Positions 1-64,000 of a stretch of 64,000 bases of DNA are shown here, one piece after another. Each line of letters begins with the position of its first letter. The first letter of the stretch is position 1. The DNA is taken from the NCBI RefSeq assembly GCF_025639805.1, contig NZ_CP106735.1:1180001-1244000 (forward strand), given 5' to 3'. The notes under the pieces are model-generated. The model was not told the DNA's origin. It worked only from the letters and a program-made list of their open reading frames with translations, and did not search any database. A program made the position numbers and the translations under genes. The stretch comes from Reichenbachiella carrageenanivorans (GTDB lineage: Bacteria > Bacteroidota > Bacteroidia > Cytophagales > Cyclobacteriaceae).

Positions 1-452
1 TGGGAGGACTAGGAGACCAATATTGGATCAAAACATATAAGAATGATGTATTTCTAAACAAACCCTCTGAGATCAGTTTGGTTTGGGATGGTGGGTTCAA
101 CAGAAGTTCGACATTTGATGGAGAGCCATTTATCCCTCCGATTCGCCAAAGCATCAATCCATATGACACCAATGAGGAGGAGGAGTTGATCTCTCCTTAT
201 CTGGATGGAGACAAGGTCTATGTGGAGATTCATTCGATCACCGAAGCAGCTCACAACTTCTTGAGCGAGGTGCAGATTCAAACGAATAGAGAAGGTGGTT
301 TTGGAGCTCTCTTCGCTACACCACTTAGCAATGTACCCACCAATATCGAAAATACTACATCAGAAGACTTAGTCGTAGGCTTCTTTTGTGTATCTGCTGT
401 AGAGAGCAAAAGTGCAGTCCTCGATGAAAGTCAAGTCCCAAAGGATGAATAA
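1..452 (+). CDS. DUF4249 family protein, C-terminal part (5-prime truncated by window edge)
   Basis: The reading frame is open from the window start (first full codon at base 3) to the TAA at 450-452. The visible 149 residues hold the typical DUF4249 ending: a GDQYWIK-type strand near the start, a region with HSITEAAHNFL, and the LVGFFCVSAVES strand just before the end. DUF4249 proteins are Bacteroidota lipoproteins usually encoded next to a TonB-dependent receptor of the outer membrane; their function is not established. The N-terminus with its expected lipobox, and any receptor gene, lie outside the window. The family call rests on recognising the C-terminal pattern by eye. Confidence 0.7.
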   Translation, partial: GGLGDQYWIKTYKNDVFLNKPSEISLVWDGGFNRSSTFDGEPFIPPIRQSINPYDTNEEEELISPYLDGDKVYVEIHSITEAAHNFLSEVQIQTNREGGFGALFATPLSNVPTNIENTTSEDLVVGFFCVSAVESKSAVLDESQVPKDE

Positions 453-475
453 AGATTTTGCAGTTTAGTTCGATT

Positions 476-508
476 AAAAAAGCCCAGGCAGAAGGTCTGG
501 GCTTTTTA
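476..508. terminator. Bidirectional intrinsic terminator between convergent genes
   Basis: A 7-bp stem AGCCCAG (481-487) pairs with CTGGGCT (497-503). It is flanked by an A-run on the left and a T-run on the right, so it can end transcription of the DUF4249 gene on the plus strand and of yicC on the minus strand. Confidence 0.8.
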
Positions 509-580
509 TTACAATAAATTATACTATGTGCTATGCATTTCTAATACACCGTGGCCTAGCCAAAGGCTGCTTATATTGGA

Positions 581-1462
581 TCACACCACATTGAGCACCT
601 GCTCCTTTATTTTTTCTAGTTCATCTTTCATATCTACTACTAGCTTCTGTATGTCAGAATTATTGGCTTTAGAGCCAATGGTATTGATCTCCCGACCCAT
701 TTCCTGACTAATGAAACCCAGTTTTTTACCTTGGGACTCCTTTTCTGCCAATGTCTCGTGAAAATAAGAAATATGGTTTTGTAGCCGAATGATCTCTTCA
801 GCAATATCCAGTTTTTCTATGTAGTAAATCAGTTCTTGTTCAAACCGGTTAGGATCGGCTTTGTCCGAAGCGGCTAACTCAGACAAACTTTCGTTGATTC
901 GTTCTTTGATAGCAACTATACGCTCAGGGTCTTTCTCTTTGATCTGAGACAATCGCTCACCTATGTGCTTGGCAAATACCCCCAATGCATTTTCCGCCGC
1001 TTGCCCTTCTTGGGCTCTGAATTTTTCGCACTCTTTAATCGCCTGATTGATCAAATCAAACAATTGATCTTTGTCTACCAGATCTGTTTCTGTATCCGAG
1101 TAATCAAAAATATCTGGCATCCTCAATACTTCTTTGACCAGATCAGTGTCCGACAATTCGTTTGGGCTAATCGTGGCTCGTAGTTCTTTTTTGTAATGTT
1201 CGAAAAGTGTCGTGTTGAGTTTGGCTGCACTACCTACGCCATTTTTGAGAGAAATATCAATCATGAAATTGACCTTGCCTCGACCAATTTTTTCAGTTAA
1301 TACCTTTTTGATTTCATTTTCCAGTGCCGAAATTTCTTTAGGCAATTTGGTAGAAATGTCCAAAAATTTAGAATTCAGAGATTTGATCTCTACATCGATG
1401 CTCATCCGATCATTCTCGAACGAAGCATGGCCGTAACCAGTCATAGATTTAAGCATCTGCAA
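581..1462 (-). CDS. yicC: YicC/YloC family endoribonuclease
   Basis: The protein has 293 residues, the usual family length. It opens with the hallmark MLKSMTGYG motif (YicC N-terminal domain, about residues 3-155) and ends with the DUF1732 domain, recognisable by KLGFISQEMGREINT about 40 residues before the C-terminus. Family members are cytoplasmic RNases; in E. coli YicC takes part in small-RNA turnover. The true start may be the second Met (base 1456), which places the conserved motif at the very N-terminus. The gene lies 49 bases downstream of the large outer-membrane protein gene on the same strand and may be co-transcribed. It shares the terminator at 476-508 with the convergent neighbour. 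Confidence 0.92.
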   Translation of the reverse strand: MQMLKSMTGYGHASFENDRMSIDVEIKSLNSKFLDISTKLPKEISALENEIKKVLTEKIGRGKVNFMIDISLKNGVGSAAKLNTTLFEHYKKELRATISPNELSDTDLVKEVLRMPDIFDYSDTETDLVDKDQLFDLINQAIKECEKFRAQEGQAAENALGVFAKHIGERLSQIKEKDPERIVAIKERINESLSELAASDKADPNRFEQELIYYIEKLDIAEEIIRLQNHISYFHETLAEKESQGKKLGFISQEMGREINTIGSKANNSDIQKLVVDMKDELEKIKEQVLNVV

Positions 1463-1511
1463 TATTCGTCAAATAAGCCGATATAAAAAATTGATTTGAG
1501 CGGTGTGTATG

Positions 1512-4500
1512 CTAGAAATCGTAGCCAAGACTGAGGTAAAAATGCATGTCTCCCACTTGATAATCAGCCATAGGCTTAGCAAAATCGAACCGGGCATAAT
1601 AACCTAAAAGGACGGTTCGGAGGCCAAATCCGTAACTGGCCAGCCATGGGTTGTTTGATGTGCGAATCACTGCCTCAAATGGAGAATTGTCTTTTTTCAC
1701 AACCTTAGTATTGACCTCATGGTCGTCGCTAAATGGTGACTTGCCTGTCCAAGCCGAACCTAAATCATAAAATCCGATGACTTGGAAATTTCTTAGGAAA
1801 TTGGATTTGATAGAGCCTCTAGAAAAATATTTAACAATAGGGAATCTCAATTCCGCATTAAAAGTAAGCACATTAGTACCACTGAATTTGTTGTAATCGA
1901 ACCCTCGTAGATTCACAAACTCCGTAAAGAGAATGTCCGTATTATCTTTGGTATTGCTAAAGTACAAAGGCGAGCTTTCTTGTCCATTATCTTCACTATC
2001 ATTGGCTACCCAGTTGTCCATTCCTCCGAGCATGTAGGTCTTCGGGTGCTTGCCAAACGAACGACCATAATACACCCTCGTAGCGATAATCAGCTCTCTA
2101 GATATTTTCTGATATCGACGCAAATCAACCGTCAGGTTGCTAAATGTTCGATCGTTGTTGTTAACTCCCTGAAAATGCTCAAATGAAATTTTTGCTCGAC
2201 TGCCTTCATAAAGGTTCAAACCATTGGCTAGCGTATTGTCATACACCCAGTTGGCTCGGATACCCATAAATGTGTTTTGCGACTCTAGTGCATAGGGTTC
2301 TGTGGCAGGGTAGTTGCCCGATAGTGCGTCTGGATTAAGGTTATAAAAATGTGTGAATGTCATAAACGGTTGAATATCAAACCGGGTAGCTACACTGAGT
2401 GGCAATGATGCCCCCACGGTAAAAGTGTTTTTTTTGTACTTCTGAATGATTTCTTCTCCTCTACCAGAGAAATAGTCGAAATGCTCTTCCAAATACACAT
2501 TCCTATCGAATCGTGCCATCAGGTCAATGGTGTTTTTCAAATACCTATATTCAGCAAAGAAGTCTCCACTCTGCAAATCCGTGATTGCTAAAAAGCCTCC
2601 ATAAAATTTATGATTTTCCAAGACATCATTCATCTCATACTCCATCAGTATACCAAACCCTCTAATAGGATCGATCTTGAAGGTTGTAATTACATTGTTG
2701 GATGAAAAAGTAGTTTCATAAGTATTGGGTCCTGTCACGCTAGGTTCTTTTTGCATTTTCTGATACGTAGAAAGAAACGAAAAACCACCACCTTCGGTCT
2801 CTTCGTCTTCTGTATCATCCTCAAACTGATAATCATCCGTATCTATAAACACATCCTCGTCTTCCTCTTCAGTCTGAGTAAGAAGCCCTTCGCCTTCTTT
2901 CGCTTCATGTGCTTCGCCAAGATCAAAAAGGCCCTCTCCTAGTTCTATTTCTTCCTCTTCCTGAGGCAGATCATCTGTTGCTGTTTTTGCCCTTCTATTT
3001 CGGATAAACTCTACCTGCTTCAGCTGATTTCTCAGTGTAGGAGGTGTAAAGGTGGTTTGATTCAGATTATAATTTTCATGTAAATAAATTCTAGACTTTC
3101 CGTTGTTGAGCATCAAAAAGGCCAAATCATGAGTTTGTCGATTGATGTCGTATTCTTGCAAGCTGGCGCTAAAATTGGACACCTGGTTATAGATTCCATT
3201 TGAAAAATTATACTTGTACAGGTTATAAATCCCCTTTTGATCACTGAGATAAAATACATTTTCTCTATCCACAGGCACTGGATAATAGTCGTTGCTCAGC
3301 GTGTTGGTCATACGATGTACCACGGTAGTCGTGGTATCCAAATCATAAGCAAAAAGGTTCAACACATCCGACGCCTCGTTGATATTGTCTAGTGCAATAT
3401 TGAGCGTGTCGCTGGGTCTATTGGAACTAAAAACAATGGCATCTGTACCTGGAATAAATTTAGGATTCAAGTCATCATATTTGTCCTTGGTCAGTCGTTT
3501 CACAGCATTTCTTCTCATACTAATCAGATAGAGATCGTTTTGCCCCTTTATGTCTGCACTGATCACTGCCAGTTTTCCATTATCATTAAATCCAATTCCT
3601 TGAATTTGATTGAACCGAACTAAAGACTTCCGTTGCTTGGTTCTGGTGGGGACATCATAAGTGACCAAATAATTAGTCCCATACCAGTTTTGAATAATCC
3701 CCAACTGTGTCTCTGTGATCCATTCGATGATAGGAAGTTCAAGGGTTACCTCTTGATTGATCACATGATAGCCTCCGTGTAGCGCAGTTCGCTCTTTGCC
3801 ATTCTCTAGGTTTCTAACATTCACCGTGTACTTCCCTCTATAATTATTGGCGTACGCCAAGTATTTACCATCTGGGCTCACGCGCACTTTGGTCAGTTTA
3901 GCTACTTTGCCTGTTTTACCAATCAGTTTGTTGTCTTTCTCAGGAGTTTCATACGCCGCTTCTAAACCGGCATTGGCGTTGATGTAATACTCCGCCCATT
4001 CGTATTTGAATTGCTTAAAGGAAATACCCAACGAACTGGCAATACTGTGTTCGGGATTTCTAATGATCCGTGTTAAATTCAGAATATTTGACATATTGCT
4101 CTTGCCATACTTCATAGCGATATAGTTCCATACCGACTGCCCTACCATCTGTGCCCTGACATCTTCTAGACGATCGAGTTTTTTGGTTTTCTTTTTTGAA
4201 AAGAAATCACGCATATAGTCGTCCATCTCTACATTCCAACCATAAGCCATATAGTTAGACGCACCTCCGATAAACCACTCAGGCAAATGGAGCAAATAGG
4301 CACTTTGAAACATTTCTGCCAAGCTCCCGCCAAACATCATGTCTTCGAGCAGCATTCTGGTCAACCTGAATTTCAACTCTTTTTTGAAATCTATAATACT
4401 CCCAGGATAAGCCACTTCCACTTGTAGTTTTACAAACTTGGTCTGCCCAGCTATAGTAAACGTGGCTCCGTCTACACCTATGTTGCTTTGCTTTAGATCT

Positions 4501-4781
4501 ACGGGTGAATTGTAAATAAAAATCTTGGTCTTGGAGAATGGTGCGTAGCCGATCAGGTCGGTAAGCTTATCGTATTCTTCATCGAGATAATCTAACGCCA
4601 ACTTAGCGTATTCTTCTCCCTGAGCATAGTAATGAATGTCGTAGTCATCAGTACCGTAGTAGTACCAATCGTAGCTCTTATATTGTACCCTATTTTGCCC
4701 AAAGATTTGTCTATGCTCCTGACCATAAGCCACCAAAGCAGAGAAAAATAATAAGCCAATAAGTAGTACCCTCAAACGCAT
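1512..4781 (-). CDS. Outer-membrane protein: degenerate peptidase-MA-like domain, PD40 propeller, Omp85-like barrel
   Basis: This 1089-residue protein has a signal peptide (about residues 1-20). A peptidase-MA-like domain follows (about 25-270); the family keeps HExxH plus a WFxEG element, but here only PEWFIGG remains and no HExxH is present, so it is probably not a protease. Next come TolB-like PD40 repeats (about 285-590; SPDGKYLAYA, SSNRPSDTLN), a very acidic linker (about 605-680) and a C-terminal beta-barrel. The barrel carries an LRGF motif near residue 957, followed by an ElRFPI strand, and ends in GYDF, as in Omp85/D15 surface antigens. Such proteins are often annotated as translocation protein TolB, which ignores the barrel. 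A paralogue with an intact zinc motif lies at 19344-22181. The gene starts 4 bases after the FAD oxidoreductase gene ends, so the two form an operon. Confidence 0.8.
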   Translation of the reverse strand: MRLRVLLIGLLFFSALVAYGQEHRQIFGQNRVQYKSYDWYYYGTDDYDIHYYAQGEEYAKLALDYLDEEYDKLTDLIGYAPFSKTKIFIYNSPVDLKQSNIGVDGATFTIAGQTKFVKLQVEVAYPGSIIDFKKELKFRLTRMLLEDMMFGGSLAEMFQSAYLLHLPEWFIGGASNYMAYGWNVEMDDYMRDFFSKKKTKKLDRLEDVRAQMVGQSVWNYIAMKYGKSNMSNILNLTRIIRNPEHSIASSLGISFKQFKYEWAEYYINANAGLEAAYETPEKDNKLIGKTGKVAKLTKVRVSPDGKYLAYANNYRGKYTVNVRNLENGKERTALHGGYHVINQEVTLELPIIEWITETQLGIIQNWYGTNYLVTYDVPTRTKQRKSLVRFNQIQGIGFNDNGKLAVISADIKGQNDLYLISMRRNAVKRLTKDKYDDLNPKFIPGTDAIVFSSNRPSDTLNIALDNINEASDVLNLFAYDLDTTTTVVHRMTNTLSNDYYPVPVDRENVFYLSDQKGIYNLYKYNFSNGIYNQVSNFSASLQEYDINRQTHDLAFLMLNNGKSRIYLHENYNLNQTTFTPPTLRNQLKQVEFIRNRRAKTATDDLPQEEEEIELGEGLFDLGEAHEAKEGEGLLTQTEEEDEDVFIDTDDYQFEDDTEDEETEGGGFSFLSTYQKMQKEPSVTGPNTYETTFSSNNVITTFKIDPIRGFGILMEYEMNDVLENHKFYGGFLAITDLQSGDFFAEYRYLKNTIDLMARFDRNVYLEEHFDYFSGRGEEIIQKYKKNTFTVGASLPLSVATRFDIQPFMTFTHFYNLNPDALSGNYPATEPYALESQNTFMGIRANWVYDNTLANGLNLYEGSRAKISFEHFQGVNNNDRTFSNLTVDLRRYQKISRELIIATRVYYGRSFGKHPKTYMLGGMDNWVANDSEDNGQESSPLYFSNTKDNTDILFTEFVNLRGFDYNKFSGTNVLTFNAELRFPIVKYFSRGSIKSNFLRNFQVIGFYDLGSAWTGKSPFSDDHEVNTKVVKKDNSPFEAVIRTSNNPWLASYGFGLRTVLLGYYARFDFAKPMADYQVGDMHFYLSLGYDF

Positions 4782-4785
4782 GCGA

Positions 4786-5853
4786 TCAATCTTTCGGTTT
4801 TGCTGAATAATGTGAGTAATATCGACTGATGTCTAATTCGGCATCTAGTGGCTCGCCGTCCAACAAATGTGCAGTGAATAGCTTCGAGCAATATGGAATC
4901 AAAGAAACACCCTTAGAGCCAAAACCATTAAAGACATAAATATGTTCATTATCCGGATGTTTTCCAATGAATGGCCGGCGATCTTTCGTGGCGGGTCTAA
5001 TACCTGCTCTGCTCCCTGTCACTTGATATGTCTCGTCTAACAATCCACTTAGTTTCTGTTTCAATTCATTTTGTCCCGCTTCGGTTGGCTCCATGTTGTC
5101 ATATTGATGATGATAAGTAGAGCCTACCCTTAGGCTTTCATTTTCAAACGGGAGAATAAAAACCCCCCGGTTGTAGATCGTATCTGGTCTTTTTTCTAGG
5201 GCTATGTCTATCATTTCCCCTTTTACGGGATGAAAAGGGAGCCAATCAAACCAATCCGACTGCTGTGCTTTGACGCCATTACAAAAAATAAGTTTCTTAA
5301 ACTTGAGCACTCCATAAACAAAATGATCCGAATCTCGCACCACTTCCTTTTCATTAAACATGGCTTCTTGATAACTACCCTTATCAGTCAATCGCTTTTT
5401 ATTAGCTGTCAGCAGCTTCACAATGTTTACATATCCTGCCTGCTTCAAAAACAAACCACCATACGGATCGTGCAACTGATGTGCTGCAATCGGTGTAGTA
5501 CTCGCATGAGCGATGTATGAATCAAATTTTGTATCCGCCTTTTTGGCTTCCCAATCATTTTGATCTTCGATAGCAAAATACGGACGATACACGCCCATCG
5601 GATGAAAAAACTTGGCACCAAGCGTCTGTTCAAAAATTGGATAAAACTGCAATAACTCTGGAAAGAACTCATCCGCACGCCAGGTCTTAAACATTTTTCG
5701 ACCCGTGATGGGATTGAAAATACCTGCAGCTACTGCAGACGAATGGTTGTCCTGAGGCTGATCTAGCACCATGATTTTTTTTCCTCTTTCGAGCAATCTT
5801 TGTGAAAGTACAGCGCCAGCCAGTCCGTGGCCAATGATTAAGTAGTCGTACAT
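4786..5853 (-). CDS. FAD-dependent oxidoreductase (DAO family)
   Basis: About 355 residues. The N-terminal dinucleotide-binding fold YLIIGHGLAGAVLSQRL gives the GxGxxG FAD site immediately after the start. Later there is a DAO-type region with PVKGEMIDI and a C-terminal GIRPATKDRRPFIG element that resembles the FAD-binding C-terminus of glycine oxidase and MnmC-like enzymes. The substrate cannot be told from sequence. I chose the ATG at 5853 because the FAD motif normally begins within a few residues of the start; an upstream in-frame ATG at 5874 would add seven residues. It is the first gene of a minus-strand operon with the large barrel protein (gap 4 bases). A divergent MBL hydrolase gene begins at 5911. 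Confidence 0.8.
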   Translation of the reverse strand: MYDYLIIGHGLAGAVLSQRLLERGKKIMVLDQPQDNHSSAVAAGIFNPITGRKMFKTWRADEFFPELLQFYPIFEQTLGAKFFHPMGVYRPYFAIEDQNDWEAKKADTKFDSYIAHASTTPIAAHQLHDPYGGLFLKQAGYVNIVKLLTANKKRLTDKGSYQEAMFNEKEVVRDSDHFVYGVLKFKKLIFCNGVKAQQSDWFDWLPFHPVKGEMIDIALEKRPDTIYNRGVFILPFENESLRVGSTYHHQYDNMEPTEAGQNELKQKLSGLLDETYQVTGSRAGIRPATKDRRPFIGKHPDNEHIYVFNGFGSKGVSLIPYCSKLFTAHLLDGEPLDAELDISRYYSHYSAKPKD

Positions 5854-5855
5854 GT

Positions 5856-5863
5856 TATATTTG
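5856..5863 (+). promoter_or_regulatory. Candidate -7 box for the MBL hydrolase/pssA/porU operon
   Basis: TATATTTG matches the Bacteroidota -7 consensus TAnnTTTG exactly and sits 48 bases before the ATG at 5911. No convincing -33 TTTG is visible, so the call is tentative. The box abuts the proposed start of the divergent FAD gene. Confidence 0.35.
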
Positions 5864-5910
5864 CGATTGAGCAATAATCCGACAAAATTGCGGACTTACT
5901 ACTAATATCT

Positions 5911-6558
5911 ATGATCCAAATTCAGAATTTTGTTTTCAACCCCTTCTTAGAAAACACTTACGTCCTCTATGACGAGACTAAGGAGGCGATTGTTATCGAT
6001 CCTGGGTGCTACGAACAAGCCGAAAGAACCGAACTTTCAGACTTTATCGAGGCCAACGAGCTGAAGGTCGTCCAGTTGATCAATACACATTGTCATATCG
6101 ATCACGTGTTTGGCAATTCATTTATCAAAAGAAAATATGATGTCAAACTGACAATTCATAAAGAAGACGAAGCTACACTACGTTCGGTAGAAGTCTATGC
6201 ACCCGCCTATGGGTTTCAAAACTATGAGCGATCGGAGGCAGATGCTTTTTATGAAGAAGGTGATCAGGTCAAATTTGGCCAATCTACTTTAGACGTGCTG
6301 TTTACTCCTGGGCATGCCCCTGGTCATGTGATATTGGTCAATCAAGAGCAAAATATTTGTATTGGTGGGGACGTACTTTTCGATGGCAGCATAGGGCGTA
6401 CAGATTTGCCAGGGGGAGAATACGATGTACTAATCCAAAGCATCCATGACAAAGTATTTGCGCTTGGAGACGAAACAGTAGTATACCCTGGCCATGGTGG
6501 TACCACCACCGTTGGCAAAGAAAAAATATCCAACCCCTTTTGCGCCTTGTCCAAATGA
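5911..6558 (+). CDS. MBL-fold metallo-hydrolase (glyoxalase II-like)
   Basis: A 215-residue single-domain metallo-beta-lactamase-fold protein. The zinc motif THCHIDH gives H60, H62, D64 and H65. GHAPGHV and the metal-bridging aspartate in CIGGDVLF follow at the expected places, and YPGHGGTT supplies the last histidine. Proteins of this size and motif set are generic hydroxyacylglutathione-hydrolase-like thioesterases of the cytoplasm; the substrate is not deducible. The gene's TGA overlaps the ATG of pssA in an ATGA arrangement, so the two are translationally coupled at the head of the pssA-porU-porV run. Confidence 0.88.
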   Translation: MIQIQNFVFNPFLENTYVLYDETKEAIVIDPGCYEQAERTELSDFIEANELKVVQLINTHCHIDHVFGNSFIKRKYDVKLTIHKEDEATLRSVEVYAPAYGFQNYERSEADAFYEEGDQVKFGQSTLDVLFTPGHAPGHVILVNQEQNICIGGDVLFDGSIGRTDLPGGEYDVLIQSIHDKVFALGDETVVYPGHGGTTTVGKEKISNPFCALSK

Positions 6559-7244
6559 GCATTCGCAGCTTCATCCCGAACGCCTTTACCAGTCTCAACT
6601 TAGCTTTTGGCTGTTTGGCTATCATAGAAATATTTGAAGGTCGGTTAGAAAATGTTATTTACTATACCGTACTCTCGGGAGTGGTAGATTTTTTTGATGG
6701 GTTTCTGGCTCGTTTACTCAAGTCCACTTCCAACATTGGCAAAGACCTCGATTCGCTAGCAGATATGGTCTCCTTTGGTGTAGTGCCTGCTTTAGTCGTT
6801 TATAAAATGCTACAAACCAGTACTCCGGGAACTTATTGGCCCTATGTGGCGGTTTTGATTGCGGTAATGTCTGGGCTGAGGTTAGCCAAGTTCAACAATG
6901 ACACGCGACAATCGGATCGGTTTTTCGGATTGCCCACTCCTGCCAACGCTTGTTTGATCAATTCATTGGCATATTTAGCCGCTGTAGGTATATGGACGGA
7001 GTATTTGAACCAATGGATAGTGCTAGTTGGCCTAGCAATAGGTACTTCTATCTTGTTGATAGCAGATATTCCTATGATGGCTTTCAAGTTCAAGAAACTT
7101 GGTCGCAAAGGCAACGAAGGCAAATACGCTTTTTTACTTATCAGCCTGGCTATGATAGTTTTACTGAAATTAGTGGCTATTCCATTAATTATTGTCTTGT
7201 ATATTGTTGGCTCTATAGTAGGTCACATATTCACACCCAAATAA
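6555..7244 (+). CDS. pssA: CDP-diacylglycerol--serine O-phosphatidyltransferase
   Basis: A 229-residue integral membrane enzyme that makes phosphatidylserine from CDP-diacylglycerol and serine, the precursor of phosphatidylethanolamine. The complete CDP-alcohol phosphotransferase signature is present: D45, D48-G49, A52-R53, G62, D66 and D70. Several hydrophobic helices follow. I chose the ATG at 6555 because it overlaps the MBL hydrolase stop codon (ATGA) and leads straight into the family start SIRSFIPNAFT; a TTG at 6540 would also be in frame. porU follows after 29 bases on the same strand. Confidence 0.93.
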   Translation: MSIRSFIPNAFTSLNLAFGCLAIIEIFEGRLENVIYYTVLSGVVDFFDGFLARLLKSTSNIGKDLDSLADMVSFGVVPALVVYKMLQTSTPGTYWPYVAVLIAVMSGLRLAKFNNDTRQSDRFFGLPTPANACLINSLAYLAAVGIWTEYLNQWIVLVGLAIGTSILLIADIPMMAFKFKKLGRKGNEGKYAFLLISLAMIVLLKLVAIPLIIVLYIVGSIVGHIFTPK

Positions 7245-7273
7245 TCGTTTAAGCACTAAAGGATCAAATTAGG

Positions 7274-10200
7274 TTGAAAGGGAAATTACATATCGTTTGG
7301 GGTTTGTGTCTGATTTGGTTGGCCTCTTGGGATGCTCAATCTCAAGCATCCTCTTCTGTATTAGCAGATGGCCAATGGTACAAAATAGCCATTCTACACG
7401 ATGGGATATACAAAATAGATCGAAATCTACTCGAAGAAATGGGCATAGCCGTAGACCAGATCGATCCTAGAAAATTAGCTCTATATGGCAATGCTATGAA
7501 TGGCATGCTGCCACAAGCCAATAGCGAAAGTAGACCTAATGACCTGTCCGAAAATGCCATTTTTGTAGTAGGTCAGTCCGATGGCCAATTCAACAATGAA
7601 GACTATCTTTTGTTTTACGGCAAGTCCTCAGACCATTTAAGTTACAATCCCTCCACAGAGGCTTTTGCTTACGAAAGAAATGTCTACAGTGATACGGCTT
7701 TTTATTTCCTTACGGTAAAAGCCTCTGATGGCAAGCGTATGCCTACCATAACTGCACCTGCAGGCACAGCATCTACCCAATCTTCTTATGCCTACATCCA
7801 ACCACACGAACTAGAAAAAAACACCATCATCAACTCTGGTCGGCATTGGTTTGGTGAGCGGTTTACCAGTGCCACAAAAACACACAAGGTCACTTTTACT
7901 AGTAATGGCATCGTGGGCAGTGCTGACATAGATATTTTCACTAGTGTGCTGTCTCGATCCATCGGTACGTCGTCTTTCGACCTCAATCTCAATGGTATTT
8001 CGCTCGGCTCGATCGACATGGATCCGATCTCTTCTGGGACGTACGTCACACAAGCCGATGTAAAAACAGATACTTTTTCTATCAACCCATCGGGCATCAA
8101 TACAGCCAATGGATTGACATTAAATTATACATTTAATGAATCTGGATTCAACGATGGCTATATAGACTATGTACATATGGTCTACGAAAGAACGTTGAGT
8201 TTGTCGTTAGGGGCATTGCTATGGCACAAGCGCACAGGCGAAGCGGCCTACAAAATAACAGGAGCAGAGTCTAGTGCGCAAATCTGGGATATTACAAACC
8301 CAACTGACATCATAAAAATACAAGCTCAATCTTCTGGAAGCAACTTGACTTTTGGTACGTCGACTGACATGAATTCCTTCTTGGCATTCAACGACGCTCA
8401 AGCTACAGCTCCTATACTCATAGGTGCCATCGACAACCAGAACCTCCACGACCTGCCTGCCGCTGATGGTATCATCATCACCCATCGAAATTTTCTAGCC
8501 GCCGCACAGCACTTGGCAGAATATCGAACACAACACGATGGCTTGCTAGTAGAAGTCGTCACTGTAGATCAGATTTACAATGAATTTTCTAGTGGTGCAC
8601 AAGACGTCTCCGCTCTTCGGGATTTTATAAAATTTCAATACGACAAGTACAATCAACTAAAACAAGTGCTTCTTTTCGGAGATTGTTCATTCGATTACAA
8701 AGACCGAAGTATCAATTCCACCAATTTTGTGCCCGTGTATGAGTCTCGCAATTCGCTGCACAAGCTCTGGAGCTACTCGTCCGACGACTATTTTGGTTTT
8801 ATGGAAGACAATGAAGGCGAGTGGATAGAAACCCAAGCCGGAGACCATACCATGGAAATAGGCGTGGGTAGGATTCCGATACAAACCAGCGAAGATGGTG
8901 AAGCGGTAATCAATAAAATCATACGCTATCAAACCAATAGGCTAGGTTATGGTAAGTGGAGAAACAAAATTTCTTTTATCGCCGACGACGGCGACAACAA
9001 TATCCACCAGCAAGATGCCAACAAGATGGCTACCTATGTGGATACCACACGACAAGAGCTGAATGTAAACAAAATCTATCTCGACGCATATAAGCAAGAC
9101 CAAAACAAATCGCCAGCAGCATCGGAAGCTTTCGTTAATGCTATTTCGGATGGAAATTTGATTGTAAACTTTACCGGACACGGCAATGAAGGACAACTGA
9201 CCCACGAGGGCATTTTCGATGAATTTATGATCAGCGACTTGAGCAACAACATCTTAATGTCGCTCTTCATCACAGCCACCTGCCAATTTGGAAACTACGA
9301 CTATCCCAATAGAATCTCTGGTGGAGAAAAAATGGTGCTCCTCCCCTATGGTGGGTCAGTGGCTTTGATCACAGCTACTCGACCCGTCTACTCCAACACC
9401 AATTTTCAGCTCAACGAAGCTTTCTACTTCTCCGCCATGAACAAAGCCAATGGCCAATACAAACGTCTAGGTGAAATGATGCGCGAAACCAAAAACAGCA
9501 GCCTGGTAGGTGCTGGCAATAGAAACTATGCACTCCTAGGCGATCCCATGATGCGCATTTCATTTCCAGAACAAACCATCGCACTTACTGCTATCAATGG
9601 TCAGTCTATCGATCAACTCGATACACTGCGAGCATTTGGCAAATACACCATCAGTGGAGAAGTACAAGTAGGTGACGTATTGGATACACGGTTCGACGGT
9701 ATCCTAAACATGATCGTTTTCGACAAACCTGCCAAATTTCAAACACTGGGGGACGAAAGTACCAAAGAAATCTATGATATCAGAGATGTACTCCTGTTTC
9801 AAGGAAAAGCTACCATTACCGAAGGAAAGTTCGATGTTGATTTTATCGTACCTAAAAACATCAACTACTCTTTTGGTGAAGGAAAAATTAGCTTTTATGC
9901 CCTCAACAAATTATCAACAATAGATGCACACGGGGCATTTTCAGAAGTAATAGTAGGAGGATCTGAACAAGTAAAAAACCCAGACAAAACCCCTCCAAAT
10001 CTTTCTATCTATCTCAATGACACTACCTTTCAATCTGGGGAAACAGTTGGCCCGTCGCCAGTCCTTATGGTGAAGCTCACTGATGAAAGTGGTATTAATA
10101 TTTCAAATGCAGGCTTTGGCAACGAACTGATGCTCTATCTCAACGACGAGGAACCTGTCGTCGTCAACGAATATTACGAAGCCTCCCTCGACACCTATCA

Positions 10201-10651
10201 AGAAGGCTGGATCACTTACCCATTCGATAACCTAGCCGCTGGAAGACATGAATTGACCCTAGTCGCTTCAGATATTTTCAACAACGAAACAGAAGAAACC
10301 ATCGAATTTTTTATTACCAAAGAAAACGGGATTCATTTGACAGAAGTCATCAACTACCCCAACCCCATCATGCCTGGAGTAGAGCAAACCACGATTAGTT
10401 TTAAACACGACAGACTAGGCGAAGATCTTTTTGCCTACCTCACAATCACAGATATACAAGGGCAAGAAATATTAACCCAGTCCTACCGTTTTGACAATGT
10501 TTCTGAAAATATGCTAAAAATTGTCTGGAACTTGAACAGTTCTGGTACAGGAAGAGTAAGAAAAGGGATATATATTTATAGGCTCAAAGTGCAAAGTAGA
10601 GTAGATGGATCCGCAGGAGAAGTGTTCAGAAGAATGGTTATACTGAATTAG
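7274..10651 (+). CDS. porU: Type IX secretion system sortase PorU (C25-family peptidase)
   Basis: 1125 residues with a signal peptide (about 1-24). PorU is the cell-surface sortase that removes the C-terminal signal from T9SS cargo and links it to lipopolysaccharide. The gingipain-type catalytic dyad is visible: H636 in NFTGHGNEG and C670 in ITATCQFGNYD. The C-terminus from about residue 1027 (NYPNPIMPG) looks like a T9SS sorting domain, as known for PorU itself. The start is a TTG, preceded by AAAGGA 11 bases upstream; an in-frame stop at 7250 leaves little choice of start. porV follows directly, the usual functional partner because PorV docks PorU at the outer membrane. Confidence 0.93.
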   Translation: MKGKLHIVWGLCLIWLASWDAQSQASSSVLADGQWYKIAILHDGIYKIDRNLLEEMGIAVDQIDPRKLALYGNAMNGMLPQANSESRPNDLSENAIFVVGQSDGQFNNEDYLLFYGKSSDHLSYNPSTEAFAYERNVYSDTAFYFLTVKASDGKRMPTITAPAGTASTQSSYAYIQPHELEKNTIINSGRHWFGERFTSATKTHKVTFTSNGIVGSADIDIFTSVLSRSIGTSSFDLNLNGISLGSIDMDPISSGTYVTQADVKTDTFSINPSGINTANGLTLNYTFNESGFNDGYIDYVHMVYERTLSLSLGALLWHKRTGEAAYKITGAESSAQIWDITNPTDIIKIQAQSSGSNLTFGTSTDMNSFLAFNDAQATAPILIGAIDNQNLHDLPAADGIIITHRNFLAAAQHLAEYRTQHDGLLVEVVTVDQIYNEFSSGAQDVSALRDFIKFQYDKYNQLKQVLLFGDCSFDYKDRSINSTNFVPVYESRNSLHKLWSYSSDDYFGFMEDNEGEWIETQAGDHTMEIGVGRIPIQTSEDGEAVINKIIRYQTNRLGYGKWRNKISFIADDGDNNIHQQDANKMATYVDTTRQELNVNKIYLDAYKQDQNKSPAASEAFVNAISDGNLIVNFTGHGNEGQLTHEGIFDEFMISDLSNNILMSLFITATCQFGNYDYPNRISGGEKMVLLPYGGSVALITATRPVYSNTNFQLNEAFYFSAMNKANGQYKRLGEMMRETKNSSLVGAGNRNYALLGDPMMRISFPEQTIALTAINGQSIDQLDTLRAFGKYTISGEVQVGDVLDTRFDGILNMIVFDKPAKFQTLGDESTKEIYDIRDVLLFQGKATITEGKFDVDFIVPKNINYSFGEGKISFYALNKLSTIDAHGAFSEVIVGGSEQVKNPDKTPPNLSIYLNDTTFQSGETVGPSPVLMVKLTDESGINISNAGFGNELMLYLNDEEPVVVNEYYEASLDTYQEGWITYPFDNLAAGRHELTLVASDIFNNETEETIEFFITKENGIHLTEVINYPNPIMPGVEQTTISFKHDRLGEDLFAYLTITDIQGQEILTQSYRFDNVSENMLKIVWNLNSSGTGRVRKGIYIYRLKVQSRVDGSAGEVFRRMVILN

Positions 10652-10652
10652 C

Positions 10653-10660
10653 TATCTTTG
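10653..10660 (+). promoter_or_regulatory. Candidate -7 box upstream of porV
   Basis: TATCTTTG matches TAnnTTTG exactly, 20 bases before the porV ATG, immediately after the porU stop codon. It suggests that porV can be transcribed apart from porU, which would fit the greater need for PorV. Confidence 0.45.
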
Positions 10661-10680
10661 CACGTTAATATTTTTAATCT

Positions 10681-11901
10681 ATGACAACGACAACAATCAA
10701 AAGAATCTTGCTTGCCTCGATTCTTTCACTACCAGGTTTCATGGTCTCTGCACAAACTCAAGTGACAGGACAAGAAGGAGCCGACGACAGAAGGGTAATC
10801 ACCACAGCGGTTCCATTCGTAAGTTTCGCCCCAGACTCAAGAGCATCGGGCATGGGAGATGCTGGTGTAGCAACTTCTCCAGATGCCAATAGCGTACACT
10901 GGAACAACGGTAAACTAGCCTTTATTGAGCACAACTATGGTGCTTCACTTTCTTACTCTCCCTGGCTGGGCAAGATAGTAGACGACATGTCGTTGACCTA
11001 CCTATCGGGCTATTACAAACTCGACAGAATCCAAACCTTGGGTCTATCCATGAGATATTTTGATTTAGGAGAAATCCACCTTACAGACCTAGAAGGGTCT
11101 CAACTAGGTATAGAAAACCCAAGAGAAGTAGCCTTCGACGGTACTTACTCTAGAAAACTCACCGAAAAAATAGGCATCGGAGTAACAGCCAGATATATCT
11201 GGTCCAACCTCGTAGGCAGTGGTACCAATGCGGCTAAACCCGCTAGCAGTTTTGCGGTAGATCTCGGATTTTATTACACCAATCCAATCGTGATCGGAGG
11301 CAAAGATTCTGAGATCTCGTTTGGTACGGCCATTACCAACATCGGTCAGAAAATGACTTATGGTACACAGTCAGATGCCGATTTTATTCCCATCAACTTG
11401 AGAGTGGGTACTGCCCTCAAAGTAGGACTAGATGCTTTCAACTCGCTAACTTTTGCTTTAGACTTGAACAAACTCATGGTGCCTACTCCTCCGATCTATG
11501 ATGAAAATGACGATGGGTCTCGCAATCAAGACAACAATGGCAACGACATCATCCTAAAAGGAAAAGATCCAAATAGAAACCTAATGGCTGGTATGTTTGG
11601 CTCATTCACAGATGCACCTGATGGCTTCTCGGAAGAGATGCAAGAGATCATGATTGCCACTGGCGTGGAATATTGGTACAAGGAATTGTTTGCCGCTCGT
11701 CTGGGCTATTTTTATGAAAACAAAAACAAAGGGGGCAGACAATACATGACACTAGGATTAGGGTTTAGGTATCAAAAATTTGGGATCGACTTCTCTTACT
11801 TAGTGCCTGGAGACAACAACCACCCACTAGCAGAAACCATTAGATTCTCACTATTGTTCAACTTTGACAAAGCTGAAGCACAAGATACCACGCTGAATTA
11901 A
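10681..11901 (+). CDS. porV: Type IX secretion system outer-membrane protein PorV (LptO)
   Basis: 406 residues with a signal peptide ending near SAQTQ. The mature N-terminus holds the PorV-type segment FVSFAPDSRASGMGDAGVA, followed by a 14-strand FadL-like barrel and a final strand ending LLFNFD. PorV shuttles cargo from the SprA translocon and forms the attachment complex with PorU. The position directly after porU supports the call over the related PorP/PorQ families. The stop codon overlaps the next ATG (TAATG), so the M16-like gene is coupled to porV. Confidence 0.93.
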   Translation: MTTTTIKRILLASILSLPGFMVSAQTQVTGQEGADDRRVITTAVPFVSFAPDSRASGMGDAGVATSPDANSVHWNNGKLAFIEHNYGASLSYSPWLGKIVDDMSLTYLSGYYKLDRIQTLGLSMRYFDLGEIHLTDLEGSQLGIENPREVAFDGTYSRKLTEKIGIGVTARYIWSNLVGSGTNAAKPASSFAVDLGFYYTNPIVIGGKDSEISFGTAITNIGQKMTYGTQSDADFIPINLRVGTALKVGLDAFNSLTFALDLNKLMVPTPPIYDENDDGSRNQDNNGNDIILKGKDPNRNLMAGMFGSFTDAPDGFSEEMQEIMIATGVEYWYKELFAARLGYFYENKNKGGRQYMTLGLGFRYQKFGIDFSYLVPGDNNHPLAETIRFSLLFNFDKAEAQDTTLN

Positions 11902-13169
11902 TGTTAGACAGAACCCTTGCTCCACCTTCAGGAGAAATCGTATTTGGAGGACTACCTGCCGTCAACCAGCAGACTTTACATTCGAACACTTCCCTTTTTT
12001 GGCTCCAGGCTGGCGATCAGCCCGTTGTCAAAATCGAACTGGTCTTTCAGTCGGGCATTTGGTTTGAATCTAAAAAATCTACCTCATGGCTGGCCATTAA
12101 AATGCTAGTCGAAGGAACCCAAAACAAGACGGCAAAAGAGATCACTGCTGGTTTTGAAAAACTCGGTGCATTTCTAGAGATAGGAGCTGGTTTTGACGAT
12201 GTATCTATATCTGTATATGGGCTGAGAAGAAACTTCGATCAGGTTATTTCTCTGCTCAACGAAATCATCAATGAACCTGTATTTCCTAAACGTGAATTCG
12301 AAATTCTAAAATCGAACCGCAAGGATCAGATTATCCTCAATGACAACAAAAGCAATTTACTTGCTTCCAAAAAACTGAGAGAAGCCATATACGGCTCTTC
12401 CTTTCCTTATGGTCAGGCATTGGCTGCTACAGACATAGAGGCCGTCAGTTTGGAAGAAGTTAAAGCTTACTACCAAGAGCGGTTATTTTACCAGCCTAAA
12501 ATCTATATGGCTGGCGATATAGACGATCAACTTGTCTCATGTCTAAACTCACAACTGAACATCCCAAAAGCAACACCTACTACTGAGCGACCCATCGAAT
12601 TCCAGTCCGACCAACATGATATTTATGTAGCCAAAACAGGCAGCATGCAATCATCTATTCGCATAGCTTGGCTGGTGCCAAACAAGCGATCAGAAGACTA
12701 TTTCAACTATCAAATAGCCAATAGCTTACTGGGGGGGTACTTTGGCTCACGACTAATGAAAAACATACGGGAAGAAAAGGGCTACACTTATGGCATACAT
12801 GCCTATCCTGTACATCTCAAACACAGTTCATTTGGAATGATTGCAGGAGATGTAGTGGCTACTCATACACAAGACACCTTTACGGAAATCAAATCAGAAA
12901 TAGACAAATTGCTGAATGAACCCATTCCTACTGAAGAAGTAGAAGTGCTGACTAACTATTTAGCTGGTTCGTTTTTGGCATCTATCAATACCCCTTTTCA
13001 GCTAATGGATAAGTTTAAAAAGATAGAAGAAGCTGATTTAGACGATGCCTATTATGACAGATATTTTGATGCACTGAGAACCATCGACGAAAACCAAATC
13101 AAAACAGCCATCGAAAAGCATTTTAACCCTGCAGCGGCATACACCACTATCGTAGGGCTCAATCAATAG
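11901..13169 (+). CDS. M16-family peptidase-like protein lacking the zinc motif
   Basis: 422 residues with the two-lobed M16 layout. The N-lobe aligns with the family around KMLVEGT and LGAFLEIGAG, but the catalytic HxxEH is replaced by W63-L-A-I66-K67, so zinc cannot be bound in the normal way. The C-lobe keeps the family signature SRLMKNIREEKGYTYGIHAY, the substrate-binding Arg/Tyr pair. This division is known from M16B heterodimers and mitochondrial processing peptidase, where one subunit has the zinc site and the other the Arg/Tyr pair. No active partner is in the window. There is no signal peptide, so it is predicted to be cytoplasmic. The start overlaps the porV stop (TAATG). Confidence 0.88.
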   Translation: MLDRTLAPPSGEIVFGGLPAVNQQTLHSNTSLFWLQAGDQPVVKIELVFQSGIWFESKKSTSWLAIKMLVEGTQNKTAKEITAGFEKLGAFLEIGAGFDDVSISVYGLRRNFDQVISLLNEIINEPVFPKREFEILKSNRKDQIILNDNKSNLLASKKLREAIYGSSFPYGQALAATDIEAVSLEEVKAYYQERLFYQPKIYMAGDIDDQLVSCLNSQLNIPKATPTTERPIEFQSDQHDIYVAKTGSMQSSIRIAWLVPNKRSEDYFNYQIANSLLGGYFGSRLMKNIREEKGYTYGIHAYPVHLKHSSFGMIAGDVVATHTQDTFTEIKSEIDKLLNEPIPTEEVEVLTNYLAGSFLASINTPFQLMDKFKKIEEADLDDAYYDRYFDALRTIDENQIKTAIEKHFNPAAAYTTIVGLNQ

Positions 13170-13193
13170 TTTCTACAAATGTTAAGGAACAGC

Positions 13194-15404
13194 TTATTCT
13201 TCTGCTTTAGGGTCTGTTTCTAAGCAGATGTATCTACCATGAGATATTTCACGGATGCTGTAGTATCTAAGTGGTATGCTGTACCTGCCCGTGGGATCTA
13301 TGAGACCCGACAACCCTCTTCGCTCCACGATAAAATGATCATCCATCGTAGGTCGTATGTCTGTGTATGAAGGCTGAAGAAGCTGCTGACCTGCTTGATT
13401 GAAGAGTCCCATTTTACCTTCTTTTTTAACCAACAAAAAATCGTGCGTTGTCGTTTGAATCGTGTCAAATTCTATTTTGATTTTTTGGCGCTCTTCTGCA
13501 TCTATTGCTCCAAGCTTGCCCACCCTACTTACGAGCGCAATACCATTCTTAAAAGGGGTAACTTCAGTATAAGTAGGTTGGATCAACAAATGTTCTTTCT
13601 TATCAATAAACCCCCACTTACCATTGAGTTTTACTGCTGCGAGTCCAGACGTAAAGGGCTTTGTCTTTTCATACCGGTTCGCAATGAGTAGCCGCTGACC
13701 AAAATCCACAAATCCATATTGTCCATTTCGTTTGATACTAATAAAACCATCATTCACATGGCAAATTTCCTGTGTTTCCTTAGACAAAGGCAAAACCCAA
13801 AAACCTTTGAAATTGATCAGCCCCACTTTATCTGCTTGCTGCACCACAGCATACCTTCGGTTCATTGGTTCAGAAATGCTATCATATTCGGGGTAAAGGA
13901 TTATTTCGCCCAGATGGGATACTAAGCCTTTATGACCTTCAGCTGTCGTCTCCAGGTAGCCAAAGAAATTTGGGGAAAGCTGATTATAAGTCTGAAAAAG
14001 TACTTCCCCTCGATAGTTGATCAGGTCTGTACGTCCGCGTTTGGTGACTAGCGCCGTATTGACCTTCTCTATCTTTATCCGATCATAATTAGGCTCACCT
14101 ATGAATTCACCAAACTGGTTTATGATTCGGCGAGAGCCTAAGTAATTGACTTGTGCTATGTTGCCAACGAAAACGCCAGCCTCGTCAAATTTTGCTGAAA
14201 TGGCCATTTTCCCCGAATGATCGATATAACCCCAATAACCCATCCGTTTGACAGGAATCAGATTATTACTTCCTGTCAATAAACTATCAAAACGTAGTTT
14301 TGATAGACTCGAGCCAAACTTATTGAAGATACTCCACTGCCCTTCGAACAGGCCATACATATAGCTTTCGTCAAATAATAGCGTATCAAAGCCTGGCGCA
14401 TACACTGGTTCACCATTGTACTTGATGATTTGGTATTTATCATTGGTTTTAAAAATCACATTTTTGCGATAAGCAGATAAATGATTCAATGCCTCTCCTC
14501 TAAAAATGGGGTCGAAGTCTACATTGAGTATCTCGAAATAATCATTACGAACAATGGCCAACAAGTCTGAAGAAATCTCCAAAATAGAATCACAATAAAA
14601 ATCATGGAGAGATTCGTGGCTGGCGTCAATGATTTGATACTGCTTAAATGGTTTTACAGTTTGTCTATCTACTATTTTCTTATACAACGGTTTGTGCAAG
14701 ACTGTACCAGCAGAATCTATCGCTCCTATTTTTCCTGATTTGAAAATCAACGTATAGCTTTCGGAAACAGGAGCTATGCTATCTAACGTTGCTTCAACTT
14801 TGATCGTTCCGCTTTTGTGAATGATTCCCTTGCGTTGACTAGACGTAGTAAATACAAAAAGACCCTCTTTGAAATAAGAAATATTGGCAAAATCCGTAGC
14901 AAGCAGCTCTTTACCCTGCTGATCCAACAAGCCATAATATGACTTTCCTTTTCGACGCACGGATACGATAATCAGATCGTGCAATGGCGTAAGTGAGTGA
15001 TACTTAAAATCGACTACCACATGACCCTTCGAGCTAATCACACCATAAAAAAGTTCGTTGGAATACTTGCTCTTGATAGAAGCCACGATCAAGTTTTTGT
15101 GCTGTGCTTCTAGCGAATAATAAAGTGGCGGGGTTATTACCTTGTTTTTCACCGAGATCAGACCCCAAGCACCTTGCTTATATCCTATCACATCATTCAC
15201 AGGAAAACTAAACCCCTTGGTCCAGCCCAGTTGGTCATAGTTGGCAGGAATCACTGTATTTCCTTCAGCGTCTTTGAGCCCTGTTTTGCCCTTCTCCTCA
15301 TAAAAGTCAATAGAAGATTGGCACAACACAATTTCTGATTGAAGTTGTATGAAGGCTGTAAGAAGAAGAGGTATTAAATAAGAGGCGTATGACCTTATGC
15401 TCAC
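13194..15404 (-). CDS. Secreted WG-repeat protein
   Basis: 736 residues with an N-terminal signal peptide (to about residue 29, ending LCQSS). The rest is a string of about 14-16 WG repeats, each with a core such as GKWGFIDKKEHLLIQP or GYWGYIDHSGKMAISA separated by about 45-50 residues. WG repeats (PF14903) probably form a beta structure of unknown function; exported examples are common in Bacteroidota. Translation appears to begin at a GTG whose bases overlap the hemA stop codon (GTGA), so expression should be coupled to hemA. No functional link to haem synthesis is visible. It is convergent with the M16-like gene (gap 24 bases). Confidence 0.85.
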   Translation of the reverse strand: MSIRSYASYLIPLLLTAFIQLQSEIVLCQSSIDFYEEKGKTGLKDAEGNTVIPANYDQLGWTKGFSFPVNDVIGYKQGAWGLISVKNKVITPPLYYSLEAQHKNLIVASIKSKYSNELFYGVISSKGHVVVDFKYHSLTPLHDLIIVSVRRKGKSYYGLLDQQGKELLATDFANISYFKEGLFVFTTSSQRKGIIHKSGTIKVEATLDSIAPVSESYTLIFKSGKIGAIDSAGTVLHKPLYKKIVDRQTVKPFKQYQIIDASHESLHDFYCDSILEISSDLLAIVRNDYFEILNVDFDPIFRGEALNHLSAYRKNVIFKTNDKYQIIKYNGEPVYAPGFDTLLFDESYMYGLFEGQWSIFNKFGSSLSKLRFDSLLTGSNNLIPVKRMGYWGYIDHSGKMAISAKFDEAGVFVGNIAQVNYLGSRRIINQFGEFIGEPNYDRIKIEKVNTALVTKRGRTDLINYRGEVLFQTYNQLSPNFFGYLETTAEGHKGLVSHLGEIILYPEYDSISEPMNRRYAVVQQADKVGLINFKGFWVLPLSKETQEICHVNDGFISIKRNGQYGFVDFGQRLLIANRYEKTKPFTSGLAAVKLNGKWGFIDKKEHLLIQPTYTEVTPFKNGIALVSRVGKLGAIDAEERQKIKIEFDTIQTTTHDFLLVKKEGKMGLFNQAGQQLLQPSYTDIRPTMDDHFIVERRGLSGLIDPTGRYSIPLRYYSIREISHGRYICLETDPKAEE

Positions 15405-16681
15405 TCTTTTGATTTGATTTTTTCCGACTGTTCTTCTAGGTTGAATAGGTCATTGAGCACTTCTATCAGCGAATCGGCTTCCCCTCTCTGGCAAGCAGCC
15501 TTGAGTTGCAATACGGGAAGCTTAATGATCTTTTGCATGATATTTTTGGTCACTTTGTCAAGCAGCTCTGTTTCGGTCTCGTTGGCTTTTTTGAGATAAC
15601 GAGCCATTTCTGTCTGACGGATGTCTTCTAATGCATTTTTGAGTTTATTGATCACTGGAGAAACTTCCATTTCTTTGGACCAATTGCCAAATTCTGCAAT
15701 GGCTTCGGCAATGATGGCTTTCACATCAGGTATTGCAGCCAGTCTCTTTTCAAGTGCTTGTGTAGCCTTCGCCTGTATACCATCGATATTATATAACAAT
15801 AGCCCATTGACCTCCTCTATATTCTGGTCGATACTTCTAGGGATCGACAGATCAAAAAGGTATTTATGACTAAGAATTTTATGAGCAGCAAAAGTCGATT
15901 TTGTAATCAGTGGTGTATCCACCCTCACAGATGAAATAATCACATCTGCATCGAGAATCGCTTGCTCATGTGCATCGAATGGCACTACTTCAAAACCCAA
16001 CTCTACCGCTAGTTCATTGGCTTTCTCTATGCTTCTATTGCAAATGAAAACTCGCTTGTCCGTGATACGCTCTAGGTTACGAGCTACATCTTCGCCTATC
16101 TCACCCAAACCCAACACCAATATGTTTGGTTGCTGATGAGCCGTAGTCAATTCGTCGATTAGATCTACCGTAGCATACGATACTGATGCAGCACCATCTC
16201 TAAAGGCTGTTTCCTGTACCACACGTTTATTAGTAAAAAATATAGTATGAAGCAATCGATGTAGGAATGGTCCTACTATATTTTGATCTGCAGCAATTTG
16301 ATAGGCCGTTTTTACCTGATTGATGATTTGTAAATCACCTACCACCTGAGCGTCTAACCCCATAGACACATTGAATAGATGCGAGACCGCCCCATGATGT
16401 TCATTGAGATTAGAAAAATATTTTTTGTAGTCCGCAATATTAAACATGCCTTTCACCACGCCGATCAATTTAATAATCGTTTCGTAATGATCCGTAGGTG
16501 AAGAGTAATAAACCTCTGTGCGGTTGCAAGTGGAAATTATTAAAGCTTCAGAAATGTCGGCATAGTCCTCTACCATCTCGAGAAGTCGCTTGCTCTGCGC
16601 CTCATCGAATGCTACCATCTCCCTCACTTCTACCGGGGTGTTCTTATAAGATAAACTTACTGCTTTGAATTGATTGTGCAT
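15401..16681 (-). CDS. hemA: Glutamyl-tRNA reductase
   Basis: 426 residues. It reduces glutamyl-tRNA to glutamate-1-semialdehyde with NADPH, the first step of tetrapyrrole synthesis by the C5 pathway. The catalytic cysteine is C52 in STCNRTE. The NADPH domain carries NILVLGLGEIGEDVARNL, followed by the helical dimerisation domain (about 310-410). Length and domain order are normal. A TAnnTTTG promoter lies 20 bases upstream and guaB is divergent. The stop codon overlaps the GTG start of the WG-repeat gene. Confidence 0.96.
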   Translation of the reverse strand: MHNQFKAVSLSYKNTPVEVREMVAFDEAQSKRLLEMVEDYADISEALIISTCNRTEVYYSSPTDHYETIIKLIGVVKGMFNIADYKKYFSNLNEHHGAVSHLFNVSMGLDAQVVGDLQIINQVKTAYQIAADQNIVGPFLHRLLHTIFFTNKRVVQETAFRDGAASVSYATVDLIDELTTAHQQPNILVLGLGEIGEDVARNLERITDKRVFICNRSIEKANELAVELGFEVVPFDAHEQAILDADVIISSVRVDTPLITKSTFAAHKILSHKYLFDLSIPRSIDQNIEEVNGLLLYNIDGIQAKATQALEKRLAAIPDVKAIIAEAIAEFGNWSKEMEVSPVINKLKNALEDIRQTEMARYLKKANETETELLDKVTKNIMQKIIKLPVLQLKAACQRGEADSLIEVLNDLFNLEEQSEKIKSKE

Positions 16682-16700
16682 ACCTTATTATTCCTAGCAG

Positions 16701-16708
16701 CAAAATTA
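16701..16708 (-). promoter_or_regulatory. Candidate -7 box for hemA
   Basis: On the minus strand the bases read TAATTTTG, an exact TAnnTTTG match ending 20 bases before the hemA ATG. It forms a divergent promoter region with the guaB box at 16832-16839. Confidence 0.45.
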
Positions 16709-16831
16709 AACTAAAAACGAAAAGAATAGGTGACGAGAATCATACACCTCCTTATTTAGAATTGTTTTAAATAAAATTGCGATTTAGAAAATTATTCTAT
16801 TCGTTCATGCCGATTCTAACCATTTTGACCC

Positions 16832-16839
16832 TAGTTTTG
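16832..16839 (+). promoter_or_regulatory. Candidate -7 box for guaB
   Basis: TAGTTTTG matches TAnnTTTG exactly and lies 28 bases before the chosen guaB ATG. The -33 element is not clear. Confidence 0.45.
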
Positions 16840-16867
16840 CACGGCAAATAAAAACACCTATTTGCAC

Positions 16868-18337
16868 ATGCATTTCGACAGTTCTAAATTGGTTTTTGAA
16901 GCACTCACCTACGATGATGTGCTTCTACTCCCAGGGTATTCAGAAGTATTACCAAGAGATACAGACACAAGTACTTATCTCACCAAAAACATCAAATTAA
17001 ATATTCCTTTGGTTTCTGCAGCGATGGATACCGTCACCGAAACTGACTTGGCTATAGCCATGGCATTAGAAGGTGGTATTGGTTTTATTCACAAGAATAT
17101 GACCATCGAAAAACAAGCCGCACAAGTCCGCAAGGTCAAAAGATCCCAAAGCGGGATGATACTTGATCCTGTGACCTTGCATGGCGATGCCACTGTAGGC
17201 GATGCGCTAGCAGCGATGAAGGAGCATAAGATTGGTGGTATACCGGTAATCGACAAAGAAAAGAAGCTCGTTGGTATCATTACCAACCGAGATCTCAGGT
17301 TTCAAAAAAACAAAAAACTCCTGATCAAAGAGATCATGACGAAAGACAATCTAATCACCGCCAAAGACGGAATTGGACTGGAAGGAGCTGAAGAGATTCT
17401 ACAAGAGCACAAAATTGAGAAACTTCCTATTGTAAATGACTCTGGTGTAATGACTGGGCTCATCACATATAAGGATATTCTTAAAAACAAGGACAAGCCT
17501 AATGCTTGTAAAGACGAATTCGGAAGGCTGAGAGTAGGTGCAGCCGTGGGTGTAACTCCGGATATCGAAGCCAGAATTCAGAAACTGATCGAAGCAGGTG
17601 TAGACGTAGTGTCTATCGATACTGCGCATGGTCATTCCAAAGGTGTAATAGATACATGCAAAGCCATCAAAAAGGCTTACCCAAACCTGGACGTAATAGT
17701 AGGAAACATCGCCACAGCCGAAGCAGCAGTAGCTCTCGCCGATGCAGGCGCCGATGCCATCAAAGTGGGTGTAGGTCCTGGTAGTATTTGTACGACTAGG
17801 ATCATCGCTGGTGTAGGCATGCCACAGCTATCTGCAGTATACGAAGCAGCCAAAGCCGTAGAAGGTCGAGGCATTCCAATTATTGCCGACGGTGGCATCA
17901 GGTTTTCGGGAGACTTTGTAAAAGCCATCGTTGCTGGAGCCAATTGTATTATGATTGGGTCCTTGCTAGGAGGTACAGAAGAGGCTCCTGGCGATGTAAT
18001 CATCTACGAAGGAAGAAAATTCAAAACTTACCGAGGTATGGGTTCTGTAGAAGCCATGGAAGACGGATCTAAAGACCGCTACTTCCAAGATGCAGAAGAC
18101 GATGTGAAAAAACTAGTACCAGAAGGTATCGTAGGTCGAGTGCCATACAAAGGCATGGTAGCAGAAGTGCTTTATCAATTGACTGGTGGTTTGAAAGCTG
18201 GTATGGGCTACGCTGGAGCATCTACTGTAGAGCAGTTGAAAAAAGGCAAGTTCGTGAAAATCACTGGTGCTGGTATGGCAGAATCTCATCCACACGATAT
18301 TCAGATCACAAGAGAAGCACCGAATTATAGTAGATAA
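16868..18337 (+). CDS. guaB: IMP dehydrogenase
   Basis: 489 residues. It oxidises IMP to XMP with NAD, the rate-limiting step of GMP synthesis in the cytoplasm. The TIM-barrel opens with [18 protein letters not shown]. Two CBS domains interrupt the barrel at about residues 95-205. The active-site loop [15 protein letters not shown] has its cysteine at residue 308, the same number as in Bacillus, which supports the ATG at 16868 over an in-frame TTG six bases upstream. The mobile flap region with GRVPYKG is near the C-terminus. It is a single-gene unit with its own promoter and a strong terminator. Confidence 0.97.
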
Positions 18338-18360
18338 TGCCAGTCTAAAACATTGAAGTA

Positions 18361-18397
18361 AAAGGGCAACTTGATTGTATTCAAGTTGCCCTTTTTT
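18361..18397 (+). terminator. Intrinsic terminator of guaB
   Basis: A 13-bp stem begins AAGGGCAACTTGA at 18362, closes at 18381-18393 and runs into a T-tract (18391-18397). It is 24 bases after the guaB stop codon. Confidence 0.88.
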
Positions 18398-18657
18398 AAT
18401 ATAAACCATTTTCAACATTCGTTTTGAGCCTTTACAATTAAGCCGAAGAACTTGCTTTATTGATAAAAAAGAAAGCCATGCTGACAAAGCGAAAACGAAC
18501 ACATGAGTAATGGAAATGCAACGAGAAAATGCTTGACACTAATGAATCACTCCACACATTTTGCTGTCTAACCATACAAGACATGCCTTACAGCAACCTA
18601 ATGCTCCACCACAAAAACAGCCCAAATTCTACCTAAAAGCCATTTTGTTGTTCATTT

Positions 18658-18708
18658 CCTGTCAATTGACAGGTTTGATTCTGTCATAAAAATCACGTGT
18701 ACTTGTCA
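18658..18708. promoter_or_regulatory. 16-bp palindrome plus TGTCA repeats with 22-bp period (operator candidate)
   Basis: CCTGTCAATTGACAGG at 18658-18673 is a perfect 16-bp palindrome. The pentamer TGTCA occurs at 18660, 18682 and 18704, exactly 22 bases apart, so three half-sites face the same side of the helix. The array ends 31 bases before a TAGTTTTG -7 box that would serve the globin gene. This looks like a binding site for an activator or repressor of the globin; which regulator is unknown. Confidence 0.5.
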
Positions 18709-18738
18709 TCAGCCATAGTAATGCCGATGTGCCCCTGG

Positions 18739-18746
18739 TAGTTTTG
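18739..18746 (+). promoter_or_regulatory. Candidate -7 box for the globin gene
   Basis: TAGTTTTG matches TAnnTTTG exactly. Transcription starting just downstream would give an 80- to 90-base leader that includes the hairpin at 18782-18806. Confidence 0.4.
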
Positions 18747-18781
18747 TCTTACAATTTTAATATGAGAAAATGCTTACACTC

Positions 18782-18806
18782 GGGGTATCGGGGATGCCGA
18801 TACTCC
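18782..18806 (+). promoter_or_regulatory. Stable 10-bp leader hairpin before the globin start
   Basis: GGGGTATCGG (18782-18791) pairs with CCGATACTCC (18797-18806) over all ten positions, one of them a G-U wobble, around a 5-base loop. A short T-run follows at 18810-18814. It ends 29 bases before the ATG. It could be an attenuator, an mRNA-stabilising 5-prime hairpin or a DNA operator. Confidence 0.5.
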
Positions 18807-18835
18807 GAATTTTTCGAAACTAAAATTTAGAAATC

Positions 18836-19252
18836 ATGACAAACACAGTATCAATTACCCCTTACAACAAGCGATTGGTTCGTGCCACCTTCTGGATGGT
18901 AGAGTCCAAAACCGACGAAGCAGCCAAGGTGTTTTATTCCAAACTTTTCGAAATGAGTCCAGAGCTCAGGCCGCTTTTCAAAGGTAATATGCAAATGCAA
19001 GGAAGAAAGATGATGGAAATGATCAGTACGGTAGTCAAAGGACTAAATACTCTCGACGTATTGGCTCCCCTCGTACGCAACATGGGGCGTAGACATATGA
19101 CCTATGGCATTCGCTCAGAGCATTACAACATGGCCGCTGCGGCACTGATGTATTCGCTCAAAGAAGAACTTAAAGAAAACTGGAACGAAGAGGTAGAAGC
19201 TGCTTGGCTCGAAGTTTACGAAACTCTCTCAGATATCATGCAATCCGCTTAA
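18836..19252 (+). CDS. Single-domain haemoglobin (bacterial globin)
   Basis: 138 residues, the size of Vitreoscilla-type haemoglobin and of the globin domain of flavohaemoglobins. The proximal haem ligand is H87 in GRRHMTYGIRSEHY, matching the KHxxxGVxxEHY pattern. Y34 in VFYSKLF is the B10 tyrosine and F48 in RPLF the CD1 phenylalanine. No FAD/NAD reductase domain follows, so it needs an external reductase for NO dioxygenase activity or works in oxygen or NO binding. The upstream region carries phased repeats and a hairpin, which suggests tight control. A 26-codon ORF for a membrane peptide starts 3 bases after the stop. Confidence 0.9.
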   Translation: MTNTVSITPYNKRLVRATFWMVESKTDEAAKVFYSKLFEMSPELRPLFKGNMQMQGRKMMEMISTVVKGLNTLDVLAPLVRNMGRRHMTYGIRSEHYNMAAAALMYSLKEELKENWNEEVEAAWLEVYETLSDIMQSA

Positions 19253-19255
19253 ATT

Positions 19256-19336
19256 ATGAATTTCAAAAAATATGTCCGTGTGGCCATCAGCCTTATTTCT
19301 TATGCTTTATTGATGTTGCTCATTATAGCTGGGTGA
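19256..19336 (+). CDS. 26-residue single-span membrane peptide behind the globin
   Basis: An ATG three bases after the globin stop opens a 26-codon ORF ending in TGA. It has a basic start (MNFKKYVRV) and then an uninterrupted hydrophobic stretch of about 17 residues (AISLISYALLMLLIIAG). This is the composition of a bacterial small membrane protein and the spacing suggests co-translation with the globin. It might anchor or regulate the globin at the membrane. I know of no named family; conservation next to globin genes would be the decisive test. It ends just before the convergent peptidase-MA gene. Confidence 0.45.
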   Translation: MNFKKYVRVAISLISYALLMLLIIAG

Positions 19337-19343
19337 ATAGAGT

Positions 19344-22181
19344 CTAGAAAGTGACTCCCCCAAAAATAATTTCAAAGACCCTATCATCAATAGTTGGCAA
19401 ATAGCTGTATCGTACACCCATATCGATTAGCGGTAATAGTCTAAACAAATTGAAATTGAAGGAAACTTCAGCTCCATATGACTTCAAGTCATGATCTGAC
19501 TCCATGGGAGTATCATTTCTCCCAATTCCATAATCATAAAACCCATTGATGTAAACCCGTCGAAGGTTGAACACAGGCCCTAAATGCCAATCCATATACG
19601 CCAAAGGCATTTTGTAGTTGAACGATAAGTTGACAAAATGATCGTACGAACGATAACTATAGCCTCTGGTAAACGAGATAGAGCTGGCAAATTGATATTC
19701 TGAATTATCGTCTTGTTGATAACCTCCAAGCAGTCGCACCGAGTGATGTCTGAATAGGCCTGGAAAATACAAATTAGTCTGTACCGAAAATTGCTCGCTT
19801 TGGTAATCGCCACCAAATGGTGTCTGTTTGTAATTCAACACCAACGTTTGCCCCCACTGGCTGTTAAGATCTAAATAACTTCTACTCAGCAATCGCTGAA
19901 ACGAGGCTTTATATATCATACCGATCAACTCTCCATTTCGTACAAATCGTGGATCCATCACAGGCACATCATAATTTTGTACTGCGATATAATCTGTGCT
20001 TACGCCTAACTCCACCTTACGGTAATATTTCGAATTGGTGAAAAACAAAGGCAGCCTCAGTCCCACTTTGATTTCGCTTTCATCCCAACTGTACGTTCGA
20101 ATGCTATTCTGACCTACTACATCCACCGTACGAGCCCCATACCCAAAACTGGCATCGAGGATCGGGTACCATGCCTGATAGCTCCCCGCAACTACAAATC
20201 GCCACACATTTTCATCATTGTTGTAGGTCGCATTCGCCGACAAGGTCGAAGTTTGTAATACATCTTTGGAAAACATCCCAATGGTGTAGGTATTGTTGAT
20301 CGGCAGGGTACTGAGACCCCAAGTGTGTGGGCGAACAGACCTCAAGAGCTTTTTGTACTTGGTGATTTGATATGCCGAATCTGAGTAGTTATAAAGCACA
20401 CCTTCATGACCCTCTTGCTCCACCATGGGCTCTTGAAAATCGAATCCTACATATTTTACCTCTTCCTTTTTCGTCCAGCTATCAGGCGATACCTGTACAG
20501 CTGCCATTTCAAACCCATCAGCCGTATATTCATTATACAGTAGTTCTCCTGTCTTAGACATTCTAGGACTAAATGCTCCAAATCGAGAACTGGTGACTTG
20601 ATAATTTTCTTTGCTCTTGATGTTCTCCGCATAGATGTTGTCTATACCATTGTGATCAGTGGCATAGTAGAGCCACTCACCTTGAAGTATAGGTGTTCCT
20701 AGGTTTTCCTTATCGGAAAAATATAACGTCCGTTCTTCTCCTGTCTTTATATCTTTTAAAATAACTGCTTTGCCTTCCCCCTCATTTTTCAGCAATACCA
20801 AATGTTCATCTCTATCGTCAAATTGCGGCACAGAATACATGCTATTATCTGGGTTTTCGAAAGACTTGATCAACTGCCCATTTTGAGCATCCAGCAAATG
20901 AATTTCGAATTGGCCTTCTACAGATTGGTCAATGGCTACTAGCCACTGATTGTTGTGAGAGATGGTAGGTGCGGCATATTTTGATTGGTCTGTGAGGCGC
21001 GTCATTTTTTTGGATTTCAAATTCAGTTTTTTAATGACCGAATAAGTACGTCGCTGCCAGCGAGGGTCAAGTTCAAGCTCTGCCCATACTACCGTAGAAT
21101 CATTAGAGCTCAGCGATTCGGGGTTTTGCCAATTACCCAATTTAAAAATGCTTTCTTCTTTACCTTGTTCATCTATCAACACCAATGAAGCAATATCTGA
21201 AAAACCCATTTTGATAGCGAGCACACGACCATCATAAACTCGGCGTGGGTAGTAATAGTTTGTGAAGTTTTTCTTTTCCTTATGCTCTAAAGTATCAAAT
21301 GCTGTAGGCGTAATCTGATTCAGTTGATTCGTATAAAGCTGCTTTTGTTCAGCCAGCATTTCGTTGTAAGTAGGCACCAGATGCTTGCCCGATTCCTTTT
21401 TCATACTGTTGGAAAAAGTAAACGGGATATATGGTTGAGCAAAAGACCTCCCAACAATTCGATCCCAAACATCCGCACCAGTTTTATTTTTGAGATAGGT
21501 AGTCATCAGATACCCCGTCACATAGTGGTTTGGTACCTGATCTCTATAAGATTTCAAAAACTGTTTGTAATAATTGAACCCATCCTTTTCAATTAAATTG
21601 GCTTTGAAAGCCATCATAAAAGAAGGAATTCGACCACGACCAGAACGTCCAAAAGCCGTCTCTACGCCCACGGCATCCCCTTCGAAAAACCACTGCGGTG
21701 CCGCTGCCGCCGAAGCCAAAAATGGCCCATACTCACCCATCAGAGCATACAATACTTTGTTGAAAGGAGTAATTGCTTTTTCGAACTGCACCATGTGCCG
21801 ATACTCATGCACTGCTAGCCGTTCGATCCATCGGTCATTGCCCTGCTGACGATAGCTCTGGGGCTCGAAAGTATAAAACTCCGAACGATACGGCGCAATC
21901 GTGACCATGCCATTGGATACCGCATACTGGTTTTGTAGCACCACAGGAAACTTTCGAGGCCTAGCTCCCAAAGAATGACTTGCCGGCTCATATACATTTT
22001 CCAAAATATTGGTGGTACGCTGCGCCTCTTCTTCTAACCCTTTCGGGAAAATAATGCGAAAATGCTCACTATTGATTTGCTGCCATTTGATAGAAGGCGG
22101 CAAATTGGGTAGTTCTTGGGCTCGAAGCCCAAAAGCCAAAAACACCAATACTAGTACTGAAAGCGCTCCCTGTTTCCACAT
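19344..22181 (-). CDS. Outer-membrane peptidase-MA-like metalloprotease with PD40 propeller and beta-barrel
   Basis: 945 residues with a signal peptide (about 1-21). The peptidase-MA-like gluzincin domain (about 30-270) keeps a full zinc motif, H125-E-Y-R-H129, and the downstream glutamate E167 in WFFEGDAV, so it is likely to be an active metalloprotease. A TolB-like PD40 propeller (about 290-600) and a C-terminal outer-membrane beta-barrel with a RGYSYRSYDHF segment and terminal GGVTF follow. The architecture matches the 1089-residue protein at 1512-4781, whose zinc site has decayed. The protease and propeller probably lie on the periplasmic side of the barrel. The class V aminotransferase gene ends 2 bases upstream, so the two are co-transcribed. 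Confidence 0.82.
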   Translation of the reverse strand: MWKQGALSVLVLVFLAFGLRAQELPNLPPSIKWQQINSEHFRIIFPKGLEEEAQRTTNILENVYEPASHSLGARPRKFPVVLQNQYAVSNGMVTIAPYRSEFYTFEPQSYRQQGNDRWIERLAVHEYRHMVQFEKAITPFNKVLYALMGEYGPFLASAAAAPQWFFEGDAVGVETAFGRSGRGRIPSFMMAFKANLIEKDGFNYYKQFLKSYRDQVPNHYVTGYLMTTYLKNKTGADVWDRIVGRSFAQPYIPFTFSNSMKKESGKHLVPTYNEMLAEQKQLYTNQLNQITPTAFDTLEHKEKKNFTNYYYPRRVYDGRVLAIKMGFSDIASLVLIDEQGKEESIFKLGNWQNPESLSSNDSTVVWAELELDPRWQRRTYSVIKKLNLKSKKMTRLTDQSKYAAPTISHNNQWLVAIDQSVEGQFEIHLLDAQNGQLIKSFENPDNSMYSVPQFDDRDEHLVLLKNEGEGKAVILKDIKTGEERTLYFSDKENLGTPILQGEWLYYATDHNGIDNIYAENIKSKENYQVTSSRFGAFSPRMSKTGELLYNEYTADGFEMAAVQVSPDSWTKKEEVKYVGFDFQEPMVEQEGHEGVLYNYSDSAYQITKYKKLLRSVRPHTWGLSTLPINNTYTIGMFSKDVLQTSTLSANATYNNDENVWRFVVAGSYQAWYPILDASFGYGARTVDVVGQNSIRTYSWDESEIKVGLRLPLFFTNSKYYRKVELGVSTDYIAVQNYDVPVMDPRFVRNGELIGMIYKASFQRLLSRSYLDLNSQWGQTLVLNYKQTPFGGDYQSEQFSVQTNLYFPGLFRHHSVRLLGGYQQDDNSEYQFASSISFTRGYSYRSYDHFVNLSFNYKMPLAYMDWHLGPVFNLRRVYINGFYDYGIGRNDTPMESDHDLKSYGAEVSFNFNLFRLLPLIDMGVRYSYLPTIDDRVFEIIFGGVTF

Positions 22182-22183
22182 AT

Positions 22184-23332
22184 TTATAAAGCCTCTTTTA
22201 AAGCGCGAAGTAGTTTGTTCATGTCCTTTTCGTCGTTGTAAACGTGTGGCGATATCCGAATAAACTCCCCACGAATAGACACGCTGACTCGATGTACTTT
22301 GAGGGCTTTTGCCAAATGTTCCATTCTATCTTTAGGAAACTTGATACCAAACAAATGTGCCCCTCGGGCCTCTGCATCCTCCACATACAACCCCATTTTT
22401 TTAACCTCTTCTAGTGGGCCTGCAATCAAATCGGCACAGTAGTTCTGGATATTTTCTACACCCCATTGTCGCAGCTGCTTAATAGCCGTAATGAGCATAG
22501 GGTTGGCGATGAAGTTGCTCTGCTGTCCCATGCCATAGCGCAAAGCGCCTTCCTCATACTCGTCTTGGTAATTGACCAAATGGGCAAAATCACTGCTGTT
22601 TTTTCTGTTGATCCAATTTTGTTCGATGGGCTCCCCTTGGTCAAATCGAGGGCCATAATAGGCCAAACCACTGGTATATGGACCCATGAGCCATTTGTAT
22701 CCCGCCACGATGAGTGCATCTGGTTTGATTTCTTGGATATCAAACGGATAAGCACCCACCGACTGAGTACCATCAATAATCATAGCCGCACCTACTTCAT
22801 CACATCTTTTACGAATGGCTTTCAAAGCAAACAAAGTACCATCTGCCCAGTGTACATGTCCCAGGCTCACCGCTTTTGTTTTTTCCGAAATGGCGGCCAG
22901 TATACTTTCATTCCATTTGCGACCACGCTGGTTTTCGGTATCTGGAGGAACCACAAGTATCAGGTCAGCGCCATACTTTTCACAATGGCTTTTCCATGGG
23001 TATACATTACTTGGAAACTGGTCTTTGGTAAGCACTACATTTTCTCCCTTTTGCAAGGGAATGTTTTTGACTGCATTGCCTATCCCGTACGATGCCGATG
23101 GGATCATCACAATTCTATTGGGCTCTGAATTATTGATCAGGTCGGAGTAGAGCACGCGAAGTGTTTCGGCCTCTTTGAAGAAATCTTCTCCGGATATTTT
23201 ACTCGGCTGGCGTTTGGCTTTTATGCCTTCTATACCCGCTATTTCTACTTTCTTGAGGAGCGGCGCCATGTAAGCGCAATTCAGATAAGCAAACTTTCTT
23301 TTGAGGTTGAATTTCTTTCTCTGGCAGTTCAT
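22184..23332 (-). CDS. Class V aminotransferase-fold PLP enzyme
   Basis: 382 residues with the fold of cysteine-desulfurase/isopenicillin-epimerase-like PLP enzymes. The PLP-binding lysine is K213 in VAGYKWLMGPYTSG and the pyridine-nitrogen aspartate is D188 in MIIDGTQSVGA. Reactions in this group vary (transamination, desulfuration, epimerisation) and the sequence does not point to one. No cysteine-bearing SufS loop is obvious. It lies 2 bases upstream of the peptidase-MA gene on the same strand; a functional link is not apparent. A Rieske protein gene is divergent. Confidence 0.85.
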   Translation of the reverse strand: MNCQRKKFNLKRKFAYLNCAYMAPLLKKVEIAGIEGIKAKRQPSKISGEDFFKEAETLRVLYSDLINNSEPNRIVMIPSASYGIGNAVKNIPLQKGENVVLTKDQFPSNVYPWKSHCEKYGADLILVVPPDTENQRGRKWNESILAAISEKTKAVSLGHVHWADGTLFALKAIRKRCDEVGAAMIIDGTQSVGAYPFDIQEIKPDALIVAGYKWLMGPYTSGLAYYGPRFDQGEPIEQNWINRKNSSDFAHLVNYQDEYEEGALRYGMGQQSNFIANPMLITAIKQLRQWGVENIQNYCADLIAGPLEEVKKMGLYVEDAEARGAHLFGIKFPKDRMEHLAKALKVHRVSVSIRGEFIRISPHVYNDEKDMNKLLRALKEAL

Positions 23333-23382
23333 AAGGTATTGTTGAATCGAAAGTTTAATATTAGAAAATAAAGCCCAATCCG

Positions 23383-23709
23383 ATGAACAAATATCTAGTT
23401 TTCGAATCTAAAGCCCAGGCCCAACAGGTAATCCCACTCCATAAGATCAAAAAGATACGGATCGAAAATCAAGAACTTTGTTTGGCTCACACACCAAAAG
23501 GCTTCATGGCTTTCGCGAAGAACTGCCCCCACTTGGGTGAAGATTTGAGCAAAGGAAAAATCAATCCATTCGGCGAAGTAGTGTGTCCATGGCATAGCTA
23601 CAGATTTAGCTTGGCCTCTGGCGAGGAATGCGAGAATCGATGGAAAACGCTAAAAACCTATCGGGCAGAATGGCAAGGCGAATGCCTTTATGTTTATTGG
23701 TCATCCTAA
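23383..23709 (+). CDS. Small Rieske [2Fe-2S] protein
   Basis: 108 residues, a single Rieske domain. The cluster ligands are C48-P-H50 and C68-P-W-H71, in CPHLGEDL and CPWHSYRF. There is no signal peptide or membrane helix, so it is a soluble ferredoxin-like subunit such as those of NirD or dioxygenase systems. No partner oxygenase or reductase is adjacent, so its electron-transfer partner is unknown. It stands alone between the divergent aminotransferase gene and the tRNA-Leu gene on the other strand. Confidence 0.88.
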   Translation: MNKYLVFESKAQAQQVIPLHKIKKIRIENQELCLAHTPKGFMAFAKNCPHLGEDLSKGKINPFGEVVCPWHSYRFSLASGEECENRWKTLKTYRAEWQGECLYVYWSS

Positions 23710-23924
23710 AGGACATAAAAAGGATGCAAAAATCAAGAAAAATTTAAAAGCGCAAAGCCATTACCCACATCGCCACCAATTTTTTGCCAGCCCTCTAAAG
23801 CAACTAATCTTTAAGTTGATACTCCTCTTTATAAGTTAAAAAGGGTGGTGTTTGAACATGAATTAGTAATCCGCCAACTATACAGACTGATCCAAAAAAA
23901 CCAAACGGATTAGTCTGGGTCTAG

Positions 23925-24006
23925 TGCGCATGAGAGGACTCGAACCTCCACGCCCAAAAGCACTGCCACCTGAAGACAGCGTGTCTACCAATTTCACCAC
24001 ATGCGC
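23925..24006 (-). tRNA. tRNA-Leu (anticodon CAG)
   Basis: The minus strand folds into a class II tRNA of 82 bases. The acceptor stem is GCGCATG with CATGCGC. The D-loop has TGGTAGACA, the anticodon stem CTGTC/GGCAG encloses the loop TTCAGGT with anticodon CAG, the variable arm is enlarged and the T-loop is TTCGAGT. The discriminator base is A, as expected for leucine, and CCA is not encoded. Confidence 0.95.
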
Positions 24007-24060
24007 GTGGACGGCAAATGTAGAAGAAATAATAATTATTGTTTAAACTCAAAAGGTTTT

Positions 24061-24780
24061 CTAATCCACAAATTGGATATGATCCTCAGTGATCAAAGTA
24101 TGACCTTGGACTTTAAGGTAAACCTGTGCCGTAGCCAATACATCACGGTTGCAATAATGAGCAATGCGTTCCAAACCTTCTTCATGATAATAGACCCGAT
24201 TGACATCACTCCCATCGATGTCGTCCTTGGGAGAAGGTATGCCGAACACTTCGGTGAGCAATGCCAAGGAAGTATAGCTTTTATAATCGCCAAACTTCCA
24301 CATCTCCATGGTATCAAGGTGTTTGATCTCCCAGGGTTTTTTACCTGAGATTTGCAAATACGGCGGAAGTACAATGTCATTGATTATCATACGGCGACAG
24401 ATATAAGGAAAATCGAATTCCTTAGCATTGTGCCCACAAAGCTGGATTTTAGTTTCATCCATCTTGTCGTGCAGTAGAGCCACAAACTCCTCTAGCAGTT
24501 CTTTTTCATCATCCGACCGAATGGCCTTGATACGAATATTGAGCTGGTCGTCTGCATCATGGTATAAGATGCCTACCGATATACAAACGATTTTTCCAAA
24601 TTCGGAATATATTGCTGCTCTATCAAAGTATAATTTGTCAAGAGGTATTTCATCATCCTTTCTCAGAAAAGTGGTTTTCTTTTCCCATAGCGCCTGCATC
24701 CCTGGTGCTAGTGTTTCAAAAGAAGATGATCCAGATACAGTTTCTATATCAAGAAAGACAAGGTGTTTTAGGTTGTTCAT
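24061..24780 (-). CDS. Predicted 3-prime-5-prime exonuclease (PolB-like, DEDDy type)
   Basis: 239 residues from the chosen start. ExoI is FLDIETVSG (D11, E13). ExoII is GHNAKEFDFPYICRRM and ExoIII is YCNRDVLATAQVYL, together the DEDD set of the PolB-like exonuclease family (PF10108). It has no polymerase domain and probably acts on DNA ends in repair, but its role is not established. I chose the ATG at 24780 because the ExoI motif then begins ten residues in; an upstream start at 24831 would overlap the MBL gene and add a lysine-rich stretch. The MBL hydrolase gene ends 19 bases upstream on the same strand. Confidence 0.85.
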   Translation of the reverse strand: MNNLKHLVFLDIETVSGSSSFETLAPGMQALWEKKTTFLRKDDEIPLDKLYFDRAAIYSEFGKIVCISVGILYHDADDQLNIRIKAIRSDDEKELLEEFVALLHDKMDETKIQLCGHNAKEFDFPYICRRMIINDIVLPPYLQISGKKPWEIKHLDTMEMWKFGDYKSYTSLALLTEVFGIPSPKDDIDGSDVNRVYYHEEGLERIAHYCNRDVLATAQVYLKVQGHTLITEDHIQFVD

Positions 24781-24799
24781 ATTAGGTTGGTTTTTACAT

Positions 24800-25690
24800 T
24801 TAGCTTTCTTTTTTGGTCCAGTAGCGAACAAGTCCTGCCACGCTCATCCATGATGGATTGGCAGCTTCGTAGAGCTGAATAGCGGACTCACCTAGTCCTG
24901 CTTGGCGCAACTGCTCAGCCGTATAAGCCATAAATAGCGGTACCATTTCCTCATTAGAGAGGCCGGCGGCCATTTGTGTTTTGACCCATACCGCCCAGTC
25001 GTTTAGGATGTTTTCTAGGTCAGACAAATGGCTGTCTACGTTTTCGATTTTGTTGTAATGCGTCAGGTAGAGTACCTTGGGGTTGGCTTGTCGCAATCGT
25101 GCAATAGACGCTTGCCAATCCTCCAAGTTGATGTCTGGCGGTGGACATGGTGGCACTACAGGCCCTTGGTCTATTTTGACTCCTGCCACATCTCCGGTAA
25201 ATATGGCCTCACCTACCTGCCAAGCGATGTGGTGCTTGGCATGGCCAGGGGTGTGCAGGCTTTTGATCGCGAGGTTGCCTATTTCAATGACCTGATCATC
25301 CGCCACCTGAATCAATTGGTCGGCGGGTATCGGTTTCATATCTCCCCAGAGTTCGTCCATTCGGTCTTGATAGATCCGCTTGGCCGACTCCATGAGTCGA
25401 GAGGGATCTTCCATGTTTTTTGCGCCGAAAGGATGCAAATAAATATGAGCACCTGTCTCCGCCAGCGCCCAAGCTGCACCTGCATGATCCAAATGGATAT
25501 GGGTCAAAAATACGTGTTTGATGTCGCTGAGCTGATAGCCAGCCTGTGCTACTCCTCGTTTGAGCTGAGCAAAAGTGGCGTATGGGCCTGTTTCGATGAG
25601 CACAGGGCCATCCGCAGTCGGCAACAAATAGGAAGCAATGGTGTGTTCGAGATTCTGAAAATGAAGGTCTATAATTTCTATCTTGGGCAT
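24800..25690 (-). CDS. MBL-fold metallo-hydrolase
   Basis: 296 residues with a metallo-beta-lactamase domain. The motif THIHLDHAG supplies H64, H66, D68 and H69. HTPGHAKHH and TGDVAG supply the other metal ligands. An extra helical tail of about 90 residues follows the hydrolase domain, as in other long MBL hydrolases of the glyoxalase II-like group. The substrate is unknown. It lies upstream of the exonuclease gene on the same strand and is not closely related to the MBL hydrolase at 5911. Confidence 0.85.
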   Translation of the reverse strand: MPKIEIIDLHFQNLEHTIASYLLPTADGPVLIETGPYATFAQLKRGVAQAGYQLSDIKHVFLTHIHLDHAGAAWALAETGAHIYLHPFGAKNMEDPSRLMESAKRIYQDRMDELWGDMKPIPADQLIQVADDQVIEIGNLAIKSLHTPGHAKHHIAWQVGEAIFTGDVAGVKIDQGPVVPPCPPPDINLEDWQASIARLRQANPKVLYLTHYNKIENVDSHLSDLENILNDWAVWVKTQMAAGLSNEEMVPLFMAYTAEQLRQAGLGESAIQLYEAANPSWMSVAGLVRYWTKKES

Positions 25691-25757
25691 GGATCTGTAG
25701 TTTGAAATAAAGATAAATCAATTAATTCTTTTCTAGAGCGACCATTCCCAACAGGGC

Positions 25758-25789
25758 AAAAAAAAGTCCCAGGGAACCACCCCTGGGAC
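25758..25789 (-). terminator. Strong minus-strand intrinsic terminator without an obvious gene
   Basis: The stem has 9 bp (GTCCCAGGG at 25766-25774, CCCTGGGAC at 25781-25789) and the A-run at 25758-25765 reads as U8 on the minus strand. It lies upstream of the MBL gene at 24800-25690, so it would also shield that gene from read-through. Confidence 0.8.
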
Positions 25790-25862
25790 AAAACTCAAAA
25801 CATAACCAATCAACTAATCTCAATCGTGTGATTGAGCTCCGATGAAACCGTCAGTTTCATCG
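25758..25862 (-). ncRNA. Candidate small RNA with three hairpins ending in an intrinsic terminator
   Basis: On the minus strand three hairpins follow each other: CGATGAAAC/GTTTCATCG (25840-25862, loop of 5), CTCAATC/GATTGAG (25819-25836, loop of 4) and GTCCCAGGG/CCCTGGGAC (25766-25789, loop of 6). The last is followed by eight Us, a textbook terminator. No minus-strand gene upstream needs this terminator, because the next gene to the right is on the plus strand. The 5-prime end is not known; a weak -7-like TACTTTTTG lies near 25908. An RNA of about 110-150 bases is inferred. Confidence 0.4.
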
Positions 25863-26028
25863 ATTGTTAATCAATCTAAACTCGTGTAGCAATATCCAAT
25901 CACCATGCCAAAAAGTATTAAGAAATGTTAAAATGGGTATTTTGCCTAGGAAAAAGGTGGGGGTATAAAAGTGGACTTGATGAGCGTGGCAATTTTCTGT
26001 AAATTCGCACTTCAATAAATACATAATC

Positions 26029-26619
26029 ATGTCTAGTTGCTCTAAACTCATTGCTGGCAAATTAATTTACGAAGTTTCTGAAGTATGCATCGATGAAAAA
26101 ACAGATTCAAGAGGATCATTTTCCGAGGTGTTTCAAAACCATTGGGACTCTTGCCTAGACCCTGTACAGTGGAGTGTGGTCAAGTCTGTACCTGGAGTAT
26201 TTCGCGGTATGCACCTGCATAAACGCCACGATGAATATTTTAGTTTGCTGAGCGGTCACTGTCTGGTGGGTCTGATGGATCTTCGACCAGGTTCTCCCAC
26301 AGAGGGCGTTTATTCTTTGTACGAGTTGTATGGTGCTGATATGAAGGCTCTTATTTTTCCAAAAGGATTGCTACATGGGTGGTACTTTTTTGAAGACTCC
26401 ATGCACATACAGGCAGTATCCGAGTCCTATGTGGACTATGGCAAGGATGATAATTGGGGTTGTAGATGGGATGCTCCTGACTTGGAAATTCCTTGGCCGA
26501 TGGATTCCGTTCATATGTCTTCTAGAGCAGAAGGGTTTCCTACTGTATCCGAGCTAAAATCAATGCTACAAGACTGGGAGCCCTTCAAAGACCAAAAAGA
26601 CCCTATTTTGCAAGGGTGA
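26029..26619 (+). CDS. dTDP-4-dehydrorhamnose 3,5-epimerase-like (RmlC family) protein
   Basis: 196 residues with an RmlC-type double-stranded beta-helix. GVFRGMHLHK corresponds to the RGLHxQ catalytic-histidine segment, MDLRPGSPTEGVY to the DLRxxSPTFG strand and FPKGLLHGWYF to the PxGFAHGF segment. Members epimerise or isomerise dTDP-keto-sugars for O-antigen and capsule. The exact reaction is uncertain because no other dTDP-sugar genes are in the window. Its 3-prime end overlaps the convergent Gfo/Idh gene by 17 bases, and other polysaccharide genes follow. Confidence 0.8.
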   Translation: MSSCSKLIAGKLIYEVSEVCIDEKTDSRGSFSEVFQNHWDSCLDPVQWSVVKSVPGVFRGMHLHKRHDEYFSLLSGHCLVGLMDLRPGSPTEGVYSLYELYGADMKALIFPKGLLHGWYFFEDSMHIQAVSESYVDYGKDDNWGCRWDAPDLEIPWPMDSVHMSSRAEGFPTVSELKSMLQDWEPFKDQKDPILQG

Positions 26620-27508
26620 TCAACTGATCGATGACTTCGATGACTTCAAGTCCTTCTTGAAAATTACTCCGTGGTTTTGGGCCACCATTCAAATATTCTA
26701 CAAATTCTTTTACCTCCAACCTTAGTGGTGGTGTAGGATCAAACGACCTTTTTTCCACCTCTTTTGTTCCTTGTTCCGATTGGTCATCTCCATAATGGAT
26801 ATCGATGTGCTTCACTTTTTCGTCTTGAAGTACCACTACACCTTTTTCAAAATGTGCGCGCACTTCTCTCCTTTTGTTTTCATAGCGATTAGACACTTCG
26901 AAAATACTATAGGGGTATTTGCCCAATACGGCATACATGCCCCGAATGGTACCTTGATGGTTTTCTACTACTGCATATTTAGGTTGAGGTATTTGTCCCA
27001 AGATGGCTTTTGTGATGGTGACGTCGTGCGGTGCTAGATTCCAAACACTATCTGTGTCTTTTCTTGGACTTGTCCAATTGGCTCGCGTAGATCGAATGCC
27101 TTTTAGTTTGCCTAGCTCGTTTGACTTTACTATTTCGGCTATTGCCAAAATACCTGGATGATATAGCCAGATATGCATCAGATAAACATGCTCATGCACA
27201 ATGGCAGCAAGTGCCTTTGCATCATCCAAACTAGTGGTGAGCGGCTTCTCTAAAAAAATAGGCGTTTGAAGTGGCAACAACTTTTCAAGTACTTGGCGAT
27301 GCGTGGTAGACGGGGTAGCGACTATGATACCGTCGTAGCTCACATCGGTAGGGCAGCCTTGGTGAAAAAAATCAATCCCAAGTGCTTTTACTTCATCAGG
27401 CACTGTGGGGGTTTCGTCGAATACAGTCACCTCGCATCCTAGATTTACTAATTCCGAAAGGATTTTCATTCCCCAAATGCCACATCCGACCAGTGCTATT
27501 TTTTTCAT
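26603..27508 (-). CDS. Gfo/Idh/MocA family oxidoreductase
   Basis: 301 residues. The Rossmann fold starts at once with MKKIALVGCGIWGMKIL (GxGxxG) and the catalytic-domain EKP motif is present in FLEKPLTTS. These NAD(P)-dependent enzymes oxidise or reduce sugars and related polyols, often sugar nucleotides in surface-polysaccharide synthesis. Its substrate is not evident. It is convergent with the RmlC-like gene (17-base overlap) and divergent from the HTTM-like gene pair, in the polysaccharide region. Confidence 0.87.
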   Translation of the reverse strand: MKKIALVGCGIWGMKILSELVNLGCEVTVFDETPTVPDEVKALGIDFFHQGCPTDVSYDGIIVATPSTTHRQVLEKLLPLQTPIFLEKPLTTSLDDAKALAAIVHEHVYLMHIWLYHPGILAIAEIVKSNELGKLKGIRSTRANWTSPRKDTDSVWNLAPHDVTITKAILGQIPQPKYAVVENHQGTIRGMYAVLGKYPYSIFEVSNRYENKRREVRAHFEKGVVVLQDEKVKHIDIHYGDDQSEQGTKEVEKRSFDPTPPLRLEVKEFVEYLNGGPKPRSNFQEGLEVIEVIDQLITLAK

Positions 27509-27549
27509 TTCTTTATCTTCGCTAGCTTTCTGTAAATATTAATCAAATA

Positions 27550-27921
27550 TTGAAATTAGTGTCCAAACTTACACTTATTCTATTGGGAATGTTTTTTTGT
27601 GCGCAGATCGTAGGTATCATCATAGGAATATTTTCGGATACCAAGTATTTCTGCTGGGTTCCTTATGATCAAATTTCCAATTATTCCATTAATGTCAATA
27701 TGGACGGTCGCTCACTTACTGATAAGGAAATAAAGGAAAGATATAGGAAATCGAAAACAGGCAGGGAGAATAGAAATATACATAATTTGATTGCACTCAT
27801 AAAAAACTATGAAATCACATATGGATCTCTTGACTCAACTCAAGTTGCACTAGATTTTATAATTAATGGTCACCAAAAAGCTGTCTGGCTCTGGCCAGAA
27901 GATCATATTTATTATGAATAA
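27550..27921 (+). CDS. Small membrane-anchored protein paired with an HTTM-like protein
   Basis: 123 residues beginning at a TTG. One hydrophobic helix (LILLGMFFCAQIVGIIIGIF, about residues 9-28) is followed by a soluble part with WVPYDQISNYSINVNMDGR and, near the end, INGHQKAVWLWPEDH. I do not recognise a named family. Its last 8 bases overlap the start of the HTTM-like gene, so the two are translationally coupled and probably form a complex. Base composition is AT-rich like the next two genes. Confidence 0.65.
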   Translation: MKLVSKLTLILLGMFFCAQIVGIIIGIFSDTKYFCWVPYDQISNYSINVNMDGRSLTDKEIKERYRKSKTGRENRNIHNLIALIKNYEITYGSLDSTQVALDFIINGHQKAVWLWPEDHIYYE

Positions 27922-28888
27922 CAATACCCCAGCGAATATTTTATTGATTCTTCGACTTCTTGCTATCTATCTTCTTGTGATGCGTATGGATGTTTGGCAT
28001 CAGCTGTACGATGGCTTGCCATATCTCCCATTTATCGATATGCTGAATCTGCTACCTACACTTCTCTTTTCCTCTTTTGTCTTTTTGATACTGATTGGAG
28101 GTGTCTCACTTATTACCCTTAATATCGAACCTAAAAAAGCTAGTTTAGTCATTGGTATTACTTTGATTCTTTTAGTTGCTTCTAGTATGCCTCTCTACAG
28201 TACTTCCCTTCTATACACGGGTTGTCTTTTTATTCTTTGCGGAATGTCGGGTAACTCGACATGGCCTTTCAGAATACAACTGACACTACTCTATATCGGT
28301 ACGGCTGTCAACAAAGCATTGGACTTGGATTGGTGGAACGGTCTCTATATGCACCATTTCTCATATGAGGTTTTCTCCTCTCCATATTACCAAATATTAG
28401 ACTCATCATGGCTACAGGATTATTTTGCCATTGGGCTTGGCATATTTACTTTCATGATAGAAATAATTTTAGCTGTACTAATACTTATTCCTAATAAAAC
28501 CAGAATTGCCATTACTTTTGGGATGGTCTTTCATACTGGGATGCTCATTTATACCATGGGACAGTTGTCTTGGACTTATTTCTTTTTGATCTGTTTTTCA
28601 TATTGGCTCATAGCCGAGAAAAATACTCTCATTGTACAAATACCGAGAGCTTCAAAATTTTGCATCCTCCTCAAAAAAATAGACTTGTTTAACTCTATTC
28701 GATGGTCTATATCTGACCATTTCGAATGCTATAAGGGACATCAAAAAGCACAAAATTATGTTTGGATTACTATTATGATACTCACTAGACATAGTACTTT
28801 ATTTTTATCCATTTTTATTTTACTCATGATATCGACCCGCTTAACATACTGGACACAAGTATTAAACTACTTGATGGTAAACCAATAA
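27914..28888 (+). CDS. HTTM-like (vitamin-K gamma-carboxylase-related) multi-span membrane protein
   Basis: 324 residues with about eight to ten transmembrane helices. Features typical of the HTTM fold are an early charged helix (LLAIYLLVMRMDVWHQ), a central IQLTLLYIGTAVNKALDLDWWNG segment in which a helix leads into a tryptophan-rich loop, and a late helix pair. The family includes vitamin-K-dependent carboxylase relatives of mostly unknown role in bacteria. I chose the ATG at 27914, which overlaps the small upstream gene by 8 bases, over an ATG at 27866 inside that gene. The flippase gene begins 1 base after its stop, which suggests a role in surface-polymer modification. Confidence 0.6.
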   Translation: MNNNTPANILLILRLLAIYLLVMRMDVWHQLYDGLPYLPFIDMLNLLPTLLFSSFVFLILIGGVSLITLNIEPKKASLVIGITLILLVASSMPLYSTSLLYTGCLFILCGMSGNSTWPFRIQLTLLYIGTAVNKALDLDWWNGLYMHHFSYEVFSSPYYQILDSSWLQDYFAIGLGIFTFMIEIILAVLILIPNKTRIAITFGMVFHTGMLIYTMGQLSWTYFFLICFSYWLIAEKNTLIVQIPRASKFCILLKKIDLFNSIRWSISDHFECYKGHQKAQNYVWITIMILTRHSTLFLSIFILLMISTRLTYWTQVLNYLMVNQ

Positions 28889-28889
28889 T

Positions 28890-30197
28890 ATGCGTGACCT
28901 AATCAACAAAAAAACTGTATCAAATACCCTACACCTTTTATCAGAAAAAGGGATAACGGTAATTCTAACACTAATTACCAGCATATTAGTTATTAGGTAT
29001 TTGGGACCTGCTCCATTTGGAGTCTTAAGTTATGCCATAAGCATAGTAGCGTTGGTATTGCCATTCGCAAATTTGGGATATTCGACTATCGTCATTAAAG
29101 AATTAGTAAATGATCCAGAAAACAGCCCGCAAATATTAGGTTCGTCAGCATTTGCCAGTTTGATCAGCTCTTGGCTATGCTATCTAGTGCTCATTGTCAG
29201 TAGCTATTTTTTGCTAGACTCACTTACCTACTCACTCGTTGTCATTTTGGCTTTCCGAATTTTGCTTAATTCTTTTACCTCATTCGACGACTATTTTCAA
29301 GCCAAAATAAAATCAAAATACAGTGCCATAGCCCGGAGCACAAGCCTTACACTCACATCATTACTAAAAGTAGTATTGATTTTAGGTTCTTCCACACTTT
29401 TGTGGTTTGCTGTGGCGGATGTCGTGCAGTTGGTGCTGATGATACTTCTCCTCGCTTACTTTTTCTTTAAAAAAACAGATCTTTCAATAAAACATTGGAC
29501 AATAGATAAATCAACACTCAAAAGAATCGCTCATCACTCTTGGCCACTGCTCCTCAGCAATGCTTTTATTGCTATCAATTTCAAAATTGATCAGATAATC
29601 ATTCATGATCTTTTAGACAATGAGCAAGTAGGTATTTATGCTGCCGCCGCGCAATTAAGTGAAGGTTGGTACTTTTTGCCAGTAGCTTTTTTGGGTTCTG
29701 TTTTCCCTCTTCTTATTGCAAATGCAAAACAATCCGCATCAAAGGTCAACGAAAACTTAAAGCAGTTGTGCTCCACCTTTTTCTATTTAGCACTAATCAC
29801 ATCTCTTTTGGTGCTCTTGACTGCGGACTGGGTATTGCCGTGGCTACTTGGCGAATCCTTCATGACTTCTGCAAGCGTATTGAAAATCCATATTTGGGCG
29901 AGTGTATTCAATTTTATCGGCCGACCCGTAACTAAGATGCTGATCATACAAGGTCTAACGCAATATCATCTATACATGCGCTTCTTTGCTGCACTAGTAA
30001 ATATTGGTTTGAATTATTGGCTTATACCAATCTATGGAATCCAAGGGGCTGCTTATGCTACATTAATATCATATGCCTTCGGATCGTTTTTAGGATATGG
30101 GGTTTTTAAAGAAACTAGACCATATTTTGTGATTCAATTATCAGGTATGGTATTACCTTTCAAACTAATAGGTAAACTTTTTAAAGTTACCACTTAG
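28890..30197 (+). CDS. Polysaccharide flippase (Wzx-like, MATE/MOP superfamily)
   Basis: 435 residues with about twelve membrane helices. The N-terminus NTLHLLSEKGITVILTLI followed by VIRYLGPAPFGVLSYA is the standard Wzx/RfbX pattern. Flippases of this type move undecaprenyl-linked oligosaccharides across the inner membrane for O-antigen, capsule or exopolysaccharide. It follows the HTTM-like gene by 1 base, so the three plus-strand genes form an operon. The last 11 bases overlap the convergent GT2 gene. No polymerase (Wzy) is recognisable nearby. Confidence 0.88.
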   Translation: MRDLINKKTVSNTLHLLSEKGITVILTLITSILVIRYLGPAPFGVLSYAISIVALVLPFANLGYSTIVIKELVNDPENSPQILGSSAFASLISSWLCYLVLIVSSYFLLDSLTYSLVVILAFRILLNSFTSFDDYFQAKIKSKYSAIARSTSLTLTSLLKVVLILGSSTLLWFAVADVVQLVLMILLLAYFFFKKTDLSIKHWTIDKSTLKRIAHHSWPLLLSNAFIAINFKIDQIIIHDLLDNEQVGIYAAAAQLSEGWYFLPVAFLGSVFPLLIANAKQSASKVNENLKQLCSTFFYLALITSLLVLLTADWVLPWLLGESFMTSASVLKIHIWASVFNFIGRPVTKMLIIQGLTQYHLYMRFFAALVNIGLNYWLIPIYGIQGAAYATLISYAFGSFLGYGVFKETRPYFVIQLSGMVLPFKLIGKLFKVTT

Positions 30198-31047
30198 GTT
30201 TGTATTTAGCGAAAATTTTCGCTGGAACCTCCCATAAGTCATAGCCTCTCACCAACAACCTTGAACTTCTCAAGTTTGCTCGTTCCTCTATAAGTCCCTC
30301 AAAAGCCAGTCGCTTAATCATATCTATTTCCTTTTCATTATTCAATTGCGCATAATATTTGACTAACTCTAAAACTCGTTCTTCGACCGAAAGACCGGGG
30401 TGCGAACCCCTTTTGAAATACAAAATGGTTAAATCTGACGATGATATTAAATTAATATAATCATGCCTAACAAATTGTTGCCACATATAAACATCTGTAG
30501 GGTAAACTGACGGGGTAGTTCGCCAACCATACGGCAGTTGTTTATAAAAATTTAGTGTGTGGCCTACTTGAGAAAAAAAGAAAGGTGCTTTATTCACAAA
30601 CCTCAAGAGTGGGCTCGATTTTTTATATGTTCCAATAAAAGGTTTATAAAGAACAGTAAATGTGTCCCGTCGGTTTTCAGTGACTTTAATACTCGTATGT
30701 GCACAAAAATTATAAGATTGCAAGTGTCCATACATCTTCTCCACATGATCTGGTAGCATCAAATCTCTATCCAATAAATAGCAGACTATTTCACCTTGAG
30801 CGTGCTCCTTGAGTGCTTGATGTCTGTAAATTTCTCCTCGCCTTGGGCCCTTCGGATGGTCAAAAAATTTGATGCGATTATCCAATTTCTGCAAATCCAA
30901 AACAACTTTTCTTGTCTCTTCATCTACCCCATCTCCAATGATGAAAATCTCAAAATCTTGTTCGGTCTGATTTAGAATACTACCTACCGAATAGGGCAAC
31001 AATGGCCCTCTTTCTTTGGTGGTAGGTACGAGTATAGTGGCTTTCAT
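30187..31047 (-). CDS. Family 2 glycosyltransferase
   Basis: 286 residues. The GT-A fold starts MKATILVPTTKERGPLL, continues with SVGSILNQTEQDFEIFIIGDG and has a metal-binding DxD-type element in YLLDRDLMLP, all in normal order. The C-terminal half (about 150-286) is poorly conserved and presumably sets acceptor specificity. It has no membrane segment and should work on the cytoplasmic face, adding a sugar to a lipid-linked glycan. It is convergent with the flippase gene and overlaps it by 11 bases. Confidence 0.85.
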   Translation of the reverse strand: MKATILVPTTKERGPLLPYSVGSILNQTEQDFEIFIIGDGVDEETRKVVLDLQKLDNRIKFFDHPKGPRRGEIYRHQALKEHAQGEIVCYLLDRDLMLPDHVEKMYGHLQSYNFCAHTSIKVTENRRDTFTVLYKPFIGTYKKSSPLLRFVNKAPFFFSQVGHTLNFYKQLPYGWRTTPSVYPTDVYMWQQFVRHDYINLISSSDLTILYFKRGSHPGLSVEERVLELVKYYAQLNNEKEIDMIKRLAFEGLIEERANLRSSRLLVRGYDLWEVPAKIFAKYKPKW

Positions 31048-31115
31048 GATTGATCAATTATTTTATTGGTTTGCAATACTATTGCTAATCTAAGTTTTGT
31101 TTCGCTTTTAGACAC

Positions 31116-31148
31116 AAAAAAACCCCACACAGAAAATGTGCAGGGTTT
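31116..31148 (-). terminator. Intrinsic terminator of clpB
   Basis: On the minus strand a 12-bp stem (bases 31137-31148 with 31120-31131, two G-U pairs, loop of 5) is followed by a U-run from the A-tract at 31116-31122. It lies 23 bases after the clpB stop. Confidence 0.85.
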
Positions 31149-31170
31149 AGTACTTGAATGCGAAATCTTG

Positions 31171-33789
31171 TTACCCTTCTATTTTGACCTGATCGAGATT
31201 GATGAACTCAATATCATTTTGATCATTGAGTGTCATGCCGATCACGGCATCGTTGCTGATGGCTCCAGAGAGTATCTGCTTGGATAGCTCGTTGAGGATC
31301 AACTTTTGCATCACGCGCTTGAGTGGTCTGGCACCAAACTGTGGGTCAAACCCCAGCTCACCCAAACGATCCAATACCTGATCAGAGCTTTCAATCTTCA
31401 TGCCATTCTCCGCCAATCGCTTTTGGATCTGCTTGAACTGGATACTCACAATCTTACGAATGTTTTCTCTGGTCAGCGGACGGAACATGATAGTCTCATC
31501 CACACGGTTCAAAAACTCTGGTCGTACCGACTGCTTCATCAACTCGAACACCTCTCGCTTGGTCTTTTCGATCACTTCAGCCGCATTGTCGGCGGTCAGC
31601 TTTTCGAAATTTTCCTGAATCAAGTGCGAACCAATATTGGTCGTCATGATGATGATTGTGTTTTTAAAGTTCGCTACGCGACCCTTGTTGTCTGTCAATC
31701 GTCCATCATCCAACACTTGCAAAAGCACGTTGAAAGCATCGGGATGCGCTTTTTCGATTTCGTCCAAGAGCACCACTGAATACGGCTTTCGTCTTACCGC
31801 TTCGGTCAGCTGCCCACCTTCATCATAGCCCACATACCCCGGAGGAGCACCGATGAGCCTACTCACCGCATGTCGCTCCTGATACTCCGACATGTCGATA
31901 CGTACCATGGCATTTTCGTCATTAAACAAATACTCAGCCAGGGCTTTCGCCAATTCGGTCTTGCCCACGCCCGTAGTACCCAAGAATATGAACGATCCAA
32001 TTGGACGATTCGGATCTTGTAAGCCCGCACGGCTTCTCCGCACGGCATCAGATATACTCTCGATGGCTTCCGCCTGCCCTGCCACACGATTGCCCAGCTC
32101 GTCTTCGAGGTGAAGCAGCTTCTCTCGGTCACTTTGTAGCATTTTTTGTACGGGGATACCCGTCCACTTGGCTACCACCTCCGCAATGTCTTCTGAACCT
32201 ACTTCTTCTTTGAGCAAGGTGCTTTCCCCTTGCATCGTAGCCAACTGCACCTTAAATTCTTCGAGCTTTTTCTCGCTTTCCTGAATTTTGCCATATCGAA
32301 TTTCAGCTACTTTGCCAAAATCACCTTCACGCTCGGCTCGATCAGCCTCTGCTTTGTATTTATCGATATTCTCCTTTTCGGTCTGAATCCCTGTGATTAC
32401 TGCCTTCTCATTTTCCCACTTAGCTTTCAGCTCGTCTCTTCTTTCCGACAATTCGGAAATTTCTTTCGAAAGCACTTTTTCACGCTCCTTGTTCTTTTCT
32501 CTTCGAATCGCTTCTCGCTCTATTTCCAACTGCATGATTTTGCGCTGCAATTCGTCGAGCTCCTCTGGCAAAGAATCTATTTCGATTCTGAGCTTAGAAG
32601 CTGCCTCGTCCATCAAATCTATCGCCTTGTCAGGCAAATGACGGTCCGATATGTATCTGCTCGACAGCTCTACGGCTGCAATCACCGCATCATCTTTGAT
32701 CCTGACTCCATGATGCACTTCGTACTTTTCTTTGATTCCTCGTAGAATAGAAATTGCATCCGTTTCGTTGGGCTCGTCCACGAGCACCGTCTGAAACCTT
32801 CGCTCCAGTGCCTTGTCTTTCTCAATGTACTTTTGATACTCCTTGAGTGTGGTAGCTCCGATAGCATGCAACTCACCTCTGGCCAAAGCCGGCTTGAGCA
32901 AGTTGGCGGCGTCCATGGCGCCTTCGCCTCCACCGCCAGCCCCTATCAAGGTGTGGATCTCATCTATAAACATGATGATCTCTCCGGCTGAGTCGGTCAC
33001 TTCTTTGATCACGGCTTTGAGTCTCTCTTCAAACTCTCCTTTGTATTTGGCACCAGCCACGAGCAAGCCCATGTCTAGAGAATACAACGTTTTGGTTTTC
33101 AGGTTTTCGGGCACATCGCCATCTACGATACGCTGCGCCATGCCTTCTATAATCGCGGTCTTACCCACGCCAGGCTCACCCACGAGCATGGGGTTGTTTT
33201 TTGTCCGACGAGACAAAATCTGAAGTACTCTTCTGATCTCCTCGTCTCGACCGATCACGGGATCAATTTTTCCGTTTTTGGCCAGTTCGTTTAGGTTCAA
33301 AGAATACCGCTCCAAAGACTGGTAGTTCGATTCTGCGTTTTGACTATTCACTATATTTCCTCCTCTCAGTTCGTTGATGGCTAGTTCTAGGTCTTTTTGG
33401 TTGAAACCTGCTTCTTTCAAAATGCTGGCGGATTTTTCCTTACCAGCCAATATGCCCATGATGATGTGCTCGATGGCTACGTACTCATCCCCGCCTTTTT
33501 TGGCAATGGCTTCTGCTTTGGTCAAGGCTGCTACCGAGTCATTGGACAGGTAGGGCTGCTGACCCGAGACCTTGGCATAAGTAGCCACTTGTGCGGCTAT
33601 TTTTTGTGCCAGTTGGTCTTTGTTGATTCCCAATTTTTTGGAAACAAAACCGATGACATTTTCATCAGATTCCAGAATAGCCTGGAATAGGTGCGCTGGC
33701 TCTATGGCCTGTTGGCCATTAGCCGAAGCCAGCTCGCCGGCTTTGTTGATGACCTCTTGTGATTTTACTGTATATATATTGAAATTCAT
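31171..33789 (-). CDS. clpB: ATP-dependent chaperone ClpB
   Basis: 872 residues, normal for ClpB. The hexameric disaggregase works with DnaK to recover aggregated proteins after heat stress. Domains in order are the Clp N-domain (1-150), AAA-1 with GEPGVGKTA (about residue 206), the ClpB-specific middle coiled coil (about 410-530), AAA-2 with GTTGVGKTE (about residue 608) and the C-terminal D2-small domain. The middle domain and the lack of a ClpP-docking IGF-type loop set it apart from ClpA/ClpC. Two 19-bp direct repeats lie 68-127 bases upstream and are candidates for heat-shock control. Confidence 0.97.
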
Positions 33790-33807
33790 GGTTGTTCTAA
33801 TTTAGTA

Positions 33808-34122
33808 TCAGGTCTCGATCAATTTTACGACCAAATCGATTTTCTTCGTTTTTTCGGTCATTCTGTCTCGAAAATTCCGTTTTTCACCCCATATCGAGTC
33901 ATTCTGTCTCGAAAATGGAGGGAATTGCTGTTTGTGAGAGGTTCCTTCTACGTCTATTTTCCCATCTTTATATTTTGAAGGGAGCCGTTTTCCGTCTACT
34001 AGGGTTTGTTGGTATTGATCTAAGGCAGTTTGTTCGGGTTCACTCCAGACACCGTTGTCACCTACTACATAGCCTTTCAAAGTGAACCATGCTTGGACTT
34101 TTTTGACATTGATGGATGACAA
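33808..34122 (-). pseudogene. Peptidoglycan-binding-domain-like ORF, probably a remnant
   Basis: An ORF of up to 104 codons whose only plausible start is a TTG; the frame is closed by a stop about 40 bases further upstream. Residues about 8-40 (VQAWFTLKGYVVGDNGVWS, then EQTALDQYQ) resemble the peptidoglycan-binding domain pattern VQxxLxxxGYxxGxxDGxxGxxTxxALxxFQ. The second half runs through the two 19-bp direct repeats that precede clpB and looks non-coding. I therefore read it as the decayed end of a larger gene running into the clpB promoter region. A short intact gene cannot be excluded. Confidence 0.35.
33857..33916 (-). repeat. Two perfect 19-bp direct repeats upstream of clpB
   Basis: GTCATTCTGTCTCGAAAAT occurs at 33857-33875 and again at 33898-33916, a period of 41 bases (about four helical turns). 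Both copies lie 68-127 bases before the clpB start, in the right place for regulatory binding sites. GTCA-TTC-TGTC inside each copy is an imperfect inverted repeat. Confidence 0.8.
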
Positions 34123-34175
34123 GGTGTAGTCAACCCAATTAGAATTATTAATAGTAAATGGTTCAAGTTAATTTT

Positions 34176-34538
34176 TTATCTGAAATTTTCCAGTGACCTC
34201 GGAGGCGTTGGGTTCTCTACATCTTGCATTTCAATATACAAATTGATCAAACTATTCGAGGGATCGTCATTCTGATAGGCTACCCAAAAGCGTTTATTTG
34301 AGCAGAGATTAAAGTCATGTTCACAATTAGCGAACCTCTCAAAAGGAGAATGAATTGTACGAACAAATGACTTACTATTTACTTGATAGGAATATTTTAA
34401 AGAGAATGATTCTGGTGCTCCTGATGATGTGTAACTAACCAATATCCCAGAATCAAATGCATGATTGTTTATGCCTTTCTGTGCGTTTTCTGAGTCGATA
34501 TCGAACCAGATTTTATAGCCAATAATACTCCCTGCCAT
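34176..34538 (-). CDS. Hypothetical protein with N-terminal hydrophobic segment
   Basis: 120 residues starting at an ATG inside a hydrophobic segment (MAGSIIGYKIWF); the in-frame codons just upstream (FATII) extend the helix, so the true start may be a non-ATG codon slightly earlier. The soluble part has two cysteines (NCEHDFNLCSNKRFWVAY), possibly a disulfide, which would fit an exported location. No family is recognised. It is the last intact gene of a minus-strand run of small secreted proteins (34176-36553), 62 bases after the 85-residue protein gene. Confidence 0.55.
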   Translation of the reverse strand: MAGSIIGYKIWFDIDSENAQKGINNHAFDSGILVSYTSSGAPESFSLKYSYQVNSKSFVRTIHSPFERFANCEHDFNLCSNKRFWVAYQNDDPSNSLINLYIEMQDVENPTPPRSLENFR

Positions 34539-34600
34539 TATAATTGTTGCAAAAATATTTTACCTGTTATATTTTCTAAAGATACTCATAGGTCTTTTTG

Positions 34601-34858
34601 TTATTGGCCTTTCAAAAGAATTTCCTTTGTCTCATTACTTGAAAAACTTTTGGATACTTGCAGAATATACTCAGTTGCAAGGTTTTCGGCTTTTTGCCAA
34701 ATGCATCTTCTTTGGCCAAAATCACTTGAGACGTGTTCTTGATTCAGCGTTATAATATTGACATTAGATTTTACCTGCAATGTGAGACTTTTTTGCGATT
34801 GTGCGTGCGAAAAACAAACTGAACTAAATAAGAAAAGAATGGGTATTATATTTTTCAT
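34601..34858 (-). CDS. Small secreted hypothetical protein
   Basis: 85 residues with a clear signal peptide (MKNIIPILFLFSSVCFSHAQ, cut near residue 20). The mature part is about 65 residues with a single cysteine and no recognised domain. The start codon overlaps the stop of the 291-residue gene upstream (ATGA at 34855-34858), so the pair is translationally coupled. The function is unknown. Confidence 0.6.
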   Translation of the reverse strand: MKNIIPILFLFSSVCFSHAQSQKSLTLQVKSNVNIITLNQEHVSSDFGQRRCIWQKAENLATEYILQVSKSFSSNETKEILLKGQ

Positions 34859-35730
34859 TTTATCTTGATAAGGTCAGTTTTAGTAATAAATTCTCCTGTT
34901 TTGGAATTTTTAAATTTCAAATATCCTAAGCTGAATTTATGCGGTGAATTCGATAGTTTATATAAACCTCCATCAGTTTCATCGAGAATCAAGATATCCT
35001 TCTCATATTGGGAGGAATAGACAATTTTTAAAGTGCTATCTGAAAAAACTAAACCTCGAACAGTAACTTTTTTAAGCTCAAAATAGACATTGTTATTTGC
35101 CAAATCCATAATCTTAATACCACTTTCTATATCATTTCCAGAATGAGCCATACGCTCTCCATAGCAATAGGCAAGATATTTCCCGTTGGAAGTAATTGTG
35201 GGTTCAAAAGCATCGCTTGGAATGTTTTCGAATCGATTCGCAATGTTGCCTTCAGCGTCCAAAACATATATGGTGGAGACGCGATCCTGATCAGATGGAT
35301 CGCCTTCTGAACCGTACAAAAACATGTTGTATGAAACTACAGCCCTTTGCCCACTTTGGCTTACAAAAGCATGGCTCCTCGCTTCCAAATTTTCGCTGCT
35401 ATTATTTTCTCCATGGCTGGTGTTGTTACTGACTCTTCTAAGCTGGTTAAACTGGGATCTGCTAGCTTTGTAGAGGCTACTTCCATCTTTGGCTATACCT
35501 TTTTCTTGGTAGTTGAGTTTATTATAAGGATTATTCTCCTGTATATTAAACTCCTTTCGTGTAGCTGTCGTCCGAGCATTGGTCCCGTCAGAATCTCCAA
35601 AAATGATACTTTCGATTTGTCCCCCTAGTGCTGGGTCGTCGAATTTTTTGAGTGTGATCTGTCCATAACTGCTCTCACAAATCAAGGATAGGATCATCAC
35701 TATCCATAGGTTTAGTTTTGCTATTTTCAT
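34855..35730 (-). CDS. Secreted hypothetical protein with beta-propeller-like repeats
   Basis: 291 residues with a signal peptide (about 1-23, ending SSYGQ). The C-terminal two-thirds has WD/PD40-like strand patterns such as YVLDAEGNIANRFENI, SNGKYLAYCYGERM and IKIMDLANNNVYFEL, which suggest an incomplete beta-propeller of about four blades. Upstream of this is an Asn/Ser-rich stretch (about 95-115). No named family is recognised. It lies 3 bases after the frameshifted VGIGT gene and overlaps the following 85-residue gene by 4 bases. Confidence 0.6.
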   Translation of the reverse strand: MKIAKLNLWIVMILSLICESSYGQITLKKFDDPALGGQIESIIFGDSDGTNARTTATRKEFNIQENNPYNKLNYQEKGIAKDGSSLYKASRSQFNQLRRVSNNTSHGENNSSENLEARSHAFVSQSGQRAVVSYNMFLYGSEGDPSDQDRVSTIYVLDAEGNIANRFENIPSDAFEPTITSNGKYLAYCYGERMAHSGNDIESGIKIMDLANNNVYFELKKVTVRGLVFSDSTLKIVYSSQYEKDILILDETDGGLYKLSNSPHKFSLGYLKFKNSKTGEFITKTDLIKIK

Positions 35731-35733
35731 TAT

Positions 35734-36553
35734 CTATCGATTTTCAATTTTGTTGATTCGGTTTTCTAGTTGGGTGTTTTGAGCTTTCATCTCAATCAAG
35801 TGCAGCGTCAATTCCTCTATTTTCTTGAGCAAGAGCATATTCATTTCTCCTATATTTATACCATTGGCTTCTATGTCTTTGGCAGATGGAATTTCGGGAA
35901 GGTGATGGTGATTGGATATATATTCTTTAGTCTCTTGAAGAGTTTTGAGTTCATAATCGGGAGCAAACACATAATCCGGCACACTTATATTTGCAGACAC
36001 TTTAACTTCTGTTGCTCGTATTTGTCCATTCACGGCTAGTTTGGATTTAGGGTCTGCTGTTCCTATTCCTACATTGCCTTCTGATGTAATTCTTAATGTC
36101 TCCACAGCAGTTGTTGTTCCCAATTTAGTAGTTTGAAATCTGATAAAAGTTCCTTGCGCATTATCATTCCAATTTTCAGCAGCTCCTCCGTCGATTCGGG
36201 CTCTAGTACCAGTACTCCAATCGTTCGTGGAGAAGCCTGTAAGCTTTATACTTCCAAGCAAATCATTTTTTAAAATTGCAGAAGGGGCGTTTGTAGTTCC
36301 GCGAGCCTTTCGTAAACTTAAAGTTATAGCCAGATGATCATTAGAGTAATGAGTGGCAAGAAGTCCTCTGTTAAAATCCGCTATGTTTTCTCCTGAAATT
36401 TCCAAAAGCTGAGATGGTGAAGAAGTCCCTATTCCTACATTGCCATTGTTATAATAAAGTATTTCCAGTGGATACGGGGTCATTAGGCTGCCATTGAGCT
36501 GTTGCTGAAGTTGAAATGACAAAAAGCAATAAAATTGTGATCTTAATTTTCAT
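35734..36553 (-). pseudogene. Secreted VGIGT-repeat (tail-fibre-like) protein with a frameshift
   Basis: The minus strand from 36553 encodes a perfect signal peptide, MKIKITILLLFVISTSATAQ, and then WQPNDPVSTGNTLL before a TAA at 36449-36451. The next frame continues without a gap as YYNNGNVGIGTSSP, the normal sequel in this family, up to the stop at 35734. A one-base deletion or two-base insertion near 36450-36460 would restore one ORF of about 272 residues. The body has two VGIGT-xxP motifs, a HHHLPEIPSAKDIE element and a C-terminal coiled coil (IEELTLHLIEMKAQNTQLE), as in secreted Bacteroidota proteins labelled tail-fibre or cell-wall-anchor proteins. Either a real pseudogene or phase variant, or a sequencing error. 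Confidence 0.75.
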
Positions 36554-37033
36554 GATAGGTTTGATTTTGATAAAAATTTAATAGAACCAAAACCGAAAAA
36601 TCATAAAAAGGCAGAAGTGCAAATGCTCTTCGCAGAAGGGAGGTTGGTTGGTTCATGTTTTGTTTTAAAAAATTACTGCTTAAATAAATTTCGACATGAG
36701 AATGCCAAAATGTTATTAAGTAATATTCTCAAAATTGCTATCGTAATTTTAATCTAAATAATTTACTTTTTTATAACCATCACATTTTCCTCAGGAATAA
36801 AACGCATTGAGCGCAATAGTAATCTGAGGTCTATTACTCCGTTTCCACTAAAAATTTAATTAATAATCAATCGCTGCCATTACTACTTATAGTAAAACCC
36901 TCCTACTCCACCCCGTGCTCTTGTAGAAAAAAGTAGTGACTGCACATCTCGGATGAAAACCGAAAATTTTCCTAATTTGTGTTCGAAACAAAACACACGT
37001 CTAGCACGACAAATCTTAGCATCGCCTCCCACT
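36554..37033. other. 480-bp intergenic region
   Basis: I see no gene here. It is AT-rich and separates the divergent VGIGT gene and TRAP-type gene. CCTAATTTGTG at 36970-36980 resembles a -7 box one base short of TAnnTTTG and would place a transcription start just before the ATG at 37034. Confidence 0.5.
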
Positions 37034-38146
37034 ATGTCACACGAAGGAAGAAGAAAATTTATAAAAGCCAGTGGTATTACGCTGGCTGGCGGAGCAGCAG
37101 GTCTGCTGGCCTCTTGTGCCGATCCCAAAAAACATGAATCGGTCAATATCAATTTCAACAATACCTACCATTGGAAAATGGTGACGACCTGGCCGCCGAA
37201 TTTTCCCGTATTGGGTGGTGGGTGCAAGCTACTGGCCAAATGGGTGGACGAGATGAGCGGTGGCCGACTCAAAATCGACGTCTATGGCGGTGGTGAGCTC
37301 ATCCCTTCGCTGGAGTGCTTCGATGCCGTGAGCCATGGTGCGGTGGAAATGGCCAGCGGATCTGGCTACTACTGGGCTGGCAAAATCCCTGCGGCTCAGT
37401 TTTTTTCGTCGGTGCCTTTTGGTATGAACGCCCAGCAGATGAATGCGTGGATCATCAATGGCGGCGCCAACCAGCTTTGGGACGAAATCTATGAGCCGTT
37501 TGACCTCATCCCATTGCCGGGTGGCAATACTGGCGTGCAGGCTGGCGGCTGGTACAACAAAGAGATCCACACCATCGAGGATTATAAAGGTCTAAAAATC
37601 CGAATGCCCGGCCTCGGGGGCAAAATCATAAACAAGGCTGGCGGTACCGCAGTGCTGGTGGCTGGTGGCGAATTGTTTTCCAACTTGGAGCGCGGCGTGA
37701 TCGACGCCACGGAGTGGATCGGCCCGTACCACGATTATCTCATGGGATTTCATCGGGTGGCCAAACACTACTACTACCCGGGCTGGCATGAACCGGGTAC
37801 AGTCTTGGAGATGATTATGAACAAGACCAAATTTAACGAGCTACCAAAAGACCTGCAGGAGATTTTGAAGTCGGCGATCTACCGATTGAATCAATGGATG
37901 CTGCTGGAGTTTGAACAAAAAAACTCGGTCTATCTACAGAAGATGAAAGACGAGCAGGTAGACATTCGCCCTTTCTCGAAAGAGGTACTAGATCCGCTAA
38001 AAAAAATAGCCAAAGAGGTGGTACTAGAAGCCGTAGAGTCTGATGCGCAGAGTAAAAAAGTTTACGAGCACTATGCTAAGTTTAGCAAACAGATCAGTGC
38101 CTGGTCAGACATCAGTGAGAAGTATTATTACAAAAATGTACTGTAG
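37034..38146 (+). CDS. TRAP-type (DctP family) substrate-binding lipoprotein with Tat signal
   Basis: 370 residues from the chosen ATG. The N-terminus GRRKFIKASG is a twin-arginine motif and is followed by LLASC, a lipobox, so the protein is exported folded and lipid-anchored. The body is a DctP-fold binding protein: HWKMVTTWPPNFPVLG, FDAVSHGAVEMASGSGYYW, then GLKIRMPG and the ERGVIDATEWIGPYHD element. Such proteins bind carboxylates, often 2-oxo acids, for TRAP transporters, but no DctQ/DctM membrane genes are near. A start at 36953 would put 27 extra residues before the Tat motif and is unlikely. The gene looks richer in G+C than its neighbours, a hint of transfer. Confidence 0.85.
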   Translation: MSHEGRRKFIKASGITLAGGAAGLLASCADPKKHESVNINFNNTYHWKMVTTWPPNFPVLGGGCKLLAKWVDEMSGGRLKIDVYGGGELIPSLECFDAVSHGAVEMASGSGYYWAGKIPAAQFFSSVPFGMNAQQMNAWIINGGANQLWDEIYEPFDLIPLPGGNTGVQAGGWYNKEIHTIEDYKGLKIRMPGLGGKIINKAGGTAVLVAGGELFSNLERGVIDATEWIGPYHDYLMGFHRVAKHYYYPGWHEPGTVLEMIMNKTKFNELPKDLQEILKSAIYRLNQWMLLEFEQKNSVYLQKMKDEQVDIRPFSKEVLDPLKKIAKEVVLEAVESDAQSKKVYEHYAKFSKQISAWSDISEKYYYKNVL

Positions 38147-38195
38147 CAAATAGGGGTCTAGGCCTTAATGAGCTCACCTGACACTATTCAGTTCA

Positions 38196-38522
38196 TCAAA
38201 GTTTGGAATCGGCGTGCTCGATGCCCAGATTGACCCAGTGCGCCAAGTCGGCCTCTGACTCAAAACCATCGGCAGATACGAAGACAAATTCTTTCATGGG
38301 GCGCTTGGTGAAATCCATGGGTCGGACGGCCGGTTTTTTCAATTCTTCTTGCTCTTTGGATGCAATCACTCGCACACACAAGTCGTCTTTGACAATGCCT
38401 ACACTCATTTTGCCTTTGTAGAGATAGCACAAGCCGCCAAACATTTTCTTCTCGGTGATGCTTTCGCCGAAAGGCGCCAAATGCTGCCTGAGTCGCGCGG
38501 CTAGTTCTTCGTTGTAGGCCAT
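38196..38522 (-). CDS. TfoX/Sxy N-terminal-domain protein
   Basis: 108 residues, one TfoX N-terminal domain. Diagnostic pieces are the KKMFGGLCYLYKGKMSVGI strand-turn region and the late FVFVSADGFESEADLAHWV helix. Sxy/TfoX activates competence genes in gamma-proteobacteria, but single-domain relatives like this one are widespread and have no proven role. It is 11 bases downstream of the GNAT gene on the same strand and probably in one operon with it and the MFS transporter. Confidence 0.85.
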   Translation of the reverse strand: MAYNEELAARLRQHLAPFGESITEKKMFGGLCYLYKGKMSVGIVKDDLCVRVIASKEQEELKKPAVRPMDFTKRPMKEFVFVSADGFESEADLAHWVNLGIEHADSKL

Positions 38523-38533
38523 GTTTTTAGGGT

Positions 38534-38977
38534 TTAGTTTAAAATGGAAAGACTCATATCCACATGTGGGATACCGTCTTCGAGATAGATGTCCGATGTT
38601 TTCTCAAATCCAAAGGTGGCATAGAAGGGAGAAAGGTGCTCTTGCGCCTGCAAATAAATACTTTCTGCTTTTCCTTCTTTTTTGATCTCAACTATCGCAG
38701 CTTGGATCAGCGCGCGGCTCAGTCCTTGCCCTCTAAAAGCAGGCGGGGTCACGACTCGACCCACGGCGGCGTCTGTGGGCAAACGGTAATAGACCCGTAG
38801 ATAGCTGACGATTTCATTTTGCTGACAAATAAAAAAATGTGTGGCTTCTTGATCCTTTTGATCAATCTCAGGATAAGGGCAGTTTTGCTCCACCACGAAG
38901 GCGTCTACTCGAATTTTTAGAATCGTGTATAGTTCATCAAGCGTAAGCTGTCTAAATTTTTTGATCTGTATTTTCAT
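38534..38977 (-). CDS. ElaA-like GNAT N-acetyltransferase
   Basis: 147 residues. The acetyl-CoA pyrophosphate loop is RVVTPPAFRGQGLSRALI, and YLRVYYRLPTDAAVGRVV before it together with the opening LYTILKIRVDAFVVEQNCPYPEIDQKD is the ElaA pattern. The substrate is unknown. Its start codon lies 26 bases inside the end of the MFS gene, an unusually long overlap but with both frames clearly coding, so translation is probably coupled. Confidence 0.85.
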   Translation of the reverse strand: MKIQIKKFRQLTLDELYTILKIRVDAFVVEQNCPYPEIDQKDQEATHFFICQQNEIVSYLRVYYRLPTDAAVGRVVTPPAFRGQGLSRALIQAAIVEIKKEGKAESIYLQAQEHLSPFYATFGFEKTSDIYLEDGIPHVDMSLSILN

Positions 38978-40193
38978 ATCCTGCTTTTTCTACCTTCAAT
39001 CTATATCTCAAATAATAGCACAACAAAAGGCCAACTGCCGAAGCAAGAAATACCAATGTCCACGTAAAATTATATCCAAATTGCTCGGTAAGCTGCATGC
39101 CGAGATTGGGGCCGATGATATGAGCGGCTGAAAAAGCAATGGGAAACAAAGCCATATATTCTCCAGCCTTTCCCCTCTTGGATCGCTCCATGGCAAATGA
39201 ATTAGCAAAAGGAAAAATCAACATTTCTCCTAAGGTGATAAATACCATACTAATAATCAATATTCCTACCCAGCTAGAAAAATTGAATACCCAAAAACCC
39301 AAACCAAGAAACAAAGTACCTATCCATAGAACTGTTGTCTTTGAAATTTTTTGGTTTTCTAACCAATTGATTAATGGCATTTCAAAAAGAAAAATAATCA
39401 TCCCATTCATAGCAATGAGCCATCCTATCTGAGATTCGGTAAGTAAGTGGATAGTTTTATAATACAACGGAACAGTAGCAAAAAGCTGAAGAAACATCAC
39501 TCCTGTGATAAATACTACCATCAAAAAAACCAAATATGGTACATCCGTATAAGCCGATGTATTCTTGGTCGTCGATGCATCAACTGATAAAGTCGCGGTT
39601 TGGTTTTTTTCATGAATGAGCAAATACAATAAAATAGCTGCTATCATACAAGTGACACCGTCTATCCAAAAAAGCACACCATAAGTCATCATGGCAATGA
39701 TGGCTCCGCCAATTGCTGGGCCAAATGAAAAACCCAGATTAATAGCTAAACGAATCAGGGTGACTGACCGTGTAGCATTTTCTGGCTTACTATGTGTTCG
39801 GATAGACACATACATGGCTGGTCTAAACATATCGGCTACCAACATCAGTACAAATATACCAGTAGTCAAATACCAAAATTCGCTCAGATACTGCACCACA
39901 ATGAAAATAACACCTGAACCAATCAAACTGACTAGCATTACTTTGTAATATCCAATATGATCGGTGAGTTTGCCCCCAAGCCACGAACCTAAAATAGATC
40001 CTGTGCCGAAGGCCGTCATGACCCAACCGACTTCGGATAAAGTATAACCCAAACTCGCCGTTAGGTATAGCGATAAAAAAGGCACCACCATGGTGCCAGC
40101 TCTATTGATAAATGTAATAAGTGCCAATAACCATATTTCTTTGGACAGGCCTTGGTAGGATTGAAGATAGGCGTTGAATGATCTTTTTATCAT
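38952..40193 (-). CDS. MFS transporter
   Basis: 413 residues with twelve predicted membrane helices in two halves. The loop between helices 2 and 3 has GSWLGGKLTDHIGYYKVM, the major-facilitator GxLaDrxGrk signature. The sequence resembles drug and small-molecule efflux transporters, but the substrate cannot be deduced. It is the first gene of a minus-strand operon with the GNAT and TfoX-domain genes. Confidence 0.88.
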   Translation of the reverse strand: MIKRSFNAYLQSYQGLSKEIWLLALITFINRAGTMVVPFLSLYLTASLGYTLSEVGWVMTAFGTGSILGSWLGGKLTDHIGYYKVMLVSLIGSGVIFIVVQYLSEFWYLTTGIFVLMLVADMFRPAMYVSIRTHSKPENATRSVTLIRLAINLGFSFGPAIGGAIIAMMTYGVLFWIDGVTCMIAAILLYLLIHEKNQTATLSVDASTTKNTSAYTDVPYLVFLMVVFITGVMFLQLFATVPLYYKTIHLLTESQIGWLIAMNGMIIFLFEMPLINWLENQKISKTTVLWIGTLFLGLGFWVFNFSSWVGILIISMVFITLGEMLIFPFANSFAMERSKRGKAGEYMALFPIAFSAAHIIGPNLGMQLTEQFGYNFTWTLVFLASAVGLLLCYYLRYRLKVEKAGYENTDQKI

Positions 40194-40410
40194 CTTTTTG
40201 CTTTGATTATGTCTGATAGATAGTGGCTGACTACAGCTACTGCATCAATTGGGTTTATCATCGACTTTTTATGGAAACACTACTATTTCTAGTATAGTAC
40301 TCCAAGGGTGGTGGTGTCGACAAAACTGGTTACGACAAAAAGAAGAGAAAGGATGTTTCAGAAGTATGAATAAAAATACTACTACAAATCAATATTTGTA
40401 ATAGCTCTCG

Positions 40411-40836
40411 CTAAGGAATTCTCTCAAGGTTTTTCACCTCAGCTTCGCCATCTAACACGATCCTATTTCGACCTGTTTCGGTTTCGAAATATTGGGTGCT
40501 AATCACCGCAATGTGCTTACCTTCCCGAATTTCGGTTATTTCAAATTTAGCTACGTATCTTTTTTCGGGATAAATAGCTCTTTTGAATTCTAATTTTTGA
40601 CCCAGATAAAAAGTGCCTGGCCCTGGAAATTCCATACCCAAGATTTTGGATATGACAGCCGAAGTAAAAATACCGTGTACGATGGGCGATTTAAAATTGG
40701 TAGTAGCCGCAAACTCGGCATCAATGTGCAAGGGATTTTTGTCACCAGACAATTCTGCGAAGGCATTGACTTGCTCTTGCGTAATAACAAACTCCGTTTC
40801 GTAAGTATCTCCTACTTTTAGCATTTTTTCAATCAT
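40411..40836 (-). CDS. MaoC-like (R)-specific enoyl-CoA hydratase
   Basis: 141 residues, a single hot-dog MaoC domain. The catalytic Asp/His pair is in the motif AELSGDKNPLHID, and SPIVHGIFTSAVISKILG forms the central helix. Such proteins hydrate trans-2-enoyl-CoA to (R)-3-hydroxyacyl-CoA. Translation could start at the first Met (40836), which overlaps the upstream lipoprotein gene by 8 bases, or at MLKVGDTY (40824). Expression is probably coupled to the lipoprotein gene. Confidence 0.85.
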   Translation of the reverse strand: MIEKMLKVGDTYETEFVITQEQVNAFAELSGDKNPLHIDAEFAATTNFKSPIVHGIFTSAVISKILGMEFPGPGTFYLGQKLEFKRAIYPEKRYVAKFEITEIREGKHIAVISTQYFETETGRNRIVLDGEAEVKNLERIP

Positions 40837-41284
40837 TAACTTTCACTTGTACTGCATCGTAGAAATCATTGGCATGACCATCTCCATCCCAATCCATTTT
40901 GGCTTTATAGGTGACTCGGTCATTTTTCACGTCAAACTGATATACCGTTTCGGCACCATCGATCACTATGACGAGCGAATCGTTTCTCACAAGCCACTTC
41001 CCTACTTGTTCTTTAATTATTTCTTCTTGCAAGTTAGAGTACTGGGCAGTAAAAGTATGGTCTTCATGAAATTCGGATAAGATCGGTTTCATTTTTAAAA
41101 CCTTTTCCCACTCACCTTCCTTGGCCTGTAGTACAGAATCTTGTTTTTCTAATCGCTTCATCGTGACCAATAGAGACACGTTTGTCCATTTGCCAATCAA
41201 TTCGCTTTCTCTCAGTGATCCGTCTTTTTTTGCAGAGCAAGAGACCAAACCAAATACCAATAGTGCAATGAGTACATTTTTCAT
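40829..41284 (-). CDS. Hypothetical lipoprotein
   Basis: 151 residues with a lipoprotein signal peptide; the lipobox LVSC places the modified cysteine at residue 16. The mature domain (about 30-151) has alternating strands such as FHEDHTFTAQYSNL and KWLVRNDSLVIVIDGAE, a pattern of small lipocalin-like or DUF-type lipoproteins. I do not recognise a named family. It overlaps the MaoC gene by 8 bases on the same strand. Confidence 0.7.
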   Translation of the reverse strand: MKNVLIALLVFGLVSCSAKKDGSLRESELIGKWTNVSLLVTMKRLEKQDSVLQAKEGEWEKVLKMKPILSEFHEDHTFTAQYSNLQEEIIKEQVGKWLVRNDSLVIVIDGAETVYQFDVKNDRVTYKAKMDWDGDGHANDFYDAVQVKVND

Positions 41285-41339
41285 TCAATAAAATTAGGCA
41301 TAAAATCTAGATTGAAGAATGGGTCTAGGGGTTAGATAT

Positions 41340-41372
41340 AAAAAAAGCAGATGATCGCCCGTGATCATCTGC
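41340..41372 (-). terminator. Intrinsic terminator downstream of the HEAT-repeat gene
   Basis: The stem is GCAGATGATC (41347-41356) with GATCATCTGC (41363-41372) and a loop of 6. The A-run at 41340-41346 reads as a U-tract on the minus strand. It lies 190 bases after the HEAT-repeat stop codon. Confidence 0.82.
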
Positions 41373-41561
41373 CAGTCATTTGTTGGATTAGTATGCTTGT
41401 AGTCTAATGAAAAAGCCCACTGAGCTTTAAAAATAACCATAAACCAAAGAAGTTGGAAATAATGAATCTTATATTTTAACCATTCAGAATAGTATTCTGT
41501 TTTTAATTATAATTAAAAATATAATTCTATAAAAAGATCATTTAATGAAATAATTCATTTT

Positions 41562-42083
41562 TTACTCTTCCTTTAAATAGGCCTCTAAGTCTTCTAACAT
41601 CTCATTTACTTCTATTTTTCTAAGATCATAAAGTTCATCTTGTTTCACATTGTTACTATAATGCTCCCAGTGCTTTTTGGCTTTTCGAATAACACGAGGA
41701 GTAATGTCAAATTCTTTGTGATCTAATAAATCTTTGGCTTGCGTCGAAACTTTAAAACTACCGTTCAGAAAATGCTTAAAAATCTCAACGTATTTGCTAC
41801 TCAAATCAAAATCTTCGAGCATCATAAACAAATCTCCAGCGATAACCGAATTTTCTTTGTTTTGGATGGCCTCTAGCAATGGAGCCAAACCCGCTTCATT
41901 ATTTTTTATTTTACCTAATGTTCGTGCAGCCAAAAATTTTGAATCTGAGTTTTCATGACTAAGCAGTTTGATCATTTCTTCTACCACTTCTTCCGTTCCT
42001 ATTCGTGCCAGAGTATCGGACACTTCATATGCCTTGCTATCCAATTCCCCTGATATTTGAGCAACTAATTCTGTAACTGCCAT
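41562..42083 (-). CDS. HEAT-repeat protein
   Basis: 173 residues, all helical, with about three HEAT units. The clearest are VVEEMIKLLSHENSDSKFLA followed by ARTLGKIKNNEAGLAPLLEA, the A and B helices of one repeat. The C-terminus is a long charged helix (about 130-173). There is no signal peptide, so it is probably cytoplasmic and works in protein-protein contacts. Function is unknown. A terminator at 42139-42166 separates it from the thiolase gene, so it has its own promoter. Confidence 0.75.
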   Translation of the reverse strand: MAVTELVAQISGELDSKAYEVSDTLARIGTEEVVEEMIKLLSHENSDSKFLAARTLGKIKNNEAGLAPLLEAIQNKENSVIAGDLFMMLEDFDLSSKYVEIFKHFLNGSFKVSTQAKDLLDHKEFDITPRVIRKAKKHWEHYSNNVKQDELYDLRKIEVNEMLEDLEAYLKEE

Positions 42084-42138
42084 ATGACTTGTTTTTTTAA
42101 TTCGTAAAATTAGAACATTGTCTACTAAGACTGGCTAT

Positions 42139-42166
42139 AAAAAAAGGCCCCTATCGTTGGGGCCTT
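42139..42166 (-). terminator. Intrinsic terminator of the fad operon
   Basis: AAGGCCCC (42144-42151) pairs with GGGGCCTT (42159-42166) around a 7-base loop, and the A-run at 42139-42145 gives a U-tract on the minus strand. It lies 35 bases after the thiolase stop. Confidence 0.88.
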
Positions 42167-42200
42167 AATCACGCATTAGCGTTTTCTCATAATAAAAGTG

Positions 42201-43376
42201 TTACTTTAAGAATTCGTAGATTCCAGCTACGCCTTGGCCACCACCTACACAAGCTGTCACCATTCCATATTTTTGTTTTCTTCTTCGCATCTCGTTGATC
42301 AACTGTACAGACAGCTTCGCTCCTGAGCATCCTAGCGGATGACCTAAGGCTATAGCGCCCCCATTCGGGTTGATCTTCTCCGGATCTAGTCCTGCCTCCT
42401 TTATTACGGCCAAAGATTGTGTCGCGAAGGCTTCATTGAGTTCGAATTGGTCTATGTCATTCAATTTTAAACCTGCAAGTTTCAATGCTTTCGGAATAGC
42501 TGCTACAGGTCCGATGCCCATAATTCTAGGATTCACACCTGCTGCAGTATAAGTCACCATTCGGGCTACTGGCTCCAGATTCAGTTCTTTGACCATCGCT
42601 TCGGACATAACCATCACGAAAGCTGCGCCATCAGAAGTTTGAGATGAGTTGCCCGCCGTCACTACACCGCCCATTTTGAAAGCTGGTTTTAATCTTGCCA
42701 ATCCTTCCATAGATGTTCCTGCCCTTGGTCCTTCATCGGTATCTACTACATATTCGCGTTCCGCTTTTTTGCCAGCTTCGTTTACATAAGTTTCCTTTAC
42801 TGTGATTGGCACGATCTCGTCCTTGAATTTTCCTTCCTTCAAAGCCGCCAAGGCTTTGTCGTGAGATTTTACAGAAAATTCATCCGCTTCTTCTCTCGTG
42901 ATGCCATAATCCGACGCAATTTCTTCTGCTGTCAAACCCATACCCAAATAATACTCAGGCGTTTTTTCAGCGATTTTCCAATTGAGGGCAGTTTTGTAGC
43001 CGAGCATCGGGACAAGCGACATGGATTCTGTACCACCAGCAATGATGCAGTTGGCCATGCCAGCTTTGATTCGAGCTGCTGCAATAGCGATCGTTTCCAA
43101 ACCTGAACCACAGTATCTATTGACAGTCACACCCGGTACTTCGATCGGCAACGAGAGTAATGAAATCATTCTTCCCATTTGCATACCTTGTTCTGCTTCG
43201 GGAATGGCATTGCCTACAATGAGATCATCTATTCTTTTTGGATCAAGTGCTGGTACATCTGCTACCAAGTGCTTGATCACATCAGCTGCCAAATCATCTG
43301 GGCGAGTAAATCTGAATCCGCCTTTTTTTGATTTGCCAATTGCTGTTCTATATCCGTTTACTATATATGCTTCCAT
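42201..43376 (-). CDS. fadA: Acetyl-CoA acyltransferase (3-ketoacyl-CoA thiolase)
   Basis: 391 residues. It cleaves 3-ketoacyl-CoA with CoA in the last step of fatty-acid beta-oxidation. The nucleophile is C89 in NRYCGSG. H346 in ALGHPLGCSGAK and C376 in TACVGGGQG complete the active site. Length and motif spacing are normal for FadA-type degradative thiolases. It follows the 3-hydroxyacyl-CoA dehydrogenase/enoyl-CoA hydratase gene by 40 bases and the MarR gene heads the operon, the same logic as fadN-fadA of Bacillus. Confidence 0.93.
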   Translation of the reverse strand: MEAYIVNGYRTAIGKSKKGGFRFTRPDDLAADVIKHLVADVPALDPKRIDDLIVGNAIPEAEQGMQMGRMISLLSLPIEVPGVTVNRYCGSGLETIAIAAARIKAGMANCIIAGGTESMSLVPMLGYKTALNWKIAEKTPEYYLGMGLTAEEIASDYGITREEADEFSVKSHDKALAALKEGKFKDEIVPITVKETYVNEAGKKAEREYVVDTDEGPRAGTSMEGLARLKPAFKMGGVVTAGNSSQTSDGAAFVMVMSEAMVKELNLEPVARMVTYTAAGVNPRIMGIGPVAAIPKALKLAGLKLNDIDQFELNEAFATQSLAVIKEAGLDPEKINPNGGAIALGHPLGCSGAKLSVQLINEMRRRKQKYGMVTACVGGGQGVAGIYEFLK

Positions 43377-43416
43377 TTTTGTAGTTTCTTAATATTAAAA
43401 TTTTAGAATAGAAAAA

Positions 43417-45819
43417 TTAGTTCCTTAGCGGTTTGCCTTTAAACAAAATGCTATGGATTCGTTCCAAAGTTTTTGGTTCGCCCGTCAAACTCAAGAACGC
43501 TTCTCGTTCTAAATCCAAAAGATACTGTTCTGAAACTAACGTCGGTGCGGAGAGGTCTCCTCCGTTCATTACCCAAGAAATTTTCTTGGCGATTTTCATA
43601 TCATGATCCGAAATATAATTTCCGTATCTCATACCAGCCACACCAGCTTCGAACATCGCCAGTCCAGATTTTCCCTGAACTTTGATGTCTGTTCGCTGCG
43701 CTGGTTGTGTATATCCTGCTTCCGCTAGTTCGATGGCCTTATTTTTTGCGTCAGCCAAAAGCCTTGCTCTATTCAAAGTAAAATCATCTGACTTTCTGAT
43801 GAAACCTAAATCTCTGGCTTCGTGTGCTGAAGTAGCCACTTTAGCTGTAGCGATCGTCATAAAGTTTTCTTGCAACACATTGAGTTCAGGATCTCCTACT
43901 TTATAAGCATCTGAAGTTCTCAATGTCATTTCTTTGGTACCACCACCACCAGGGATAAGACCAACACCAACTTCTACCAAACCCATATAAGTTTCGGTAT
44001 GTGCCTGAATATGATCAGAGTGTAAAGACAATTCACATCCACCACCTAGAGCCATACCTGAAGTAGCTACTACCACTGGGATTGATGAATATCTGGCACG
44101 CATCATCGTATTTTGAAAATGACCAATCATCATGTTGATTTCGTCGTAATCCTGATCGCCAGCATACATAAATAGCATGGCCAAATTGGCTCCTGCCGAA
44201 AAATTTTGTCCTTCATTACCGATGACCAATCCCCTATAGCTTTCTTCGGCTTTCGAAATTGAGGCATTAATGCCTTCGATGATTTCGGCACCCATAGCGT
44301 TCATTTTGGTATGGTATTCCAAATTGAGAATACCGTCACCAATGTCGTAAAGCGTACATCCAGGATTCTGATATACAATGTTATTTTGTTTGAACGCATC
44401 TAGAATGATAAGCCCTTCCGTACCTGAAATGACTTTGTATGATTTCGATGGAATGTCGTAGTACATCTTTTTGCCATTTTCGAATTTGTAAAAATTCTCA
44501 TGACCTGCAGCGATCATTTCACCTACCCACTCGGCTGGTTTCATACCTGCCGCTTCCATTTTGGCGGCTGTCTCTTTTACTCCGAGTACATCCCAGGTAG
44601 CAAACGGACCAATCTCCCATGCAAAACCTGCTGCTACGGCATTGTCTATGCGGTAGATCTCATCTGCAATTTCTGGAATTCTGAGCGAACAGTATTTGAA
44701 CATATCATAGAACGTAGTTCTATAAAATTCTCCTGCCTTACCATCTGAGTTTACCAAAATCGGTAATCGCTCTTTTACATTTTCAATGTCTTTGACCTGA
44801 CCTATGACATCAAAATGTCCTTTGGTTCGAGGGCCATATTCAAAGGTTTTTAGATTGAGTTCAAGGATATCCTTCTTGCCGTTTTCATCGACCGTCTTTT
44901 TGAAATAACCCTGCTTGGTTTTATCTCCCCACCATTTTCTGTCGTAAAGTTCCTGTACTATTTTGGGTAATTTGAATGCCTCTCTAGATTCATCATTTGG
45001 CAATCCTTGATACAGACCATTGGCTACATTGACAGTAGTATCTAGTCCGACCACATCCATGGTTCGGAAAGTTGCCGATTTGGCTCGTCCGATGATAGGA
45101 CCGGTAAGTTTGTCTACCTCACCAACGGTGAGGCCGATTTTTTCTACGGCGTGCATACCCGACATGATTGCATAGATACCTATTCGATTGGCTATAAATG
45201 CTGGTGTGTCTTTACACAAGACTGTTTCTTTTCCTAAAAACAGATCTCCATAGTTCATCAAAAAGTCTATCACTTCTTGATCCGTTTCCTTGGTAGGAAT
45301 AATTTCCAACAATCTCAAATATCTTGGAGGGTTGAAAAAGTGCGTCCCACAAAAATGCTTTCTAAAATCTTCGCTTCGGCCTTCAGCCATAAAGTGAATA
45401 GGAATACCTGAAGTATTGGATGTGATGAGTGTTCCTTGTTTTCTATATTTTTCGACTTGTTCGAAAACTAGTTTTTTAATTTCTAGTTTTTCGACTACTA
45501 CTTCCATAATCCAATCGTATTCTGAAATTTTTGACATATCATCGTCAAAATTCCCTAACGTTACGAGTGAAGCACTTTTTTTATCATAAAGTGCGGCAGG
45601 TTTGGCTGTAAGTGTATTTTGAAAAGCTGTGTTCACAATTCTATTGCGGACAACTTTATCTTCGAGGGTGAGGCCTTTGGCCTGTTCCGCTTCGTCCAAC
45701 TCTCGGGGTACAATATCCAATAACAATACTTGTACGCCGATGTTTGCAAAATGACAAGCAATTCTAGATCCCATAATACCGGATCCAAGAATAGCTACTT
45801 TTTTGATCGCTCTATTCAT
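43417..45819 (-). CDS. 3-hydroxyacyl-CoA dehydrogenase/enoyl-CoA hydratase fusion (FadN-type)
   Basis: 800 residues. The NAD-binding dehydrogenase comes first (VAILGSGIMGSRIACHFA, then the HFFNPPRYLRLLEIIP catalytic-histidine region), followed by two dehydrogenase C-terminal modules. A crotonase domain comes after about residue 490, with SAGANLAMLF and MALGGGCELSLHSD oxyanion-hole segments. This order is the reverse of E. coli FadB/FadJ and agrees with Bacillus FadN. It performs the second and third steps of beta-oxidation. The MarR gene overlaps its start by 8 bases and the thiolase gene follows. Confidence 0.92.
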   Translation of the reverse strand: MNRAIKKVAILGSGIMGSRIACHFANIGVQVLLLDIVPRELDEAEQAKGLTLEDKVVRNRIVNTAFQNTLTAKPAALYDKKSASLVTLGNFDDDMSKISEYDWIMEVVVEKLEIKKLVFEQVEKYRKQGTLITSNTSGIPIHFMAEGRSEDFRKHFCGTHFFNPPRYLRLLEIIPTKETDQEVIDFLMNYGDLFLGKETVLCKDTPAFIANRIGIYAIMSGMHAVEKIGLTVGEVDKLTGPIIGRAKSATFRTMDVVGLDTTVNVANGLYQGLPNDESREAFKLPKIVQELYDRKWWGDKTKQGYFKKTVDENGKKDILELNLKTFEYGPRTKGHFDVIGQVKDIENVKERLPILVNSDGKAGEFYRTTFYDMFKYCSLRIPEIADEIYRIDNAVAAGFAWEIGPFATWDVLGVKETAAKMEAAGMKPAEWVGEMIAAGHENFYKFENGKKMYYDIPSKSYKVISGTEGLIILDAFKQNNIVYQNPGCTLYDIGDGILNLEYHTKMNAMGAEIIEGINASISKAEESYRGLVIGNEGQNFSAGANLAMLFMYAGDQDYDEINMMIGHFQNTMMRARYSSIPVVVATSGMALGGGCELSLHSDHIQAHTETYMGLVEVGVGLIPGGGGTKEMTLRTSDAYKVGDPELNVLQENFMTIATAKVATSAHEARDLGFIRKSDDFTLNRARLLADAKNKAIELAEAGYTQPAQRTDIKVQGKSGLAMFEAGVAGMRYGNYISDHDMKIAKKISWVMNGGDLSAPTLVSEQYLLDLEREAFLSLTGEPKTLERIHSILFKGKPLRN

Positions 45820-46276
45820 TTTCGATTAACTGTATTTTTTGGTCAAGATTTTTGTTTTCTTCTATCACGTTGTCGATAGCAGTCATTACTTCGAAGAAGG
45901 CCTCCAATTTTTTTGGGGAGACTGATTCTCTTACTTTATCATTGAAAAATATGACTGCTTTTCGAGAAAATTCTCTTTGTTTTTTACCTGCTTCAGTAAG
46001 GTAGATTCTAACCGATCGTTTGTCTTCGGTATCTCTCTCTCTGTAGATAAGCCCTGTTTCTTCCATGTTTTTCAACATTCGGGTGAGACTACGAGATTCC
46101 ATACCTAACAAGGGTGCAATTTTAGTAGCAGGTGTACCTTCGTCTTGATCGATATTCAACAATACAAATCCTGATGAAGCCGTAATACCCTTCATCGATC
46201 CGCCTTGGTTATACATTCTAGATATCGCGTGCCACACTACTTTGATGTGATAATCGACCGTTTCTTCTTTACGCAT
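45812..46276 (-). CDS. MarR-family transcriptional regulator of the fad operon
   Basis: 154 residues with a MarR winged helix: the recognition helix ATKIAPLLGMESRSLTRML and the wing RERDTEDKRSVRIYLT are clear. The long terminal helices should form the dimer. It is the first gene of the operon with the FadN-type and FadA-type genes (8-base overlap), so it most likely controls beta-oxidation in response to an acyl-CoA or fatty acid. A TATCTTTG promoter and a 12-bp palindrome lie upstream, consistent with autoregulation. Confidence 0.9.
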   Translation of the reverse strand: MRKEETVDYHIKVVWHAISRMYNQGGSMKGITASSGFVLLNIDQDEGTPATKIAPLLGMESRSLTRMLKNMEETGLIYRERDTEDKRSVRIYLTEAGKKQREFSRKAVIFFNDKVRESVSPKKLEAFFEVMTAIDNVIEENKNLDQKIQLIENE

Positions 46277-46311
46277 ACCCTACTTGTTTAATATCCCTTT
46301 ATCAATGTAAT

Positions 46312-46319
46312 CAAAGATA
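46312..46319 (-). promoter_or_regulatory. Candidate -7 box of the marR-fad operon
   Basis: The minus strand reads TATCTTTG, an exact TAnnTTTG match, 35 bases before the marR ATG. Confidence 0.5.
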
Positions 46320-46331
46320 TATAAAATATGT

Positions 46332-46343
46332 TATGCATGCATA
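46332..46343. promoter_or_regulatory. 12-bp perfect palindrome, candidate MarR operator
   Basis: TATGCATGCATA is a perfect palindrome. Its centre lies about 33 bases upstream of the start site expected from the -7 box at 46312-46319, so a bound dimer would block the promoter. MarR proteins commonly bind such sites in their own promoters. Confidence 0.45.
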
Positions 46344-46420
46344 CTATTGTAAAATTCTATTTCGTGTATAGAATAATGAGGAAGAAAAATATGATGGAAG
46401 CAATTGCCTCAAAAAACAAA

Positions 46421-48229
46421 TCAATTGATATGATCACCTCGCAATTGGCGAAAGCGTTTTCTGGCCTCTGCTACATAGACACTGCCAGGATATGTAATAA
46501 GAAAATTTTGGTAAATCTCCATCGCCTTGGTGTAATCATATAAATGCTTTTCATAAATCTCGGCAGATAAGAACATGGCATCGTCCCCCAAAATATCCGT
46601 AGGATATCCAGATAATATGGCTTGCAATTCTAAAAGTGCATTTTCAAAATTTCCCAATTCCAGATTTATTTTGGCCATTTTCCAATAGATCTCATCGGTA
46701 AGAGTGTGCCCTGGGTATCTTTTTAACATATTAGAAAAAGCACTCAGTGCGCTATCCTTTTTGTTTTGGAAGAGCATAAGTTCGATAGAAGCAAATTCTT
46801 TCATTACAAAATCTGATGAATCCAAAACGGTATTGTCTTGAATAAGCAAACTCAATGACATAGCATCATTGGCGATTTCACGTGTGGTTGCCATTTTCAA
46901 AATATCCAAGTGACTCTTGGCCAATTCGAAATTACCTTGAAAATAATTGAGCTGGGCATTTTTGAGTTTGGCTTCGTAACCAATCGGGCTGTCTTTATTA
47001 TCTTTTTCCACTTGTGAATAGAGTAATGTGGCTTCCCAAGGATCTTCTGTAAGCAAATAAATGTCACCTAGATTGAGCTTACTTTTCGCTTTTAATTCAG
47101 GATTGATCCGCGGAGCGGCGATTATTTCATTTAAGATGTTGATAGCAGAATCAAGTTCGTCGAGATAAAATGCATGAAGGAGTGCCTTGCTTCTATAGGC
47201 TTCTATGGTTTGAGCGTTTACTCCGATATCTAAAATCAATTGTTTGTAGTCATAGGTAAGTTCGCGAATGGCTTGAATCTCGACTGGAAAATCGTTTTTG
47301 ACTTTTTCTTCACGAGCTTTTATGATTTGTCTTCTGGAGATAATGTAATTTCCAGTATTTGGATATGCCTTGGATACATAACTATATATTTCTATGGCAT
47401 CGTCGTAGGCTTTATTTTCCAGTGCTATGTTTCCGATTTGCATCACACGGTTTCCAAAGGTTTTGTTCTTTTTATCCACAGCCCGGGCTTGGATATAAGC
47501 ACTCATAAAATCATTTTGCTGAAGGCTGACCCAGATAAGTAGTTCTGGATAAATATTTTCGTTGGGGTGCTTTTGAACTTTATCTATAAGGATGTCTTTG
47601 AAATTTTGAATGTCTTCTTCTTTTTGTAATAAGTTTTGAAGAATGTTTTTCACATAGGTGAGATTATTGGGTCGTAAACTAGCAAAGAGCAAATATTCAT
47701 CGATCATTTCTGAACGTTGATTGAGCAAACGATAAGTGTTGGCTAGTTCTAAAGCATAACTGGTTTTGTCTTTTTCGTTTTTTCTGGCCGATTGATAAGC
47801 CTGTAGTGCATAAGTGGTGAGTTGCTTACTAATAAAATACTGGGCAGCTGTTCGTATGAGGTATTTATTTTCTTTAGCTTTTTCTATAGTTTCAATAAAT
47901 ATTTTATCGGCCTTATCGATTTGCCCCATTTCTTGATAAAGAATCCCTTCGTCTATTTGATAATAAACATTAGTTGGATAATATTTCAGTGCTTTTTTGA
48001 GATACTTTTCAGCTGATTTATAATCAGCTGCAGCTATTAATATACTGAAGTAGTTATTATGAACCTGTTGGATATATTGTGGATTACTAGAAAGCTTTTC
48101 ATAAATATCTCGAGCTTTTTCTGTTTCGCCATTGATATAATATTCATTAGCTAGTTGTACCTGATCGGAATTTTGAGCCGCAACTAGGGTCGGAAGTATT
48201 ATTATACATAGATAAAAAAGTCTCTTCAT
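46421..48229 (-). CDS. Secreted tetratricopeptide-repeat protein
   Basis: 602 residues with a signal peptide (MKRLFYLCIIILPTLVAAQ). The rest is a tandem of about 12-14 TPR units, for example ANEYYINGETEKARDIYEKL, followed by SAEKYLKKALKYYPTNVYY and later FENALLELQAILSGYP. The C-terminal part resembles YbgF/BamD-like TPRs (YPGHTLTDEIYWKMA, ITYPGSVYVAEARKRF). It probably acts as a periplasmic scaffold; its partners are unknown. It is monocistronic and its start faces the presumed replication origin region. Confidence 0.88.
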   Translation of the reverse strand: MKRLFYLCIIILPTLVAAQNSDQVQLANEYYINGETEKARDIYEKLSSNPQYIQQVHNNYFSILIAAADYKSAEKYLKKALKYYPTNVYYQIDEGILYQEMGQIDKADKIFIETIEKAKENKYLIRTAAQYFISKQLTTYALQAYQSARKNEKDKTSYALELANTYRLLNQRSEMIDEYLLFASLRPNNLTYVKNILQNLLQKEEDIQNFKDILIDKVQKHPNENIYPELLIWVSLQQNDFMSAYIQARAVDKKNKTFGNRVMQIGNIALENKAYDDAIEIYSYVSKAYPNTGNYIISRRQIIKAREEKVKNDFPVEIQAIRELTYDYKQLILDIGVNAQTIEAYRSKALLHAFYLDELDSAINILNEIIAAPRINPELKAKSKLNLGDIYLLTEDPWEATLLYSQVEKDNKDSPIGYEAKLKNAQLNYFQGNFELAKSHLDILKMATTREIANDAMSLSLLIQDNTVLDSSDFVMKEFASIELMLFQNKKDSALSAFSNMLKRYPGHTLTDEIYWKMAKINLELGNFENALLELQAILSGYPTDILGDDAMFLSAEIYEKHLYDYTKAMEIYQNFLITYPGSVYVAEARKRFRQLRGDHIN

Positions 48230-48314
48230 TTTTCAGTTGTCCACACTTTGACCAAAACCTTAAAATAAAAATATAGATTAAAGAAATTATTATTCTTTAT
48301 TAAGGCTGGGGATA

Positions 48315-48323
48315 TGTGTATAA
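48315..48323 (-). promoter_or_regulatory. DnaA box (exact)
   Basis: The minus strand reads TTATACACA, matching TTATNCACA. Confidence 0.65.
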
Positions 48324-48381
48324 GTTTTTTTAAAATTTTGTTTTGTTATTGATTGGTGTATTACTCTGATATAACTACATC

Positions 48382-48390
48382 TTATTCACA
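48382..48390 (+). promoter_or_regulatory. DnaA box (exact)
   Basis: TTATTCACA matches TTATNCACA; a one-mismatch copy TTATCAACA follows at 48424-48432. Confidence 0.65.
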
Positions 48391-48596
48391 TCATAAGTTA
48401 TTGATTTTTAGTTTACTATTGACTTATCAACACTTCCTTTTCTTTTTGTGAATTACTTATTTACATCTACGTCTGGTTGGGAAAATTGTTGATAGTTGAT
48501 GACTTCTCTGGAGTTATCCTTTTCGATTGTTGAGTTGGTGGGTAATCTTAGAATTGTTCGCATGAGTTCACTGGTTATTCCACTTTGATAGACATC

Positions 48597-48605
48597 TTAT
48601 CCACA
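48597..48605 (+). promoter_or_regulatory. DnaA box (exact, highest-affinity form)
   Basis: TTATCCACA is the strongest consensus DnaA box. It ends 6 bases before the stop codon of the Ig-like lipoprotein gene. Confidence 0.7.
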
Positions 48606-48611
48606 CTGTTT

Positions 48612-50333
48612 TTAGAATGAAATCTCGATGTTTTCCAGTTCCCAGTTAGCTCGTACGTCAAATATTTCTGTGTAGAAATAAACGTCTTCTGGTGTTTCAT
48701 TTTTGAGTATGTTTCCATAAGACCATTGGCCATCTTCATTGTTGTCTATCATTACTCTGAAGGTGTATTTTCCTGGCTTCACATAAGGGAATTCAAAGGT
48801 TTTTGAATCTTTTACTTCGGATATGATATCATATTTGCTATTTACTAGTTGTAAGGTGAATGATTTATAATCTGTGTTGATAAATCCACTTACAGATCCT
48901 AATTGGTCTAGTGTTTTGAATTGATACTTATGCTTGACTGCTTCTGTACTATCTCCTTCTATACTGATGAAGGTTCCTTTTGGAAAAGTGAGTGAAATGG
49001 CTTGAGGATTGACTTGTGTGAAATAGGCATATTTAGCTTGTGATATGGAGTCTGTAAGTGTAGTGTCCCCATATATTTTGAGAAGCGTATCTATTTCAGT
49101 TGTGAGGTAGTCTTTGTCTATGAGAGTTTCGAATCTAAGTTCTGTTCTGTTTTGATTCCAGAGTATGGTACTATCTGCTATGACTTGTGTTTGTAATGTG
49201 TCATAGTGGATCAGTATACTATCCTTGTAGAAGGTTTCTATAGGTTTATCGAAGGTATAGTTATATTGGATCAATGGATCTATATAGGCTCCGTTTGTAG
49301 GTTTGAAACTGGCTGAGAACTTTTCAGGTTTTCTAGAGGTTTCTGTGAATTTGATATAGGTTGTATCAATTCGTTGGTTGAACATACTGTCGGTGGTGCT
49401 AAGTAATATACCAAGGCTGTCTACATCGTATTCGAATGTTTCACGTGGATAAAATCTGATGATCTGGTTTCCTTTTATTTTGTTGTTGGGTGGAATAGGT
49501 AGTTCGTTGAGTGAATCTAGTTTTGATATTTGATAATTTATGATCGATTTGTTGTATTGCGTATCAAAATATCTACCTGTCAATTTTGCTCTTACAAATT
49601 TGAATTCTGAAGCATTGATGAGTTGCGTGTGTATTCTTACAGAATCTTGTGATGTGGTAAGATCCAATGAATCTGCTAGGAAACCATGTGCTTCTTTATC
49701 TGGATTGAATATCAGATTTTTGTTTTCGTCTTTGAATGTTAAAATTTTATAGAATCCATTCTTAATGTTTTCGATTAAGAATTGTCCTTGCTCATTGGTT
49801 TTTGTAAAGTATCTGGGTTTGTCTTTGAGTAAGTCTATGGAATCTGTGATCTGATATAAACCTACTACAAAGTCTTTTTGATTTTCATTGTTATACAGAT
49901 TAGTGATTTTTCCATTGACATAAATGGAATCTATGTAATGACCTGTAGAAAAAGCAAAGCTTAGATTGATAGCAGGGTTCTTTTCAGTGACATCTACTAC
50001 GCCATCTGAGAAGTTGAGTGTGTAAGTAGTACTGTCCATAAACTTCTCATCGAAAGTAATAGTCAATTCGTTTTTTTTGACTTTGAGATTAAACTTATTT
50101 TCGATGTGTGGTGTGATGAGCAATTGACTTTTAAGCTTGTCAGCATTTACTCTTTCATTAAATACGTATTTGAATTCTTGGCCTTTGAAATTGATAGATT
50201 TGTTGGCAGGAGTGGATTCGATAAGTAGTGGTGGAATGGTATCACGAGGACCTCCAGTAGGTGTACCTTGGTTGGCACATGAGTATATATATACAGAAAG
50301 TAGAATTAGGAATATGGGGAATAGAGACTTCAT
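48612..50333 (-). CDS. Ig-like (Big_5) domain lipoprotein
   Basis: 573 residues. The lipobox is YSC with the lipidated cysteine near residue 19, followed by the family motif GTPTGGPRDTIPP. An SbsA-type Ig-like domain covers about residues 35-130 (PPLLIESTPANKSINF, TYTLNFSDGVVDV), then carboxypeptidase-regulatory-like modules with GQFLIENIKNGFYKILTFKD and a matching repeat near the C-terminus (YVKPGKYTFRVMIDNNEDG). It is widespread in Bacteroidota as an outer-membrane lipoprotein of unknown role. The 4-base overlap with the methyltransferase gene shows coupling. Its stop codon lies 6 bases from a DnaA box. Confidence 0.85.
   Translation of the reverse strand: MKSLFPIFLILLSVYIYSCANQGTPTGGPRDTIPPLLIESTPANKSINFKGQEFKYVFNERVNADKLKSQLLITPHIENKFNLKVKKNELTITFDEKFMDSTTYTLNFSDGVVDVTEKNPAINLSFAFSTGHYIDSIYVNGKITNLYNNENQKDFVVGLYQITDSIDLLKDKPRYFTKTNEQGQFLIENIKNGFYKILTFKDENKNLIFNPDKEAHGFLADSLDLTTSQDSVRIHTQLINASEFKFVRAKLTGRYFDTQYNKSIINYQISKLDSLNELPIPPNNKIKGNQIIRFYPRETFEYDVDSLGILLSTTDSMFNQRIDTTYIKFTETSRKPEKFSASFKPTNGAYIDPLIQYNYTFDKPIETFYKDSILIHYDTLQTQVIADSTILWNQNRTELRFETLIDKDYLTTEIDTLLKIYGDTTLTDSISQAKYAYFTQVNPQAISLTFPKGTFISIEGDSTEAVKHKYQFKTLDQLGSVSGFINTDYKSFTLQLVNSKYDIISEVKDSKTFEFPYVKPGKYTFRVMIDNNEDGQWSYGNILKNETPEDVYFYTEIFDVRANWELENIEISF
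49437..49452. promoter_or_regulatory. Degenerate parS-like sequence (14 of 16)
   Basis: TGTTTCACGTGGATAA matches TGTTNCACGTGNAACA at 14 of 16 positions, inside the Ig-like lipoprotein gene. ParB binding is uncertain. Confidence 0.25.
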
Positions 50334-51214
50334 GCTTTTTTGAATATATATATAAGACTAGAATAATTATTATTGTTGTTTTTAGCCCAAGTATTTGATT
50401 TCCAGCCGTTTATTATTGATTTTATGTAATTTATCTTTCCAAATTTATGTTTTTCACTGAGCATACTTACATAGTATGCATCTAATGTCATTGGCAAGAC
50501 TTCTTCTAGCTTGAACTGGTTATATTTCATCAGTTCTTTGATAGTCAGTTGATTGAAGTGATATAAATGTCTTGGTACGTCGTAGGCTGCCCAGTACTGT
50601 TTGTAGATTTGTTGATCTAGAGATTCGTGATTGGGAACAGCTATAACTAATCTACCTTTCTTAGATAAATGTTTTCTGAGGCTTTGAATGGTTTCATTGA
50701 GATCATGTACATGTTCTAAAACATGCCAGAGTGTGATAACTCCAAATTTCTTTTCGGGTAGGTCTTCTAATGATCCTACTACATTTAGATGATGATCTCT
50801 TATGGCTATTGTCCTGGCCATTTCATCGGGCTCTACTCCTATTGTTTTCCAGTCTTTATGCTGTTGTACATAGTTTAATAAATGACCTGTACCACAGCCA
50901 TAATCTAGTATAGATTTTTTAGGTGCTAATCTATTGATCAATTTGAATTTTTTTCTAAGTGTATAATTGCGTGCTAGCTTATATACTTTATTGATCAGGT
51001 TATTAGCTTGGTTGGTATGTGATATATAATCTTCGGACTGATAGTATGATCCAATAGAAGATTTGTTTGGTCGGGGTGATGTCAGGAGCAAGCCACAATT
51101 GCTACATTTCATAATTGCGAAACTCTCTTTTGAAACAGAGTGGTCGTCGCATATCATATGATTGGTAAACTCTTTTGAATTGCAAGAAGGACAGGGTTCT
51201 ACTTTTTCGTACAT
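50330..51214 (-). CDS. Zinc-ribbon class I SAM-dependent methyltransferase
   Basis: 294 residues. A zinc ribbon comes first (CPSCNSKEF and later KCSNCGLLLTSPRP), then a Rossmann methyltransferase with the SAM motif SILDYGCGTGHLL and VITLWHVLEHVHDLNETI. This layout is typical of methyltransferases that act on sugars or lipid-linked saccharides and small molecules; the substrate is unknown. It lies 4 bases after mnmG and overlaps the next gene by 4 bases, so it is in an operon with both. Confidence 0.87.
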   Translation of the reverse strand: MYEKVEPCPSCNSKEFTNHMICDDHSVSKESFAIMKCSNCGLLLTSPRPNKSSIGSYYQSEDYISHTNQANNLINKVYKLARNYTLRKKFKLINRLAPKKSILDYGCGTGHLLNYVQQHKDWKTIGVEPDEMARTIAIRDHHLNVVGSLEDLPEKKFGVITLWHVLEHVHDLNETIQSLRKHLSKKGRLVIAVPNHESLDQQIYKQYWAAYDVPRHLYHFNQLTIKELMKYNQFKLEEVLPMTLDAYYVSMLSEKHKFGKINYIKSIINGWKSNTWAKNNNNNYSSLIYIFKKA

Positions 51215-51218
51215 AAAT

Positions 51219-53081
51219 TTATCTAGCCATATAGACCATCAATACTGAAATATCTGCTGGATTGACTCCACTGATTCGGGAGGCTTGTCCTAGATTAGTT
51301 GGTTTAATATTAGAGAGTTTTTCTTTGGCTTCTGCAGACAGTGCTGGAATTCCTCGATAGTTGAAATCGTCTGGAATCTTCTTGTTGTCTAGGTTGCCCA
51401 TCTGATCAGCTAGACTTTTTTCTTTTTCAATATAGGTTTCATACTTTACTAAAATGGATGCCTGTTCTAATATTTCAGGGGATAGATCTTTTGTGATTTT
51501 GATCGCATCTGAATGAAAGGTTACAATTTCTTGAATATCTAATTCTGGTCTACGCAAGAAGTTAATCAGTGGTGTTTTTTCTTTGATTGTTGCTGAATTT
51601 ATTTCAGATAGTTTACCATTGATTTCTTCTGGTTTTACCTTGATCTTTCCGAGCTGTTTGATGAGATGATTGGTCTCATCTATTTTTTGATTCACTTTAT
51701 CTAATCGATCCTGTGAGGCCAGTCCCAGCTCATGTCCTATTGCTGTAAGTCGTACGTCGGCATTGTCTTGTCTGAGTAGGATTCTAAACTCTGCACGCGA
51801 AGTAAACATGCGATAAGGTTCGTCAGTTCCTTTGTTAATTAGGTCATCGATTAATACGCCGATGTAGGCTTCTGATCTTCCGAGTATAAAAGGATCTTTT
51901 TCATGGACTTTATTGTGCGCATTGATACCTGCCATAAGACCCTGACTAGCGGCTTCTTCATAACCAGTCGTGCCATTGATCTGTCCTGCGAAGTATAGAT
52001 TGTCGATCAATTTAGTTTCTAAAGTAGATTCTAATTGTGTAGGAGGAAAGTAATCGTACTCAATGGCATATCCAGGTCTAAACATTTTCACATTTTCAAA
52101 TCCTGGTATTTTAGTGATGGCTTTATATTGTACGTCTTCGGGTAGGCTGGTTGAAAATCCGTTAACATATATTTCTACAGTATCCCAGCCTTCTGGCTCT
52201 ACAAATATTTGATGTCTTTCGCGTTCTGCAAATCGATTGATTTTATCTTCTATAGATGGACAGTATCTTGGCCCTAGTCCTTTGATCCGACCAGTAAACA
52301 TAGGTGACTTTTCGAATCCTGTTTTCAATATCTCATGTACATCAGCATTGGTGTAAGTGATGTGACAAGGTCTTTGATTGGCCAAGGGTTTGGTATCTGT
52401 AAATGAAAATTTACCAGGTATTTCGTCACCAGGTTGTTCTTCCATTACCTTCCAATTGAGTGACCTTCCATCTACTCTTGGTGGAGTACCTGTCTTCATT
52501 CGTCCGGCTTCGAATCCAAGTTCAACAAGTTGTTCGGTTATTCCTGTGGCTGCTTTTTCTCCTGTTCTACCGCCACCAAATCGTTTTTCTCCAATATGAA
52601 TAATGCCATTGAGAAAAGTACCATTAGTGAGTACTACAGATTTACCCATGATTTCGATACCCATACTAGTCTTCACACCTACTACCCTGTTGTTTTTGAT
52701 CACTAATCCCGAGACCATTTCTTGCCAGAAATCTACATTAGGTGTTTTTTCTAGTGCGAGTCGCCATTCTTCCGCAAATCTCATTCTGTCGTTTTGCGTC
52801 CTTGGACTCCACATAGCTGGACCTTTAGACTTGTTGAGCATTCGAAATTGGATCATTGATTTATCGGAGATGATTCCTGAGTATCCTCCAAGTGCATCTA
52901 TTTCTCGAACGATCTGTCCTTTGGCTACACCTCCCATGGCAGGGTTGCACGACATTTGTGCTATGGTGTTCATATTCATGGTAACAAGCATTACTTTGGA
53001 TCCCATGTTGGCTGCTGCTGCTGCTGCTTCGCAACCAGCATGTCCTGCGCCTACTACTATTACATCATATTGTGGAAACAT
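51219..53081 (-). CDS. mnmG: tRNA uridine-5-carboxymethylaminomethyl modification enzyme MnmG (GidA)
   Basis: 620 residues, normal length. With MnmE it makes the cmnm5 group at wobble U34 of several tRNAs. The FAD fold begins VIVVGAGHAGCEAAAAAA, the conserved MSCNPAMGGVAKGQ follows, and the C-terminal helical domain (about 545-620) has NYRGIPALSAEAKEKL and GQASRISGVNPADIS. Two parS sites lie in its upstream region, and the DnaA-box cluster is 2.6 kb away. MnmG genes near oriC are common. It is followed by the methyltransferase gene after 4 bases. Confidence 0.97.
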   Translation of the reverse strand: MFPQYDVIVVGAGHAGCEAAAAAANMGSKVMLVTMNMNTIAQMSCNPAMGGVAKGQIVREIDALGGYSGIISDKSMIQFRMLNKSKGPAMWSPRTQNDRMRFAEEWRLALEKTPNVDFWQEMVSGLVIKNNRVVGVKTSMGIEIMGKSVVLTNGTFLNGIIHIGEKRFGGGRTGEKAATGITEQLVELGFEAGRMKTGTPPRVDGRSLNWKVMEEQPGDEIPGKFSFTDTKPLANQRPCHITYTNADVHEILKTGFEKSPMFTGRIKGLGPRYCPSIEDKINRFAERERHQIFVEPEGWDTVEIYVNGFSTSLPEDVQYKAITKIPGFENVKMFRPGYAIEYDYFPPTQLESTLETKLIDNLYFAGQINGTTGYEEAASQGLMAGINAHNKVHEKDPFILGRSEAYIGVLIDDLINKGTDEPYRMFTSRAEFRILLRQDNADVRLTAIGHELGLASQDRLDKVNQKIDETNHLIKQLGKIKVKPEEINGKLSEINSATIKEKTPLINFLRRPELDIQEIVTFHSDAIKITKDLSPEILEQASILVKYETYIEKEKSLADQMGNLDNKKIPDDFNYRGIPALSAEAKEKLSNIKPTNLGQASRISGVNPADISVLMVYMAR

Positions 53082-53095
53082 GAATTATCTACTTA

Positions 53096-53111
53096 TGTTC
53101 CACGTGAAACA
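53096..53111. promoter_or_regulatory. parS site (exact consensus)
   Basis: TGTTCCACGTGAAACA matches the ParB-binding consensus TGTTNCACGTGNAACA at every position, 14 bases upstream of the mnmG ATG. Confidence 0.8.
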
Positions 53112-53132
53112 GTTGTAAAAACTGGAACGAAG

Positions 53133-53148
53133 TGTTCCACGTGAAACG
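53133..53148. promoter_or_regulatory. Second parS site (15 of 16)
   Basis: TGTTCCACGTGAAACG differs from the consensus only at the last base and lies 37 bases from the first site, in the same orientation. Two neighbouring copies in an 80-base gap make chance unlikely. Confidence 0.75.
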
Positions 53149-53161
53149 TTGTGAAATTTTC

Positions 53162-53593
53162 TTAAATCTGAAATTGAGGCAAAGATAAATAAGCATTCTC
53201 TTTTTCTGTCATCTCCTCTTGTTCGTCATCGGTCTTGTCATTGTATCCTACAAGGTGTAGTACTCCGTGAATGATTACTCTTCGAAGTTCGGTCTCGAAA
53301 GCTATACCTTGGTCTTGTGCATAATCTGATATTCTATCTATACTGATAAAAATGTCGCCTTCTATCACGCTTTCTTCTTCGGAGTTATCGAATGTAATGA
53401 CATCAGTGTAGTAATCATGTTGTAGGTAATCCACGTTGATTTGGAGTAAATACTCATCAGAGCAGAAAATATAATTGAGTTCTGAAAGCTCGTGATTTTC
53501 TGTAGTGATGGTGTGGATGATCCAAGAAGAAATGATTTCCTTATGAGAGAGCTCAAAGTCTGTATCTTCACTAAAGAAATTGATTTGATTCAT
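53162..53593 (-). CDS. ybeY: rRNA maturation endoribonuclease YbeY
   Basis: 143 residues. YbeY is a zinc-dependent RNase needed for 16S rRNA 3-prime end maturation and ribosome quality control. The motif HGVLHLVGYND supplies H109 and H113; the third ligand of the usual HxxxHxxxxxH is D119 here, a variant I believe is common in Bacteroidota. YYTDVITFDN earlier in the chain is the other family mark. Its start overlaps the stop of the ATPase gene by one base, so the two are coupled. Confidence 0.93.
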   Translation of the reverse strand: MNQINFFSEDTDFELSHKEIISSWIIHTITTENHELSELNYIFCSDEYLLQINVDYLQHDYYTDVITFDNSEEESVIEGDIFISIDRISDYAQDQGIAFETELRRVIIHGVLHLVGYNDKTDDEQEEMTEKENAYLSLPQFQI

Positions 53594-53994
53594 TAGGATA
53601 AGTAAAAGCTTAGTTCTACTCTTTTTCCATTTTCTGCAAATGACACTTCATCACAGAGGTTTTTCATTAGGAAGATTCCTCTACCCCCTGGTTTCTCTAG
53701 ATTTTCTGGTGCAGTAGGATCTGGCAAATCATCATAATTGAACCCATTTCCTTCGTCTTCAATGATGAATTTGACCTGATGTTCTTCGAGGCTCAATGAC
53801 AAATGTACGTTCTTAGATTTGTCTGATTGATTGCCGTGTACAATGGCGTTGTTGACAGACTCGGTCACGGCGATCATGATATTGCCATATATGTCGTCAG
53901 TGAAATTGTACTGTTCTTTGGCATTGTCTATGAAGCTTTCTATGATCCGTATGTTTTCTGAAAGCGACGGAATCTGAATTTTAATGGCGTCCAT
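53593..53994 (-). CDS. Anti-sigma-factor-type ATP-binding protein (RsbW/SpoIIAB-like)
   Basis: 133 residues, a single GHKL ATPase domain. The N-box is ESVNNAIVHGN, the G1 box IEDEGNGFNYDD and the G2 box GGRGIFLMKNL. There is no sensor domain or phosphoacceptor histidine. Proteins of this kind are serine kinases that act on anti-anti-sigma (STAS) proteins in partner-switching regulation. No STAS gene is adjacent, so the partner is elsewhere. It has its own TATATTTG promoter and ybeY follows in the same transcript. Confidence 0.88.
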   Translation of the reverse strand: MDAIKIQIPSLSENIRIIESFIDNAKEQYNFTDDIYGNIMIAVTESVNNAIVHGNQSDKSKNVHLSLSLEEHQVKFIIEDEGNGFNYDDLPDPTAPENLEKPGGRGIFLMKNLCDEVSFAENGKRVELSFYLS

Positions 53995-54019
53995 TATCTT
54001 TATTAATCAATTGTGGTCA

Positions 54020-54027
54020 CAAATATA
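54020..54027 (-). promoter_or_regulatory. Candidate -7 box of the ATPase-ybeY operon
   Basis: The minus strand reads TATATTTG, an exact TAnnTTTG match, in the 33-base gap after the DUF4175 gene and 25 bases before the ATPase start. Confidence 0.42.
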
Positions 54028-57000
54028 TTATTGTTCGTTCAACCTGCGGAAGTATTTATTTACTTCTTCCTTATAATAGGGATTCATCTTAGGAGGAACG
54101 GTATTTAAGAGTTCAAGTTCTTTTTGTTTGGCTTTTATATATTCTTCGAAAGCTGGAGGCAAAGCCCTTTCATAATTATTAGCCTGTTCCGCTTCTCTTT
54201 CATGATCTAGCTCACGTTCTCTGAGGGCATTTTCAGCCTTTAGCATTCGGGTCAAAATATCTTTTTGTCTATTGATAGTTTCTTGTGTGATGCGCTTATT
54301 TACTAAGTCTTGTTCTGTTTTTTCCATTTTTTCTATTGCTTCTTTTAGATTTTTTCCTGTACCCTCTCCTTCTTTTTCTTCTAGTTGATCTTGGAGATTC
54401 TGAAGTTCGTTTCGAAGCATCTCTTGTTCTGCTGCTAGTTCTGCTAATTCTTTGGACAATGGACGGCCAGACTTCCCGCTCTTTTTAAGATCCTCTATTT
54501 TTTTATTTAACTGCTGTTGTAGTTCGGATAGTCCAGACATGTTTTTCTTTTTGCCCTTTTGTCCTTTTTGAGGTTTGCCCATGGCGTCTGCCATTTGTTG
54601 TTGCATTTGCTGTAATACATCGTCTAGCAGCAGGGCTAGGTTGTTTATAGCACTCATGGCGTATTGTTGATGTGTAGTGGCTTCTGACATGCGTCTGTCT
54701 TTGAGGCCTTGAAGACTGGCCTCTATTTCATCATTCATGGCTCCTACTTCTCGGGTAATGAAACTTTGTATTTGAAAAACTCTATTGGCTAGGGACAGCA
54801 GGCTATCTTCTATAATCACGGCATCGTCTTTTAGTTTTAGTTGTTCTTGTGATAGGGTCACAAAACGAGGATCACTTTGGTTTACTCCTTTAAATGCCGT
54901 CATGATGCGTTCTTGATCGAAGGATATTTTTACTAAGTTGTCGATTATATCTCTGAGATGGTCTAAGTTCTCTTGCATCATCATCATTTCCATGCTGGCT
55001 TGCATGTCAGACATTTTGTTTTTCATTTGGTTGATATTGTCTGCTGCTTTCTTTTGAGACTCTGAGGACTTCTTTCGTTTGTTATCTTGGAGTTGTTTTT
55101 GACTCTCTTGTTGTTCTTTTTTGATATTGGATTCTTCTTCGCTGAGGTCTTCAAGATTTTCTGGTTGTTTCATCTCTTGGTTGAGTTCATCCAGTTGTTC
55201 CATTTGCTTTTCTATGTCTTCAAAATCTTTATTCAGTTCTTCTTGCTGTTCTTTTAGTGATTGTGTGTCGTTTTTTTTGTCGAGTGTCTCTTCAGATAAT
55301 TTTTCTTGTTCTTTTTCTAGTTTATCTAAGTCATTGATTATTTCATCCATTTTATAGTCAAATTGGAGTCTTTTAAACATTTCGATCGCTCGCTCTATTT
55401 CTTTCTGCAGGTTTTCTTCTTTCTTTTCAATTTGATCCATGACTTCTTCTATATCATCAGACCCTTTTTGTTCTTCTAGTAGCTTTTTAAGTTCTTTATA
55501 GAGTTGTTTGGTTTCTTCGTCTAGGATTTCATCCATGAGTTTCTGTAGTTGAGCTACTTTTTGTTGTAGTTTCTCATTGGGTTGGTTGAAGCGCTCTTGT
55601 TTCTTCGCTAGATCCTTATTTTGTTGTGAAATTTTTTCAATGGCATTTTCCAGCTTTTCTTTTTGTTTGATCAGGTCGTTGACTTTTTTATTTTCTTGCC
55701 AATTCAGGTTTTCCTTGCTTTTCAGGTCATTTTGAATGTCTTTGATTTGATCATTAAGGTCTTGAGCTTCTTCTAGCGATTTGTCGAGTTCTTTTTTAGC
55801 ACCTATAGCTTGTTTATCAATTTTTTCTTTGATTTCATTTTTTTCAGGAAGTTTGAAATTGTAGGTTGCTGTTTGTGATGGTTTTTTTCCATTTATTCCA
55901 TCATTGTCCCATACACGAATAAAATATTCAATATTCTCTCCTTCTTTGAGGTCTAGTGAGTCTAGATTCCATTGATAGTAGTAATCTTGTGAAGTGAGTT
56001 GCTTATTGAATGGAATGGAGTGGATAGTACGTGTATCATTTTTGGTATAGACAAATTCTAATTTAGAAATACCGTAATCATCGCTTACCAATCCGTTAAA
56101 GATGATAAAAGCATAAAGAGTGGTGTCCTGATAAGTGTCTATAGCTATTTTTGGAAACTCATCTTTGATGACATCTATTTGATAGGCTATCGAATCTTTA
56201 TTTCTGCTGTTTTCATTTTCTAAATGTAGTTGATATGAGTCGCTTTTTTTGATGGTTTTTTTAACTTCAAATAATTGATTACCAATACTTTCTAATTGTA
56301 CTTTAGCTCTTTCAGACACAAATTGAATTTGTATTTTTTGAGTTTCTACTGTTTGAACAGTCCATGTTACTAGAGTGCCTTCTGGTATGATTAGGTTTCC
56401 TACATTTTCTAGTTTTTCGTCTTTTTTGCCTGTGTAATCGGGATAGTTCAAATCTATGTTGAATGCTTTAATGTCTGGTCGTTGTAGAACTTCAACTTCA
56501 ATTTTTGCGGATTCATAATCAGCTGCTTCTATTTTGAAATGAAAATGATCTTGAACTTTAGTGAAAGTATATTCAAAATGGCCATTGGTTATGTTTTTCA
56601 TTTTGGCTTTTCGGCCTCTAGCGTCCACATAGATTTGGTCTGGAATAGCGGAGCCAATTACCTCTACTTCTAATACAAAATCTTCATTTTTAAAAGCTAT
56701 AAATTCTTTGTTGACTGGAATGATTTGAAATAACCTAGATGGCTCAAACTCTTTGTCATAGTTTACAATTCTATTGGTGCTTTCTGTGAGGTATTGTGGA
56801 ACTAGAAAAAAAAGTAGCACTAAGATGAGACTTGGGTAAGCGGCATACTTTAGATATTTTTTATTGGTTTTGAAGTCAATGCTTGTCGTAAACTCAAAGG
56901 GAGAAATCTCAAGAGAGCGTTTTTCTATACTAGCGAGGATCAAACTGTTGTTTTCATCAGAAATACGACTTAACTGAATGGTATTCAGCAATTTATCTTT

Positions 57001-57315
57001 TATTTCTGGGAAAAATTGACCAATGAGTTTAGCTGCTTCTTCATCCGTTATTTGGCTACTTGCCCGAATAATATTCAAATATGGCTTGATAATCAATTTG
57101 AATAATATGATTAATAACAAAACAATAGATGAAAAGAAAAGTATAGTTCTACCTAAAGTATTCAAGGAAAACGAACTTTCTAAACCAGTGATAATAAGAT
57201 AAATGGAAAGTACTAAGGCAATAAATATGATGACATTTTTGATCAGAATATTAGTATAATACTTCTTTTTGAAAGCATTTAGCTTCTTTTTCAATATGTC
57301 TTGTGTACTTGTCAA
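54028..57315 (-). CDS. DUF4175-family membrane protein with long coiled coils
   Basis: 1095 residues. Three membrane helices lie in the first 170 residues (NVIIFIALVLSIYLIITGL, TILFFSSIVLLLIILFKLII, YPSLILVLLFFLVP). An extracytoplasmic domain of about 300 residues with Ig-like strands follows, ending LDLKEGENIEYFIRVWDNDG. From about 490 to 760 it is Gln/Glu/Lys-rich coiled coil, with more heptads near the C-terminus, including the methionine-rich ASMEMMMMQEN. DUF4175 proteins are large membrane proteins of unknown function. The family 5 binding lipoprotein gene is 8 bases upstream on the same strand. Confidence 0.82.
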   Translation of the reverse strand: MTSTQDILKKKLNAFKKKYYTNILIKNVIIFIALVLSIYLIITGLESSFSLNTLGRTILFFSSIVLLLIILFKLIIKPYLNIIRASSQITDEEAAKLIGQFFPEIKDKLLNTIQLSRISDENNSLILASIEKRSLEISPFEFTTSIDFKTNKKYLKYAAYPSLILVLLFFLVPQYLTESTNRIVNYDKEFEPSRLFQIIPVNKEFIAFKNEDFVLEVEVIGSAIPDQIYVDARGRKAKMKNITNGHFEYTFTKVQDHFHFKIEAADYESAKIEVEVLQRPDIKAFNIDLNYPDYTGKKDEKLENVGNLIIPEGTLVTWTVQTVETQKIQIQFVSERAKVQLESIGNQLFEVKKTIKKSDSYQLHLENENSRNKDSIAYQIDVIKDEFPKIAIDTYQDTTLYAFIIFNGLVSDDYGISKLEFVYTKNDTRTIHSIPFNKQLTSQDYYYQWNLDSLDLKEGENIEYFIRVWDNDGINGKKPSQTATYNFKLPEKNEIKEKIDKQAIGAKKELDKSLEEAQDLNDQIKDIQNDLKSKENLNWQENKKVNDLIKQKEKLENAIEKISQQNKDLAKKQERFNQPNEKLQQKVAQLQKLMDEILDEETKQLYKELKKLLEEQKGSDDIEEVMDQIEKKEENLQKEIERAIEMFKRLQFDYKMDEIINDLDKLEKEQEKLSEETLDKKNDTQSLKEQQEELNKDFEDIEKQMEQLDELNQEMKQPENLEDLSEEESNIKKEQQESQKQLQDNKRKKSSESQKKAADNINQMKNKMSDMQASMEMMMMQENLDHLRDIIDNLVKISFDQERIMTAFKGVNQSDPRFVTLSQEQLKLKDDAVIIEDSLLSLANRVFQIQSFITREVGAMNDEIEASLQGLKDRRMSEATTHQQYAMSAINNLALLLDDVLQQMQQQMADAMGKPQKGQKGKKKNMSGLSELQQQLNKKIEDLKKSGKSGRPLSKELAELAAEQEMLRNELQNLQDQLEEKEGEGTGKNLKEAIEKMEKTEQDLVNKRITQETINRQKDILTRMLKAENALRERELDHEREAEQANNYERALPPAFEEYIKAKQKELELLNTVPPKMNPYYKEEVNKYFRRLNEQ

Positions 57316-57323
57316 ATCAATAT

Positions 57324-58712
57324 TTAATAGGTTTGGGGCGAGTCAAAATACATAAATTTTACAGATTCATTCAAACTACTATTTTCTTTAATACCTGATA
57401 AAGTATTACTGTAAATAACATACTCTGGAAAACGATCAAGAATTATATATTTTGCCAATTCTCTGTTTTTTAGATTTTCAACTAATGTTTGTAATGTTTT
57501 ACTTTCATCGTTTGAATCTAATAAATCCAATGATATTTCTTTTAGTACGATATGTGGCTGGGTAGGATCTATATTTTCTGGATTTGTCTGACTAAAGTTT
57601 ATATTTTTTGAGTTTGACAGATATGGTTTTTGTTTTCCTGAGATCTTGGTGTACCATTTTATTTTAAATAGAGTAGTGTCATTCTTGCTTTCCGTTTTCA
57701 AGGAGTCCAGATTATAACTTTCTATAGAGACATTAGAACCTAAGTGAATAAATTGACCTTTTTCTTTAGGTAGGCAATGGAGTACTTTTTTAATTAATAA
57801 TGAATCTTGAATATTATTGAGTTGAGCATATCTTATGATTACTCTTTTGCTAGTAGTCACTTGGTATTCAGGATATTTTGTATTGATGATGTGGTTCATT
57901 TTATTGGTTTGTGGCGAGGGTGTTTTATGGAGTGGTTGGTAGGTAATTAAATCAAGAGATCCTCTGAAAAATTCGGCATATACTAAATCATCATTTTTAG
58001 TAAAACTGATATTGATGGTCTCAATTGGTGACTCTGCAAAGGCTGTTTTGTTTAATTGAGCTGATATATCTTCATTCATACTTGTTAACAGATAGGCTCC
58101 AGTGCCTATATATTCGCCCTTTGCTTGCTTAAAAAGTGTAAAAAGGGGAGACTGTAGCCAGGTCAATATTTCCTGATGTCTGGTATTTAGTTTTATACTA
58201 AATTTTGAATCGCTAATGATCTGAAAACCCTGTGGGAGGCTATCGACTATGCCTCTGTTCTTTCTATACCAATTAATAGAAGGATAACCCTCCATTGATG
58301 TAAAGAATGCTGATACAGGCTCTTCATTTAGGTGATGTGCAATTAAGTATTTAAAAAATGTTTTGATGGATTTTGTATCTATTCTTGTGCCATCGTGAAA
58401 TTGTTTTTTTGGATATAGATCGAAATAATGTGTGTCAGCTAGTGTATCGTAGGTGTATTTGCTGACGATCATGCTGTTTTGGTTTGATTCAAATAAACGG
58501 TCGAATACGAGTGCTGCAATAAATTTTTCCGCATCGTTTTTCGCCCTTAAAGGGTTAAGTCGGATGACATTGTCGTGGAAATTTAGGTTTAAGGTTTTGT
58601 TATTTGATATAGGTGAGAAATCGTGTGTGCTCTGTTTTGTTTCACATGAAACAAAACAGAGTGCCAGTAAGGCCAAGCTTAAAATTGTTGAATATGGCCA
58701 GGTTTTTCTCAT
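57324..58712 (-). CDS. Family 5 extracellular solute-binding lipoprotein
   Basis: 462 residues with a lipobox CFVSC (lipidated Cys near residue 23). The fold is that of oligopeptide and nickel-binding proteins (SBP_bac_5): LNFHDNVIRLNPLRAKND, then LVFDRLFESNQNS, FDLYPKKQFHDGTRIDTKS and GTGAYLLTSM are the usual landmarks. The C-terminal third is shorter than in OppA. No permease genes are near, so it may have another role. Its start overlaps the 120-residue gene upstream by 4 bases. A 28-bp near-perfect palindrome lies inside its signal-peptide coding region. Confidence 0.82.
   Translation of the reverse strand: MRKTWPYSTILSLALLALCFVSCETKQSTHDFSPISNNKTLNLNFHDNVIRLNPLRAKNDAEKFIAALVFDRLFESNQNSMIVSKYTYDTLADTHYFDLYPKKQFHDGTRIDTKSIKTFFKYLIAHHLNEEPVSAFFTSMEGYPSINWYRKNRGIVDSLPQGFQIISDSKFSIKLNTRHQEILTWLQSPLFTLFKQAKGEYIGTGAYLLTSMNEDISAQLNKTAFAESPIETINISFTKNDDLVYAEFFRGSLDLITYQPLHKTPSPQTNKMNHIINTKYPEYQVTTSKRVIIRYAQLNNIQDSLLIKKVLHCLPKEKGQFIHLGSNVSIESYNLDSLKTESKNDTTLFKIKWYTKISGKQKPYLSNSKNINFSQTNPENIDPTQPHIVLKEISLDLLDSNDESKTLQTLVENLKNRELAKYIILDRFPEYVIYSNTLSGIKENSSLNESVKFMYFDSPQTY
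58632..58659. promoter_or_regulatory. 28-bp near-perfect palindrome containing a parS-like core
   Basis: The two 14-base arms match at 13 positions. The core TGTTTCACATGAAACA (58638-58653) differs from parS at one base, G to A in the central CACGTG. It lies inside the coding region of the solute-binding lipoprotein, over the lipobox-proximal codons. Confidence 0.5.
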
Positions 58713-59071
58713 GAGTTGATGATACCAATCTCTTCTGAAAAATACTCTAATACGTGCATTTTAAGGAGTTTTTCTTGTTCCAATACATCAAAATGAGGCA
58801 GCTGCTTTTTGAGAGCCCAATGTGGCCAACCTTCTTGGTCTACACCTTCCAATTCGTAAAAACCTGTTAGACTTAGACATTTACATATTCCTAAATGAAT
58901 TAGATCTTGCTTTTCTTCTTTGGAGAAATTGTCGTGACCTCTGCCCAATTCTTGAACACCAATGAGAAACAAAATGCCATTTAAATCTGCTGGTTTTTTG
59001 CCGAGTACTTCTTTGAGTTTCTCCCGTAGTTTTACCCACTTTCTTTCCAGATCCAGATCTTTTTTGAGCAT
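58709..59071 (-). CDS. Conserved-looking hypothetical protein
   Basis: 120 residues, predicted helical, without a signal peptide. It starts with a basic amphipathic helix (LDLERKWVKLREKLKEVLGK) and has IQ-less conserved-looking stretches such as FLIGVQELGRGHDNFSKEEK and CLSLTGFYELEG. I do not know a functional family. The last 4 bases overlap the start of the solute-binding lipoprotein gene. A divergent promoter pair separates it from comF. Confidence 0.7.
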   Translation of the reverse strand: MLKKDLDLERKWVKLREKLKEVLGKKPADLNGILFLIGVQELGRGHDNFSKEEKQDLIHLGICKCLSLTGFYELEGVDQEGWPHWALKKQLPHFDVLEQEKLLKMHVLEYFSEEIGIINS

Positions 59072-59111
59072 AGGATTTTCTTAGTTCTTGATTGACAATA
59101 GCTGTAATTAT

Positions 59112-59135
59112 CAAAGATATTCTACCTTAAGTTTG
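59112..59135. promoter_or_regulatory. Divergent pair of -7 boxes between the hypothetical gene and comF
   Basis: The minus strand reads TATCTTTG at 59112-59119, and the plus strand reads TAAGTTTG at 59128-59135. Both match TAnnTTTG exactly and point away from each other, toward the genes ending at 58709 and beginning at 59169. Confidence 0.5.
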
Positions 59136-59168
59136 AAATAGAATGGCCGACAGTTTAATTTTCGTAAG

Positions 59169-59861
59169 ATGATAAAAAAATACTGGAAAGACTTTCTTTC
59201 ATTGATCTACCCCAATGTTTGTTACAATTGTGATGTGGCTTTGGTCGAAGGTGAGGAAAAAATATGTCTTCGCTGCTATCGTGATTTTCCTTTGACTAAA
59301 TATCATCTCACAGTGCCGAATCCTTTGGTTCAAATGTGTTCAGGCAATGAGAAGGTGAAAGGAGCCTTTTGCTATATGAAATTCAATAAGCATGGTATTG
59401 CTCAGCTCATGTTGCATGAATTGAAATATAAAGGTAATATTTCGATGGGTTTAGCGCTGGGTCAGTGGTTTGCTCGATATATCCAAACCGAACTCAAAGA
59501 AGCAGAAATTGACGTCATTATTCCAGTACCATTGCATAAAGCTAAACAAAGAAAAAGGGGATATAACCAAAGTGAAGTACTGGCTAGAGGTATGAATAAG
59601 ATTACTGGTATCAGCATCGTAAGGCAGGCACTGATTAGAACGAAAAATGTAAGTACACAAACGAAGAAAGGTAAAGTAGAACGTTGGCAAAATGTAGACG
59701 ATCTTTATCAAGTAATAAATGCCGAACAGCTTGAAGGTAAGAACGTCTTGTTACTTGATGACGTGATTACTACAGGAGCAACTATAGCAGCTGCGGCTGA
59801 GGTCTTGTCAGTTTCTGGAGTAGGTCAGATATATTTGGGTTGTATTGCTTCGGGCAAATAA
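59169..59861 (+). CDS. comF: ComF-family phosphoribosyltransferase-like protein
   Basis: 230 residues. An N-terminal four-cysteine zinc site (C18, C21, C33, C36) precedes a type I phosphoribosyltransferase fold. The PRPP loop is LLLDDVITTGAT with D197-adjacent acidic pair, and KRGYNQSEVLARG is the ComF-specific segment. ComF acts with ComFA in DNA uptake in competent bacteria, where it handles single-stranded DNA. Many non-transformable Bacteroidota keep it. It is a single gene with its own promoter and a shared terminator. Confidence 0.92.
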   Translation: MIKKYWKDFLSLIYPNVCYNCDVALVEGEEKICLRCYRDFPLTKYHLTVPNPLVQMCSGNEKVKGAFCYMKFNKHGIAQLMLHELKYKGNISMGLALGQWFARYIQTELKEAEIDVIIPVPLHKAKQRKRGYNQSEVLARGMNKITGISIVRQALIRTKNVSTQTKKGKVERWQNVDDLYQVINAEQLEGKNVLLLDDVITTGATIAAAAEVLSVSGVGQIYLGCIASGK

Positions 59862-59893
59862 AAAAGGCTGATTCGATACGAATCAGCCTTTCA
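59861..59893. terminator. Bidirectional terminator between comF and gldJ
   Basis: A 13-bp perfect stem (59863-59875 with 59879-59891) closes a 3-base loop. The A-run on the left gives a strong U-tract for the minus-strand gldJ transcript; on the plus strand the T-run is short. Confidence 0.85.
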
Positions 59894-59912
59894 AAATTTA
59901 GTTTGTTGTCTT

Positions 59913-61142
59913 TTAGTAGTTAGTACCTGCTCTAATCATCGCACATCGGAAACCAATGGTAGACGTAGCAGAATCTTCTTCTAAATATCTTCTAGTACCA
60001 GGAGACATCCAGTAAGCCACATCAGCCCAAGAACCTCCTTTATACACTCTTACTCTGTCGTTGATTAGTGAGTTATAGTTAGCAAAATCATAACCATCTT
60101 CTTCGTCAAGGAACCCATCACGTCTCACAGGGTTCAAGTCATCAAAATCCTGATAAGAGAGTGGACGATAAACATCTTGTACCCATTCATTTACATTACC
60201 AGCCATGTTGTATAGACCAAAATCGTTTGGAGGGTAATCATAAATATAGGTAGTGATCATGGCTCCATCATTCAGTTTACCTGCGATACCAGCGTAGTCA
60301 CCTCTACCTCTTTTGAAGTTAGCAAGAAAAGTTCCCAATTGCTTACCATAAGGATTTCTTAGTGCATGACCATCCCAAGGGTAAAGTCTGCTGTGTGTTT
60401 GGTTTTCATCAAGCCATTGTGTACCGATAAGTGCTTGTGCAGCATATTCCCATTCTGCTTCAGTTGGGAGACGGTAGTTTGGTAATACAAAACCAGACTC
60501 TAGTGGAATTCTTCCTGCAGAAGGTAGATCAGACTCAGCTTCCATAGCTTCATCATAATACCCAGCTTCTTCAGCCAGTTTTTGGTTTACTACAATAGAC
60601 CTCCATAGGCAGAAATCTTGTGCTTGTTTCCAAGTCACACCCACTACAGGGAAAAATCTAAAACCAGGGTATCTTAAATAGTGATCGACATACGGATCGT
60701 TGTATGCCAAGTTTTTAGCCCAAACAGTCGTATCAGGCAAAGCAGACTCATAAAATTCACGAGAAGAGTCTAACCGCACATAGTGCAAATACTCTAACCA
60801 GTGAATGTTAGCTACTTCAGTTTCATCCATATAGAATGAAGCTACTGTTACCGTTCTCTCGTGATTGTCGCTAGTATTAGCTACATCTTCTTCAAAAGTA
60901 CCGAGTACGGTTCTTCCGCCTTCAATAAACCTTAGGTTAGGTCCTTCTGGCTGACCGCGAAAGTCATTGACCTGAAAACCACCATCTTCTTCATTGAAAG
61001 CTAGTCCAGTGGCAGTACTTGCATCACCGGGATTGCTACTTGTCGCATGACCGCCGCCACCCATTGAACCACAAGAGGAAAGACCCATTGTGAGACCAAC
61101 AAGAATTGCTGATGCGTTTAAGTAAGGAACAAATTTTTTCAT
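59913..61142 (-). CDS. gldJ: Gliding motility lipoprotein GldJ (SUMF1/FGE fold)
   Basis: 409 residues with a lipobox LSSC (Cys near residue 24). The formylglycine-generating-enzyme-like domain fills the rest: FYMDETEVANIHWLEYL, VVGVTWKQAQDFCLWR, LPTEAEWEYAA, NMAGNVNEWVQDVYR, then VYKGGSWADVAYW and IGFRCAMIRAG. GldJ is an outer-membrane lipoprotein needed for gliding and for stability of GldK in the T9SS. The DETEVxNxxWLEYL form favours GldJ over GldK/PorK. It is shorter than Flavobacterium GldJ. C-rich plus-strand bases over the gene suggest strong codon bias, as for an abundant protein. Confidence 0.82.
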   Translation of the reverse strand: MKKFVPYLNASAILVGLTMGLSSCGSMGGGGHATSSNPGDASTATGLAFNEEDGGFQVNDFRGQPEGPNLRFIEGGRTVLGTFEEDVANTSDNHERTVTVASFYMDETEVANIHWLEYLHYVRLDSSREFYESALPDTTVWAKNLAYNDPYVDHYLRYPGFRFFPVVGVTWKQAQDFCLWRSIVVNQKLAEEAGYYDEAMEAESDLPSAGRIPLESGFVLPNYRLPTEAEWEYAAQALIGTQWLDENQTHSRLYPWDGHALRNPYGKQLGTFLANFKRGRGDYAGIAGKLNDGAMITTYIYDYPPNDFGLYNMAGNVNEWVQDVYRPLSYQDFDDLNPVRRDGFLDEEDGYDFANYNSLINDRVRVYKGGSWADVAYWMSPGTRRYLEEDSATSTIGFRCAMIRAGTNY

Positions 61143-61409
61143 AACAAACTCAAATTTTATTCAAGCTCCTAAAATAAAGACAATTTTTCTTAAAACAAAC
61201 ATACAAATGCTCTCAGAGAAAATAATCACAATAATTTCCCTTACATCGTTTTTTATTGTCTGACCTAGGAGGTCAACACTTTTTATACTACATATAGAAT
61301 CCAAAAATATTTAATTTATTGTTCATATACATACCTTTTGGTCAATTAAGAAATCGTTAAAGCAGAATTATCAATTATATTTAGATAAATAGGACAATTT
61401 AATTTTAGT

Positions 61410-61417
61410 TAAATTTG
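61410..61417 (+). promoter_or_regulatory. Candidate -7 box of the ECF sigma factor gene
   Basis: TAAATTTG matches TAnnTTTG and ends 11 bases before the ATG, which would give a very short leader. Confidence 0.4.
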
Positions 61418-61428
61418 CAATTATAATC

Positions 61429-62040
61429 ATGTCACAGGCAGAAGCAGCATTATATCGTCCCTTATTACATACCATCGCTTACAAGATCGTTGGGTGTTCG
61501 GCTGTGGCCGAAGATATGGTGCAGGATACTTTTCTGAATTGGTTTAAAACCGAGCGGCAGGAAGTAAAGGATGCCAAAGCCTATTTGATTTCTTCGGTGA
61601 GAAATTTGAGTCTTAATTATTTGAAAAAGAAAAAGGATGAGTTGTTTGAAAACTTAACACCTAATCTTCCTTCATTTAGTATTAATACTGATATTTCTTA
61701 TTTGGATATTAAACACGAAATAGCAGAATCTATGGCTGTGCTTTTGAAAAAGCTCGCGCCAGCTGAAAGAGCAGTTTTTGTATTGAAAGAGGTTTTCAAT
61801 TTTGATTATGCAGACTTGCCAGCTATTCTAGGCAAAACATCTGACAACTGTCGTCAGCTATTGAGTAGAGCTCAACAAAAATTGACACAGGAAAAAGAGC
61901 GCTTTGCATTAGAGCCACACAAATTATCTACATTGATTGGCAATTTTAAAAAGGCAACATTGGGTGAATTTGAAGATTTAATTAAAAATCTGAAAGAAGA
62001 TATATCAGTAGATATAAAGTCTACCGAACCCCTTGATTGA
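61429..62040 (+). CDS. ECF sigma factor (ECF41/SigJ-like) with truncated SnoaL-like tail
   Basis: 203 residues. Sigma region 2 is at about 8-70 (AYKIVGCSAVAEDMVQDTF, then AYLISSVRNLSLNYL) and region 4 at about 105-155 (LAPAERAVFVLKEVFNFDYA, GKTSDNCRQLLSRAQ). The latter matches ECF41/SigJ sigma factors, which normally carry a SnoaL-like C-terminal domain of more than 100 residues as a built-in anti-sigma module. Here only about 45 residues follow, ending soon after a FKKATLGEFEDLIKNLKEDI element that looks like the first helix of that domain. No COE (carboxymuconolactone-decarboxylase-type) target gene is beside it. Confidence 0.87.
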   Translation: MSQAEAALYRPLLHTIAYKIVGCSAVAEDMVQDTFLNWFKTERQEVKDAKAYLISSVRNLSLNYLKKKKDELFENLTPNLPSFSINTDISYLDIKHEIAESMAVLLKKLAPAERAVFVLKEVFNFDYADLPAILGKTSDNCRQLLSRAQQKLTQEKERFALEPHKLSTLIGNFKKATLGEFEDLIKNLKEDISVDIKSTEPLD

Positions 62041-62131
62041 GTTTGGTTTAAGCCTTGAATACGATTTGTTTTTTCCTTTCTTAGAAAGTCTCCTTAAATT
62101 ATAGGACTAAAACCAATATTAATTAGTTGCT

Positions 62132-63298
62132 ATGAAAACTTTTGCTTTCTTATTATCCTGTCTTTGTACTTCATGGGCTTTCGCTCAAAAGCCTGTAAAA
62201 AGTATTCCTTTCGAGATTTTTGGTGATCATATCATTATTCAGTTGAGTGTGGATGGATCTGAGCCGTTGGATTTCATTTTTGACTCGGGAGATGGTATTA
62301 CCGTGATCGACGAAGAAATAGCAGATCGGCTACATCTTGTCAAAGAGTCTGTTGTGCTCAATGAAGGTACTGTAGCTGGTTCTCTTATCAAGCACAATAA
62401 ACTTGAGATCGGAGATTATCTATTAGAAAAAAACATAAAAGTATATGCGACAGATTTGGACCATCTGGAAATAAGTCTAGGTCGCGATTTTGATGGCATT
62501 ATAGGATATGATTTGCTGCACCATCATGCTGTGCGTATAGATTATGACAATCTAAAATTTGAAATTTATGATCATGGTCAGCACCCTAAAAAAGGTGAAC
62601 CTGTTTCATTTAAACTGAATACAGCTATACCTACCATTGCTGGTCAAGTAGTACTCAATAATGGAGAATCGCACCCAGGCACTTTTTTCGTGATGACTGG
62701 TGCAGGTACTACATTGGATTTTAATTCACCATTTGCTAATAAATATGATGTCATTCATAAAACAGGCGAACACTATTCATATTATGTAAAGAGTATATCT
62801 GATATAGAGACCAAACACTATGAAGGTATGGTAAAGTCTTTTTCGTTTGGTAATCAAAAATTTGATGATCTGCCGATAGGTATAAGTCAGGCTACATCGG
62901 GTACGCAAGCGCATGCGAAAGTAGCTGGAATATTGGGCAATAAGATTTTGAGTAGGTACAACGTAATCTTTGACTTGCCTGCTAAGCTGATCTATTTTGA
63001 AAAAAACAAAAACTTCGATGATCACTTTACGGTCAATTGCAGTGGTATTGATATTCAATTGTCTTCAGATAAAAAGAAAGTACTGATTCACCAAGTATTC
63101 GAAGGTAGTGCTGCTGAGGCTGTAGGAATAGAAACCAATGCAGAATTAGTAAGCATTGATGGGCAACGGGCTTTGACGGATGTCAATTTTGTTGAAATCC
63201 AAAAAATGCTTGTTCAGCCAGGTAAAACGATAAAACTACTTGTTGCACAAAATGGCGAAGAAAAATCAGTTAACCTCGCCTTGAAACCATTGCTATAA
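62132..63298 (+). CDS. Secreted retropepsin-like aspartic protease with C-terminal PDZ domain
   Basis: 388 residues with a signal peptide (MKTFAFLLSCLCTSWAFAQ). The first aspartyl-protease-like lobe has FIFDSGDGITVID (active-site DSG) and GIIGYDLLHHHAVRIDY, matching the flap-distal conserved segment. A second lobe has the degenerate motif FFVMTGAGTTLDF, where the aspartate of DTG is lost, and later GILGNKILSRYNVIFDLP. A PDZ domain fills about 305-388 (GSAAEAVGIETNAELVSIDG). Bacteroidota have many such secreted aspartyl-PDZ proteins of unknown substrate. It lies 91 bases after the sigma factor gene and could be its target or simply co-oriented. Confidence 0.82.
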   Translation: MKTFAFLLSCLCTSWAFAQKPVKSIPFEIFGDHIIIQLSVDGSEPLDFIFDSGDGITVIDEEIADRLHLVKESVVLNEGTVAGSLIKHNKLEIGDYLLEKNIKVYATDLDHLEISLGRDFDGIIGYDLLHHHAVRIDYDNLKFEIYDHGQHPKKGEPVSFKLNTAIPTIAGQVVLNNGESHPGTFFVMTGAGTTLDFNSPFANKYDVIHKTGEHYSYYVKSISDIETKHYEGMVKSFSFGNQKFDDLPIGISQATSGTQAHAKVAGILGNKILSRYNVIFDLPAKLIYFEKNKNFDDHFTVNCSGIDIQLSSDKKKVLIHQVFEGSAAEAVGIETNAELVSIDGQRALTDVNFVEIQKMLVQPGKTIKLLVAQNGEEKSVNLALKPLL

Positions 63299-63301
63299 AT
63301 C

Positions 63302-64000
63302 TTATTTGTTTAGAATCATTTTACCCCCATAGCTTTTATCTTGATAGATAATCAAGTATTGGTAAAGACCATTTTGTACTTGGTTCCCATTGTCATTTTT
63401 GCCATCCCAGGTTACAGTAATGTCCCCTTCGAATGGTATAGTATGAAGTAGCGAACGGACAATTTTTCCAGATACATCAATAATGTAGATTTTCGTTTCT
63501 TCATGTTTAGGAAGGGTAAATTTGATATGAAAATCGTCTTTAAATGGATTTGGATAGCCAAAGGCTAACTCTACTCCGTCTTGTTTTTGTGCATTGGAAG
63601 TGATCGGTTCGGTATTGGCTACTGTAGATTCGAAAACTCCATTGCCATGAGTGGCTATAGCTATTTTGCCATCAGTAGAGCGATAGTCGATCATACTTAC
63701 TACTGAATTGCCAATGCTTTCTATACCTTCTTGCTTCCAAATGGTATTTTGTTCGGCTAGTTCGGTTGTACTATAGAGGCCCATACTGGTCCCTACATAG
63801 TATTTGTATCCACCATTCTGTAGGGCAATCATTTCTACCCACCGGATGCTGGACCCATGGCCTGTACCATCGGCGTTTTCTTCGAGATTTCCTCCTACGT
63901 TTTTGAAAGAGTTTCCACCATCTTCGGATAGATATAGACTGATGACGTTATAATTGGAATAGCAAATTAGCACACGACCTGCATCTTTTGGGTCTATACA
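63302..64000 (-). CDS. T9SS cargo protein, C-terminal part (BNR/sortilin-like repeats, type A sorting domain)
   Basis: The minus-strand frame runs open through the window end, so the N-terminus is missing; about 232 residues are visible. LYLSEDGGNSFKNVGG is an Asp-box (BNR) repeat as in sialidases and VPS10/sortilin-like propellers, and KIAIATHGNGVFES is another blade edge. The last about 85 residues form a type A T9SS sorting domain: AFGYPNPFKDDFHIKF, IYIIDVSGKIVRSLL and a final GGKMILNK. The protein is therefore exported through the T9SS and processed by PorU. The gene's stop lies 3 bases after the convergent PDZ gene ends. Confidence 0.87.
   Translation of the reverse strand, partial: CIDPKDAGRVLICYSNYNVISLYLSEDGGNSFKNVGGNLEENADGTGHGSSIRWVEMIALQNGGYKYYVGTSMGLYSTTELAEQNTIWKQEGIESIGNSVVSMIDYRSTDGKIAIATHGNGVFESTVANTEPITSNAQKQDGVELAFGYPNPFKDDFHIKFTLPKHEETKIYIIDVSGKIVRSLLHTIPFEGDITVTWDGKNDNGNQVQNGLYQYLIIYQDKSYGGKMILNK

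Follow-up and report, generated by a model that had tools for sequence, protein, structure and literature searches.

In Escherichia coli, the chromosomal origin of replication is located between gidA and mioC (PMC10225481). In Bacteroidetes, oriC has been reported to lie commonly far from dnaA, as in the predicted oriC of Prevotella intermedia chromosome I, which is a cluster of DnaA boxes at a GC-skew switch (PMC4755523). Origins of gut bacteria, including two Bacteroidetes, have been located by parS clusters and GC skew, and are described as not systematically coincident with dnaA (PMC10197239). According to a 2026 paper, oriC annotations made automatically are sometimes inaccurate (PMC13342612).

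The stretch of DNA analyzed here (the window) comprises 64,000 nt, positions 1,180,001-1,244,000 of the single-contig 4,812,735-bp (4.81 Mb) chromosome of Reichenbachiella carrageenanivorans. The initial annotation had proposed a 382-bp intergenic gap in this window as oriC, and this proposal is supported by GC skew, by a DnaA-box cluster and by the recurrence of boxes, parS-like sites and gene order in relatives. Judged from the sequence, the gap at 48230..48611 is very probably the oriC of this chromosome. Among the oriC traits tested, the gap shows an intergenic DnaA-box cluster, an AT-rich and easily melted element beside a box (by calculated stability), a position at the skew minimum opposite the maximum, nearby parS-like sites (a usual trait that is not required) and conservation in relatives, with exceptions; it does not adjoin dnaA, the common bacterial layout. 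The locus resembles the P. intermedia origin in combining a box cluster with a skew switch far from dnaA (PMC4755523), and it resembles the gut-bacteria origins in being marked by a parS cluster, although those origins have coverage and Hi-C support and the evidence for the Reichenbachiella gap comes from sequence (PMC10197239). The elements of the gap are as follows.

48230..48611, no strand, proposed oriC; intergenic gap, 382 bp, 71% A+T
48237..48245, plus strand, DnaA-box-like TTGTCCACA, 1 mismatch; TCCACA kept in 7/7 aligned sequences (window and 6 congeners)
48254..48303, no strand, proposed duplex unwinding element with ATT-type repeats; least stable stretch by calculated stability
48315..48323, minus strand, exact DnaA box TTATACACA; in place in 7/7 aligned sequences, one copy mismatched
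48382..48390, plus strand, exact DnaA box TTATTCACA; aligned set has TTATTCACA in 3/7 and TTATCTACA in 4/7
48424..48432, plus strand, DnaA-box-like TTATCAACA, 1 mismatch; from box search and congener alignment
48447..48455, minus strand, DnaA-box-like TAATTCACA, 1 mismatch
48457..48465, plus strand, DnaA-box-like TTATTTACA, 1 mismatch
48597..48605, plus strand, exact DnaA box TTATCCACA; 6 bp from the lipoprotein gene end, invariant in the 7 aligned sequences

The search recovered the three exact boxes (48315 on the minus strand, 48382 and 48597 on the plus strand) and the four one-mismatch boxes (starting at 48237, 48424, 48447 and 48457) that had been described for the gap. A weaker box-like TATCCCC follows the 48315 box on the minus strand, toward the AT-rich element. 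Over the whole window, exact boxes were in mild excess (7 against 3.26 expected, with 5 of 100 shuffles reaching 7) and boxes with at most one mismatch showed no excess (71 against 78.8 expected); because these counts are barely or not in excess, the box signal consists in clustering. In 1.156 Mb of sampled sequence from the same genome, which held 51 exact boxes (0.044/kb), the gap was the best 400-bp box cluster; at the sampled rate, about 0.01 places with three exact boxes per 382 bp would be expected genome-wide (Poisson estimate). Across the genome, 178 of the 181 exact TTATNCACA sites were inspected by eye (every one of the 78 S-type sites and 100 of 103 W-type sites; the remaining three W-type sites all lie beyond 4.66 Mb), and among them no place other than the gap had three exact boxes per 400 bp. 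A promoter and terminator scan found a single terminator-like site in the gap, at 48498-48518 on the plus strand.

The genes around the gap, all encoded on the minus strand, are listed below.

46421..48229, minus strand, TPR-repeat protein, left neighbour; start codon abuts the gap
48612..50333, minus strand, Ig-like (Big_5) lipoprotein-like protein, right neighbour; stop codon abuts the gap
50330..51214, minus strand, methyltransferase-domain protein; ORF and domain match
51219..53081, minus strand, mnmG/gidA; Pfam GIDA, PF01134, E 6.6e-163

The distance of 2.6 kb between the gap and mnmG/gidA and the shared direction of transcription on its two sides, both noted earlier, were confirmed. As in E. 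coli, where the origin is on the gidA side, the gap is thus a few kb from mnmG/gidA (PMC10225481); unlike in E. coli, methyltransferase and lipoprotein genes lie between mnmG and the gap and run toward it. The three genes from mnmG to the lipoprotein gene (48612-53081) point toward the origin and would be head-on to a rightward fork.

At the scale of the chromosome, the sign of GC skew in 40 evenly spaced 20-kb samples changed once at the window and once opposite to it. Skew was below zero in every sample up to the one at 1.21 Mb, above zero between 1.33 and 3.61 Mb (only just at 1.45 Mb) and below zero again from the 3.73-Mb sample onward. Over 396 contiguous kb, cumulative skew reached its minimum at window position 46,696, 1.5 kb to the left of the gap and inside the 46-50 kb interval predicted by the initial annotation; the skew change that the annotation had read from short segments holds at the chromosome scale, in both the samples and the cumulative curve. 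The skew maximum, located in 240 contiguous kb near the opposite pole, is at 3,642,940, and the point opposite the gap is at 3,634,787. Measured from the gap, the replichores are 2,414,520 and 2,398,215 bp long, a difference of 0.3% of the chromosome. Third-codon-position skew, read on the plus strand, had negative values throughout the 10 bins of 20 kb to the left of 1,228,001 and positive values in the 5 bins that follow on the right, in each case for plus-strand as well as minus-strand genes. The switch is therefore not accounted for by gene direction. Further to the right, negative exceptions were bin 1,328,001 on both strands and bin 1,368,001 on plus-strand genes. Third-position skew had its minimum about 6 kb to the left of the gap, and values were already positive for the genes nearest the gap on that side.

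The offset of the raw minimum, which falls in the TPR gene where a further exact box is found (47472), would fit an origin within a few kb of the gap but outside it, with the boxes in the gap serving DnaA titration or regulation. Skew minima carry kilobase noise, and it is in the gap itself that the boxes cluster, stability is low and the intergenic layout is conserved, so such an arrangement is very improbable and an origin inside the gap is strongly preferred.

The AT-rich stretch described initially was also borne out, as the 50 bp of lowest calculated stability in the gap begin at 48254. The gap is one of four places in 396 kb with such low stability, and the AT-rich block is conserved in the alignment of the window with six congeners. 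The basal unwinding system of bacterial origins has been described as a box, a spacer and DnaA-trios, with at least three 3'-NAN-5' trios no more than 16 bp from the box (PMC8287927). Using a loose test, 3'-NAN-5' runs were found beside boxes in 25 gaps, the one studied here and those of related genomes, but AT-rich DNA makes this test non-discriminating: the longest run beside a box averaged 4.76 in these AT-rich gaps, and the corresponding averages were 4.77 for shuffles and 4.72 for the opposite side of the boxes. A TTATTATTATTTATTA-like repeat beside tandem boxes was noticed by eye and is mentioned as a lead.

Comparison with related genomes showed that the order mnmG, methyltransferase, Ig-like lipoprotein, gap and TPR gene, with boxes in the gap, is common, with exceptions. 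A match to the lipoprotein gene was found in all 39 genomes (own included), and a TPR gene was found across the gap in 25 of the 30 loci fetched (own included), being absent in L088, L090, L095, L096 and L097. The 25 gaps, again including that of R. carrageenanivorans, held 59 exact boxes in 10,878 bp, compared to 0.01-0.12 expected per gap from shuffles; two of them (L076 and L094) held no exact box. Within the genus, the gap was aligned for the window and six of seven relatives, G006 being left out for its longer gap. The G006 locus (L075) is identical over its full length to part of a Reichenbachiella versicolor contig (L138), which places the window in the GTDB genus of that species. All seven aligned sequences carry the boxes of 48315, 48382 and 48597 at the corresponding positions, though not every copy is exact. 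Moreover, a profile of the AT-rich half of the gap matched 10 of 18 other gaps at E < 1e-4.

A wider scan of named genomes covered the best 80 of 586 confirmed relatives, of which 77 had at least 600 bp downstream of the lipoprotein gene and 3 were dropped. At these 77 loci from the best 80 of 586, 197 exact boxes (2.56/kb) were counted in the 1 kb that follows the lipoprotein gene, as compared to 38 in 555 kb (0.068/kb) for the gene and its upstream flank. Within the same set, at least one exact box followed the lipoprotein gene at 58 loci and none at 19; the TPR gene was next at 56, mnmG was upstream at 67 and the methyltransferase gene was found at 56. Boxes were present in 49 of the 56 loci with a TPR neighbour and in 9 of the 21 without it, and seven loci without a detected TPR neighbour (L196, L205-L209 and L213) hold 2 to 11 boxes; boxes are not strictly tied to a TPR junction. 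In six Pontibacter loci and one Botryobacter locus (L173, L180, L181, L183, L189, L193 and L199), no TPR neighbour was detected and there was at most one exact box, suggesting that the origin of those genomes is elsewhere than beside the lipoprotein gene.

Skew was also sampled in relatives. In the congener G005, its sign changed between the 0.10- and 0.31-Mb samples, with the gap at 0.31 Mb, and was negative again by the 2.80-Mb sample. G033, a distant relative from another family, gave no skew support; its skew is weak, with the sampled minimum at 2.01 Mb versus a gap near 1.75 Mb, and its gap region holds one exact box.

Three parS-like sites were identified to the right of the gap.

53096..53111, plus strand, parS-like TGTTCCACGTGAAACA; just upstream of mnmG
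53133..53148, plus strand, parS-like TGTTCCACGTGAAACG; just upstream of mnmG
58638..58653, plus strand, parS-like TGTTTCACATGAAACA

The first two are those that had been reported 4.5 kb from the gap, and the third, at 58638, is an addition to them. With at most one mismatch to TGTTYCACGTGRAACA, these are the only three sites in the whole genome, all in the window and 4.5-10 kb from the gap. Allowing up to two mismatches, 7 sites were found genome-wide against 9 for the reversed control; as this is no excess, only sites with at most one mismatch were used. Parallel searches found parS-like sites at the homologous locus in all eight relatives searched; of the 19 sites, 18 are no more than about 10 kb from that locus and the remaining one (in G028) is elsewhere; the reversed control gave none in seven of the eight relatives and two in G020.

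Neither dnaA nor parAB is found nearby, in agreement with the initial annotation: dnaA is 1.74 Mb and parB 2.33 Mb away. Bacterial oriCs usually adjoin dnaA (PMC10225481), and a single exact DnaA box (2964994-2965002) is located upstream of dnaA, where it may reflect autoregulation; these two points would speak for an origin beside dnaA, with the skew at the gap due to another cause such as an old inversion. The evidence from this and related genomes makes such an origin extremely improbable. The dnaA gene, at 2.964 Mb and 0.36 of the circle from the gap, is inside the positive-skew arm with positive samples on either side, and the 20 kb around it contain no cluster among the top 15; an origin beside dnaA was rejected on these grounds. 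Furthermore, the parS-like sites are near the gap and not near dnaA, and no less than 0.76 Mb separates the best dnaA match from the homologous locus in 7/7 genomes, own included (distances in relatives were taken by hand, with some genome lengths rounded).

The separation of dnaA and parAB from the locus had been called unusual in the initial annotation; it holds for the best matches in all seven genomes checked, and remote dnaA has been reported as common in Bacteroidetes (PMC4755523). Because of that report, the gap of R. carrageenanivorans is regarded as a typical origin of its phylum whose local gene order is well preserved. More curious than the origin is the distance between parS and parB, the latter being on the terminus side in the genus. 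The best parB match is near the terminus, 0.48 of the circle from the gap; the corresponding fraction is 0.48-0.49 for two congeners and 0.35-0.39 for three single-contig genomes that are less closely related. An apparent parA-parB pair was observed at 3558809-3560531, about 83 kb from the skew maximum and adjoining a yidC-like gene; the yidC and parA names in this run are putative assignments of ORFs.

Taken together, initiation at the gap would most likely proceed as follows. DnaA, which carries its three standard Pfam domains, would be supplied from a gene 1.74 Mb away and would bind the conserved boxes. A DnaA filament would then, most likely, open the AT-rich region (about 48254-48303) next to the 48315 box on the minus strand. 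After helicase loading, two forks would depart and meet near 3.64 Mb. ParB made from the near-terminus gene would bind the parS-like sites 4.5-10 kb to the right of the gap and aid the separation of new origins.

A search of titles and abstract openings found no description of the mnmG-methyltransferase-lipoprotein-TPR order around an origin, and a search for oriC, Cytophagales and GC skew found no paper. Taking into consideration the positions of these genes, it is likely that an ancestral origin cluster was split in this lineage, with mnmG and parS remaining at oriC, dnaA now located on one arm and yidC-parA-parB close to the terminus, so that initiation and segregation proteins would be made far from their sites, with parB at low dosage. 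The order mnmG, methyltransferase, Ig-like lipoprotein, oriC and TPR gene would then be an ancient origin marker in this Bacteroidota order. That parS is close to the origin and parB close to the terminus is a testable arrangement. In a group where dnaA is of no use for orienting genomes, the locus would provide both an origin and a gene-order marker, which could be used in coverage-based growth-rate estimates and in genome numbering.
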